This document shows positions 1-53,987 of a DNA stretch of 53,987 bases, piece by piece. The notes beneath the pieces are model-generated. The model did no database searches and was not told where the DNA came from. It was given only the letters and a program-made list of their open reading frames with translations. Source of the DNA: Ichthyosporea sp. XGB-2017a (lineage: Eukaryota; Opisthokonta; Ichthyosporea); contig PDIM01010330.1 of the NCBI GenBank assembly GCA_002811675.1, positions 137,844 to 191,830 on the forward strand, given 5' to 3'. How positions within the stretch are numbered: position 1 is the stretch's first letter; every line of letters begins with the position of its first letter. A program made the position numbers and the translations under genes.

Positions 1-1444
1 CCCCGGAGGTAAGAGGAAAATGAAGTGTGGCAAACAAAAGAATAGTTTATGGATACATTTGGAAATGAAATCTTCTGATGGCTTTTTCAAAGTACCCGTA
101 GATTGAATCTCGATGCGCAAAGTGTGACAATTCGTTGCTTATTCTTGTACTCTATTTCTCATTTCATTGATAACAATGCAGCACTTGGGCGAATTACATG
201 GGAATCAGTTTTGTGAACAGTGCGAGGAATGTGGCCTCGCCGTATATCGTTCATTTGATGTGAAAGGAATTCGAAGGCAAAAGACTGGAAGATATTGTAG
301 GACATGCAAAGGAGCTCTTAGAGATACTATTTTAGATTGGGATGACCCTTTGCCGGACAAAGAGCTTGATTTATCTGAAACATTCGCTAGTAAAGCCGAT
401 TTGTCATTATGCTTGGGCACGAGTCTTCAAATCATTCCTGCTGCCGACATCCCTTTGAAGACCGTAGCGCAGAGGTATAAAGTTCAAAGGAAGAGAGGCC
501 GCAAGCGAAAGCGAAAAGCGAACAATAATGTGGGAAATGGGTCATTGGTCATTGTTAATCTACAAGAGACTCCAAGGGATGAATGGGCTGATTTATGTAT
601 GCACTGGTATGTAGATGACATCATGTATTATGCTTATTTATACCTGAATCACATGCACGTTCCAGCGTACGAGAAGCACTGCAACCTCTTATTCGAAATG
701 AAAGGGGAGATCCGCAATACGAAATTGGGTGAAGCGGGAGCTTGGGATAACATATTTATTGAATCATTAGACCTCTTTGAATCGGATGTTGGGGCGCCTG
801 GATGCAAAATTCCGTTTATTCTGGAAGCCAGGGTCGTTATTCAATCACACGGTGTGAAAAATAACTCGATAGATGTATGCACATTTGTGGATAACGCCCT
901 GCCCTTTTCCAAAGCAATGTTTCAGCGAACGACAGATGGAACCGAAGGTTGGGATGCATCATCCGCTGTTGTTGTTGTTACGATAAAATTTACTCCTCGC
1001 TGTAACCTTGTGGGGGAAATTCAAATGGAAGGGCTAATATTCGATAATGAAAACCAAATCCCCAATAGAAAGGATGAAAGAGACTTGAAGTTCCATGTGA
1101 AAATATCAAAAAAATGTGTTATTTTGAGGAAAGACTTTAAGGACTTTGTTCCAAAGATAAAATTGGATAGAGAATTACTAACCCGTACTTTTGAAGCAAA
1201 GCTAGGTGACAGTGAGAGCCGCGATGATGGCATTGCCTCACAGAGAGCACCACGTCCAGCTCTGCCATCTTCCTCCAGGAAGACTTGTGTGCAATGCGAG
1301 AAATGCCTTCTGTGGACCGATGTCCCAGCTGGCGTTGATGTTAGCTCACTTCCTGCCGTGTACACATGTGGGTACCGTTCGTGGACCAGTACTGCCCGTT
1401 GTGAGGAAAGAGCAAAGCAAGATAGAAAGACCGAAACGAAATGA
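1..1444 (+). CDS. SIRT6/7-like sirtuin deacylase with C-terminal CW zinc finger (5' partial)
   Basis: This is the 3' part of an NAD-dependent class IV (SIRT6/7-type) sirtuin, a chromatin deacylase family; the Rossmann half lies before the window. Bases 1-8 are the end of an exon. A GT-AG intron spans 9-181 (gtaaga donor, aatgcag acceptor) and joins in phase to give P-E-H-L-G-E-L-H-G-N, the usual stretch before the zinc ribbon. The ATG at 167 is therefore intronic. Two CxxC zinc pairs follow, then D-T-I-L-D-W, a G-T-S-L-Q-I motif and V-N-L-Q-E-T-P-R-D-E-W, which resembles SIRT7. After about 150 less conserved residues, bases ~1285-1416 encode a CW-type zinc finger: C-V-Q-C-E-K-C-L-L-W, S-L-P, then two more Cys. 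The first cage Trp of a typical CW domain is Cys here. The fusion is unusual. The assignment is confident for the sirtuin and good for CW. Confidence 0.88.
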
Positions 1445-1756
1445 AGCCAAAAACGAAACGCGACGTGTTACATCAAAGGCCCAGAAAAAAAAAAAAGATC
1501 CACGTGCTGCTGCAGCCGGCACAAGAGCCGAAAAAAACAATGAAAAATAGAGAATTGCAGCTTTTCTGTTTCCCATTTATTTTTATTTTTCGGTTCTCGC
1601 TTAGGTTGTTGTCTTTCGTAGATTTGTAGGTCTTTTCATTTTTTTGTTTTTGATTTTAACGAATGAGAAGGAATTGAATCTGTGGATAAGAAACGAATAA
1701 TAATAACGAAAGGGAAAAGAAAAAGATTAATCTTTACAGGAAGAACAGAAATTGAG

Positions 1757-3233
1757 ATGAGGACTAGTCGAGCGCTGTTTTCCAAGGCTCTTCTTTTGGG
1801 GGGCTGCACAAACTCCGGGAAAACTTTCCTTGGAATTGAACTTGCGAAACGATTGAATGGTGAAATAATCAACTGCGATATTGGAAGCGTAAGTTTTGCT
1901 ATTGCTATTAGGCCTAAACTAGAAGCAGAATAGCAAAGTTAATATTGTTACTAATCCCTTATTTTCCTGTCATGATAATTATGAACATGCAGATGTATCG
2001 AGATTTCGATATTGGGACGGCGAAACCTTCAGTGGCGCACTTAAAGACTATTCCCCACCATTTGGTAGATATATTTTCCTCGCCAACAGATTATCTTAGC
2101 GCGGGAGATTATTTCAAAACCGTGCAACATTTAGTAGAGGTAGGAAGAGAGTACACATCTTACATGACGTTTGTGTATGTGAACTTTGATTTGTTAGTAG
2201 AATTGTTTGGTTTTAACAATAGGATTATGTTTTTGTCATTCTCGTTGTAACTTTTTCTGGTGTATAGGACATACAGGGAAGGGGTAAGGTGCCTATTATT
2301 GTTGGTGGATCTTCATTTTACTGGTCGAATATGTTGAACGGGTTACGTAGTGCTGCACCTCTAAATATGGGATTAGCAAAGCAAATTGAACTAGAGGTGA
2401 AGAATCGAGGGTGGCATAGTGTGTATGAGGAGTTTGAGAAAGTGGATCCAGTTGCAGCTAAAACTTTGACCCCAAATGATACCAGAAGACTTGGTAGATT
2501 TTATTCGCATTTTAAGGATACAGGGAAAAAGATTTCGGAATGTGAAGTTGTTCCTTTTGGACACGAGCTTCGTGCTGCCTTTTTGTACGTTGATCGCCAA
2601 AAAGCCCGGGACCATATTCTAGAGCGCTGTAGCGAAATGTTGAATAATGGGCTTTTGGAAGAAACGATTGAACTTGTGAAAACTGGATCTTTGCGCGTTG
2701 GGGATAGAACAAGCTTGCTCATAGGATATAAAAGTGCTTTGATCTATCTGCAAAAGATATACTCTATGAGAAATGAAAACTTTTCAAGGATCAATCATAA
2801 GATAGAATCCCGGGAGACTGTTCTGCGAAAAGAATGGGTCCTTAAATCCACAATTTCTGCGGGAAAGGCTTTTGTTCAAGAGTTCTTGGGGAGCTCTCGA
2901 AAGTTGGCCAAGCGGCAAGCAAAGTACGGGATGGGAAATAGAGATAAGATGCTGCTTGCAGAAATGAGTGAAGATCCTAGTGAAACCATTGAAAGTCTTA
3001 TTAATTTGTATGAATGTGACTCAGAGGCGTATGCTGGCTTACTAGAATCACAAAGCAACCCTGACATCTCTACTGTGAGCCCCAGTGTGGGTAAAATGAA
3101 TAAGATTGATAATTCCGGAATAGACCCTCGCTTCAGTGCCTTCACTACTACATATTCTCTCACAACTGCAAAGGGTCTGGTTGACTTAATGGGTGACGAC
3201 TTCTGGGGAACATATTTACAGAAGGCTATTTAA
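1757..3233 (+). CDS. tRNA dimethylallyltransferase (isopentenyltransferase, MOD5/TRIT1/MiaA family)
   Basis: Adds a dimethylallyl group to A37 of tRNAs that read UNN codons. Three exons: 1757-1888, 1993-2139 and 2268-3233, with GT-AG introns of 104 and 128 bp, all phase 0, giving 414 residues. The start is the first ATG in frame and sits just before the P-loop G-C-T-N-S-G-K-T (residues 16-23). Exon 2 begins with M-Y-R-D-F-D-I-G-T-A-K-P and carries I-P-H-H-L-V-D-I. Exon 3 has G-K-V-P-I-I-V-G-G-S and N-D-T-R-R-L-G-R-F, then the family's C-terminal K-R-Q segment. The usual D-S-x-Q motif after the first strand reads D-I-G-S across the exon 1/2 junction, with the same spacing to the conserved Tyr. 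I see no C-terminal C2H2 finger of the type found in yeast and animal homologues. It follows the sirtuin gene in the same direction, separated by about 310 bp. Confidence 0.9.
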
Positions 3234-3261
3234 GTTAAACAAAATGAAGCAAAACACGGAT

Positions 3262-3267
3262 AATAAA
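3262..3267 (+). terminator. AATAAA polyadenylation signal of the IPT gene
   Basis: AATAAA lies 28 bp after the isopentenyltransferase stop codon, the usual spacing for a eukaryotic cleavage/polyadenylation signal. No further support is available from sequence alone. Confidence 0.5.
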
Positions 3268-3448
3268 TTAAATTTGTACATTACTTTCTACTGTTTGCAA
3301 TGGTGTTTGAGAGTTTATTAGTTACATAAAATGGGCAAGTTCATAGTTTTAAATAAATAGTATACATTGGGAGACTTAAATGTAATGGAATTCAGATCAC
3401 TGAATAAAGTGAAAGTGAATCGAGTGGAAAAGATTGACAAAGCAGTGT

Positions 3449-4345
3449 TTAAATATCATCTTCGCCCTCGTCATCTGTATCAAGAAGCACGCATGGAGTG
3501 CTTGATGGAGGGGTGGCACAACTTGTAAGTGAACCCTCTACTTTCAAATCACTTACAGATGGCACAGCACGGCAACTAGGGCCTTCTTTTCCATGCGCTC
3601 CATCGGGAATATCCCTTTCATCAACTTTCATAGGGTCACTACAGCTAATGAGTATTGCGTCCTCGAATGAGTGACTGCTATCCATAGACCTACCTCTCAA
3701 GTGAGTAGATGACGGGCGAACCAAGGTCATGTAATTGTCTGATTTTACTGTACTGGTCGATAGCCCAGACTTTTGAGAATTAAAAGAATGCCTATCTGCC
3801 CTATCTTGACGTCCTCTCATCGGCGACAGTTCACTTGTAGAGTCACATGAACAAGTGCTAAATGTTGAAGATGAAACACTCATAAAAGATTTGCTCGAAG
3901 ATGAACTCTCTATTCTAGTATGCATGCTTGTCTGATCATTGCTACTGTAGTCCCCACAATCCAATACGAATGTGTCAATCACCGGCACCAAATGGCCAGC
4001 AAATTTATCTGAATTATCAGATTCACAATCAATTTTCCCCTCACTTCTTTTTCGGAAGTCTTTACCTAACCAAGGTATCTGCAGTTTCTTTTCCGATTTC
4101 ATTGTTGCCTTTCTTGCTTTCTTTGCTTCCTTTTCCTTTAGGCGGTTTAGTTTGTTCATCATTGACTTTGTTACGTTTTCCGATTTTCCCCTCAGCTGCT
4201 CCATGCGCACTACGTCACCAACAGCCTCCGCCTTTTCAAATTCAATTCTATATTTGACAAGCTTCCCATAATATTTTCCCCAAAGAGCCTCTTCTTTCGC
4301 AGAGGCAAAGCCTTCCACAGGCTCCATACTGTGACACGTCTCCAT
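3449..4345 (-). CDS. Hypothetical charged coiled-coil protein
   Basis: A 298-residue open frame that I do not recognise. The start is the ATG at 4345; the frame is open for seven more codons upstream but has no ATG. The first ~100 residues are rich in Lys and Glu and look like a helical coiled coil (for example the run of K and E around N-R-L-K-E-K-E-A-K-K-A). The middle and C-terminal thirds are rich in Ser, Thr and Asp and probably disordered. The protein ends in an acidic tail, L-D-T-D-D-E-G-E-D-D-I, which resembles a SUMO-interaction-like hydrophobic/acidic patch (V-L-L-D-T-D-D). No signal peptide or membrane segment is visible. It converges on the IPT gene, with their stop codons 215 bp apart. 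It is probably a real gene because the frame is long with biased codons, but the function is unknown. Confidence 0.65.
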   Translation of the reverse strand: METCHSMEPVEGFASAKEEALWGKYYGKLVKYRIEFEKAEAVGDVVRMEQLRGKSENVTKSMMNKLNRLKEKEAKKARKATMKSEKKLQIPWLGKDFRKRSEGKIDCESDNSDKFAGHLVPVIDTFVLDCGDYSSNDQTSMHTRIESSSSSKSFMSVSSSTFSTCSCDSTSELSPMRGRQDRADRHSFNSQKSGLSTSTVKSDNYMTLVRPSSTHLRGRSMDSSHSFEDAILISCSDPMKVDERDIPDGAHGKEGPSCRAVPSVSDLKVEGSLTSCATPPSSTPCVLLDTDDEGEDDI

Positions 4346-4905
4346 CTGGATCTGGATATAAATCAATATGTTCCCTTATATATTTTTCTCTTCCCAATGC
4401 CAACTTGTTAACTTCCAAATACAAAATCAATCACATCGGAAATACCTCAAATCCCCATGACCCCCTTTTCGTAAACACAACAAACCAAAGCCAATCAATT
4501 CCAGAATGGACAATCCCTCTTTCTGCATATAATCTTCTTCTAAACCAAATCTCAAAACTCAAAAAGTCAAATATTAAAGGCCAAATTGAACTTTGTAGTT
4601 GCTGCTGTCCATGACGTTACGTTATTACGTCGTTGAAAATTGAAATTTAAACTTTTGTTGTGATTATTGTAACAAAACCAACGCCGTTAAAATTACCGCA
4701 AAATGGAAATATAAATCGTGGAGCTTTAATTTGGGGCCAGCAGAGCGAGGCAGCAGAAAAAGGAAGTTGAACCTGAGTGGCTGATTATGCAGAGATTGAG
4801 AGGCGCTGTGGGTGTCTGCCCTCGGTGTCTGCATAAAATAGCGGAAGTTTTTTTTTTTTCCCAAAAAGATTTTTTTTTTCGTTTTTTATTTTTACTTGTC
4901 CTGTG

Positions 4906-5094
4906 ATTGGTCAATCTGTGTGATTTTACTGTGCTGTGAATTGTGATTGGCCAGTTTTTTTTTTGTTTGTTGTTTCAATTTTCGTCGTGTGGTCCTTACA
5001 AATATAAAAGCCACAGCTGTGTGAGAAGAAAGAAAGAAAAAAAAAATTGTAAAGACGTAAAAACATAATCCAAAACTAAAAAAATACAGCCAAT
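4906..5094. promoter_or_regulatory. CCAAT/TATA cluster without an obvious gene
   Basis: Two inverted CCAAT boxes (ATTGG at 4906 and 4946) lie 40 bp apart, followed by TATAAAAG at 5003-5010 and a CAGCTG E-box just after it. A forward CCAATCAGA sits at 5090. On the plus strand this looks like a complete core promoter, but no recognisable gene follows for 1.6 kb. On the minus strand the CCAAT boxes could serve the coiled-coil gene, which starts about 560 bp away. The assignment rests on motifs only. Confidence 0.4.
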
Positions 5095-5139
5095 CAGAGG
5101 CCAGAAAGTCATAGTCTTTGTTTGTCAAGTTCCCAACCA

Positions 5140-6560
5140 TGGATTTTCATACTTCAGAAAAAACTACATAGATTATTCCTCCCTGTACTTGATCATCAGT
5201 TGATCATGATAGAAAATCGCATAATACGTGCACAGCAGTACACCATGGAAATTTTCATAACAGTACATGAAGCAAAATTATGTAGATAGAAGCATCAGAC
5301 AACTACTACATAGTTTTGAAGGGGTTTCTAGATTACTGTGATCTGGTAACGAAAGTTACTTTATCTCATGTTGCCATGCTCGGTTGCTACGTACATAACA
5401 AGTAATCTACACAGCAAGTCATGCATGGCGGGAGTACTCCAATGGGAGTTCTATCTATGTAATTTATCAGAAGGCTGCACTTATCTTGTATTTATCCTTG
5501 AAAAAAGTGACCGTGAAAAGAGGGCCTTGAGCTATATACTGTATATTCGCTTCGCACAATAAAGGCTTCATTCGGATCCACGTGATTCATGAGCGTACAT
5601 GCATGTATGTCTACAGGATATCGTAATTGGTATGTTCCAAGAAATTTGTAGACTTCTTACATAAACTATGAGATACTCTTTGTTTTTACCATTGTTTGCA
5701 TTATTTCTTAATTGCAGTTTATGGATGACGATTTTGAGTGAAGGTGCCAATTTTCAAGATACAAACGCTTGCTCCTTGCACAATGTAATTTTTGATAACT
5801 GGGCCAGAAGCTTATCTATCGATCAGGCAAGTGTAAGCCAAACTCTTACATCATCTGTAGCTAGCTTCGCACACATGACATGTATTCTCTGGAGCTACGC
5901 TGTGCGGTCGCTGCCCTCAATAATGAATTACCAGCCGGCCTCATCTCGCGACTACCCTAGGGGCTCAAAATAAATACGTACTAAGGATTAGTGCACCAAA
6001 AAGCGTATCTTACTACATAGTAGCTCATATCAAACTCAATGGGTATCTCGAAGGATATCTGGTCCAACAGACCATATTGCTTGACTGGCCCCGACAGAGC
6101 CATCGGATGTGTGACAGAGGCAAATGTTGGAAAGGATAGGCGATTTTGGCGGCACCGCAAAAGTAGAAAACATGCTTGATTTTTAAAAAGACAATATGGT
6201 CCATCTTCCAACCTTGAGTGACGTCAAACTACCTGTATACTACCGCCACGATTTAAGCAATTGTGGTTTTCAACCTAGAGGGACCACTTCTCCATGAATT
6301 AATCATAAGTAATGAGTACAGTCAATGAACATCGTTCTATTTCGTTTTCTTCTATCACTTTCCTAACCACAAATATACAAAGATGTCCAGTTATTTCAGA
6401 TTTCTAACCCCCTTCTATAAGGAACCCCCATGTTCCACTTCAAGAGCATTCTATTCCTTTGTGATATATATAACGCGACAGCAACAACAAACAGCAACAT
6501 AAAGTTTAAATGCTCCTTTGAAACAGGCAAACCAGAATGAAAAGAAAACTCACAAAAAGA
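5140..6560. other. Gene-poor stretch of mixed composition
   Basis: About 1.4 kb without a convincing gene. Unlike most spacers here it has no long A or T runs and contains many CpGs. Several short open stretches of 30-75 codons occur in different frames and on both strands (for example 5800-5975, 5900-6150 on plus and 5981-6211 on minus), none starting with an ATG in good context and none recognisable. It may be a long regulatory spacer, a noncoding RNA locus or decayed coding DNA. Confidence 0.4.
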
Positions 6561-6566
6561 GCAGTT

Positions 6567-6624
6567 TCCCTGTTTTTTTTGTGTGCCTTTTTTTTTCCTT
6601 TTTTTTGTTTTGTTTTTTTTTTCG
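6567..6624 (+). promoter_or_regulatory. T-rich tract upstream of the mitochondrial carrier
   Basis: Four runs of 7-10 T separated by short G/C breaks, ending about 110 bp before the carrier ATG. Similar T-rich tracts on the coding strand precede many genes in this window, so it is likely part of a core promoter or 5' leader. Confidence 0.45.
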
Positions 6625-6734
6625 TGCTGCTGTGACTGTGAATTTTTTATTATTTTTAGTGGAAGAAATCTAAAGTGAGTTTCAAATTTAAACTATAATC
6701 CCTAATTTATGTATATATTTATTTTGTAAGTGGC

Positions 6735-7826
6735 ATGGGGAAAGGAGAAGAAGGAGGAGGAAGTGGGGCAAAGAAGCCTATTAAGCAGGAAGGGCTGACA
6801 TGGAGACCCTTTGTGTTTGGCGGCCTGGCCTCTATGACAGCCGAAGTGTTTACCTTTCCCATTGACACGAGCAAAACCAGACTTCAAATCCAAGGCCAGG
6901 GGGGCAACCTTGCGCAGCTGAAGTACAGGGGGATGTTTCATGCAATCTATCTGATAGGAAAGGAAGAAGGGGCCCGTGCCTTGTTTAATGGGATTGCACC
7001 GTCTCTGATGAGGCAGGCGACCTATGGAACTATCAAGATTGGAATATACCATTCTTTGAAGAAAAAAGTAAATGAGTTGAGACCAGCAAAGGGGGATGGG
7101 GAGAATTTATTAAACAATGTCTTTTGTGGGGGGGTCGCGGGTGTTACGTCCTCGTCTATTGCTAACCCTACAGACGTATTGAAGATTAGAATGCAGGCAC
7201 AAAGTAGCAGTGGAGGAGGAGGCAATGCCCGTGAGGGGATGTTTGCTGTTCTTAAAAGGGCCTACCAGAGTGATGGTTTCTTTGGCTTGTGGCGTGGCGT
7301 GGGCCCCAATGCGTCACGAGCTGCTGTTATTGCTGCTGTGGAGTTGCCTGCATATGACAAGTTTAAGCATTTGCTGGTTTCAAATGGCTATATGAACGAT
7401 AATGTCTTTGCGCACTTTACAGCAAGTTTTGGTGCCGGATTCTGTGGGGCTTTGGCTTCCAACCCTGTTGATGTTGCAAAGGTAAGTGACGAATGTTTTG
7501 TGCATGTAGTGATCCTTTTTTCCTTTTGTTTGTTCGGACACTAAGAAGACTGACTGACAAAACTTGCTATTCTCTCTTCCTAAACGCGTTTTGTATCTTC
7601 TGTGGGGGAAACACAACAGACTCGCCTTATGAATCAAAGCAAAAGAGGAAGAACTTCAAATGGAGTAGTGATATATCGAGGAACACTCCACTGCTTTGCA
7701 GAGACAATACGAAATGAAGGCTTCTTCGCCTTGTACAAAGGATTCATCCCAAACTATGTCCGCCTTGGGCCGTGGAACATCATTTTCTTTATGACCTATG
7801 AGCAATTGAAGAACTTAAATCTGTAG
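6735..7826 (+). CDS. Mitochondrial carrier, UCP4/UCP5 (SLC25A14/A30)-like
   Basis: A solute carrier of the inner mitochondrial membrane. Two exons, 6735-7481 and 7620-7826, joined across a 138-bp GT-AG intron in phase 0 inside V-D-V-A-K/T-R-L, giving 317 residues, normal for the family. All three Px[DE]xx[KR] signatures are present: P-I-D-T-S-K at about residue 36, P-T-D-V-L-K at about 145 and P-V-D-V-A-K at the splice junction. The opening [15 protein letters not shown] closely resembles brain and kidney uncoupling-protein-like carriers (UCP5/KMCP1), whose substrates are small dicarboxylates, sulfate or inorganic anions. The N-terminus is Gly- and Lys-rich. AATAAA follows 62 bp after the stop. 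The exact substrate cannot be read from sequence. Confidence 0.9.
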
Positions 7827-7888
7827 TTAAGTTTTGTGTTTGCTCGTCGGACTAAAGCATATTCAAAGGTATTTTCCATTCACAAATG

Positions 7889-7894
7889 AATAAA
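7889..7894 (+). terminator. AATAAA polyadenylation signal of the carrier gene
   Basis: AATAAA 62 bp after the carrier stop codon and 27 bp before the stop codon of the convergent hydroxylase gene, so the two 3' ends nearly touch. Confidence 0.5.
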
Positions 7895-7921
7895 ACATCG
7901 TAATGCTCGCCTCTTTTTCTT

Positions 7922-8995
7922 TCACTGAGCGCTGAATATGTGATCCAGTACTTCGATCTCCTCTTTGCTCAAATTCGGGTTATACACATCGACTATTAGA
8001 ACAGCACGAATAGCGTCCTTATCGTCGAAGTTATTAAATGCACTGTGCTCATATGAGTCATCAATGACAAGAACTTTCCCCAACTCCCATTCCTCTTCCT
8101 GATTGTCTACCCGTATAAAGCATCTCTTTTCCGTGGAATGCTTGCCTTGCTCATGCCCTGGTACCTGCAGGGCCAAATGTATTCTCCATCTAATATTGGT
8201 TGCCCCATAGTGTGGTTTGATCACTGTCCCCGGCTCAAGGATGCTAATGAACGCATAGCAAAATACAGTTTGGCCCATAAAGTATGCAAATGATTCAACA
8301 GCCTCGGCTATTTTGGGGCAGTAATGACAATTAATCTCATTCCTCACGCCCTGATTGTAAAAGTACAAAGCCAGCCATCTACCACTGACGTACGAATCAT
8401 CTCCTTCCCCCCTACTAGTTTCCACAATCAAGCTCTTCTCAGCACTTTCACCATTTTCACGAACACCAGCCCTCTCCCATACCCCACGGAATTCATCCAT
8501 TATAGCGTTGAAATGTTTCTCCCCAAAATGGCTCTTTGCCAAAAGCTGGAATTCTTTTTCGGAGTAATTCATTGCTTCACCAGGCACACTCGAGGGAAAT
8601 GGTCTTGATTTCAATCCAGACACACCAAACACTGAAGGCCGCTGTGGTCTATTGTCATTGTTGCGCACGCAATCTCGTCTTCTGTCACCCCCAGTACCTA
8701 GAGGAAAGCTCTCCTGAAGGCGCTCACTAACGACTCTACTCCGCCCGTCCCCAAACCTATCACTCATCAGCTCTCCGAACCTCCGATTAAAAATGTTCAC
8801 ATTACCCGTGCACAGTAAACATCCTGGCTTCCCACACGTCCCTTGATCTGCCTCTTCGTCCTCTTCGAACCGCAGCTTTTTTTGAGACAGCATCTCCAAA
8901 TGATGACTCTTCTGAAGCCTCTCTACCACGACAAGTCCTAGCACCGCCAAACAAAGGAATATATATTGGATATACTCCATGACTAATAGAATCAC
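7922..8995 (-). CDS. Aspartyl/asparaginyl beta-hydroxylase family protein (ASPH-like)
   Basis: A 2-oxoglutarate/Fe(II) oxygenase of 357 residues. Residues ~5-25 form one hydrophobic segment near the N-terminus, predicting a type II membrane protein with a lumenal catalytic domain, as in animal ASPH. The catalytic C-terminal half has the family pattern: H-Y-G-A-T-N-I-R-W-R-I-H-L around residue 258 (2OG/iron-binding His and Arg) and I-D-D-S-Y-E-H-S-A-F-N around residue 313 (second His). V-L-I-V-D-V-Y-N-P follows. A short Cys cluster (C-G-K-P-G-C-L-L-C) lies between the membrane segment and the catalytic domain, with a variable linker. There is no TPR region. The first ATG (8995) is used; a second ATG five codons later is possible. 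The natural target is unknown; animal ASPH hydroxylates EGF-like domains. Confidence 0.87.
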   Translation of the reverse strand: MILLVMEYIQYIFLCLAVLGLVVVERLQKSHHLEMLSQKKLRFEEDEEADQGTCGKPGCLLCTGNVNIFNRRFGELMSDRFGDGRSRVVSERLQESFPLGTGGDRRRDCVRNNDNRPQRPSVFGVSGLKSRPFPSSVPGEAMNYSEKEFQLLAKSHFGEKHFNAIMDEFRGVWERAGVRENGESAEKSLIVETSRGEGDDSYVSGRWLALYFYNQGVRNEINCHYCPKIAEAVESFAYFMGQTVFCYAFISILEPGTVIKPHYGATNIRWRIHLALQVPGHEQGKHSTEKRCFIRVDNQEEEWELGKVLVIDDSYEHSAFNNFDDKDAIRAVLIVDVYNPNLSKEEIEVLDHIFSAQ

Positions 8996-9180
8996 AAATC
9001 AAAGAAAACAAACGTAAATCCTCTCCTCTCCTCCCCAAACCAAATCAACAACAATTCCAAAATCACAAAAAATAAAAATAAAAATAAAATAATAATAAAG
9101 CATACAAAAATTTTGCCCATTTAATTCATTCCTTTTCATTTTTGTTCCAAGGCATGAGTTTTTGTTTCAATGTTTCGTGG

Positions 9181-9186
9181 TTTATT
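9181..9186 (-). terminator. AATAAA signal of serpin copy 1
   Basis: AATAAA on the minus strand 94 bp after the stop of the left serpin. The same short element (reverse TTTATTGTACTT) recurs at the same distance after the right serpin, although the sequence around it has diverged. Confidence 0.45.
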
Positions 9187-9279
9187 GTACTTTATAAATT
9201 AAGGTAGTTGTTTAAAATTCACAGCCACACAAGCACTCAAAAGGGGGCCTTATTCATCAAATAGACTGGGTCATCTATT

Positions 9280-10482
9280 TCACTCGAGTGCTGGTTTGGT
9301 CACCTTGCCCATAAAGAGTACCATTCCTGTAACTTGGTCATGGATGATGAACACAAAAGGTCTGTCACATCGGAATTGTTGGGGTCTCACAGGCAAGCAT
9401 CGTGTCATCATTATCATCCCAGTGGCTGCCGCTGCTTCCCCTCCTTTCTCATTCACCTCGATAAACACCTTTTGCACTACCGCAGATGCGTAAAGACGCT
9501 CCCCCGATGTCACCCGGGAGAGGTCTGCTTCCCTATCACTGAAAATATCACGCACTCCAAGGGCTTTCAGCGTGTCTGTTAACTCCATGCTGCTCTCCAT
9601 TTTGAACTTGGGGATGCCAATTTCGTATTCCCTCTCCGGCTGCTCCTGTATGCTCGAAATGGCGTCAACGAGATTAGTTTTCAGCATCAGTGACTCAACC
9701 TCCGCAAGACCGTCTCCGATACTGCTCGTCTCTTCCGGTAAAATGAACACCATACTGAGCCGTCCTCCTTTAAAAGGCATTGCCAGGCCGTTTGCCTTGA
9801 TGTCTTTCAATGGCCCCGCATGGAATTTGGCCTTCATGTGCATCATCTCACAGTCAACAACTTGACTATCAGATACATGGAAAGGTTCTTTTTCTGTGAA
9901 CTGTGGATTGAATTGCCTATCCCATAGGCCTTTGAAGTAAACAGCATTCACAAGAACCACTCGTGTTAACGCGTTCAACATGCTTGGGCTGATCAGATCC
10001 TTGATTCGACTCTCCGTTTGCTGCTCAACCCATTTATTAATCAGTGCTGCAGTCGCCTGATTATCCCCAAAATTTACAGCTTCCACGGGCGCTCCAAAGC
10101 TCTTCTCACACGCCGACACAAACGCATCCAATAGCGGAAAGTCTTTCTGTGCATAAAGAGCATTTGCAGATTTCAACACATACCCACGAGACTCTTCTTC
10201 ACCTGCACCTCCTGTCACTTTAAGACTCCCAAGCGCCTCCATATATCCCTTCTCTACCCCTGACTCATCTGGAACCCCCCTGAACAATACCTCCATAATC
10301 TCCTTGTGTGTGTTTTCTTGTGCACCTAACACCGCCATGGCAAACACAGCACTCACACTGAAGGGTGAGGCAATCAGATTCCCACTGGTGTTGCTCCTGC
10401 ACAACTCCGCATACAGGCTCTGTGAAAAAGCATTGTTCGCCTGAGCAATTGCGCTGGTCGCACTGGACGAAGACAAAGACAT
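9280..10482 (-). CDS. Intracellular-type serpin, predicted P1 Arg (copy 1)
   Basis: A 400-residue single-exon serpin. There is no signal peptide, so it is probably cytosolic like animal clade B serpins. Family landmarks are present: N-L-I-A-S-P-F-S-V near residue 35, the N-A-V-Y-F-K-G-L-W breach motif, and a C-terminal D-R-P-F-V-F-I-I-H-D. The reactive-loop hinge E-K-G-G-E-A-A-A-A-T has Gly at P15 and small residues at P12-P9, as expected for an inhibitory serpin. Alignment with clade B serpins puts P1 at Arg in M-M-T-R-C-L-P-V, predicting inhibition of a trypsin-like protease; this register is inference. The loop continues R-P-Q-Q-F-R-C-D-R. It lies about 0.6 kb from an almost identical copy. 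The ATG at 10482 is the first in frame. Confidence 0.95.
   Translation of the reverse strand: MSLSSSSATSAIAQANNAFSQSLYAELCRSNTSGNLIASPFSVSAVFAMAVLGAQENTHKEIMEVLFRGVPDESGVEKGYMEALGSLKVTGGAGEEESRGYVLKSANALYAQKDFPLLDAFVSACEKSFGAPVEAVNFGDNQATAALINKWVEQQTESRIKDLISPSMLNALTRVVLVNAVYFKGLWDRQFNPQFTEKEPFHVSDSQVVDCEMMHMKAKFHAGPLKDIKANGLAMPFKGGRLSMVFILPEETSSIGDGLAEVESLMLKTNLVDAISSIQEQPEREYEIGIPKFKMESSMELTDTLKALGVRDIFSDREADLSRVTSGERLYASAVVQKVFIEVNEKGGEAAAATGMIMMTRCLPVRPQQFRCDRPFVFIIHDQVTGMVLFMGKVTKPALE
9371..9402 (-). other. Divergent reactive-loop block, copy 1
   Basis: A 32-bp block that replaces the 38 bp at 11163-11200 of the other copy. On the coding strand it begins immediately after the Thr (P2) codon, so all loop differences start at P1 and end before the conserved C-D-R-P-F. 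Flanking sequence on both sides is identical between copies. Confidence 0.9.
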
Positions 10483-10619
10483 TTTACACTATATCACCAC
10501 TACTAATTAGGATTAAATGTTAAATACACTGAGAAATAAGATTCATAGAATCTGCTACCAACCTAAATTACAACACACACAAAAAAACCGCTACATGTAC
10601 ACGTCCACAGGAAAAACAA

Positions 10620-10670
10620 AAAATCGAAAATTTGTAATCAAAGGAAACGTCACCAAATTTCCGCAATTTT
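10620..10670 (-). promoter_or_regulatory. Conserved promoter block of serpin copy 1 with a TGACGT site
   Basis: A short block 140-190 bp upstream of the ATG is similar to 12462-12513 upstream of the other serpin, while the rest of the upstream DNA differs. It contains GGAAACGTCACC at 10643-10654, which reads GGTGACGTTTCC toward the gene. TGACGT is a CRE/AP-1-like half site for bZIP factors. Conservation between otherwise diverged flanks suggests selection. Confidence 0.5.
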
Positions 10671-10979
10671 CTCGTCGAGGTTTCTCACCCGGGTCTGTAC
10701 TTGACGGTTACCGAATGGAGAGTGTGTCTAGATAGGAGCTTATTCTATGCAATGTTTGCCCACAAACAGCAAACAGCAAACAACTGCTAATATAGCTGCT
10801 TCATGCTCTATATTGGATGTAATTGTATTCCAGAACTACGGACAATGCAGTCTCACCGGTCAGTTTATAATTCAAAGTCAGTTAACTCGGGAATTTTTGA
10901 ATGAATTCCCAAAGCTTTTCCTCACCCAGCTTCTCTTTCTTCTATTTCTTTTGTAGTTCATTTCAAAATTGTTTTGTAG

Positions 10980-10985
10980 TTTATT
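10980..10985 (-). terminator. AATAAA signal of serpin copy 2
   Basis: AATAAA on the minus strand 87 bp after the stop of the right serpin, part of the element shared with the left copy. Confidence 0.45.
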
Positions 10986-11071
10986 GTACTTATCCCGCAA
11001 TAAACATTTCAAATAAACCATCACACCACCACTGAAAATAAGGACTATCCAATCGGACTGGGTCATCTATT

Positions 11072-12280
11072 TCACTCGAGTGCTGGGTTGGTCACCTTGC
11101 CCATAAAGAGTACCATTCCTGTAACTTGGTCATGGATGATGAACACAAAAGGTCTGTCACATATGAATTCGTTCACTTCCTCAGGCTCGGGCATCATGTA
11201 TGTCATCATTATCATCCCAGTGGCTGCCGCTGCTTCCCCTCCTTTCTCATTCACCTCGATAAACACCTTTTGCACTACCGCAGATGCGTAAAGACGCTCC
11301 CCCGATGTCACCCGGGAGAGGTCTGCTTCCCTATCACTGAAAATATCACGCACTCCAAGGGCTTTCAGCGTGTCTGTTAACTCCATGCTGCTCTCCATTT
11401 TGAACTTGGGGATGCCAATTTCGTATTCCCTCTCCGGCTGCTCCTGTATGCTCGAAATGGCGTCAACGAGATTAGTTTTCAGCATCAGTGACTCAACCTC
11501 CGCAAGACCGTCTCCGATACTGCTCGTCTCTTCCGGTAAAATGAACACCATACTGAGCCGTCCTCCTTTAAAAGGCATTGCCAGGCCGTTTGCCTTGATG
11601 TCTTTCAATGGCCCCGCATGGAATTTGGCCTTCATGTGCATCATCTCACAGTCAACAACTTGACTATCAGATACATGGAAAGGTTCTTTTTCTGTGAACT
11701 GTGGATTGAATTGCCTATCCCATAGGCCTTTGAAGTAAACAGCATTCACAAGAACCACTCGTGTTAACGCGTTCAACATGCTTGGGCTGATCAGATCCTT
11801 GATTCGACTCTCCGTTTGCTGCTCAACCCATTTATTAATCAGTGCTGCAGTCGCCTGATTATCCCCAAAATTTACAGCTTCCACGGGCGCTCCAAAGCTC
11901 TTCTCACACGCCGACACAAACGCATCCAATAGCGGAAAGTCTTTCTGTGCATAAAGAGCATTTGCAGATTTCAACACATACCCACGAGACTCTTCTTCAC
12001 CTGCACCTCCTGTCACTTTAAGACTCCCAAGCGCCTCCATATATCCCTTCTCTACCCCTGACTCATCTGGAACCCCCCTGAACAATACCTCCATAATCTC
12101 CTTGTGTGTGTTTTCTTGTGCACCTAACACCGCCATGGCAAACACAGCACTCACACTGAAGGGTGAGGCAATCAGATTCCCACTGGTGTTGCTCCTGCAC
12201 AACTCCGCATACAGGCTCTGTGAAAAAGCATTGTTCGCCTGAGCAATTGCGCTGGTCGCACTGGACGAAGACAAACACAT
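11072..12280 (-). CDS. Intracellular-type serpin, predicted P1 Tyr (copy 2)
   Basis: A 402-residue serpin, identical to the left copy from residue 3 through the loop hinge M-I-M-M-T. After that it reads Y-M-M-P-E-P-E-E-V-N-E-F-I-C-D-R, so the predicted P1 is Tyr instead of Arg. That would favour a chymotrypsin- or cathepsin-like target; the register is inference. The loop is two residues longer and acidic, and resembles the P-E-E-N-F loop end of vertebrate clade B serpins more than the left copy does. Other changes are Cys for Ser at residue 2 and Asn for Lys four residues from the end (N-P-A-L-E). There is no signal peptide. Upstream it keeps a short promoter block with a TGACGT site; beyond that lies a decayed coding relic. 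Confidence 0.95.
   Translation of the reverse strand: MCLSSSSATSAIAQANNAFSQSLYAELCRSNTSGNLIASPFSVSAVFAMAVLGAQENTHKEIMEVLFRGVPDESGVEKGYMEALGSLKVTGGAGEEESRGYVLKSANALYAQKDFPLLDAFVSACEKSFGAPVEAVNFGDNQATAALINKWVEQQTESRIKDLISPSMLNALTRVVLVNAVYFKGLWDRQFNPQFTEKEPFHVSDSQVVDCEMMHMKAKFHAGPLKDIKANGLAMPFKGGRLSMVFILPEETSSIGDGLAEVESLMLKTNLVDAISSIQEQPEREYEIGIPKFKMESSMELTDTLKALGVRDIFSDREADLSRVTSGERLYASAVVQKVFIEVNEKGGEAAAATGMIMMTYMMPEPEEVNEFICDRPFVFIIHDQVTGMVLFMGKVTNPALE
11163..11200 (-). other. Divergent reactive-loop block, copy 2
   Basis: A 38-bp block starting just after the P2 Thr codon on the coding strand. It shares little with the 32-bp block of the other copy apart from a GAATT near its left edge. It changes P1 from Arg to Tyr and all primed-side loop residues. 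Confidence 0.9.
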
Positions 12281-12461
12281 TGTACACTATATCACCACTA
12301 CTATTAGGATTAAGATTCAAGATATATAGCACAAATAAGATCTCTAGTTAAATTTCAAAAAGTAAGCACCACACAAGAGAGTATGAAGAACTACGAAGCA
12401 AAAGTATAAATACACAAAAATGAAACCAAAACTCGTCCACATGACAGAAACCTAAAATAAT

Positions 12462-12513
12462 GGAAAATTTGTAATTAATGAAAGGAAACGTCACCAATTT
12501 TCCAATAATTCTC
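12462..12513 (-). promoter_or_regulatory. Conserved promoter block of serpin copy 2 with a TGACGT site
   Basis: Similar to 10620-10670, including GAAAATTTGTAAT and GGAAACGTCACC (12484-12495). It sits about 40 bp further from the ATG than in copy 1, with unrelated DNA between. See the copy 1 entry for the site reading. Confidence 0.5.
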
Positions 12514-12608
12514 CATCATTCTCATTGTGGAAGTTTCCAACCTTCGATTCTGTTACTTGTCGTCTGACAAAAGCAGGACGACTCACGGGGACTGGGCAGA
12601 GTTTTTAT

Positions 12609-13110
12609 TTATATCTGGAGGAACGTCTCGAGACTCTTCAGGAGTATCATATCAGCAAGGAGACGACTTAGTATTGGTTTAACGTATTCATCATGTCGGA
12701 GACTGTTCTCGAGAAGTGCGCTTAACTTCTCGTTGATGGTTCGGAGTTTCGACTCGGGTCTAGGACTGGTGGATAGAGCTTCGAGAGCTGTGTGGTCAGG
12801 GTTATACTTAGCCAAAGGGTTTGAGGACAGCTGACCCGAAACGTTGCGTGTGGAAGGTTGCCTTGTGGCTCCTGTCTTTGAGACAGGTGGTCTGTCTCTG
12901 GAGCAACACGTGGTAAGGCTTGCTCCTCCTGCTCGTTCTCAGGGCCATTTCTATCATCGTCCCAGCATGCAGTCATGTTCGTCATCACTTTCGGCTTCAT
13001 CGTCTTGAAGGATCAGTACTGTCAAACACGTACGCTTGCTGTCCCTCTTTCTTGGGTTGAAAAGTGTAGGCAGGCACACACACACCCTGACTATGACTAC
13101 TCCATGCACT
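12609..13110 (-). pseudogene. Frameshifted coding relic or multi-exon fragment of unknown family
   Basis: Reading the minus strand from about 13110 to 12609, protein-like sequence runs through successive frames. First comes a piece with F-Q-P-K-K-E-G-Q-Q-A-Y-V-F-D-S. Then comes an acidic piece, D-D-E-A-E-S-D-D-E-H-D, and one with N-G-P-E-N-E-Q-E-E-Q. Last is a longer frame with N-P-L-A-K-Y-N-P-D-H and L-L-E-N-S-L-R-H-D-E-Y-V, ending L-E-T-F-L-Q-I. The frames abut or overlap within tens of bases and I see no good GT-AG pairs between them. No single frame has an ATG and full length. Base composition is more GC-rich than the surrounding spacer. An AATAAA overlaps the stop codon. It is most simply a decayed gene; assembly error or a real spliced gene are alternatives. 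I do not recognise the family. Confidence 0.4.
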
Positions 13111-13396
13111 GTGCCAGAAGTTAGTGGTTCAATATTTCAATTTGTCACGTGGCAGCCCAGCAGCTGTCTCTTAAAGTAGGGTTAGGGTGTACTGATGGCG
13201 GCCCCAGATTTGATCTGTTTTTTTCTTTTTGCAGTTTTTCGTTTTCGTGTGTGTGTGTTCTTTTTTATCCGTTCGATTTTATCAAGCAAGGGAGAGGTGG
13301 GGGGGAAGGGGGGGGGAAGAAGAGATTAGATTGTAAGTGTGGTATTAGTGTGCTTACTGTTTTGTGGTGCCGTTTAATCAGAAATCAATCAGCAAT

Positions 13397-16312
13397 ATGG
13401 TGACGATGGGGAGAGGAGCTGGGGTGGGTGAGGAGGGCGATGACTTGGGACTGGAGGGATATGAAGAAGGGGATAGTGATCGCATGTCGTCACTGTCCTC
13501 GTCATCGGATGAGGAAGAGACTGAGAAAGATGTCGCTCATGGAGGGGGGGGGGAAGGAGGCATGGATGGGGAAGGGGAAGAGAAATTGTGGGGGACGATT
13601 GAAGTGCTTCAACAGCGAGTTAGGCAGAATGAAAGTGATTATGACGCCCATTTGGAGTTAATTGGGCTGCTGCGGAAAGTTGAGGATGATGAGCTACTGC
13701 TGCATGCTAGGGAGAAAATGAGGGCGGTGTTTCCTTTAACTGAAGATATATGGCTGGTGTGGCTTGGCGACGAAAGGCGGGAGCTGGAGAAGGAGATTCG
13801 GAAAAGCAGTGGGAAAGGCTTGGATTCAATTCAAGAGCAAAAGATCAAACGCTTGATTAGTTTGCATGAGTATGCTGTTAGAGATTATATAAGCTGCAAA
13901 TTATGGGTTTCTTATGCAGAGTTTTTAATATATGTATGCGAAACTGGCAAGAATCAAGATATTGTGGACAAGCAAATGATTTGCGAAGTATTTGACAGGG
14001 GAATTCAGGCTGTTGGATTATGGCTTTATGGGGGGGAACGTATATGGGAATACTATCATGAGTATCTTATTACTGTGTACAAAAGTAGCTCGAAAGATGA
14101 AGTAGCAAAGGGAGTTCTTAACGAAGTATTGCTGCTTCTGCGGAGAAGGCTACAGCTTCCTCATTCTGGAATCGATGACACTTGGCAATCTCTCGAAGAA
14201 TACTTGAAAATGTTAAAAACATGTAAAGATGGATTTGTTCCCGAAAGTGCCATTGATACAGACAATTTGGTAAAAGGTTTGCAGGTATACTATGAGAAAA
14301 GTAAATCGGGGTTCGAAGCGAGAAGGGTCTTCGAGGATAGAATAGCAAAGGCCAAGAGCACTTCTAATGCCGAAGAGCTAGAGAGGGCTTTCAAAGAATA
14401 CATTGACTTTGAGAAGAAGTCAAAGCTGCTTAACAGAGCTTTTTGCTTGTATGAAAGGTGGTTGCGAGACTGCCCACTCGATGTGAATACTTGGAAGCTA
14501 TATCTTGGGGAGCGGTTGTCATACATGGGGACTGGAAATTATGTCTCTTGCTCGTCAGGCATTTTGGCATGTCAGCAAGCGGTTAGAAATTGTCCGTGGA
14601 GTGGTGAATTGTGGATTTTGAAGCTTGAAGCGTTGGAAATGTGCAGTTATGGTGTGAGCGGTCCTCTTTCTATAAGCCTGTATGGGTCCCAAGTAGAAAG
14701 AATTGAGCATCATCACATTGTAGAGGTATTTGAAAGAGCGGTTGGTACTGGACTTGCTGCTGCTGACGATTTTAGGAAACTCTGGATGGCTTTCCTTGAG
14801 TATTTGAGAAGAAGAATGTTTCGTCTTGCGGGGCTTGAAAATAGCTGTGAGTCGCGTGTAACCCCTGAAATAAGCAAAGCTTTAGCTTCCAATTCGGAAG
14901 AGCTGCGCAATGCTTTTGAGAGAGCCTGGATTTTTGTCACTCAGTATAACACCGACCCTTTTTGTGAGGTAGCACTATTCAAAGCTCGAATAGAATACAC
15001 TCTTCTAGCTAATCCTGAGAATGGAAGAGCAGTTTTTGAAACGTTAATCAAGAATGGATTTGGAAAATCGGGGTATATTTGGAATGCATACTGCGTTCTG
15101 GAAAGAGAGGAAGGGGATATAAAAGTCTGTAGAGCAGTTTTTAAAAGGGCGTGCCAGTACGCAATGGATGGTCTTGAAATGATTGCCGAAAACTGGATGA
15201 ACTTTGAAAGAGATAATGGATCTTTGGATACGTTCCGCATTGCCAGGGAAAGGTTAAGCAAGAAACAAAATCTCCTGTTGTCAAAAAATGCTAAAACATT
15301 GGACAATCAGAATCCTCATAAAAAGCGCAAAGCAGCAGAAGCCCTTAGTAGTGAAAAGCATCCGCGAGAGAAAAAGAAGGTAAAGGGAAATGAAGATAGT
15401 AATTTGCATGCAGAACAAAATCCCATTGATGAACACTGGGTTGAAAAAGAGGGTAAACAATCCCAAACCGTGTTTGTGAGCAATCTTGCCTTGAGTGTTG
15501 GGGAAGCCGACCTGAAGCTCTTTTTTGAAGCATGCATGGGAACCGATGTTGTTCAGCAAATCCGATTGGTGAAAAATGTGCATGGACGATCTAAAGGCTT
15601 TGCCTATGTTGTTTTAAGCGATTCCTCAAATGCCCAAAAGGCCATTGAGTTTGACAGACGGGCTTTGGATGGGCGCCCAGTTTTCATTTCAGCATTCCAC
15701 GAGAAAGGGCAAAATACAAATATTTTCAAATACCCAACAACAGCGGACTTAAATACTGTATTTGTTGCTGGACTTCCGAAAAAGGAATTGACAAGCGATA
15801 TGCTCGAAACAATATTTGAAGCTATGGGAGTGGTGAAAGAAGTTCGAATTGTAAGTGACAAGAGGGGCTTATTGCGTGGAATAGCATATATTGAGTTTGA
15901 AAATAGTGACAATGCTTCAAAAGCAGTTGAGGAACTCAACGAGAAGAGCGTCAATCTCGGAAGCTATGAATGTGTTCTGAAAGTTTCAATTTCAGATCCG
16001 AGTGCAAAATTAGGTCCAAAGCGTGGCGCAAAGGTTGATAAGCAAATTAAAAATTTACTGAAGCCAAAACCGGCTCCAGCTCCACGCAAACAAATGAGAA
16101 AACACCTAGCGCTTACCTCCCGTTCTTTGGTTCCCCGTTCTTTGGCACCTAAAAAGGCCAATTTGCCGAAAGCAGATGCAGCGTCTGAAAAGTCGAAACA
16201 ATCGTCGGAGACGCCTCAAGCAGCGGTAAATAACAATACGAACAAGCAAACAAAGATGAACAACGATGATTTTCGAAAACTACTTTTCCAAAAACAAAAG
16301 CATAGCGAATAA
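13397..16312 (+). CDS. SART3/Prp24-like U6 snRNP assembly factor (HAT repeats + 2 RRMs)
   Basis: Recycling factor that re-anneals U4 and U6 snRNAs in the nucleus. It has 971 residues in one exon; the ATG at 13397 is the first in frame. The N-terminus is acidic and Ser-rich. Residues ~70-600 form a HAT (half-a-TPR) solenoid, with repeated W-x2-Y/F patterns such as L-W-V-S-Y-A-E-F-L and I-W-N-A-Y-C-V-L-E. A Lys-rich linker follows at ~640-680. RRM1 begins with T-V-F-V-S-N-L (~690) and has R-S-K-G-F-A-Y-V; RRM2 begins with T-V-F-V-A-G-L (~786) and has L-R-G-I-A-Y-I-E-F. The C-terminal N-N-D-D-F-R-K-L-L-F matches the LSm-interacting motif of SART3 and Prp24 that contacts the U6 LSm ring. The domain order and final motif make this a firm call. 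AATAAA follows at 16342. Confidence 0.93.
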   Translation: MVTMGRGAGVGEEGDDLGLEGYEEGDSDRMSSLSSSSDEEETEKDVAHGGGGEGGMDGEGEEKLWGTIEVLQQRVRQNESDYDAHLELIGLLRKVEDDELLLHAREKMRAVFPLTEDIWLVWLGDERRELEKEIRKSSGKGLDSIQEQKIKRLISLHEYAVRDYISCKLWVSYAEFLIYVCETGKNQDIVDKQMICEVFDRGIQAVGLWLYGGERIWEYYHEYLITVYKSSSKDEVAKGVLNEVLLLLRRRLQLPHSGIDDTWQSLEEYLKMLKTCKDGFVPESAIDTDNLVKGLQVYYEKSKSGFEARRVFEDRIAKAKSTSNAEELERAFKEYIDFEKKSKLLNRAFCLYERWLRDCPLDVNTWKLYLGERLSYMGTGNYVSCSSGILACQQAVRNCPWSGELWILKLEALEMCSYGVSGPLSISLYGSQVERIEHHHIVEVFERAVGTGLAAADDFRKLWMAFLEYLRRRMFRLAGLENSCESRVTPEISKALASNSEELRNAFERAWIFVTQYNTDPFCEVALFKARIEYTLLANPENGRAVFETLIKNGFGKSGYIWNAYCVLEREEGDIKVCRAVFKRACQYAMDGLEMIAENWMNFERDNGSLDTFRIARERLSKKQNLLLSKNAKTLDNQNPHKKRKAAEALSSEKHPREKKKVKGNEDSNLHAEQNPIDEHWVEKEGKQSQTVFVSNLALSVGEADLKLFFEACMGTDVVQQIRLVKNVHGRSKGFAYVVLSDSSNAQKAIEFDRRALDGRPVFISAFHEKGQNTNIFKYPTTADLNTVFVAGLPKKELTSDMLETIFEAMGVVKEVRIVSDKRGLLRGIAYIEFENSDNASKAVEELNEKSVNLGSYECVLKVSISDPSAKLGPKRGAKVDKQIKNLLKPKPAPAPRKQMRKHLALTSRSLVPRSLAPKKANLPKADAASEKSKQSSETPQAAVNNNTNKQTKMNNDDFRKLLFQKQKHSE

Positions 16313-16341
16313 CTACCTTATGTTCATTCACAAATATCTAA

Positions 16342-16347
16342 AATAAA
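16342..16347 (+). terminator. AATAAA polyadenylation signal of the SART3-like gene
   Basis: AATAAA 30 bp after the stop codon of the SART3-like gene. Confidence 0.5.
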
Positions 16348-16731
16348 GAGCATACTCATTGCACTTTAGCATCTGCAAGTCGAAAGGAGTATGCGCGGAA
16401 AGCTTCGATTCCTACACAAGAATATGACATAATAGGGAAAGATCCATCCAAGGTGCAGCGTGTTGCTGCATTCTGCGGAAGAAGTGTGGTTTCCGTGTGC
16501 TAACTTTGCCAATAATTATTATATTGTATTGCACCCAACCCCCTGTATAATTCAATGAAACCGACGTATGCGCGCCCAGCTGATGATCATCAGTAGAAAG
16601 AATCAAAGAAACCACATAATTAAAACCGCCATCAGCTATCCACAATTCACATCCGAAGCCTCCTCCTCCTCATCCCAATCCCCAAGAAACTTTTAAAACT
16701 AAATAATAAAACAAAGAAGACCGCCCATTTT

Positions 16732-16795
16732 GTTTTTATTGTTTTGTTTTGTGTTTTTTCTTTATTTTTTCTTTTATTTTTTTTTTTTTGCAGTT
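16732..16795 (+). promoter_or_regulatory. T-rich tract ending in TTTGCAG upstream of the two-TM gene
   Basis: The ~0.7-kb spacer 16313-17029 holds no gene I can see. It contains this T-rich stretch with a run of about 10 T and then TTTTGCAG. It could be a core promoter element, or the polypyrimidine tract and acceptor of an intron in the 5' leader. Confidence 0.4.
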
Positions 16796-17029
16796 GTCTC
16801 TGCAGTTTTTGGTTTTTGTTTTTGTTGCTCGCCTTTAAGGGATTTTTCTTTTTCTTCTTATGTTTTTGTGACTGTTGTTTGAATTTTGGTTTTCTATTTG
16901 TTTTTAATATTAAAGACAAGAAATAGAAAAGGAAAGAAGAAGAAGGGTGGGCGGGGGAAGGGAATCAACCTGAAAGGACTAGTAGAATCAGTTAGAATCC
17001 TATCCACTCCAAGTCAATCAGGAAACAAG

Positions 17030-18028
17030 ATGCTCTTGTTAGCCACGTCTTCCATGGCGCTGCTTTGCTTTGCAGTGTGTGCCGTGGCAATCACGTTCTT
17101 TCTCTCCTTGGTGGCTCTTTTCCTTTTTGCTGTTATATTAGGGATAAACATTGCTCTGTTTGGATGCTACAACTTCTTTTATTGCTTTTTTGCACCTGTC
17201 GAACGGCGATCTTCTTTGTTCGGGGAAAGCAGTAAAGGTGTGAAAAAGGTCAACACGGCTGCTTTTGAAGAGGCAAGGTACAGTGTGAGTATGCTTTATG
17301 AGTTGATTAAAACAGGCAAGTGGCAAAGAAGAAACAGTGCACCTGTGTACACAAAAGATAACATTGATGTGAGAAACAGTAGCCCTAAACAGGAAGAAAA
17401 AGGAATGAATGCTTCTTTTGCAATGGTGGAGGATGAAGAAGAATTGAATATGCCGAGAAAGCGGCATTCAAGTAAGAAGAAAGACCGCGTACGTGTTCAA
17501 AGCGGTCAAAAGGGTGATGAAGTTGGCATAAGTGCCCCTTGTAGCTCCCCATCCAAGCCATTGTTTCAGAACAGACAAGAAGTTCTTCATCAGCAAATCT
17601 GCAGGGAACAAATTAAAGAAACTATCAGTGTGTTGGAGAAATCAGTAATAGGGACAGAAAAAATTGTAGCAACGGGGAAAGAATTGGGTTATAAATCTAT
17701 CTTAAAAGCTATATCCAGCTACGAAAAAAGCTCATCTTCCCCGAACACGAGTGGAAAGAGTGACGTGGAAACTGAGGAAAACGTGAGCTCGCGTTTGTCA
17801 TGTAAAAATAGGAATGAAGATAAGGAAAACATCCACTATGACTGTGATCTTTCTGGGATGGAGAAATATACAATGGGGTCTAAGCAGAGCAACAAGGGGG
17901 TTGCGGAAAGTAAGGAAAACAACTGCACTAATATTCCTCTGCGACAACTAAGTTGGGATAATCTCCCAAAAATGAGAAGCCCGAAGAAAATCACATTTAA
18001 TGAAAGAGATACTACTTTTAATATTTGA
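17030..18028 (+). CDS. Two-TM hairpin protein with KEN boxes and PP1-docking-like motif
   Basis: A 332-residue protein of unknown family. The ATG at 17030 is chosen because the hydrophobic region starts right after it; the open frame continues upstream without a usable ATG. Residues 1-58 are strongly hydrophobic and read as two membrane segments or a membrane hairpin. The remaining ~270 residues are soluble, rich in Ser, Lys and Glu, with no clear fold. Two KEN motifs occur (E-D-K-E-N-I-H and E-S-K-E-N-N-C), the signature of APC/C-Cdh1 degrons. Near the end, S-P-K-K-I-T-F fits the RVxF-type PP1 docking pattern, and R-R-N-S-A-P and R-Q-L-S-W are basophilic-kinase-like sites. Together this suggests a cell-cycle-regulated ER or nuclear-envelope protein, which is inference only. 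Confidence 0.7.
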   Translation: MLLLATSSMALLCFAVCAVAITFFLSLVALFLFAVILGINIALFGCYNFFYCFFAPVERRSSLFGESSKGVKKVNTAAFEEARYSVSMLYELIKTGKWQRRNSAPVYTKDNIDVRNSSPKQEEKGMNASFAMVEDEEELNMPRKRHSSKKKDRVRVQSGQKGDEVGISAPCSSPSKPLFQNRQEVLHQQICREQIKETISVLEKSVIGTEKIVATGKELGYKSILKAISSYEKSSSSPNTSGKSDVETEENVSSRLSCKNRNEDKENIHYDCDLSGMEKYTMGSKQSNKGVAESKENNCTNIPLRQLSWDNLPKMRSPKKITFNERDTTFNI

Positions 18029-18142
18029 AAATTAATCTAATGAACTGTTGCAGAAAAAATTACTTTGTGACTTATCATTGTGAGATTCGTAATTGTAAAA
18101 AGAAAATGGAATGGTATGAAAAGGTAACATCCATGTGAAGGC

Positions 18143-18148
18143 AATAAA
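18143..18148 (+). terminator. AATAAA polyadenylation signal of the two-TM gene
   Basis: AATAAA 114 bp after the stop, between two convergent genes. Confidence 0.4.
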
Positions 18149-18249
18149 AGAGCTTTATTTATTACGTAAATGGAAATGCGAGAGAAAAAAAAATAGTAAA
18201 AGGCCTGATTGGTGTTAAAAGACAAAAGTGAACATACAAAAGCTTGGAT

Positions 18250-19776
18250 TTATCTCAGAGAGGCTCCTTCTGATACGGGCTTTACTCGTGTCTGCAGCGC
18301 AGGGTCTTTCGGCTGAAAAGACTTTGTCCCTTCATATGAGCAAGAGCTGTTCAAAGAATCAGAGAGTCGTTCGCTTTCCGATGTCCTCTCACCTTCCCCA
18401 TCTTCGTCGATTTCTGAATTCGAATCGCTCTGGACGGCCTCCTTTTCCTTTAATTGCTGCCGCATAATGTCAATCTGTTGGGAGAGCTCAAGTGACTGCT
18501 GTTGGTAGGCTTGTTTTGCCTCTTCCGAACGACATAAGTCCTTAGTCAATCCATCTATGGTTGTTTGAAGTACTCGAATAATATCCTGTCCTCCAAAATC
18601 TCTGTAACTAAAACAAGGGGCAGATGGGTCAATGTACCTTTGCCTCCTTCGATGAAGAGACGCTGAAGAGGGTCGCGGCCCTTTTACAAAATAAGGTTGG
18701 CTTTCATTGAAATAGTCTTCCTTTCGCAACCTATCTACACCACAGGTGGACTGAGGGGCAAAAGTTTGACCGGGCTGGCACAAATTTCTAACTGCCTCTT
18801 CACTTTGGCACTCGCTATCTATATCCTTCGTTCCTGAAGCATTTGCACTATTCTTTAACCTGTGCTTCATTTGTCGATTATCGGCTAGTACAGACAGCAG
18901 AGTGTTTTTGAGTTTCAAAATCATCGAGGACTGTTGAGCAACATGGTCACAGAGTGACACTATACCCTGGTGTCGATGAAGCTGTAGCTTTCTCAGTCGA
19001 CGGACCACAGAGTCAACTTCTCTTTCTTTACTTTCCATGTCTTTTACCCATGTTTTCAGGCTATTCTTAACTCGGCCTTCTGATACAGATTGTTCATTAT
19101 TTGAGGAAAATTCAGGCTTCTGATCATCATCAGTTCCCGTCCGCAGCTGTGTGCCTGACATGCTTGCATCCGCCGACCAAATCGAAAACATGCTCAATCC
19201 ACTTAGACTGCAATCACTTTCATAATTACCATCTTTCTCTTCCGATAATAAAACTCCATCATCATTTACTGAGCTAGACTCGGTGAGCGAATTGCTTCTC
19301 TCCCGCTCTCGGTTATTATGTACTTGCTTCCTCAACGAAGATATTACTCTATCCTTTTCCGCTAGCGTTGCTTTCAATTTTCTGATTAGTCCCTGATCAA
19401 CTTTCGCAGAGTCTTCGTACAGATTGTCTGCTTCCGAAAGAGCCTTTTGTCCTAATGATGGCTCCAGCTCACTTCCATCCAAAGACTCTAAGCTCTGCAA
19501 GTTAGTCGAATGGCAGGAAATGGGAGTAATCGCACCTTCAGAGCAACAGGATCCTTCTTCGCCCTTCAGCATATCCCAGTCCTTTTGAGACTCGGAAAGG
19601 TTCGGAGGGGAGTCATGGGCTGCTTCACCGTCCTCGCTTCCGCCTGTAAGCGATTCAGCGTTATTCAAATGATTGATTTCAGGTACACGTGGGGCTATTT
19701 GCATTGTAGCTTCCGTGGCTTCTGAAATCTGCCCTTCAATTTCCTGGTATTCCTCTTTCCTTTTATCAAGGGTCAT
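18250..19776 (-). CDS. Hypothetical coiled-coil protein
   Basis: A 508-residue single-exon protein I cannot place in a family. The ATG at 19776 is the first in frame. Residues ~155-185 (K-L-K-A-T-L-A-E-K-D-R-V-I-S-S-L-R-K-Q-V) form a coiled coil. A second helical region lies at ~240-315 (V-V-R-R-L-R-K-L-Q-L-H-R-H-Q-G) and a third at ~405-455 (L-Q-T-T-I-D-G-L-T-K-D-L). The segments between are rich in Ser, Glu and Asp and probably disordered. No membrane segment or enzyme motif is visible. The arrangement is typical of centrosomal, cytoskeletal or scaffold proteins, but that is a guess. It converges on the two-TM gene and diverges from the F-box gene across a 0.9-kb shared upstream region. Confidence 0.72.
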   Translation of the reverse strand: MTLDKRKEEYQEIEGQISEATEATMQIAPRVPEINHLNNAESLTGGSEDGEAAHDSPPNLSESQKDWDMLKGEEGSCCSEGAITPISCHSTNLQSLESLDGSELEPSLGQKALSEADNLYEDSAKVDQGLIRKLKATLAEKDRVISSLRKQVHNNRERERSNSLTESSSVNDDGVLLSEEKDGNYESDCSLSGLSMFSIWSADASMSGTQLRTGTDDDQKPEFSSNNEQSVSEGRVKNSLKTWVKDMESKEREVDSVVRRLRKLQLHRHQGIVSLCDHVAQQSSMILKLKNTLLSVLADNRQMKHRLKNSANASGTKDIDSECQSEEAVRNLCQPGQTFAPQSTCGVDRLRKEDYFNESQPYFVKGPRPSSASLHRRRQRYIDPSAPCFSYRDFGGQDIIRVLQTTIDGLTKDLCRSEEAKQAYQQQSLELSQQIDIMRQQLKEKEAVQSDSNSEIDEDGEGERTSESERLSDSLNSSCSYEGTKSFQPKDPALQTRVKPVSEGASLR

Positions 19777-20177
19777 TTCGATGTTAATAAGCGCAAAAAC
19801 TTATACTACAAACAACTAAAAAAGTGCAAGCCTAACTCAACACAGAACGGCAAAACTTGGAATTCAATTTTCTTTTTTGTTTCTCTTATGTTCCACTTTT
19901 GTCCTGTTTTTCTCTTTTTTTTCTTATATTTTCCCTTGACGACAAAATCAAATCTCCCTACTTAGCTAACTGATTCTTCAAGAGCCAGAGCATGTCAGTT
20001 CAATGGGGGTCTATGTGATACTAGAGAAGTTTCCTCACACCAAATACATGAATGAGGCTCTTGTGGTGCATGATACGTCTTCTTGTAGCACACCACAATG
20101 TAGACAAAAATATCAATGAACATGTTCATATTTGTGCAAACATTCAAATACCTCAACTGCGTCATTCATTTTCACAA

Positions 20178-20213
20178 CCAATCGCTCAATATCCCTCGAG
20201 GGAATATAAAAAG
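20178..20213 (+). promoter_or_regulatory. CCAAT and TATA boxes upstream of the F-box/WD40 gene
   Basis: CCAAT at 20178-20182 and TATAAAAAG at 20205-20213, followed by an ACAGCTG E-box, the same order as at 4906-5020. A T-rich tract follows at 20308-20352. The gene starts at 20669, so a leader of roughly 400 bp would be implied. The 19777-20668 spacer holds no other gene. Confidence 0.45.
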
Positions 20214-20668
20214 TTTTTATTTACAGCTGCACAGCAGAGGCAGGCAGGAGGGAGGGAGTCGGGACTCGGGAGAGGTCATTCGTCAGGGGCTGCTAAAATT
20301 TTTTTCTTCCTCTTTTTTTTTATATTTTATTGTGTTTTCTTTTTTTTTGTTTTTCCTTGCCCTGCTGCTGCTCGGTGTTTTGTGTTTTTCGTTTATTCTT
20401 GTAAACACAATTAGGAAGAGTTTATAAAAAGTGGCTAGTGGTTAGATTTTATGTTGTGGTTAGAAAAGGGAATGTTTGTCTGTAATTTAGGACGGGATTC
20501 ATAGTGTGGGGATTCTTAAAGAAAAGGAGAGAAAAGGGGAACCAAAATTGAAAAAAAAGCAAAGTATACTGTAGTGTAGGTGAAGAGAGGGGTGTAGAGC
20601 CTGAATGATTGCTTCCTTTGCTCTCTAGCGGTGATTACGTGAGTGTCAGTAAGTGGGAAATAGTAGTA

Positions 20669-23466
20669 ATGGACCAATTTGCAGCCAAGGAGCTGGCCCG
20701 TGTTGGCTTTGATTATGACCCACCGGGAAAAGGGAAAGAACGCAAGGAGGGCAGTGAGTCTGAGGTGCTCATGTTGGGGATTGAGAGCCGTGGCGGTACT
20801 TCGTCTTCATTAGGAGAAAATGACTTTCTCAAAAATGTTTCTGGTGCAGGATCATCTGTTGGAAGTGCTGAGTTTGCCGTGCAAGCGAAAGAGATGTATG
20901 AGAGATTTGAAAAATGGAATGGGGTTCAGAAATTGCAGTTTATGGCGGGACTTCAAACGCGCGTGAATAAGGAGAATAAGGAAAAGTGGAGGGCATTTCG
21001 CAGTGGCGGAAGTAGCACAACTGCAAAAGTGCTTGGGGATTCTGGTGAAGGGGCGGGTAGTGAAATGCCAACAGAAAGCTTTGCCAGCTGGCAAGAAATC
21101 CAAGAGCGGAAGCATGAGTGCTTTAGTTATGGATTGTATCTGGGGTTGGATTTCAAACTTTTGTGCGAAACCTTGTGGGAGAGTTTGCCTGCGGTCGATT
21201 TTATATCTAGTCTCCCGGAAGAGATTGCTGTTAAGGTATTTACGTTTGTATCTCCAAAAGATACGTGCCGCCTAGCGGGCGTTTCTAAAACTTGGCACAA
21301 GATTGCAAACGATTCGTCACTTTGGAAAACGTTTTATTTCCGGGAGTTTGCAAATGTTGCGCTTTCTTCAGAAGAGGAAACATATCGAAGCTCGGCTAAG
21401 TTTTTGCGCAAGATTTATAGAGAAAATGAGGCTGCAGGTATAGAAGAGGAATATTTGAGTATACCACAAGGAAATCTCTTTCGACTGGAAAATTTCCCGT
21501 CAAATGCAGAGGTTCCTCCGCATGACTGCTTGGGCATTGTAAAAAATCAGAACATTGGGAACTATCTTTACTACTGGAAGAGGGCTTATGCTATGCAGCA
21601 TTTGTTGCTTCAAAATTGGAAGCAAAACAAGTACGAAGTTCACAATCTTGGGGGCCATAGCTTGGGAGTTTATTGTTTGCAGTTTAGCAATGAGTATAAT
21701 ATGCTTATTACAGGGAGTAAAGATAGGGCCGTGCGAGTGTGGGATTTAAAGCGCATGAAGTGTAGACGAATTTTGAATGGGCATTTGGGTTCAGTGTTGT
21801 GTTTACAATTTTTGGATCATGTACTTATTACAGGCTCTTCCGACGCATCCATACGTGTTTGGAATTCGATCTCAGGAACATGTTTTCACGTGCTCAAGGA
21901 GCACGGTGATTCTGTTCTGAATCTGCAGTTTGATGCAAAGGACGGAACAATTGTATCATGCAGTAAAGACCATTCTATAAAGGTATTCAAACTTAGAAAG
22001 ATCTCGGAGAACAGAAAACGGTCCGACGAAGGGCCATCCAGACAAAGTAATGCGTGGGAGAGTGAAGAAGGGGACATACCCTTATCCAATGCGGAAGAAA
22101 TTCGCGAAAATATGTCGGATGAGGACACTGGCTCTATAGAGCACATGGATATAGACTTTAAAAAGAAAAACTATAATATGCTAATGGAAGAGCATCTTAA
22201 TGATATCTTTCCTTATCAGCCGCGATTGTGTGAAAAGACATTACATATTATGCACAACCGCGATGAGTATGAGTACTATGAACATATGTGCCTTAGGGGG
22301 CATGAATCTGCTGTTAATGTAGTTCAGTTTGATAGCAAATATATAGTTAGTGCTTCCGGGGATCGAAAAATAAGAGTCTGGGATAGAGCAACGGGTAGTT
22401 GTCTTCGGTCTCTTGAGGGGCATTCGAGGGGTATCGCCTGCTTACAATTTCGAGGAAATGTCATAGTATCTGGAAGTTCAGATAAAAGCATTCGCATTTG
22501 GGATCTTGAAGCTGGAAAGTGTGTGAGGGAGTTGCATGGTCATTCTCAACTGGTTCGTTGTCTGCACTTTGATAATCATTTTTCCAAACTTATAACCGGA
22601 TCGTATGACACCAAAATTAGAGTATGGAATATGGCGTACAGTGTGTGTAAGTACTTGACTAGTGATTCCCTACGTAGACGAAAATGCAGTGTCCTTTGTA
22701 CTTACTATGATATGAATGTTTTGCTGTAACTTCTTAAAATATAGATTCGGAAATCCAGATCCCCGAGAAGGTGTTTAAGGTTCAATCTGATGGAAGGCGT
22801 GTTATTTGTGGAGCGCAAGATAATATATTGCGCGTTTTTGATTATACCCCAAATTGTAAACTGAATAACCTTAGTATCGTAAAAGATATTCTCGAGAAAA
22901 CGGAGACAATCCCTGATCACCTTTTGCCCGCGTTTGAAATTCGAAGGCGACAACAGAACGTTGCAAAAGTTCGTGCTTACGAAAATGCAGAAGACTTAAG
23001 TGGACATAGAGAGGATGGAGTTATGAACTTCAGTAATATTGAGTTCCCACCATTGACTGAAAAAGCAACGATATACCGGCCTTCTTCAGTAACTGAAACA
23101 ACATCGGGAGCGAGTCCGGCAAACCATGTCTATGAGAATTGCTCATCATTTTTGGGAAATCCTCAAGGTAGACCATTTGAGAACTTTAAAGAGCCTCAAG
23201 CGAGTGTGGGCATGATGGAGCAGCAGTTTTCACCACCCAAAAATATTCCTGTGAAGAGGCATTTATCGTCAAATTCCGACCGTGCCCACGGAACTGACGA
23301 ATTCAATGGTGGTTTTGTTGGTGGAGCAGGAAGTGAATCAAGTGGCGCCCACAATGGCGCCCAGGGCGCAAATGCTCGAGTACGCAATGAGGGAGCTTCT
23401 TCAAGCCTTCAGTCGATGAACCAGGGCGGTAATAGCTCGGGAAAGCGAGGTAGAATGCAGGAGTAA
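20669..23466 (+). CDS. F-box/WD40 protein (FBXW7/Cdc4/Met30 type), SCF substrate receptor
   Basis: Predicted substrate adaptor of an SCF ubiquitin ligase. Two exons, 20669-22646 and 22745-23466, with a 98-bp GT-AG intron in phase 1; the join completes the last propeller blade (N-M-A-Y-S-V/Y-S-E-I-Q-I-P). The product is 899 residues. The ATG at 20669 is the first in frame. The F-box is at ~175-225 (I-S-S-L-P-E-E-I-A-V-K-V-F, then W-H-K-I-A-N-D). WD40 repeats follow from ~327: three with T-G-S-K-D-R-A-V-R-V-W-D style ends, then a ~100-residue acidic insertion (~445-540), then four to five more after L-R-G-H-E-S-A-V-N. The C-terminal ~200 residues are Ser/Asn/Gly-rich and disordered. Substrates are unknown. 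Confidence 0.9.
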
Positions 23467-23501
23467 GTGACGTAAAAGAAGTGTAAATAAGTGATTTATT
23501 A

Positions 23502-24674
23502 TTAGGAACTTTTTACTTGGGCTCTCCTTCCTTCCAACTTGTGCCTTACGCTGACGTGAGCCATTCGAATAGTTAAAAGCAGACATACCATCGCAGCTGA
23601 GCCTGCCCAATGGTTCATCGGGTTGTTGTCTCTTTGTGCTAGACAGAGGAACATAATGCCCATTGATTCTAGTTTTCTGTAAAAAAAAAAAAAAGAAAAA
23701 AAAATGAGTAGGTTAATTAAAGTTAATGTTTTCAAAAAGGTAGTATATACTACTGTAGTGCTAGGTCAAACTTACTCCTTTAGCTTTCCTTCCATTGACG
23801 CAGCGAGGTTCCGTGTACCTTTCTCAGATGCGTATACCGAGTGAAAGTAGTCTTGCACCCGCACCACACCCAACCATCCTTCGTACCCAATAACTATAGA
23901 TATGACTGCAACATAATAAATGCTCTGAAACAGGCCCATCTCCGAATACTGGGTGAGAAGTAAAATAGTCCAGAAGCAAAATACATTTACAATTTTGTCG
24001 CAAAAGGCATCCAAGAAGCAGCCAAGAATAGGATTGTTTTTGTATTTCTTGGTAGAGCTCTGGCATTTGGCGACAATTCCATCCAAGTGGTCCAAAAAGT
24101 CGTGCAAAAGAATGGTAAGAAAAGCCATGATGCACCAAGAGTACTTGAGAAATACAGCAATAGGAACAAATAGAATAGTTCTGGAATATGTTACTACATT
24201 CGCAGAAAATACCGTTATTCTGATTCTATCGGCTTCTTCATCCCGCTGCTTTTTCGTTGCAGAATCTTTCCTTCCCTCGGGTATGTGCTCTTCACTGAAA
24301 TCATCACTTTCAAGCGCTTCTAAGAGGGGAATCACCGCCGTTTTGACTACATAAGCAAGCACTGCGTTATTTTTCACCTTCGGGTAATCGTTAATGGCCT
24401 TTCGCGACACCACACAATGGCGAGATATTCTCAAGCAATGGGGATTCAGAGCTTGCTGTAAAGGATTATACACATACTGGTCATACAATGTGACAAGCAT
24501 AAAGAGAAATGAGTCAATAAACCTCAACGCAGAAAGTAGAGAAGAAAATACCTTCTCAATGGGATGACTTGGCTGCTCTACTTCCAACACTCCCGACGTT
24601 ACAGCAGGAGAAAGCGAAGAAGAGACGTCTTCTGTCGAGGTGGTTGAATTGGATGCTCTTTTCTTGGATTCCAT
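23502..24674 (-). CDS. CDP-alcohol phosphatidyltransferase family membrane protein
   Basis: Predicted phospholipid-synthesis enzyme. Exon 1 is 24674-23776 and exon 2 is 23676-23502, joined across a 99-bp intron (GTAAGT donor, T-rich TTTACAG acceptor) in phase 2, giving 357 residues. Without splicing the frame stops at the junction, which hides the C-terminal hydrophobic part. The catalytic signature D-x2-D-G-x2-A-R...G-x3-D-x3-D is recognisable around residues 190-220 as D-H-L-D-G-I-V-A-K, then G-C-F-L-D-A-F-C-D-K. Arg is replaced by Lys, and the spacer before Gly is 14 residues instead of the usual 8. Several membrane segments surround it. The longer N-terminus (about 170 residues) is hydrophilic with one hydrophobic region. 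The substrate alcohol cannot be told. The ATG at 24674 is the first in frame. Confidence 0.78.
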
Positions 24675-24727
24675 AATGCCTCTCTCTGTTACTTCTGCCA
24701 CAATAAAGTATCAGTTCAAGAACTCAA

Positions 24728-24729
<2 letters not shown>

Positions 24730-24765
<36 letters not shown>

Positions 24766-24809
24766 AAAAAAACAAAAAAAAAAAAAAAAAAGAACAAAAA
24801 CAAAATAAA
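24730..24809. repeat. A-rich low-complexity tract bordering the gap
   Basis: About 80 bp of nearly pure A with a few C, G and T, directly before the run of N. On the minus strand it is a T-rich tract about 60 bp upstream of the CDP-alcohol transferase gene, matching the pattern at other genes here. It probably caused the assembly break. Confidence 0.8.
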
Positions 24810-25783
24810 NNNNNNNNNNNNNNNNNNNNNNNNNNNNNNNNNNNNNNNNNNNNNNNNNNNNNNNNNNNNNNNNNNNNNNNNNNNNNNNNNNNNNNNNNNN
24901 NNNNNNNNNNNNNNNNNNNNNNNNNNNNNNNNNNNNNNNNNNNNNNNNNNNNNNNNNNNNNNNNNNNNNNNNNNNNNNNNNNNNNNNNNNNNNNNNNNNN
25001 NNNNNNNNNNNNNNNNNNNNNNNNNNNNNNNNNNNNNNNNNNNNNNNNNNNNNNNNNNNNNNNNNNNNNNNNNNNNNNNNNNNNNNNNNNNNNNNNNNNN
25101 NNNNNNNNNNNNNNNNNNNNNNNNNNNNNNNNNNNNNNNNNNNNNNNNNNNNNNNNNNNNNNNNNNNNNNNNNNNNNNNNNNNNNNNNNNNNNNNNNNNN
25201 NNNNNNNNNNNNNNNNNNNNNNNNNNNNNNNNNNNNNNNNNNNNNNNNNNNNNNNNNNNNNNNNNNNNNNNNNNNNNNNNNNNNNNNNNNNNNNNNNNNN
25301 NNNNNNNNNNNNNNNNNNNNNNNNNNNNNNNNNNNNNNNNNNNNNNNNNNNNNNNNNNNNNNNNNNNNNNNNNNNNNNNNNNNNNNNNNNNNNNNNNNNN
25401 NNNNNNNNNNNNNNNNNNNNNNNNNNNNNNNNNNNNNNNNNNNNNNNNNNNNNNNNNNNNNNNNNNNNNNNNNNNNNNNNNNNNNNNNNNNNNNNNNNNN
25501 NNNNNNNNNNNNNNNNNNNNNNNNNNNNNNNNNNNNNNNNNNNNNNNNNNNNNNNNNNNNNNNNNNNNNNNNNNNNNNNNNNNNNNNNNNNNNNNNNNNN
25601 NNNNNNNNNNNNNNNNNNNNNNNNNNNNNNNNNNNNNNNNNNNNNNNNNNNNNNNNNNNNNNNNNNNNNNNNNNNNNNNNNNNNNNNNNNNNNNNNNNNN
25701 NNNNNNNNNNNNNNNNNNNNNNNNNNNNNNNNNNNNNNNNNNNNNNNNNNNNNNNNNNNNNNNNNNNNNNNNNNNNNNNNNNN
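24810..25783. other. Assembly gap (974 N)
   Basis: A run of 974 undetermined bases. Nothing can be said about its content. The right edge, 25784-25950, is A-rich simple sequence with repeated AAACA units. Confidence 1.
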
Positions 25784-26054
25784 AACAAAAGCCACAAATA
25801 CTCCCAATGGTTTGCTTTGTTATGTTCTAAAGTTTAAAATCAAAATTAAAAACTAAACGAAACAAAAACAAAAACATAAACAAAACAGAAAGACAAAAGT
25901 AAAAAAACAAAAAAACAAAAAACAAAAAACTAAAAAACCCAAATTTTTTACGACATTTTTCATTTATTTATTTTATGTAATTTAAATATTTTAGACGATG
26001 AGAAGACTCTTTGATTTTTTTGTTCTTTTTCTTTGTTTGTTGGGCTTCTTTAAT

Positions 26055-27317
26055 TTAGACTTTGAATACCTTGTCTTCTTCCATTGAAGAGCAGTGTGGG
26101 TCACCAGTTGGGGTGACAATAGCTGTGCTACTGTTGGATGATAGATGGCCTTGTATATTATCCCCAAACAATGGGGATTGGAGGACAGAGCGGCGTGTTG
26201 TGTAGTAGACAATGGCGCTGCAGATGATGAATAGGGATATTGTTAGTGGATTAACAGTTCCGGTCATCCACCTGGTATTGGAGCGGTACTCCCCATCATT
26301 GGTGGCATCGTACACCAGCTGAGTCAGGATGGTGCTAGTGAGTTCCCTGGTGACCGCGTACATGACCACTGCAGTCCAGATGGTTTTTGTCTTTGTGTAA
26401 AAGTAGCAGAGGAGGAATCTAGAGGAGAACATATAGACGGTCCAGAGGAGGACGCAGTAGTAGAAAGGTGTGGAGGGGCCAAATCCTCCGACGAAACCAA
26501 CAGGTCCATAACCAGTCCCTTCCGGGATGAGATTGTAGTTCGAAAAGAACATGAAATTTCCATTGTAGAAGTGATAACACACCGATGAAATGAGCCATGC
26601 TTTGGTAAAGCCCCAGTATCGAGACAATTGGGCAAAGAAGCAGTAAGTCCATCCTATCTCATTGATGAAAGAGAAGATAAGCCACAGCTGGATGGAGCTA
26701 TCCCAGTAAAGCGATCCTTGGCTTTGGTTAAATTCCCCTGGCAGTCCATCATAGAAGATACCCCCAGTGATTCCATAAAAAAAATAGATTGTAATAACAT
26801 AAGGAGTGCTCATGCTCTCCTGTAAACCAAGAGCTGATTTCATGTGGGGATAAAACTCGGGGCGGGCATAGTCGTTCCATTCAGCAAGGGACACAAGCAA
26901 GTAACCAATAATGATTGTGGTCCACATAACACCCCACCCAATGAGCAGCCCCCCAAAGCCCGACAGAGAGATTCCTAAGGAAGGGCGAGTTGGAGATGCT
27001 TTCAGGCAAAAGTATGTGATAAATGAAGCATAAGCCGGGGAAAGAATCCACAAATACTGCAGAAGAATCACTACCCAACTGTCATTACTATAATGGTTCG
27101 CACCCTTACGGATCCAGATTAGAAACAGGGAGGAGATATTAGTGGCGATGAAAACGATAAAGATGAAAACAAAACTGGGAAGCCAATGAAACTTATCATT
27201 TGCTCCCTTCAAAGGCATCGATCGTACAGTAGGAAGCCTTGTGAACAAGAACAAAAGAACTGTAAGAACCACCGCCAAAATAGCTGCAACAATCCCAAAC
27301 TCCCCTCTGACATCCAT
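26055..27317 (-). CDS. Polytopic membrane protein resembling CPBP (Rce1/Abi-type) proteases
   Basis: 420 residues with eight or more hydrophobic segments. The ATG at 27317 is the first in frame. Around residues 215-255, F-I-N-E-I-G-W-T-Y-C-F-F-A-Q-L, then A-W-L-I-S-S-V-C-Y-H-F, resembles the core of the CPBP family (E-E-I-G-W-R-G-x-L...A-x-L-I...W-H). The first of the two catalytic Glu is Asn and the usual Arg is Tyr, while the second Glu and the His are kept, so proteolytic activity is doubtful. Later segments include Y-A-V-T-R-E-L-T-S-T-I-L. The C-terminus is a short soluble tail. Rce1-type members cleave prenylated CAAX proteins in the ER. The family call is tentative; it could be another polytopic membrane family. 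Confidence 0.55.
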   Translation of the reverse strand: MDVRGEFGIVAAILAVVLTVLLFLFTRLPTVRSMPLKGANDKFHWLPSFVFIFIVFIATNISSLFLIWIRKGANHYSNDSWVVILLQYLWILSPAYASFITYFCLKASPTRPSLGISLSGFGGLLIGWGVMWTTIIIGYLLVSLAEWNDYARPEFYPHMKSALGLQESMSTPYVITIYFFYGITGGIFYDGLPGEFNQSQGSLYWDSSIQLWLIFSFINEIGWTYCFFAQLSRYWGFTKAWLISSVCYHFYNGNFMFFSNYNLIPEGTGYGPVGFVGGFGPSTPFYYCVLLWTVYMFSSRFLLCYFYTKTKTIWTAVVMYAVTRELTSTILTQLVYDATNDGEYRSNTRWMTGTVNPLTISLFIICSAIVYYTTRRSVLQSPLFGDNIQGHLSSNSSTAIVTPTGDPHCSSMEEDKVFKV

Positions 27318-27870
27318 AGCTGTTCCTCTTTTTTTCCTTTTTGATTGATTTCTCTTTCTATGTATTTTTGTAAATAAGTAATCTACAAGAAGATCTAAAA
27401 AAGCCAATTAAATGAAGAATTTTAATTTGTTTCCCTTATATTTCTCGGATATTTATAATAACAAAATAAATGCAGAAGAAGAATTGCTTTGTTGTCTTTG
27501 TTACAACTAATAGAGAGCAATTGGGCTCTCTGCAAACCTCAACTCCGCGACCTGCAAGTTCAACTGCACCAGCCTCTGCAATATGCAGCTGCCATCAATC
27601 AATTATTTCGCGGTAATTGACGCAATATTTGGGTTAGTTTTGATATTAGGTAATTCTACACTTTGTTGATTCTCAGCTGGTTTGATTCTGTACTACTGTA
27701 AAATTGCCCAGCTTGTCCTGGCGCGTGGAAGGGTTGTGGTTCTATGGGTACATTAGCGGGGAATTTGGTGAGCTCACTTTTTTGGCGAATTCTGGTTTCC
27801 GCCAGACTCCCAATGGGCAAACGTTTAGATTGACTGGTGACCTTTTGTGGACAAACGTCGATAGTGGAAT

Positions 27871-28172
27871 CTATGAAGCAGTGGCTTTGCATAATATTAC
27901 TTCAATTCTCCATTTGTTCAAATTGGAAGCCTTTTGATCTTCTCTTGATGAAGTAACCCATATATATAAAGTAGTGTTCTCAGTTTCATCTTTGAATCGG
28001 AAACCATCTCTCTTATAATTGCGCCATCTTTGGTGTACGTTGAAACAGACTCCCCACACCTCTGCAAAAAAACTCCATGAATTCCCTTTTTCGGAAACTT
28101 TCGCAAAATAATGGAACCAATTAATCCTATTAAAGACCAACAATTACGGAACCTGAAGTAAAACTTGTCCAT
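27871..28172 (-). CDS. Possible small spliced gene of unknown function
   Basis: The 1.4-kb spacer between the CPBP-like and XRCC4-like genes holds a possible minus-strand gene. From the ATG at 28172, exon 1 runs to 28148. A GT-AG intron of 86 bp (GTAATT donor, seven T then GCAG) leads to exon 2 at 28061-27871. This gives 71 residues with Q-V-W-G-V-C-F-N-V-H-Q-R-W and T-L-Y-I-W-V-T-S-S-R-E-D-Q. A different ATG at 28227 through the same junction gives only 42 residues ending at 28013. Open frames also continue to 27656 on minus, and others exist on plus at 27480-27935, so the true structure is unclear. I do not recognise the product. Confidence 0.28.
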
Positions 28173-28552
28173 CAGAATCAGGATCTTGGAGTCCCAGCTC
28201 CCTCGGCGCCCCCTTCTTCTTCCTCATCTTCTTAGTTCTTCCTCCTCCTCCTCCTCGTCCCCCCCCTCTTCCTCACCGAGTCAGTCAGACGTCAATCCAC
28301 AGTGAAGAGAGAGATGACATGCGCACATAAGCATTACCCAATGCCCCGCCTCGACAGTTAACAGACACCATTGCTTTGCTCGCACGCCAAGACTCCACAC
28401 TCCACAGTCTCAGTACTAGTACTACGTTATTTTTTTTTTTCTTGTATTTTAATATATTATTATTACAGTAGTATTTTTATTATTACTATTTCGCTGGCGT
28501 GTTGTATATTTTACGTTTGTGTCTGCACTATTTCACTGTTTGATTAAACTAA

Positions 28553-28560
28553 TATAAAAG
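28553..28560 (+). promoter_or_regulatory. TATA box of the XRCC4-like gene
   Basis: TATAAAAG 143 bp upstream of the XRCC4-like start codon, with a run of 10 T at about 28432-28441 further upstream. The position and match are good for a TATA box; no other gene is near on this strand. Confidence 0.5.
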
Positions 28561-28702
28561 GCATTTCTTAGTGTGGGTTAGTAGAGGAAAAAGGAGGAGA
28601 GACGGCCACAAACAGTATTGTATACTTCCCGATGGTGATAAAATCCCCATTGATGCATTGCTATGTGTAAACTATATACTCAGTCAATGATCCAAGACTT
28701 TG

Positions 28703-29803
28703 ATGAAAATGAATCATGTATTTGATGTAGAGACTTTGCCAAAAGCAGGTGCGTGGGGTGTGGCCTTTAGGGAGAAGTTTCCTATTGATTCAGAGGGAGA
28801 GGAAGCCTGGTATGCCAGTTTTGAGGCATATGGCTCCCCCCTCCATACTTCTGATGGAACCTGCAAGGATGATAGAGATAAAAAGAATCCCTTTCCGAGG
28901 TTTTATTATGCAGAGTCGGACAATGAAGGCGGACTGAAAGTAGCGGTTACAAATTTTCGATTTGGGCTTGAAGGACGTATTTCGTATAGCGAGATGAAAA
29001 GATGTAACAGCAGCCGCTCAAGGACACAAGAAGAGTTTTACGAACTTATCAAAACGGCATTTGAGCAGTTCGATTATACAGGAAGGCAAGGGGACCAAAG
29101 CTTTAAGTTTGTCTTTGATAGAAAAACTTCAGAATCATGCAATCTTGTTTTAAAAAAAGAACTTGATGAAGGGGTGTACTTTCCTGTTTTGAATGTGAAG
29201 ATCTTTAAGAAGCAAGAGGCCTCTGCAGGAGTGACGGATAGTACGGGTGAAAGCAGTGCGTGCTATAGCAACGCTGTACCAACCGGCCACTCACTGATGC
29301 TTCTCTTAATGAGCGAAGTGACCACCTTGCGTGCTGCTAATGCGAGCCTGGCTTTTGAAATTCGGGATGTTCGAGTTGAGAATGAGAACTGTACGGCCAG
29401 TATTGAATCAGCAAACAAAAAATTAAAGAGACAAGAGACGGGCCTATTCACAAGTTTCGCTGAAATTTTAAATAGAAAAAAGAGAACGATTAAGCAATTG
29501 AGAGAATCATTAAGTGGAAGGGATCAGTGCATTAGTGAATCCCAACAATCCTGCGAATCAAGTCAGAGAAGGTTGCAGACGAACTCATCAGACGGTGGAA
29601 ATGAAGGAACGAAGTCATTATATGGTGGGAGGCAATTTGAATTTTCGGGGGGAATGACTACCGAAACGGTAACCAGTACAGACCTAATACATAGAGGGTC
29701 ATCTTCCCAGCTGTCCAACGATAGTTTTAGTGGTAGCAGCTCCCCCTCCTTTGTTGCACGAAGAGGAAGAAAAAGAAATCGTCTTCAGCGCAGTCTGTAT
29801 TAA
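28703..29803 (+). CDS. XRCC4-like non-homologous end-joining protein
   Basis: A 366-residue candidate for XRCC4, the coiled-coil partner of DNA ligase IV. The N-terminal ~170 residues would be the head domain. Its end (F-K-F-V-F-D-R-K-T-S-E-S-C-N-L-V-L-K-K followed by L-N-V-K-I-F-K) aligns in order with the last strands of the XRCC4 head. Residues ~195-275 form a long helix. Within it G-L-F-T-S-F-A-E-I-L-N-R-K-K-R-T-I-K-Q-L matches the D-L-Y-K-R-F-x3-L-N-E-K-K ligase-binding region of XRCC4. The C-terminal tail is Ser-rich and ends in a basic R-R-G-R-K-R-N-R nuclear-localisation-like run. The ATG at 28703 is the first in this frame; an overlapping 12-codon upstream frame begins at 28687. XLF or another head-plus-coil family member is the main alternative. 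Confidence 0.65.
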   Translation: MKMNHVFDVETLPKAGAWGVAFREKFPIDSEGEEAWYASFEAYGSPLHTSDGTCKDDRDKKNPFPRFYYAESDNEGGLKVAVTNFRFGLEGRISYSEMKRCNSSRSRTQEEFYELIKTAFEQFDYTGRQGDQSFKFVFDRKTSESCNLVLKKELDEGVYFPVLNVKIFKKQEASAGVTDSTGESSACYSNAVPTGHSLMLLLMSEVTTLRAANASLAFEIRDVRVENENCTASIESANKKLKRQETGLFTSFAEILNRKKRTIKQLRESLSGRDQCISESQQSCESSQRRLQTNSSDGGNEGTKSLYGGRQFEFSGGMTTETVTSTDLIHRGSSSQLSNDSFSGSSSPSFVARRGRKRNRLQRSLY

Positions 29804-30325
29804 TACTCTTCTTAAATGCCACTTCTTGAAAAAAGCCCAGCCTCCGGATTTGAGTTTAGTCATATGTCGTAACTGCTGTAACACATATATCGCTTCATGA
29901 GTTCCAAAAAGAAATTCTCTCGAGGGAATTCATAACCGAGGTTAAGAAGCTCCATATATGGAAATGATTTGAAGTCGTTTTACCCTATTTGGAGATATAA
30001 GTGAACTGAACTTTGTGTGGCCTTGGTGTGGCGGCATTTTTTTATTTTTATTTGCTTTTGTGTTGATTTCTTATATTCATGTAGTTTGTTGTCGATGTCA
30101 CTGGAGAAAATAGAGAAATAGAGATTCATTATCAGACTTTAGAAAACGTAAGTATAAGGATAAGGGTGGAGCTGGGTCAGTTCAACATACTTCGCTTTGG
30201 AAAATAGAAAAAAAGAGGAGGCACAAGAAGAGCTAAGTGATAAGAAGTAAGTGCTCGACGAGCTGAGCTGAAGTACTCTATGCTTTTTTTGGCTAAGTGT
30301 TGCACTGCCTTGGTACTGAATAATC

Positions 30326-32698
30326 ATGTCGGAGGGAAAGGCCGAAGAGGCTGAGAATTGCAGTGAGGCGTCTATTGAAATCGAAAAGTTTACTGAGAGC
30401 CTGCTGGTGGAAGAAATAGATGTGGACAATGATGATTTCCCACGGGATAGTGTGAGGGCAGAACGGGAAAGTGGGGAGGGAGCTGCTGCTAATTCAGGAA
30501 TATCTAGAAGGGAAAATTTTAATAGCAAGCATAGTTTACAGTCGAACAACAGTAGCGTACGCACAAGTTCGCCGTCTGCTAGCGGGGCCAAATATGTTAA
30601 ATCTGAAAGGCGGCAAAGTACGGTTTTACAACGTGCTCGAAAGACTTCTTTACAGGGGATGGATAATGGGAATGAAATTAGGATCCCGCGAAACAATAAT
30701 AGAAGAAGTAGCAATGTTTCACGAGGTGATCTGGAAGATAAAGTAACGAGTTTGCAGAATACAGTTGCACAAAGCATATCTAGTCTATACAAAGGTAGTC
30801 TTTCAAGTATTCGGCACCGGAAAACATCGGTAGGAGGACGTAGCGAATATACTTTCCAGTCGAGTGGTTCCATTGCAAATGGAATAGTCAAAGTTTTGCA
30901 TGACCTAGAGGCAGACGAACATCGGCAATCATTGGCTCCTATCGTTCAAGTGCCCGAAGAAGATGCAAAAGATGCAGCTGGAGATGCAGTTATACGAGAA
31001 AGTAGGCTTAAACGCATTGAAAACAGAGCCTGTTGCTTTTTGAAGAAATTAATGGGTAATATTAGAATGAAAAAAGCAGTTGATCCGAAGGGCTCATTTT
31101 CTAAGAGATGGACATTCACATATTTAGTTAGCATATACATTTCTACTATTTTGTTACCCTTTCAAGTGGCTTTTCCATGGAATCTCACCGGCGAAACCCC
31201 TCTTCTTATGGGTGTAGAATACGTAATGGATGTTTTTTGTATAGTGAATATTTATATCAAACTGAATACGGGAGTTATGGATGAATATGGTCGGCCTGTT
31301 AGCGATCACCAATTAATTCTTCAAGATTACAAGAATACAACTCTGAAATATGATCTTTGGTCATTGGCTCCCTTTGAGTTCTTATCGCTTGCCATTGGTG
31401 GTGTGAATTCTGTTCCCTTTTTTAGGCTGAACAGAATAGTAAGAATGTACAATTATGTTCACTTTTTCCGCCTTCAGGAAGATGATTTGCGTATGTCACT
31501 TGGTGTCATTCGCATATTCAAATTTCTGGTATTTATTTCTCTTATGATTATGTGGGGGTCTTGTGGGTGGTTTTTTCTAGCATGTAACTATAATTTCTTT
31601 GACAGGGATCTCGAGCGTTTGGATTGCAGTGACTCTTGGGTTAGTCGATACCTTGCGGATGATGCTTCTCGCAAAGAGCAATTCATTATGAGTCTTTACT
31701 ATATTGTAACTACGGCAACAGCAGTCGGCTACGGAGACATATATCCTCAAACGGACGGGGAAAGGATCTATGCAGGGCTTGTTATGATAATTGGCGTTCT
31801 CACATTTTCTCTTGTTCTTGCCAGTATTGCATCAACGCTGAGTAATAATGATGCAGAAAGAACGAGATTTCGTCAAAAGGTCAACACTATAGTGCAATAT
31901 TTGGAGGTACAGGGGGTTCCCAAAAAACTTATTGACCAGATTACAGAATTTTTTATTCACAAATGGAAGTTTAACAGGGGGTTAGAGATGGAACTTTACG
32001 AGCAGTTGCCATATTCCTTCCGAGAAGAAGTAGCTATTGTTCAAAACAGAGATAAATTGGAGGAAGTTCCACTATTCCACAACTGCAGCATAGATTTTCT
32101 TCGAACTCTCAGTGCAAATCTTGTTGTTGCATCATTTCTGCCCGGGGATACAATTGTTGAAAAGGGGGATATTGGCAGTGAAATGTTTTTTGTAAGAACA
32201 GGATGTGTTAACGTTGTGTCCGATGACCATAGTGTAGTTTATGCTTCACTTGAGCCGGGCAAATTCTTCGGCGAAGTAGCACTTTTAATGGATACACCTA
32301 GGACAGCAAATGTTGTGGCTGATACCCACTGTGATTTGCTTATCCTTACCAAAAGTGTTCTTGACGACTTGTTGGAAGAATACCCCGATATTCAAGAGAT
32401 TATAATGCAAGAGGCGGCAAAACGTATGATCGCAATGGGTAAGGAAGCCCCCCCGCAACTCAACATTCAGACTATTGAGCCTGAATCATCCCAAGGCAGC
32501 TCGAATGGTTTGGACACTTCACAAACTCTTACATCGCAACTTAGCGCGGACTCAGGATGTGCAGCAACACTTGAAATTGAGAGGAAAATGAGTGCCCTGC
32601 AAGTCGAACTCGCTGAACTCCAGGCACAACACAAAAACTTGGTCTCAAAGAAGAAAACAAAATCAGGTCTGTTGTATAAAAACAAGTCAACGATTTGA
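30326..32698 (+). CDS. Voltage-gated-type K+ channel with cyclic-nucleotide-binding domain (EAG/HCN/CNG superfamily)
   Basis: A 790-residue six-TM cation channel of the plasma membrane. Residues 1-230 are a disordered, Ser/Arg-rich cytosolic N-terminus. S1 starts at ~262 (Y-L-V-S-I-Y-I-S-T-I-L-L-P-F). S4 reads F-F-R-L-N-R-I-V-R-M, with few charges. The pore loop at ~455-475 has T-A-T-A-V-G-Y-G-D-I-Y-P, the K+-selective GYGD filter, where CNG channels have lost the Tyr-Gly-Asp. A C-linker follows S6. The cyclic-nucleotide domain (~580-700) has F-F-G-E-V-A-L-L and P-R-T-A-N-V-V-A, with the phosphate-binding Arg kept, so cAMP or cGMP binding is likely. A short coiled coil ends the protein. The ATG at 30326 is the first in frame. 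It converges on the ALKBH1 gene, with 79 bp between stop codons. Confidence 0.93.
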   Translation: MSEGKAEEAENCSEASIEIEKFTESLLVEEIDVDNDDFPRDSVRAERESGEGAAANSGISRRENFNSKHSLQSNNSSVRTSSPSASGAKYVKSERRQSTVLQRARKTSLQGMDNGNEIRIPRNNNRRSSNVSRGDLEDKVTSLQNTVAQSISSLYKGSLSSIRHRKTSVGGRSEYTFQSSGSIANGIVKVLHDLEADEHRQSLAPIVQVPEEDAKDAAGDAVIRESRLKRIENRACCFLKKLMGNIRMKKAVDPKGSFSKRWTFTYLVSIYISTILLPFQVAFPWNLTGETPLLMGVEYVMDVFCIVNIYIKLNTGVMDEYGRPVSDHQLILQDYKNTTLKYDLWSLAPFEFLSLAIGGVNSVPFFRLNRIVRMYNYVHFFRLQEDDLRMSLGVIRIFKFLVFISLMIMWGSCGWFFLACNYNFFDRDLERLDCSDSWVSRYLADDASRKEQFIMSLYYIVTTATAVGYGDIYPQTDGERIYAGLVMIIGVLTFSLVLASIASTLSNNDAERTRFRQKVNTIVQYLEVQGVPKKLIDQITEFFIHKWKFNRGLEMELYEQLPYSFREEVAIVQNRDKLEEVPLFHNCSIDFLRTLSANLVVASFLPGDTIVEKGDIGSEMFFVRTGCVNVVSDDHSVVYASLEPGKFFGEVALLMDTPRTANVVADTHCDLLILTKSVLDDLLEEYPDIQEIIMQEAAKRMIAMGKEAPPQLNIQTIEPESSQGSSNGLDTSQTLTSQLSADSGCAATLEIERKMSALQVELAELQAQHKNLVSKKKTKSGLLYKNKSTI

Positions 32699-32707
32699 AA
32701 TACTTGA

Positions 32708-32713
32708 AATAAA
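32708..32713 (+). terminator. AATAAA polyadenylation signal of the channel gene
   Basis: AATAAA 10 bp after the channel stop codon and 65 bp before the stop codon of the convergent gene. The tight spacing implies overlapping 3' ends. Confidence 0.5.
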
Positions 32714-32777
32714 TTTAGACTTGTATTTGGAATCCTTTTGCCACCCGTCTGTGAGGTTACCATCATACCACAATTTG

Positions 32778-34190
32778 TCAAGGCATTACCCCATTCTGGG
32801 TAGCTTGTCGGACATTTATATTTATACGGTGAGATGCTACATATTTGCCCACAGCCTCCCCATACAAAGGTTTCCCACTGATTGGCTCCGTGTCTGTTCT
32901 TGTTGGTTCTGACAAATAATGAGGGCAAGTGTCCTTCATAATCTTGGGAACGGCGTGGTAGGAGAATCGTGCGCACGCCGACATTAAAACAATATCCCCG
33001 CTACGGATGAACACAGCCGCAGGCGTGGAATCTTTAGTGGTCGACCCCAGCAGGAATATCGCCGAGTTACCAAAGCTGACTGAAAACAGTGGTGCATTGA
33101 CCAATTCTGATCTGTCTACGTGTCCGCTAAGGGTTGTCTTGGTCGCGTAATAGTTCACAATGGACGCATCGGGGCGAAAGTTTGACTCATTAATGCCTTC
33201 ACTAAATACATCTTCACGCTGTATGGTTCTCAGTTCACATTCTTCCCCCACCTGCTTCCCTTTCGTTTGTGACGCGGAAGGGGATGACAACACATGGCTG
33301 TATATCACATTGACTACACACGCTGACAATTCCAACAGATCTTGAGGAAATTCTCCTTTCATATGGGCGTAGTACTTTTTCAAATCCCAATCATAATGGT
33401 ACCCAAGAGTCACCCATCGGAGATTCTTCTCCAAAAGCTTTCCATAGTTTACAAGATTGCTATTTGAATAATTGTTTTCTTTCTTTTTCTCAGCAGCATC
33501 ACGCACCGAGTCCTCCTCGTCTCCTCCATCTGGCTTCTCTTTTCTGCCCACCACAATATCCCTGTACTCTTCAAATCTCCGATACTTTCTCCCTTTCGAC
33601 TTTTTAATAGCAGAAGAGAGGCAAGATGACGATGAGCAAGAAGATTTCCGTCTCTTCACCTTTAAAGAATGCTGCTCTTCTTCTTTGCTCTCTCCGTTCC
33701 GTTTATCCACCTCCTCACATCCCTCTTCCGCATACATTGATGCATCCAGCTCATAATGTGCATCCAAATTCGATACATTCGGCTTGCGGAGGTAATCATT
33801 CATACATCTCGATATCCAGTACCTTTGATCCTCCTCTGTGAACGGATTTTGTATAAAATAAAACCCCTCAAACCCTTCCAGCCCAAATACCTTCCACTCT
33901 TTGCCTGACCGAAATCTCCCGCATCTCAACTTCTGTAGATCATAATCCACTCCAGTGTTATTGGCAACGGCCTGATTCAAGTCAATGACCCTCACACGTT
34001 TATCACAGGGGTGAACATGGGTCAAGGTGGGCTGCTGGTTTACACAGCTACTGCTACTCCCACTACTACTCGCCTTTCTAACCTTGGAGCTGCTGCTAGC
34101 AGCCAATACATCAAAATCAATCACATCTGATAGATCAGGTGGAGGCACATTCCTTTTATATTTCTTAAATAATTCATCAAAAGGCTGCAT
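32778..34190 (-). CDS. ALKBH1-type nucleic acid dioxygenase
   Basis: A 2-oxoglutarate/Fe(II) AlkB-family enzyme of 470 residues. Animal ALKBH1 demethylates m1A in tRNAs and acts in mitochondria and nucleus. Near-identical ALKBH1 landmarks occur: L-R-W-V-T-L-G-Y-H-Y-D-W (~255), I-V-N-Y-Y-A-T-K (~340), L-S-G-H-V-D-R-S-E with the iron-binding His and Asp (~355), F-G-N-S-A-I-F-L-L-G, S-G-D-I-V-L-M-S, F-S-Y-H-A-V-P with the distal His, and R-I-N-I-N-V-R-Q with the 2OG-binding Arg. A Ser/Lys-rich insertion at ~165-245 makes it longer than the human protein. The ATG at 34190 is the first in frame. Upstream, on the coding strand, two long T runs lie 20-80 bp away. Confidence 0.95.
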   Translation of the reverse strand: MQPFDELFKKYKRNVPPPDLSDVIDFDVLAASSSSKVRKASSSGSSSSCVNQQPTLTHVHPCDKRVRVIDLNQAVANNTGVDYDLQKLRCGRFRSGKEWKVFGLEGFEGFYFIQNPFTEEDQRYWISRCMNDYLRKPNVSNLDAHYELDASMYAEEGCEEVDKRNGESKEEEQHSLKVKRRKSSCSSSSCLSSAIKKSKGRKYRRFEEYRDIVVGRKEKPDGGDEEDSVRDAAEKKKENNYSNSNLVNYGKLLEKNLRWVTLGYHYDWDLKKYYAHMKGEFPQDLLELSACVVNVIYSHVLSSPSASQTKGKQVGEECELRTIQREDVFSEGINESNFRPDASIVNYYATKTTLSGHVDRSELVNAPLFSVSFGNSAIFLLGSTTKDSTPAAVFIRSGDIVLMSACARFSYHAVPKIMKDTCPHYLSEPTRTDTEPISGKPLYGEAVGKYVASHRININVRQATQNGVMP

Positions 34191-34207
34191 CTAATACTCG
34201 TAAAACC

Positions 34208-34270
34208 AAAAAAAAAAAAAAAAAAAAAAAAAAGCACTTTAGTCGAGAAAAAAAAAAAAAAAAAAAAAAA
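34208..34270. repeat. Paired A runs in the divergent ALKBH1/RTF2 promoter
   Basis: Runs of 26 and 23 A (34208-34233 and 34248-34270), plus a shorter one near 34297. They lie in the 266-bp region between the ALKBH1 start (minus) and the RTF2 start (plus). They are T tracts when read toward ALKBH1. Confidence 0.85.
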
Positions 34271-34456
34271 GTTTTTGGTTTGATTTGAAATTTGAAAAAA
34301 AAAAAAAGAAATCGGATTTGTAAATTTCGAAAACAAGTTGAAGTTTGATTTGATTTCATTTAAATTAAATCTATTTCCAAACCGCTTAAACAAAATCCTT
34401 TGATTAAAATTATAAAACAAAACAAAACAAAAGTCAAAGAAAAAAGAAAAGCACAA

Positions 34457-35809
34457 ATGGGAGCAGACGGAGGCACCATCCCCACGCGAGGGGAAATGGT
34501 AACTCTCAAAAGACCTGATCACAAGTCTGGAAAGGCGGGAACAGTTGCGAATCCCCGCCTGCACGCCCTGCAGCAATGGCAGACATGTGCGCTGACTGCG
34601 ATGCCGCTGCGATGGAGACGACAGGTGCAGCGGAATAACATTTGGGAGAAGGAAAAGGGCACGGGAGGGGTGGAGGAGGACGTTGTGGTTGCGTGTGAAC
34701 TGGGGAGATTGTATAATCGAGATGCGGTGATTGAGTTTTTGTTGAAGCGTCGTGTGGTTGAAAAGGAGATTGAGAGGAAGAAGAAGAGTGAGAAGAAGAA
34801 GAAGAAGAAGAAGAAGAAGAAGAAGGGGGACTCGGAATCGGATGACGCTGATTCTGAATCAGAAGAAGAAGAGGAGGAGAAGGAGGAGGAGGAGGGAGAA
34901 GAGGATGGGGATGAGAAAAAGGGTGGATTTGATGATCAAAAAGAAAGAGAAAAGGAAAGAAAAGAAGAACAAAAGAATGAACGATATTTCCAAATGGCAG
35001 CAGAGATTGATTCATCCTTTGCGCGACTTTTGAGAAAGTTTCCGCATTTGAAGAGTCTGGAGGATGTCCATGGTTTGAGATTAACAAGTAGAAGGGATAA
35101 TATCGGTAATAATAAGGGAGGGGGAGGGAGTGGCGGAGTGGTGGTAGGGACAGAAGGAGGAGGAAACACGAGTAGTAGCAGTCAGAGGGTTCAGTTGTCT
35201 TCTCATGTGATTGGGGAGGGGGATTATATCTGTCCGCTAAGTGGAAGTGAGATTAATGGGTTTTTTAATAATGGTAATAGTAGTAGTGGTGGTGGTGTGC
35301 AGGAACAGGGGATGAAGGATTCTTCTTCTGGTGGAGGTGGTGGAGAAGGGATGACTGATGTAGTGTTTTGTTATTTGATCCCGTGTGGGTGTGTTTTCTC
35401 GTTGCGTGCGTTGCAGATGATGGAGAAGATGATGATGAAGAAGAAGAACAAGAAGACGATGGGGGCTGGGAGTGATGGAGGAGATGGAGAAGTGGGGGGT
35501 TATCGGTATAGCTGCCCGTCTTGTGGTGTGATGTATAACCATGGAGACTATTATAAAAACCAAAGGAATAAGAAGAAGAGGGGGGAGGAGGAGGAGGAGG
35601 AAGAGCAGGTGGTGGTGCTGTGTCCACGAGAGGGGGGGAAAGAGGAGGTGCGGATGAAGCGGCGTGTGTTGAGGAGGATGAAAGCGCGTGGTGCACGGGA
35701 GCGTGCGAGGAGGAGGGAGAAGAAGAAGAAGAAGAAGAAGGATAAGAAGAGTAAGAGGAAAGGGAGTGTGGAAGAGGAAGAGGAGAGGAAGAAGAAGAAG
35801 AAGATTTAG
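34457..35809 (+). CDS. Replication termination factor 2 (RTF2)-like protein
   Basis: A 450-residue RTF2-family protein with RING-related fingers. Fission yeast Rtf2 stabilises paused replication forks; the human protein acts at replisomes. The start M-G-A-D-G-G-T-I-P-T-R is the diagnostic N-terminus and fixes the ATG at 34457. Next come C-A-L-T-A-M-P-L and V-A-C-E-L-G-R-L-Y-N-R-D-A-V-I-E-F-L-L, the first finger half. A long Lys/Glu low-complexity insertion (~110-180) breaks the domain. The second half has Y-I-C-P-L-S-G, C-G-C-V-F-S-L-R-A-L and Y-S-C-P-S-C-G-V-M-Y. The tail is Lys/Arg/Glu-rich. Coding DNA at 34780-34960 and 35570-35810 is almost pure purine on this strand, which also leaves long open frames on the opposite strand that I regard as artefacts. 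Confidence 0.88.
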   Translation: MGADGGTIPTRGEMVTLKRPDHKSGKAGTVANPRLHALQQWQTCALTAMPLRWRRQVQRNNIWEKEKGTGGVEEDVVVACELGRLYNRDAVIEFLLKRRVVEKEIERKKKSEKKKKKKKKKKKGDSESDDADSESEEEEEEKEEEEGEEDGDEKKGGFDDQKEREKERKEEQKNERYFQMAAEIDSSFARLLRKFPHLKSLEDVHGLRLTSRRDNIGNNKGGGGSGGVVVGTEGGGNTSSSSQRVQLSSHVIGEGDYICPLSGSEINGFFNNGNSSSGGGVQEQGMKDSSSGGGGGEGMTDVVFCYLIPCGCVFSLRALQMMEKMMMKKKNKKTMGAGSDGGDGEVGGYRYSCPSCGVMYNHGDYYKNQRNKKKRGEEEEEEEQVVVLCPREGGKEEVRMKRRVLRRMKARGARERARRREKKKKKKKDKKSKRKGSVEEEEERKKKKKI

Positions 35810-35816
35810 ATTGAGA

Positions 35817-35822
35817 AATAAA
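35817..35822 (+). terminator. AATAAA polyadenylation signal of the RTF2 gene
   Basis: AATAAA 8 bp after the RTF2 stop codon. Confidence 0.45.
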
Positions 35823-35861
35823 AGAAAAAGAAAATCATATAAAAAGTCGCGCTTTTTGACT

Positions 35862-35863
<2 letters not shown>

Positions 35864-35894
<31 letters not shown>
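35864..35894 (+). promoter_or_regulatory. 31-bp T run between RTF2 and the PP4R1-like gene
   Basis: An uninterrupted T run about 55 bp after the RTF2 stop and 450 bp before the next start codon. It is another coding-strand T tract upstream of a gene. The rest of the 35810-36346 spacer shows no gene. Confidence 0.45.
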
Positions 35895-36346
35895 CGGTGC
35901 GATCAATGCGTCGTCGTTTTTGGTTTCGTTTTCATATTTTTGAATTTTCATTTCCTTCCTTTATTTTTTATATATTTTTTCCCTTTTCGAGAAAGGAGTC
36001 GGTTAATCACCTCTGTGCGTGTGTTTAAAATACAGATCTCGAATCTGCTAAATGGATGAGTTCACAGTAGTGAAATAATATAGCTCGCACAAGCAGTAAC
36101 AAGGAAAAAACAACAAGAAAACAAAGCAGGGCGAAGAAAGAAAGACCCACCCACGACTCGGTGGGTAGAGTTGCTTGATCAAGCGGTATTTAGTTTTGCT
36201 TGTGCGTAAGGACAGGAAATTAGAGTCTGGGGAAGGGAATTATTTAAATTGGGGAGGTCAAAGTCTCTCCTATACATATAAGCTTGTTTTTGTTTTTATT
36301 GGTACTAGTATTTCGAAGTGAATATAAGAGAAGGAAATCACACAAA

Positions 36347-38557
36347 ATGGCCTCTTTGGAGATATCGTCGTTTGACGAGTATAGCAATGACTATGGGGCT
36401 GATGAATTGGATTACAATGATGAGGAGCCTTCTTTGGAAGAAATGTCCATAGATGACTCTCTGTCTCCTATTGAAAGGTTGTCAAAGTATTCAAAAAGCG
36501 ACCTTGTTCTTCATCGATTATTCGTCGTAAAGGATATTGCAAACGCAGTTAGTGGGATAGAAGATTATAGCAGTGACGACTGTGGAAAATTAATAGAAAT
36601 ACTTCACGATCTTTTTAACGATCCTGAGGCATTGATCAGGCAAGCTTTGCTGGAGGAAGCACCAGAGATCGCAAAAAAGTTTGTGGCAGAAGGGGATAGT
36701 AAAGGCTACGAGCATATGTCAGTTGCGATTTTAGAGCACGTCAACGAACTTTGCTTAGATAATATTGATCAAGTAAGAGTGGCGTCATACTCGTGCTTGA
36801 TTGAGCTTCTGGGAATCCTTAGCGAAGAGGATGTTGAAAAGAAAGTGTGCAAACAACTTGAAAAATTGTCGGAAGATGAAGCTGTAGAGTCGTATCGCAT
36901 TGAGGTTCTGAATTTTATATACGAAGCGTGTCCACTTTTGGATCAAAAAGTTCTTGAAGCATACTTTGTACCAATAGTTACTCTTCTGGCAAAGGATCCA
37001 ATGTTTCGTGTTAGAAAAGCATGTGCCGCTGCAATCGGAAACTTGTGCAAAAATTTAGGGAAGGGGAGCAGTGTGGATTTGTTGTTACCAATATTTTGTA
37101 AGTTTAGTACTGATGACATTTGGGGAGTGCGTAAAGCGTGCGCAGAAAGTCACGTTCTCGTTTCAGAATCTGTGTCGGATGATGTTCGAGCTGACGCTTT
37201 AACGAAGCTGTTTGATACGCTAGCAACGGATCAATCTAGGTGGGTGCGTATAGCAGCGTTTGCGCAATTGGGTCCATTCATTGCAACTTTTACTCCAAAC
37301 AAGCCGATATTTCAAGAGAGTGAGGGTGAGAATGAAGAAGATTCGGGTAACGAAGAAGGACTTATTGAAGAAGCAAACAAATTGTTGCCAATTCCACACA
37401 AACTTTTGGTGTATTATGCTCACATGGCGGATCCTATTAACTCCAAGTCTATTGACAACGAAATTGTTCTAAATTGTGCTTTTAATTTTCCGGCTGTTAT
37501 CTTTACACTGGGACCCCAGTGTTGGGTGTGTGTGCGTAAAGTTTACAAGACTCTTTCAGCGGATCTGCATTGGAAAGTTAGAAAAACCCTTGCACACTCC
37601 ATACACGAAGTGGCTGCACTCATTGGAAAAGAGAAAACGGAACGTGACCTTGTTCCTATCTTTGAATGCTTCATTAAAGATCTTGATGAAGTGAGAATTG
37701 GTGTTGTAAAATATTTGAGCAAATTTTTGAATTATGTCTCGGAGAAAAAGAGAAGAGAATTCTTACCTATGTTTGCAGAGCTGCAACAGACAGAAAACAA
37801 AAATAACTGGAGATTCAGATCGCTTCTTTCAGAGCAAATTACTGATCTCTTTTCGTTTTATTCCAGACAAGAGGTGATTAGATACATTTGTCCGCTTGCA
37901 CTGGACCTTGCTAGTGATGAAGTTAGTTACGTTAGACATACGGCAGTGAGTAAATTGGCTGTTGTTCTATCTGATCTCTTACATGCACGTGAAGAAGATA
38001 AGAGTTCGACTCTGGATGAAGTTGATGACATCAAAGAGGCTATTTTAAATGTATTTGCTCATAATCAATCCTACCAGTATAGAATATCGTAAGTATTCGC
38101 TAGCATTTCCTTCCTTTTTACTTCAGTCCATTGAAAATATGCGTAAATTAACTCGTGGTATTGTGCTCTTTTTCCGTAATTTTGGACATAGGTTTGTCGA
38201 ATTTTGTTCACATTTAGCGTTTGAACTTGAAAAGAAAGGATGCTTTAAGGTTTTTGAAACTAACTTATTCGAAAAAATGCTTGTACATACAACCGACCCT
38301 GTTCCAAACGTTCGTATAGCCGCAGCACGAACGTTAGTGTCATTTTTAAATAGCTTAGGTACGTTTTAAATTGAGAATCTTTTCTTATTTCTGTTTTATG
38401 TTCATTTGCCTATGTGTTAGTCTAACTTTCGATGTTTTGCTTGAACTCCGTAGAATCATTGAAGTCGAATACATTATGTCGACTGAAAGTAGAATCCGCT
38501 CTTAATGGGCTGAAAGAAGATAAAGACAAAGATGTCGTTTTCTATGCAAGTGCATAA
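36347..38557 (+). CDS. HEAT-repeat protein, PP4 regulatory subunit 1 (PP4R1)-like
   Basis: Predicted scaffold/regulatory subunit of a PP2A-like phosphatase. Three exons: 36347-38088, 38192-38358 and 38454-38557. The introns are 103 and 95 bp, joined in phase 2 and then phase 1; each join keeps the reading frame and the HEAT pattern (Y-Q-Y-R-I-S/F-V-E-F-C-S-H, then F-L-N-S-L/E-S-L-K-S). The product is 670 residues. It opens with an acidic segment, then L-S-P-I-E-R-L-S-K-Y, close to PP4R1. Helical HEAT repeats run to the end, with typical D-D-I-W-G-V-R-K-A-C-A-E, D-P-M-F-R-V-R-K-A and D-P-V-P-N-V-R-I-A-A-A. It is shorter than animal PP4R1. The PP2A A subunit is the other relative, but the N-terminal match favours PP4R1. 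The start is the first ATG in frame. Confidence 0.82.
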
Positions 38558-40098
38558 TTTTATTCGGGTGGTCCAGCAGACCCTCGTGTGGTACTCACGA
38601 AGACCCCGCGGGTATTCCTTGCGCTACCCCGGTGCCCCTCGGAAACAAAACGTGAAATAAATTTTGGGCTCTTATATTCTTTCCCAATGCGCAAAACGGG
38701 CTTATGACTTATAGCTCGAAATGCTTGACGGAGTTTCTGTTTGGTTCATTGAGTACCTTTTTTTCCCCGTATGTAGCCCAAGATGAACTATTTCATTATT
38801 CCAGAGAGGATCTGAATTTTGTTATATGCCCTCCCATTTATTCACTGAAGGTTGAACATGCCTACGTATGAGTGATGAATAGTAACTTGTGAATTCCCAC
38901 TTTCACCCGTACCAACTGAAAGTTTCGAAGCTTCTAAATATAGCTTTATCTATCTATAAGCTGGCTCTTAAATTAGCTGTCTGGTTGAGAATTCGTGCAC
39001 GAAAGAAAAAGCCCCCTTGCAGAAAGATGATTCAAATAAAAGACTGCAATATCTTCGACAATACGTACCCCGCGCGTCTGTGCCAGTCATTGCTTCAGCT
39101 CGCGCTGGTTACACTTTGTGAACGTGCTGCAGGACGTCGTATAAATTAATAAGTACTTTTATAACGTCGTCTGTCCCAAGAACAGAAGAGCCGAACAGAG
39201 CGAGTTAACGTCTGCTCGCAATATTGTTATATTATAACAGTGGAAAATCTGGAATGAACCTCGCAGGAAGTCGAAATTGAAAAATGAGCTTGTCGAGCGC
39301 CTGGCAGCCTTGGATCTAAGCAAATGTGCATGCTGCTATGTAATTTTCTCCTAATTTTGTTAGAAGCGCTGGTACTTTCCTTTATAAACACCCTTCAAAC
39401 CAAAGAATCGAACTTCAAACTTATGAAATTCATTGTCCATATAAGGTGAAATTAAATGCCCTTTACAACTCCTCACCTTTAAAAAGACAAAAAAAAAACC
39501 AAGATCGGCCACGATAAAATAGAATTAACCTCAAAAGAATCGAGGTCCAAGCCAGCCAGAGAACCGTTTTTTTATAGCCATTTCATTGTATCGCAAAAGC
39601 CAATCAGCTTTAAGATAATTATGTAACACAAACACCGGTAAATTATCGATTCATGTGACGTACAGACAGACAATATTTCCCGGATCTTTACTCTTTACAA
39701 GAACGCCATCATTTAGCGGGAATTTAAAATTTCGATACTGCAAATTGCAAAATGCTAACAAATTCCAGCTCGGGGCTCGGAGAAATTATGACTTATTCAG
39801 TGAGTAATTATAATTTATAATATTATCATATGCGGAAAAATTTCCTCGGGAAAAATCGGTTAATTTTTTGAATTGCATGATTCATGAATTGAAATGGGGC
39901 TGCCAGGACATGAATCAATGTATGGAAGAAGGAAAGATGCCTTTGATTGTTTTAAATAGGAAGGGAAAGTGTAGCCTGATAAAGCCATTTGAATATTTGT
40001 TTAAATCTTGAGATTGAGATTGAGATTGTGTGAAGAATCTTTGGAATATTTTAACTGGGAATTGATTTTGTACTCAGAAAAAAACAGAAACAAGAAAT
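38558..40098. other. Long spacer upstream of the bZIP gene
   Basis: 1.5 kb without a recognisable gene, longer than most spacers here and without long A/T runs. Open stretches are short and lack ATG starts. A CCAATCAG box lies at about 39599 and a TGACGTAC site at 39656-39663, a possible bZIP half site. It is probably the regulatory region of the bZIP gene, but parts may be decayed sequence. Confidence 0.4.
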
Positions 40099-40575
40099 AT
40101 GAGTCTTGAAATAAATGCAATAGAGATCGGATCATCAATGACTAAACTAAATGCAAGTTCCAAGACTGAGGGGAAGCCTAGGCTGTCAGATCAAGAAATT
40201 CTGAAAAGAAGAAAAAACACGGAAGCTGTTCGTAGATGCAGGGAAAAACAGAGGGGAAAGCTTAAGGCAACAGATGGATTCCTCAAAAGAGCTCTTGCGG
40301 AAAACATCAAACTAAAGGATGCTATTCGAGACTTGACTAATTGCACACTGCTTTCTATGCAAATGATCAGCGGTGATGTCCTAGTCGATTACCATTCATT
40401 GCAGCGGAACATCGAACTAACTGAACAAGCTGAAAAAATAGGATGTTACGACGATATTGAAAAAGACTATGCCCACTATAATGCAAAAATCAAGATAGCT
40501 GAGAACACAGTGAATAGAGTCATTCGACATCCGGTAGGAAAGCACTTTATTGAGAAAACATTCAAGCCTGCTTAA
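40099..40575 (+). CDS. bZIP transcription factor
   Basis: A 158-residue DNA-binding protein. The basic region K-N-T-E-A-V-R-R-C-R-E-K-Q-R (residues 39-52) fits the N-x2-A-x3-C/S-R bZIP consensus, with Asn40 and Arg48 spaced as required. The dimerisation helix follows in register: a positions L55, L62, N69 and I76; d positions T58, A65, L72 and L79. N69 corresponds to the buried Asn of GCN4-type zippers. The zipper is short, and a second helical part (~95-140) may extend it. The basic region is closest to the AP-1/GCN4/CREB group, which bind TGACTCA or TGACGTCA. The 1.5-kb upstream spacer and both serpin promoters contain TGACGT. The ATG is the first in frame. Confidence 0.85.
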   Translation: MSLEINAIEIGSSMTKLNASSKTEGKPRLSDQEILKRRKNTEAVRRCREKQRGKLKATDGFLKRALAENIKLKDAIRDLTNCTLLSMQMISGDVLVDYHSLQRNIELTEQAEKIGCYDDIEKDYAHYNAKIKIAENTVNRVIRHPVGKHFIEKTFKPA

Positions 40576-41156
40576 AGCGGTTCTTCTTCATCCAAACATA
40601 TCTTTTCATTTACCCGATCATCAACTTCCTTCCATTCTTTAAATTAAACACCATACACTAAGATCCCAAATAAACTCATCTTTTGTACAGATACCCTTAA
40701 AGATTGACATGCATCCCTCACCCAGATCCTTTCTCTTTCATTGTTGAGTAAAAGGGAAAGAGGCGAAAGAAAGACAAAGAACAAAACAAGAGAAACGAGA
40801 AACCAAAGCCTCGACGGAGAAAAACATAAAGGGACTTTTCGTTTCCCGCCCTTTTTCATTTTTTCTTTTTTCGATTTTTCGATTTTTCGCTTCTGGTGCT
40901 TTTTTTTGCATTTTTTTTTTTGCATTTTTTATTTTGACCTTTTTTTTTTGCTTTTTTTTTGTGTGTGTGTTTATTGTTTATTCTTTTTTTCTCATATCTC
41001 TGATTTTATAGTGAAACTTGCTCAACAAAGAAAAATCAAGGCAATGTGGATACCATTCTGATTAAGAAAAGTAGAAGGGTAAAAAAAAAAAGAAACGAAA
41101 AAAGACTTAAGTACATCAACTTGATTTCTGAAGCTGAGAATTAAGAAAAGGAAGAA
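40576..41156 (+). promoter_or_regulatory. Spacer with T-rich tract upstream of the ankyrin gene
   Basis: 580 bp without a gene. Bases 40850-40990 are a T-rich tract on the coding strand with several runs of 6-10 T, ending about 165 bp before the ankyrin-protein ATG. Confidence 0.4.
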
Positions 41157-42350
41157 ATGGAGTTTGAGAATGAAAATCCGACTTCTACTTGTGCCAAACT
41201 GCACTCAGACTTGTCTACAATTCAAACAAAACTGAGAAATATTTATAATCTCTTGAAAATAGAATCTTCCCAAGCGACTATTCCTGTTTCAGGGTTGCGA
41301 GATTTGTTGAAGGGGCAAGACGTTCATCAGGTATGTCGCGATGCGATAGCAGAAGATAAAGTTGATGTGCTTGCCTTAGCTTTTGCTTGGCATGGCTTAG
41401 GAACGAAAATCCATCCCGAATATAACTTTATGAAATCTGAAGAGAAAAGGATGACTGCCCTACATTTTGCAGCCAAGCGCGGTAGTGTCAAGTGCACTTC
41501 TTTTCTGCTTGAGCAAAATCTTGGGTCCAATCTGTATGATCCTGACGTTAGGGATTATCAAAATTCCACCCCTCTTCTTACTGCCTGTACGGGGAAAGTG
41601 AACCGAATAGAAATCATAAAGCTTCTCTTAGAGAAGGGGGCTGACCCGGGAGCTGTTGATTCCAGTGGAAATAGCTGCCTGCACAGACTGGTTTGTAGAG
41701 ATTCACAGAACCCCGACATACGCACTTGCTGCGAAATTCTTCTTGAAGCTTTAAAAGAGCGGTATTCACATGGTTCATCATTACCCCAAACAGTAGGCGT
41801 TACTGTTAATACCAACAACATGTACGGGGACACCCCTTTGCATAAAGCATGCCGGTATGGATGCTGGCGTACTGTAGAGACATTCTTATTAGCGGGAGCA
41901 GATATCAATTTCAAGAACGAAACGGGAGATACTCCACTCCATTGCCTTTTTGATGGTTACTTTCGCAGTAATGCCCGCTATCCCTATGAAAACAAAGCCA
42001 TTCGGAAAACCGTTTCGTTAATGCTTAAATTTTGTCCAAATTTGAGTATCAGAAACGGCGAAGGCTTTTTGGTTAACGAGCTTCCTTGGGCAAAGTGCTT
42101 TCCAGTGTCTCTAGGGAAACTTAATAGCTTCATTAAGGGCAGTAATAACAAAAAAAGCAAAGGAAGCAGGGGAAAATTCCCCTTCAGCTTAATGAGCTAT
42201 TGTCTCCGAACAGTTAAAGTTCATGAAAGCAGCTGCAGAACCCCCCATTTAAATGACAAACTTCCGAGTGAGCTTTATCTAAAGGTCATAACCCCAATAA
42301 CCAAATGTTCAGGGAAAGACAATGACTGCAATCCTGTTGCACTAACTTGA
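41157..42350 (+). CDS. Ankyrin-repeat protein with a SOCS-box-like C-terminus (ASB-like)
   Basis: 397 residues, single exon, first ATG used. Ankyrin repeats occupy ~95-290: M-T-A-L-H-F-A-A-K-R-G-S, S-T-P-L-L-T-A-C-T-G-K, the typical L-L-L-E-K-G-A-D-P, G-D-T-P-L-H-K-A-C-R-Y-G and F-L-L-A-G-A-D-I-N. The C-terminal part (~340-385) reads F-S-L-M-S-Y-C-L-R-T-V-K, then L-N-D-K-L-P-S-E-L-Y-L-K-V-I. This matches the BC box and LPxxL pattern of SOCS boxes. If correct, the protein would be a substrate receptor for an elongin BC-Cul5/Cul2 ubiquitin ligase, like animal ASB proteins. The ankyrin part is certain; the SOCS box is a by-eye match to a short motif and is less sure. Confidence 0.85.
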   Translation: MEFENENPTSTCAKLHSDLSTIQTKLRNIYNLLKIESSQATIPVSGLRDLLKGQDVHQVCRDAIAEDKVDVLALAFAWHGLGTKIHPEYNFMKSEEKRMTALHFAAKRGSVKCTSFLLEQNLGSNLYDPDVRDYQNSTPLLTACTGKVNRIEIIKLLLEKGADPGAVDSSGNSCLHRLVCRDSQNPDIRTCCEILLEALKERYSHGSSLPQTVGVTVNTNNMYGDTPLHKACRYGCWRTVETFLLAGADINFKNETGDTPLHCLFDGYFRSNARYPYENKAIRKTVSLMLKFCPNLSIRNGEGFLVNELPWAKCFPVSLGKLNSFIKGSNNKKSKGSRGKFPFSLMSYCLRTVKVHESSCRTPHLNDKLPSELYLKVITPITKCSGKDNDCNPVALT

Positions 42351-42518
42351 CCATTACTCACGAACAATCTGTAAAAAAGAAAAAGAAACGAATAAGCGTA
42401 TGTATATTTAAGCACGCGAACACCTTAAAACTTGAGAATAAGTTTTGGAATTATGTAGCATAGATGATTTAAATTAATGGGAAATATGAGCGTATAGGAA
42501 ACGAAGAAATACAACTAG

Positions 42519-42686
42519 TTAAGGAGAAAAGGGAACAACACAAACAGCCATCAAACTTGTAAAGTAACAATAAACCACAGTCAATGCCGTTAGAGTCCTC
42601 AAGAAGAGTTTGTGTGACCGCAAAAGAGATGTTTGAGTACCCGAAGATGGACGCTGTGACTTGCTCACTGCTGCTGCCAAAATCAT
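42519..42686 (-). CDS. Possible small single-TM protein
   Basis: A 55-codon minus-strand frame with its own ATG at 42686 lies in the spacer between the ankyrin and PDCD2 genes. The C-terminal half (L-R-T-L-T-A-L-T-V-V-Y-C-Y-F-T-S-L-M-A-V) would be one membrane segment after a basic stretch. The frame is open for another 35 codons upstream, beginning near a possible TTTTGTCAG acceptor, so it could be the last exon of a spliced gene. No family is recognised and chance is not excluded. Confidence 0.22.
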   Translation of the reverse strand: MILAAAVSKSQRPSSGTQTSLLRSHKLFLRTLTALTVVYCYFTSLMAVCVVPFSP

Positions 42687-43054
42687 AAAAGGACTATCTT
42701 TTAGTACCCCTTTTTTGTCTTCTGTCTTTGCATGTCTCTTATCGTGTGAGTATTTAAAGAGCCCTGAATCCTGACAAAACTTCAACAACACAATGAGACA
42801 GTTTTTTGAAAGTCAAATGGGATGCAAAAATTTAAGGGAGAAGAACCCAAGGAGCCGTTTGGAAGAAGATCGACCACGTGATGTTTTCTTTTTTTCCAAA
42901 GTCAGCTGGGGCAAAATAATTTATTGAAAATTGTCATACAAAATATAAATAAAAAATAAATTATAAATATAATTTTCAATTAAAAAAAAAATGGTGTTGA
43001 CTTTTTGAGGATTGGATTTTTGATGTCTAATTTCGTCTTTAGAGATATCAAATA

Positions 43055-44714
43055 ATGGTGGGAAGGGCAAATAATCACCAACAAGGAGCCAAGAAATCCA
43101 GGAATGAGCCCCGGAGTGAAGGTGTTTTTTTAGGCTTTGCAGATGAAGAAATCCCAAAGAGCGAGGACTCGAATATTGACTGGTGTGTGAATAAGATTGG
43201 AGGCTTCTCGGTAAGTTTGTATTTTGCTTGTTGATTGGGTTAGTCTTGAAGCAAAATCAAAAAGCATAGGAAACTGATTTAGTATTGTTGCTGTATTCTT
43301 TTGCTTTTTTTGCCTTTTGTGTTCTTAGAATTTCAATTCTGATATAGTCAAAGATGATTTCATCCGGTGCAAAAAGAATCTCTATTTGAGACTAACAAAA
43401 TGTGCACTTTGCGGCAGAGCGCAGGGATTAAGACAAGTGGTGCAGTTGTTTTGCCCTTTAATAGACGCAGAAGGGGAACTAGAGTGCGAAGAAAGAGAGA
43501 TTTATATTTATAACTGCCCGAATCCCGAATGTTCAAACTCTCATAAGGGCTGGGTGGCCTTTCGTGTAGATTCAGCACGGGAGGGTGATCATATAGCGAA
43601 TAGTAATACAAAGAATCATGCACGTGACGTGAATTACGAGTCTCGGGGAAGGATGTCATTGGTCAAGCACTTAGAGAAAATTTCCTTAGGGGAAGAAAAG
43701 ACAAATGAAGAAAAAGAGGAATCCGATATTCCATGTGATGATAATTGGGGAGTTGATCAGGACGAATGGGGTGTGGACGATGGGGGGTTTGACGATTATG
43801 ACGAGGAAGAGGAAGATTTGAAAATTGAAGCTTTGCTGGAGAAGCGCGAGGAAAAGCAAAATGCGCTCGAGGCTGTTGTTGAGCAAGAAAAGGAAAATAG
43901 TCTCAAGAACAAAGAAAAGGAAAAGAAGGAGAAGAAGAGAGGCGCTTCTTTCAGTCTGGAAAGTGCTTGTGATTCGTACACGGCCTCATATGTGTACATA
44001 GAGGAAGAACCGGGTAAGAAAAAAGAGCGTGAGGCTGCAATGACTGAACACGAGCGGAAACTGCTGGCAGAATATGAAGAGAAGGAAGGGGTGAATGTGA
44101 AAGGTTTGGCAGCGGAGGCGGTGGCGAAAGGCCTGGAAATTCAAAAGGATGGGGTTATGGGATCAGGGGAAGAATGGGTAGATGAGGGCTATGAAAAGAC
44201 TGACGTTAAACATGGAGATAGGGCTTTTTATAAGTACCATAAACGTCTTCAGCGAGCACCGGAACAGATTCTTCGGTATCAACTTGGCGGAAAGCCTTTG
44301 TTGATGACCGATGTGAAAGAGTATGTGCCTTGCCATGGTGGGAATGTGCCATGGCCCATGACTAACTCTTCAATTGGAAAACGGAGTGCTCCAGAGGGAG
44401 AAAGGGGGAGTACAACGATACCTCCTTGTGCTTCCTGTGGGGGCGAGCGTATATTTGAGGCTCAGATATTAAGTACCATTAACTATTATTTGATGTTTGA
44501 TGGCCAAGAAGGGGAGGAAGAAGACGAGTTATGGGATAGTGACAGTATTGAACATTCCAATGTGAATGGAAAGAGCAAACTTATGTTGGATCCCATATGG
44601 GGTACGGTATTTATCTACACTTGCCAAAACAACTGCATGAAAACTGATTCCAAGGTAGGAAGAACCACTTTTGTGAATGAAGAATATGTATTTGTACAGC
44701 CTGATCTCGTTTGA
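43055..44714 (+). CDS. PDCD2/TSR4-family ribosome assembly protein
   Basis: A 513-residue protein whose relatives chaperone ribosomal protein uS5 during 40S subunit assembly. Two exons, 43055-43210 and 43329-44714, with a 118-bp GT-AG intron in phase 0. Exon 1 supplies the family start V-F-L-G-F-A-D-E-E and W-C-V-N-K-I-G-G. Exon 2 continues with zinc pairs C-A-L-C-G and C-P-N-P-E-C in the N-terminal domain, ending G-W-V-A-F-R-V. A long acidic and Lys-rich middle follows. The C-terminal PDCD2 domain has Q-I-L-R-Y-Q-L-G-G-K-P-L, C-A-S-C-G-G-E-R-I-F-E-A-Q-I-L, and W-G-T-V-F-I-Y-T-C, ending E-E-Y-V-F-V-Q. The exon 1 ATG is the first in frame. AATAAA follows 5 bp after the stop. Confidence 0.92.
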
Positions 44715-44719
44715 AACTC

Positions 44720-44725
44720 AATAAA
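44720..44725 (+). terminator. AATAAA polyadenylation signal of the PDCD2-like gene
   Basis: AATAAA 5 bp after the PDCD2 stop codon. The following 0.4 kb to the next gene is T-rich on the coding strand and contains no gene. Confidence 0.5.
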
Positions 44726-45126
44726 AACAGCACATATGGTTTATTCAAACCCCCCTTCCTTCACAAAGCCAAAGGAAACTAGAAGTTACACATGTACATC
44801 TGCTACAATAAACCCAAAAGGGTAGTACCCCTATTATTATTAAGAAAATTCCCTGGCAACTGAAACCAGAATTTGCCTTAAAATAGTGCCAGAATTTATT
44901 TTGGCCTTTTTGTATTGTTATTTCTTTTTTGTGTTTTTGAAAGAGAGAGCATTTTGCTTAATTGCGTTTCTTTTTTTTTCTGCTTTCGTTCGTTTGATTG
45001 TTTGTTTGCTGTTCCTTTTTTTAAAAAAATAGAAATAAATAGATTTCACATTGTACTTCAAATAGAAAGAGCTTCTGGGGTTATTGGTCATCGTGTTTAA
45101 AAGTGTGTGTGGTTGTATAGATTGCA

Positions 45127-45726
45127 ATGGATTCTCATAGTAGACTGAGTCATATTTCGAGTGGAGGGGCCGGAGGCCTGCTTGATCCCTCCCTTAAAAA
45201 GAATACTCTAGTCAAACAAGATATTAAGCCAATCCCTGTCAAGCCTTCTCAAGTACGAGCACATTTAATATCCTCCACGCGCAAGAGCAGCACAGCCTCC
45301 CTAGCACCAATGCAGCCATCCTCTGATAGTAAAGTTGATTCTCATAAAAGTCCCGTTCTTTTGCAGAAAAGACATGCCCTCCAAGTATCTGCCAATTCAA
45401 GTAAAGGAAAGAAAGTCATAGATGACGATGTCGACGAGGAGCGTTTGGCGAACTTCATGAAACGGGCCATGTCCGAAAGTCAAAGAATGGCGAATATTGC
45501 AGTCAAAAGCAGGGAGAGCAGAAGAGCAAAAGCTAGTAACCAAGCGCGGTTTTATACTATAAAGAAAGATAATGCAGCAACTGGTAGTCAAAATAGTCAG
45601 AATGTGGCTAGCTCTTCAAGAATGGTCCTAGAGTTAAGTACAGGGCAGGGTGCCGTGGGAAAGACAGATTCTAGCTGCTCTCTAGAATATGTAGAAGACG
45701 CGAAACACATGGACATCTCTGCGTAG
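45127..45726 (+). CDS. Hypothetical small Ser/Lys-rich protein
   Basis: A 199-residue single-exon frame, ATG at 45127, with no recognisable family. It is Ser- and Lys-rich and mostly disordered. One probable helix at ~100-140 (E-R-L-A-N-F-M-K-R-A-M-S-E-S-Q-R-M-A) is basic and amphipathic. There is no signal peptide or membrane segment. A T-rich tract precedes it by 50-200 bp, as at other genes here, which supports transcription. The 0.5-kb spacer after it is AT-rich and shows no gene. Confidence 0.55.
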   Translation: MDSHSRLSHISSGGAGGLLDPSLKKNTLVKQDIKPIPVKPSQVRAHLISSTRKSSTASLAPMQPSSDSKVDSHKSPVLLQKRHALQVSANSSKGKKVIDDDVDEERLANFMKRAMSESQRMANIAVKSRESRRAKASNQARFYTIKKDNAATGSQNSQNVASSSRMVLELSTGQGAVGKTDSSCSLEYVEDAKHMDISA

Positions 45727-46257
45727 TGCCGACCCCGACAAAACAAAACTAACTAACTTATGTAGAGACTGGGAATGAGGGAAACAGATTTTTGCTGGGG
45801 ATAACTTGAAAAAATAAAAGTGAAAAAAAACAGAAGAGAAAGAAGTGAGAAACAGAAACTTGGAAATTCCCCAAAGGGAATTTTTTAAAAAAATTTTTTT
45901 TGGATAAAAATTTAAGGCTTGTTTTTACCATATTTAGGTTTCTCGTATAACCAAATAAAGAAAAAATATTTAGAAAAAGACAAAAAATTCCAATTTCAAT
46001 CGCAGTTTTGGCATTTTTTGTATACATATTTGTCCCTTTCTTCTTCATGCAGCATATGAATTGTGCATAATTTAAAGCTAATTTACAGCTTTATTGTAAA
46101 CAAAGACATTTGTTAAGGGAAGGGGAAGTCATTCATTTAGTTCAAGATTCAAAATTCATATAAAGAGACAGGCACAGGCAGGTATAAACATATTAAAGCT
46201 TATCAGGGATTGAAGAGGAAGGACTTTGTTGATTGAGTAGATTAAAGGTAGTTCAGA

Positions 46258-48414
46258 ATGAGTAAAAACTATGATGCCATAGCTGGCTACTCTATGAGGG
46301 AGATTCTGTCCCATGATGGTAAGTAAGAAATACAAATCCTTGTTTTGCTTTTTGCTTTTTGTTTTTCTTTTTTTACGAAGTAAAATGTTATTAAACCATT
46401 AAACATAAATCCTCTTTCGTTTGCTTACTCAACTTTTTATGTCAAAGATTCTATCCGAGATATTCCACATACAACCAGTAGAAGAGGGTATGACGAGCAA
46501 AAGGACGCGAATGAGTATCGAACTGAATTTGGGCATAAATCTTATTGGAAGTATGGCTTCTTGGATCCGAAGCTATTCCCTCAGCCAGAGAGATCTTCCC
46601 AATGCCGCAAGAGAGCTGGTCAATTCCAGACTTATGCAGGTTAGTTTGTTTCTTTTATATCCCTTCTTCCACCATTTTTTTTTCTTTTGCTGACTATTTG
46701 AGTGCTATTTTAGCTCCTCCGGAATATTTAATCATTCCTGGCGATAAAAGAGAATCAAAAAATGGAAGTTTGCATTCATCCATTGCCAATGGACTTGAAA
46801 ATGAAAGGTAATAATAGGATTAGCCAAGAAAGAATATTAAGGAAACGCTTGAAATTCCAGTACTTAACCTTTTTTATTTTGGCTTTTGTTATCAGTGAGG
46901 AGAGGAGAAACCAAAGACTTAACAGACAAGCAGCTTTCCAGGAAGAGGTTGCCAGGGATAAAATCCTTCGCGATCAAATCAAACAGTACCATGAATATGA
47001 AAAGGAGAAAGAAAAGGAGGAAGATGTTCAGAATCTGAAATCTTACAACCCATTTGGAAAAGCGTTGCCAGAGCCAACCCGCAGCTCCAATAATCGCAAG
47101 AACTTTCTCCATTACTTTGGGAATCCGTTATTTGTCGACATTCCACAGTATGATAAGCTTGCTGATCCTATTTCTTCTAAAAGACCCACATGGCTTAAAA
47201 AGTTTTCCCCTAACAATGACGAGAATACTGCAGTTTTACCTCAAAAGGAAGTGAAGCGAACTGCCGTTAAAGGACCTCATTTGCGACCGGATGTTACTCA
47301 AAAGTACTACAATGAACTAAGCAATCAAGTTAATGAACGCGAGGTGTCAAACTTTTTCAACAATGAAAGAACAAGAGCATTGGAAAATTATCAGCTTTCT
47401 CATGATCCATTTGCGAACAATGAATGTGATACAAAGCCCTTTGAGATTCCTGAAAATTGCCGCAGGAAGAACATTATGGCTAATTTAGAAAGAGACCTTG
47501 ACCCCAACAAGAACATTATGGATATTCAAACAAAAAAGTGTGCCGAAAATGTGTCACTTCAGAGAGAGAATCTGAGGAATATGAGAATGCATGACAAAGA
47601 AGTTGATCAGTTGCGTGTGTACGATTACGACCCTTGGGGAAAAGGATGTGGAATGCCTAGAAGAAATCACGAAGGGGAGATCATATGTAAAAAAGTGCGA
47701 GAAGACTTGTTTCTAGGGGCCCCAGAACATTCTGTTTACCACCCTGTCATAAAGGGGCATGTAGACAGTTCTGATTTCGGTGATGCGCGAAGGAGCAAAC
47801 ATTTTGAGAGCTCAGAAAACTCTCCCTCCGTTAAGAGCGGCACTGATATTATCTCCTGGAAGCCAAAGCAATTTTATGATGAAAATGCTAGTGACAAACC
47901 AAATCCATACTTGAAATCTTCCTATTATCGTGCAAAGTCACCTGAGCAGGTCCAGGTTGAAAAGGCCTATAAGAAACTTTTGAAAGAAGAAATTGATTTT
48001 AATGAACAGCGTAAGAAAGAACAGCGCGAGAGAAGCTTAAAAGAAGATGTAAAGGCTGTACAAACAGAAATGGAACAACTAGGGAAGATGGGTAAATATC
48101 CAAGAAGGGATCCTGAAAGCGGAAGAATCATTGGGGTGGATGTTAGACCCACAATATCTAAGGGTCTATACAACCTTGACGGGTTCGAGGTGGAGCAGAG
48201 AGCAATTGGAGCAGATTACTTGAAGGAACTTTTCTTACAGGCTAAGGAAAATCAAAATCGTCGAAAATCGGACCTTCAGAAGGAACAAGCTCTTGGTCTG
48301 ATGCACAAAGAAACTGTTGAAAGGATGAAGGCTAAAAAAGAGTCTCGAGTCCACACGAACAATGGCCTCAAGAAGAATGATGAGCTCACACCTTCTACTG
48401 GATATTTTCGCTAG
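46258..48414 (+). CDS. CSPP1-like centrosome/cilium-associated protein (tentative)
   Basis: 621 residues from four exons: 46258-46318, 46448-46639, 46714-46807 and 46896-48414, with GT-AG introns of 129, 74 and 88 bp (phases 1, 1, 2). The first three exons are short and become visible only by joining frames: M-S-K-N-Y-D-A-I-A-G, then N-E-Y-R-T-E-F-G-H-K, then A-P-P-E-Y-L-I-I-P-G. Exon 4 is highly charged and helical. Motifs of the type [YH]-[ND]-P-[FW]-[GA] recur: Y-N-P-F-G-K (~165), H-D-P-F-A-N, and Y-D-P-W-G-K-G-C-G-M-P-R-R (~360). A similar PRRDPESGRI element lies near residue 515. Repeated N-P-F-G-R-G-G-x-G-x-P motifs with N-E-Y-R characterise CSPP1, a microtubule-lumen protein of spindle poles and cilia. 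The exon structure is fairly firm; the family call is a by-eye motif match. Confidence 0.6.
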
Positions 48415-48512
48415 AGAATCATCAGAAAGTTAAGAAAAAAGAAGTCGGAACAAGAAAACGACGAACAGAAAACGAAACAAAACAAAAGTTAACAACCAAA
48501 AAAAAAAACATC

Positions 48513-48518
48513 AATAAA
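48513..48518 (+). terminator. AATAAA polyadenylation signal of the CSPP1-like gene
   Basis: AATAAA about 100 bp after the stop codon, before the convergent eS28 gene. Confidence 0.45.
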
Positions 48519-48727
48519 ACATGAATTCCGCGAATGCACACCTCTAATAAGAAAGAAGCTTGCTTCAATGTTTAAGTTTATACAACGCTTTTTATTTGTC
48601 CCAAGGAAGTCAAATGCTGGCAAATTCCAAAATAAACTTTCCCCATCCAGTTCAAATAAAAATGACTGTACTGTTGTTGACTTTTAAATGCTTTTTTGAA
48701 TTTTTTTGTGATATCCTTTCCCGTAGT

Positions 48728-49591
<864 letters not shown>

Positions 49592-49784
49592 CTGTAAAGT
49601 ATAAATAAACTTAAAATCCAAATCTACGACTTTATAGTAAATCAACAAAAGGGAAGAAGAAAAGAAGAAAAAGTAAAACAAAAAAGAGAAGTAGCAAAGA
49701 AAATTTTATAACAAACAAAGAAGAACAAAAGGCTTGAAAACACAAAAAAAAAAGTCCAAAAGGGCACACACTCTTTCTCGCAAG

Positions 49785-49802
49785 AAAAAAAAAAAAAAAA
49801 AA

Positions 49803-49895
<93 letters not shown>
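49785..49895. repeat. 111-bp A tract in the divergent rps28/PUS3 promoter
   Basis: Almost pure A with single interruptions at 49804 and 49860. It reads as a T tract toward rps28, about 190 bp upstream of the proposed leader exon. The PUS3-like gene starts 164 bp to the right. The length may be inexact because of sequencing error in homopolymers. Confidence 0.85.
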
Positions 49896-49897
<2 letters not shown>

Positions 49898-50058
49898 AAC
49901 GTGGAAAATTTTGTATGAAAAATTTTGTATGAAAATTTGTTTTTGATTTTTTTTTTTCCCCCCCCTTTGTTTGAATTCTCTTCTTCGCTGATTTTTTGAT
50001 TTGAAAAAGAATCTTTCAGACTGGGAGGGAACAGGGAGTGGAGGGGAAAAAGATCATA

Positions 50059-51951
50059 ATGAATAGGCAATCAGGTGAGGGGGATGTAGCTACTGCTTCT
50101 TCCTCCTCGTGTAAATATGAGCATTTATCGAGGGAGGAGCTGATCTTACGGCTTGAGCAGCTAGAGACCCGTGTCGGTGCTATTCGTGACGTGGACAATA
50201 CGGGGAATCATGGAAACTGCAGTGCTGATACGGAGATGAAAGGGAATGAGGGTATTTACAATAAGAAGAATGGGGATGTATCAGAGAAACAAAAGCAAGA
50301 ACAACAGCAGCAACAGGCACAGAAGAATAAGAGGAATAAGAATAAGGGCAATGTCAACAGCAGTGTCAATGAAAACAGTAATGGTAAATCTGAGGAAGAA
50401 GGGAAGAAGAAACCGTTTCAAGGAAAGTCAAAGAAGAAAGGGCGAAAGGGAAAGCGTGAGTTTGATTGGGAGTCTGCTCAGTATCGTTATGTTGCTTTGA
50501 AGGTACAGTAGTTGTGTTGTTGATTGAGGAGTATTTGTGTGTTTGAAAAAAGCGATGCTGATTTTGATTTTATGTGTCGGTAGTTTTTGTATCTGGGTTG
50601 GGATTATTTCGGACTATCAGCTCAAGATGAAGTCCAAGAAACGATTGAGAAGTACCTTTTCGACGCATTACTGAGATCTTGTCTTATTAGGGACCGGAAA
50701 AGTGCCCAATATCAGAGATGCGGTCGTACGGACAAAGGCGTGTCTGCGTATTGCCAGGTGGTTACTTTGAAGATAAGATCAATATCGGTAAATGATTTAG
50801 ATTCTGCTGAAACTCGTGAAATGGACAGCTTAAAGGGAAAACTGTGTGTGGAAGGTGTCGAAGAGATAGATTATGTGCAAATTTTGAATAGGTAAGTGCT
50901 TCTTTGTTCTCATCTTCCTTCTCATGATGTTTCGGTTCTAACCAATTTATTTTCTTTGTCTTGAAGACTCTTGCCAGATGAAATTCGTGTTCTTGCATGG
51001 GCTCCGGTCCCAGTGCAGTTTGATTCTCGGTTTTCATGTGTTAGCCGTGCGTATCGCTACTATTTTGTGGGAAATAAGATGGATATAGAAAAGATGAAGC
51101 AGGCTTGTAGATGCCTTGAAGGGACTCATGACTTTCGCAATTTTTGCCGCATGGATCTTAATAATAATGTTACGAATTTTGTTAGGCGCATAACGCATTG
51201 CAGTATCTATCCAATATATAAATCATCGGATGTGGCGTTTGAAGCAAAAAGTGCTGTGTTTGATTTGCCTTCCTTTATAACGTCGACATCGTCTGATAAG
51301 CATAATTATGAGGTTTATGCTCTCTATGTTGCGGGAACTGCGTTCTTGTGGCATCAGATACGGTGCATGATGGGGGTGCTTTTTCTCATTGGAAAGGGGA
51401 TTGAGGAGCCAACTGTTGTGAAAGAGCTTTTGGATATTGAAGCCAATCCATCGAAGCCTATGTATACCATGGCACCGCCTGAGCCACTTGTACTATACGA
51501 CACCCACTTTAATGATCTTCAATGGATTCACCACCCTTTAGATATGATACGTATTGAACGCACAATGATGAAAATGTGGAACACATCAGTGCTGAAATTA
51601 TCCGTACTTCAGGATATGATTGCGGGCTTGGACCCATGTTGTGTTTTTGTGCCCAAAAATATCAAAAACTACGAGCGCTTTAAAGACGCACCTGTTAAAG
51701 AAATGGATGGACCGGATAGCTTTGATTTGATGACATGGAAGCAAATGAACGAAAGAAAGCTGAACGGAAAGTACTCTGTCGATAAAGATATCGATTCAAA
51801 GCCTTTGCTTGATCGCTCACGTGCTTTAACTTTTGAAAGCAGAGTAGAGCATCGAATTAATAGATTAAATGACGAGAACGATGAAGGTGGAAAAAGGTTT
51901 AAGAAGCTGCGGTTAGTGCCGAGAGGACCTACTCTTGGTGATAGCAAGTAA
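50059..51951 (+). CDS. tRNA pseudouridine38/39 synthase (PUS3/Deg1-like)
   Basis: Makes pseudouridine at positions 38/39 of the tRNA anticodon stem-loop. Three exons: 50059-50502, 50584-50891 and 50967-51951, with introns of 81 and 75 bp (phases 0 and 2), giving 578 residues. The N-terminus has L-S-R-E-E-L-I-L-R-L-E-Q-L-E, typical of Deg1, followed by a Gln/Asn/Lys-rich insertion. Exon 2 starts F-L-Y-L-G-W-D-Y-F-G-L and contains C-G-R-T-D-K-G-V-S-A, the TruA-family motif with the catalytic Asp at about residue 198. Exon 3 has L-L-P-D-E-I-R-V-L-A-W, S-R-A-Y-R-Y-Y-F, F-R-N-F-C-R-M-D and F-L-W-H-Q-I-R-C-M-M, all diagnostic. The C-terminal ~120 residues are charged. The ATG at 50059 is the first in frame. 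It converges on the armadillo gene with only 14 bp between stop codons. Confidence 0.95.
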
Positions 51952-51965
51952 GAATATGAGACAAA

Positions 51966-53890
51966 TTAGTCTTCGAGCTCTGCTTCAATGAGCTTTTTTC
52001 TTAGTGATGGCTTTTTATCCCAATTTCTAAATATTTGTGCCCAGGGGTCATTAGACGTTTGCCGAAAGTCTTCCAATGCCTGTGGTGTAACTGGTTTTGA
52101 AAGAAGTTTCATCGTCTCCGCGCACTGTTGATTGGTAACCTTTTTGATTGATTCCAAAGTTGCTTTTGTGGCTTCTTCGTAAATCGACTCGCTAAGTTGG
52201 TCATGGTGTTCGAGTATACTTATTGATAGCTGTCGAAGTTGGGAGATTTTTTCGATGCCGTTAAGCTCGTCAATAAACCGGGACCTGGCGTCCTCATTGC
52301 CTTTCATGAGGTTCGCGAGACACTCCATTCCTTTTACAAAAATGCAGGGGGTGTATTCGTCTGCGTTACTGATAGCGTGTACTGTTTTAAGAATTGCGTG
52401 TTTGTAAAGCATTTGCTCTTGTGCGATCGGGGACTTGCTTCCAATAGCAGACATTAAATGCATTGTCGACCACTGGATATCAGAATCCTCATGGGGCAAA
52501 AGCTCATTAATTAGAGCATTCCCACACTTGCTTATGATAATGATGCATATAGACTGATTGCATGCAAAAGTACTTAGTGTCTGCAATGCCCCTCCCAACA
52601 CAGCCTTTCCCCCATAATCGTATTCTCTTAAGCCCTGTAATGTTTACACGCAATATATCAAAAAGGGGGGTTAGTCGCGTGTGTTGTTATTGAAAACATA
52701 AACTCTACAAATGAACAGTACTCACCTCGCTCAGTATTGTAAGTAAATGGTCAACAATACCAGTGTCGATCATTTGCTCGGCCTTAAGAACAGAGATGTT
52801 TTCGGCTAAATGGCCTATTGACGAAAGAATATTGCTCATGTTGAGCCATTTCCTTTGAAATCCTTTCAGTACAGCCAACAACTTGGTCTCGCCAAGGTTA
52901 GGTATTTTCTCGACCACTTTCTCTTTAAATATTTCAGATTCAAAGTTAACAATATCTTCTCCCACGATGTTGGCGCTTGATTGGTCTTCCTTTTCTTCTT
53001 CACTCTTTTCTTCTTCACTCTTTTCTTTCTTGATGTTGTCTTCTTGCACTTGTATGGCAAATTCTACTGTCGGCTTTAGGCCCTCAATGTCTTCCATAAG
53101 ATCCTTTAAGCGCTTTACAAGCACTGGCATGGCCATGTCCGCAATGTGATCGCCCAGAGAGCCCGTTATTAAATTCTGCTTCTTGCCTTTACTTTTGGAT
53201 TTGCTGTCTTTCTCGTTTTCATCCTGTAATAGACCCTCTTGCAGTGGAATGGAAGTGACCAACTTCACCGCAATGTCAGCGTGTTCCGAGTCAACACCTT
53301 TTGTGGATGCCAGTATGTCAATAAGACCGCCCAGAAGGGTTTTTACCTTTTGATTGCTGCTCGTAGCCACACGTATTTTCTTGAAATGATGGGCCACCAC
53401 TTCGGTGCAAAATTCCGTGTTCCTCTCCCTTTCAATAACTTCTTCCCCTTCTTTAAGCTCCACGGGTGGATTCGCATTTGAGCACATGTTACGCACTGCA
53501 AAAGAGGCGGCCACCCTTACCTCCTTCTTTCCTTTCCACCAAATGAAGCTAATCAGGGTATTAATGATTCGTCTCTTTAGCATAAACTGAATTGTAGCCC
53601 CATGTCGAACGCACAAGTTTCCCAAACAATACAATGCCTGCTCGATAATCTCTTCGTTCTTGCAAGATATCAATACCCTTAATACCGTATCAGCAAAGCC
53701 CTTTTCAAAAAGTCTTAAAATACGAAAAAACCGCACAGCAACACAATAAGTCAATATCGAGATCTCAATGCGGCAAATAGATTTGCTAATACCCTCCACC
53801 TTACATTTTTCTTGTTTCTGGACTATAGACTGCAAGATTGCGAACAAATCCAATGGCTTCTCGAAGTTTCTTTCTTTCTGATCCTTCCAT
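51966..53890 (-). CDS. Armadillo/HEAT-repeat protein of unknown function
   Basis: 580 residues from three exons: 53890-53805, 53713-52726 and 52634-51966. The introns are 91 bp (GTAAGG donor, TTTTAAG acceptor, phase 2) and 91 bp (GTGAGT donor, TTACAG acceptor, phase 0). The first exon encodes only 28 full codons but completes a repeat: A-I-G-F-V-R-N-L-A-V-Y-S-P-E-T-R-K/I-L-F-E-K-G-F-A-D. More ARM-like repeats follow (I-E-Q-A-L-Y-C-L-G-N-L-C, V-R-V-A-A-S-F-A-V-R-N-M-C). A charged Lys/Glu linker (~270-305) separates these from C-terminal repeats (G-G-A-L-Q-T-L-S-T-F-A). The last ~30 residues contain N-D-P-W-A-Q-I-F-R-N-W-D. No nuclear signal or enzyme motif is evident. The specific family is not recognised. 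Confidence 0.75.
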
Positions 53891-53944
53891 ATTCTTTGTC
53901 CCAAAATAATCGCGATTTGAAAGCTTTTTTAAATGAACATCTAG

Positions 53945-53987
53945 CAAAAAAAAAAAAAAAAAAAAAAAAAACCAAAAAAAAAAAAAA
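53945..53987. repeat. A tract at the right edge of the window
   Basis: Nearly pure A to the end of the window, beginning about 55 bp upstream of the armadillo gene start; read toward that gene it is a T tract. It continues beyond the window. Confidence 0.8.

Follow-up and report, generated by a model that had tools for sequence, protein, structure and literature searches.

How can two serpin genes that lie side by side share one coding sequence down to its silent sites, and yet differ from the P1 residue of the reactive loop onward? The question is raised by the 53,987 nucleotides analyzed here (the window), the minus strand of which holds two intronless serpin genes arranged head to tail, A and B, separated by 589 bases and each consisting of one uninterrupted open reading frame. 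The genes and the ends of the sequence that they share are as follows:

9280-10482, minus strand: serpin A, 400 amino acids, P1 Arg361; PF00079 at 372.9 bits, residues 14-397 matching profile positions 1-370
11072-12280, minus strand: serpin B, 402 amino acids, P1 Tyr361; PF00079 at 372.0 bits; body identical to that of A from codon 2 to P1
10483-10505, minus strand: the 23 bases 5' of the start codon of A, with a single mismatch against B
12281-12303, minus strand: the 23 bases 5' of the start codon of B, with a single mismatch against A
9264-9279, minus strand: the 16 bases 3' of the stop codon of A, where the homogenized tract ends; 11056-11071 has the same sequence
11056-11071, minus strand: the 16 bases 3' of the stop codon of B, identical to 9264-9279

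The DNA probably comes from Chromosphaera perkinsii, an ichthyosporean that was obtained from marine sediment (PMC5560861). The window also carries a gene for an F-box/WD40 protein (20609-22729) that is 100% identical over 93% of the query to EukProt Nk52_evm56s223, and Nk52_evm78s1737, with the same Nk52 prefix, is the name of a C. perkinsii protein (PMC6981761). No Rfam match was found in the window, and its direct repeats of at least 60 bases comprise only the serpin pair and low-complexity families.

Pairwise alignment of A and B returned 1,075 identical coding bases from codon 2 to P1, a stretch that includes approximately 236 silent sites. Codon 2 itself differs at nucleotide 5 of the coding sequence (Ser in A, Cys in B), and the coding stretch 3' of the loop is identical except for one Lys/Asn codon, the difference falling at the 16th base from the end of the coding sequence when the stop is included. 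Near-identity extends 23 nucleotides 5' of the ATG, with a single-base mismatch at -2, and 16 nucleotides 3' of the stop, and then ends. The earlier note on this DNA, which had put the identity at about 1.1 kb apart from codon 2 and the Lys/Asn codon and had set its lower end in copy A at position 9264, was accurate on both points.

The difference between the loops starts at nucleotide 1081 of the coding sequence, that is, at codon 361, which is P1 when the hinge glycine is numbered P15 (Arg in A, Tyr in B). Counted in whole codons, the block is 33 nucleotides long in A and 39 in B, and it ends just before C-D-R-P-F:

9370-9402, minus strand: codons 361-371 of A, reading RCLPVRPQQFR, the loop block that takes in P1 and the primed side and is of ancestral type
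11162-11200, minus strand: codons 361-373 of B, reading YMMPEPEEVNEFI, the corresponding loop block, diverged and longer by two codons
9403-9450, minus strand: P17-P2 of A, EKGGEAAAATGMIMMT, covering the hinge and the non-primed side; B has the same sequence
11201-11248, minus strand: P17-P2 of B, EKGGEAAAATGMIMMT, covering the hinge and the non-primed side; A has the same sequence

Both edges are where they had been placed from the letters, directly after the P2 Thr, so that P1 changes, and before C-D-R-P-F. The block sizes given at that time, 32 and 38 bp, also hold, as they leave out the shared last base; the description of the two blocks as unrelated does not, since loop B resembles the loops of its family (see below).

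A Pfam search found the serpin domain at full length in both proteins (profile positions 1-370), and serpin A matched PDB serpins down to an E value of 9.2e-73. No signal peptide was seen in either sequence when judged by eye. The hinge from P17 to P9 reads E-K-G-G-E-A-A-A-A in both copies and departs from the consensus of inhibitory serpins, E[EKR]G[TS]x(AGS)4 with Thr or Ser at P14 (PMC2770083), only in the Gly at P14. Because of this substitution inhibitory activity is not assured, and protease inhibition by A and B is predicted as probable rather than certain. The AlphaFold models have mean pLDDT values of 91.8 (A) and 89.8 (B). In the model of A the hinge forms a strand (model residues 346-359, numbered one below the coding sequence because the initiator Met was omitted from the folded sequences), and in that of B the loop is disordered, with pLDDT below 50 at model residues 350-361; both models were built on the same 45 homologues (of 119), and we attach no meaning to the difference between them.

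The flanking sequences, whose homology on the 5' side the earlier note had not mentioned, bear on the age of the duplication, and four patches can be aligned between the two copies:

10555-10673, minus strand: diverged homologous 5' flank of A, with the GGTGACGTTTCC box; local alignment score 78, where 500 shuffles reach no more than 34
12391-12513, minus strand: diverged homologous 5' flank of B, from genome search and local alignment
9165-9192, minus strand: a patch with AATAAA in the 3' flank of A that aligns weakly with 10961-10991, score 37
10961-10991, minus strand: the counterpart of that patch in the 3' flank of B, also with AATAAA

When positions 12310-12560 were searched against the genome they matched, besides themselves, only the 5' flank of A (E = 1.3e-7, 78% over query bases 58-130). 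The score of the local upstream alignment compares with a shuffle maximum of 33 if the ATG-proximal bases are omitted, and the aligned patches lie at similar distances from the two ATGs. Global alignment of the upstream regions, with the last 23 bases excluded, gave approximately 66% identity (144 of 217 gap-free columns the same, 73 different, and several indels), a figure that flatters the flanks, as such an alignment does, so that the true upstream divergence may be larger. The upstream box taken by itself was rejected as an argument for homology, its three matches in the window at up to two mismatches being close to the 2.8 expected by chance; exact matches occur only at the two serpin copies. 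On the 3' side, the alignment score was reached by 2 of 500 shuffles, which is only suggestive of homology. Since the two 5' flanks are collinear homologues that have diverged a long way, the duplication must be old and the bodies must have been homogenized later; the duplicated unit took in the promoter and has had time to diverge. A recent duplication would not account for the diverged 5' flanks.

Identity at approximately 236 silent sites, set against these diverged homologous flanks, points to interlocus gene conversion. At a divergence of 22-30%, the probability of finding none of the 236 changed is about 3e-26 or less, and the comparison on which concerted evolution is judged gives 0 of 1,075 bases different inside the tract against 73 of the 217 columns upstream. 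Purifying selection acting on the protein was considered as a cause of the identity but would not account for the unchanged silent sites. Two proposals made on first inspection are supported, namely that drift alone is insufficient to produce the pattern and that gene conversion homogenized the body while the loop escaped. Homogenization extends to the segment 3' of the loop, approximately 108 bases lying between two unlike stretches, where none of the 19 silent sites has changed (p = 0.009 if divergence is 22%, 0.13 if it is 10%). The GC3 values of the serpins, 0.521 and 0.531, rank within the top three among the 12 open reading frames measured in the window (0.358-0.531), which is compatible with biased conversion without being telling. 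None of four control paralogue pairs was homogenized (two histone loci on different contigs, 77% over 416 bases; two loci 70% alike over 198 bases; a tubulin pair without a blastn match; and a histone pair with short repeated matches only), a weak control in that no tandem pair is among them.

To place the two loops within their family, we compared them with those of 119 homologues taken from the best 120 of 2,111 found, of which 117 had usable loops and two were dropped. The family has a conserved loop, in most members similar to RSMPAPPE--QFI. P1 is Arg in 96 of these 117 and Tyr in none, and the commonest loops are RSMPAPPEQFV and RSMPLPPEQFT, with eight occurrences each. The best family match of loop A is RSMPARPQQFI (score 38). 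Loop B, aligned to RSMPAPPE--QFI, retains M, P, P, E, F and I. Against the 79 distinct family loops it scores 9.5 on average, compared with -2.5 for shuffles (0 of 2000 reach 9.5), and its best family match scores 25 (p = 0.007). Direct similarity between the two loops is weak (protein shuffle p = 0.03; codon alignment p = 0.05-0.10; not significant at the DNA level), as would be expected if both have diverged. Because each resembles the family loops, descent of both from one ancestral Arg-P1 loop is well supported by these comparisons; loop A is best read as having stayed near the ancestral type and loop B as having changed P1 to Tyr and gained two codons.

We also asked how unusual it is for loops to differ where bodies do not, using 7,021 pairs among 121 sequences (A and B included) once those sharing under 200 positions or having aberrant loops had been set aside. 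In the 32 pairs, A/B among them, whose bodies are at least 90% alike, mean loop identity is 0.97 and the A/B value of 0.23 is the lowest, a loose control because the database is clustered at 90% and many of these pairs look like near-duplicate entries, not paralogues. In the 112 pairs whose bodies are 70-80% identical, loop identity also goes down to 0.18. A close relative did not turn up, the best homologue being 44% identical among the matches listed and 46% in another homologue search.

We consider it probable that an old tandem duplication gave rise to the pair, that conversion homogenized the bodies, and that the loops diverged in place, where selection probably kept them apart. Under this reading an intronless serpin gene would have been duplicated in tandem, with its promoter, long ago; the flanks of the two copies have diverged since. 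Interlocus gene conversion would have kept the coding regions identical, or made them so recently, and the segment that begins at P1 and stops short of C-D-R-P-F would have escaped, leaving the ancestral Arg-P1 loop to diverge where it stood. Selection against conversions that merge two specificities is the likeliest reason for the escape, and the outcome would be one body with two predicted inhibitors, directed at trypsin-like (A) and chymotrypsin-like (B) proteases. We infer that conversion did the homogenizing, that it recurs, and that selection removes the events that merge the loops. C. perkinsii is grown axenically in the laboratory (PMC5560861; PMC12695648), so that, in the probable source organism, the two predicted specificities are directly testable. 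We put forward more tentatively, as possible rather than likely, that the locus is a minimal system of constant body and variable bait in a single-celled relative of animals, in which conversion would keep the body, P17-P2 included, the same indefinitely and selection would hold P1 and the primed side; if so, the boundary of the escape is the residue at the scissile bond.

The escape of the loop could also have been passive, through conversion without selection on the loop, with tracts ending at the mismatch or being repaired around it. A mismatch of 33 and 39 bases can stop a conversion tract or be excluded from one, and, although the differences between A and B cluster over P1 and the primed side, a single gene pair from one genome cannot separate this course from selection. 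We nevertheless regard it as somewhat unlikely: homogenization of the segment 3' of the loop means that tracts probably crossed the loop, which favors selection over passive blocking without proving it. Moreover, P1 has shifted from the Arg usual in the family to Tyr, which would be expected to alter specificity.

For a short-read assembler a long perfect repeat is one shared path, along which isolated differences may be smoothed away; dense ones should survive. The tandem genes could accordingly be real and their bodies modestly different, with the identity overstated by merging in the assembly. This is improbable as the whole account, and it can be partly true alongside conversion with an escaping loop. 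The published 2017 assembly of C. perkinsii (34.6 Mb) was made from 125-base Illumina reads with 250-bp inserts and 5-kb mate pairs, using SPAdes (k = 91 and 121) and GapCloser (PMC5560861). At 25.06 Mb, the genome that we searched is a part of that assembly or another one. If the sequence is that of 2017, short reads and a k of 121 make such an effect plausible, in that 835 of the 1,075 identical bases lie beyond the reach of a 121-mer from a unique anchor and could hide sparse differences, and every difference seen between A and B is within k of unique sequence. However, 240 of the 1,075 bases, those next to the anchors, and the whole post-loop stretch are tied to unique sequence by 121-mers and should escape smoothing, and here, the anchors apart, there is one difference, the Lys/Asn codon. 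The silent sites in these resolved parts (27 and 30 before the loop, with the 19 post-loop) show no change, for which the probability is 6e-9 or less at 22% divergence and 3e-4 at 10%, and the tandem order is fixed by unbroken sequence running from loop B through the 3' flank of B to the 5' flank of A. Given these odds and this order, the main claim holds, although a count of exactly zero differences is unproven. C. perkinsii has also been re-assembled from nanopore reads (PMC12695648).

Replacement of the loop by a foreign cassette inserted into one of two recent duplicates would fit the sharp edges and the low identity of the two loops but is very improbable, as no donor was found in the searched genome, loop B resembles its family's own loops, and the old, diverged 5' flanks contradict a recent duplication. 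The earlier note had offered exchange from a donor as one possibility and had proposed a search for further copies and loose loop segments. In the 25.06 Mb (291 contigs, a set that may be incomplete) a genome-wide search found no serpins besides A and B (two of two candidates matched), no further copy of either loop was present at up to three mismatches, and BLAST with the loop segments at E ≤ 10 returned nothing beyond the two serpins. An arrangement of alternative exons does not fit either, both genes being single open reading frames with no spare loops in the searched genome.

As to novelty, a search of the open-access literature returned nothing on this organism's serpins or on an identical pair bounded at P1, and the word "serpin" is absent from the main text of the 2017 genome paper (PMC5560861). 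The suggestion that the arrangement looks new applies only in part. A unicellular holozoan in which two intronless genes differ with a boundary at P1 was not found in the open-access literature searched, whereas the process has been described both for serpin reactive centers and for other paralogues (PMC3966226).

The closest parallels are the rodent Serpina1 and Serpina3 clusters, which have hypervariable reactive centers (PMC3966226; PMC2373789; PMC12646145) and for which gene conversion followed by selection has been proposed (Hill and Hastie 1987 and Ohta 1994, cited in PMC3966226). As here, tandem serpins with similar bodies carry markedly different reactive loops, although the rodent clusters are of many multi-exon clade A genes, whereas A and B are two intronless genes in which no signal peptide is evident by eye. 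Members of mouse Spi-2 are 65-80% alike (PMC2373789), in contrast to the identical bodies of A and B and the sharp edge at P1. In insects, mutually exclusive reactive-loop exons (exon 9 of one gene) also join a constant body to alternative reactive loops, as in Drosophila Spn42Da (PMC3966226; PMC2770083), but these are the exons of one gene, and A and B are two complete genes.

Beyond serpins, exon 7 of RHD/RHCE and the protocadherin ectodomains are cases of conversion opposed by selection, as in Innan's two-locus model (PMC3966226), and they resemble A and B in that the paralogues are homogenized except where function differs. They belong to other families, and selection is backed there by polymorphism or multi-species data, where A and B offer one sequence pair. 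The process is thus already known, both as conversion with selection at serpin reactive centers and as selection shielding a functional patch, and the present locus is a clean new instance of it. Because it has two intronless copies, 5' flanks that are homologous yet diverged, and a family whose typical loop is known, the locus renders conversion and functional divergence unusually readable against each other, and it locates the escape at P1 and the primed side.

When the window was scanned for exact matches to GGTGACGTTTCC, only two were found, one 5' of each member of the tandem serpin pair (A, with Arg at P1, and B, with Tyr). These boxes and the gene adjoining the serpins are as follows:

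10643-10654, (-) strand: GGTGACGTTTCC box, exact match, upstream of serpin A
12484-12495, (-) strand: GGTGACGTTTCC box, exact match, upstream of serpin B
7922-8995, (-) strand: adjoining gene, aspartyl/asparaginyl beta-hydroxylase domain (PF05118, 127.6 bits)

Within the box lies TGACGT, a sequence similar to a CRE/ATF half site, and the presence of this motif upstream of both genes makes it possible that A and B are regulated in common.

Among the best 120 of 2,111 homologues of the serpins (9280-12280), the organism-labelled entries are from arthropods and one snake; the majority, including four EukProt entries, carry no organism label. The serpins may have been inherited vertically in holozoans or acquired from an animal. 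Within the hinge (9403-9450 in A; 11201-11248 in B), P14 is Gly in both copies, whereas it is mostly Ser or Thr among the homologues listed in the alignment.
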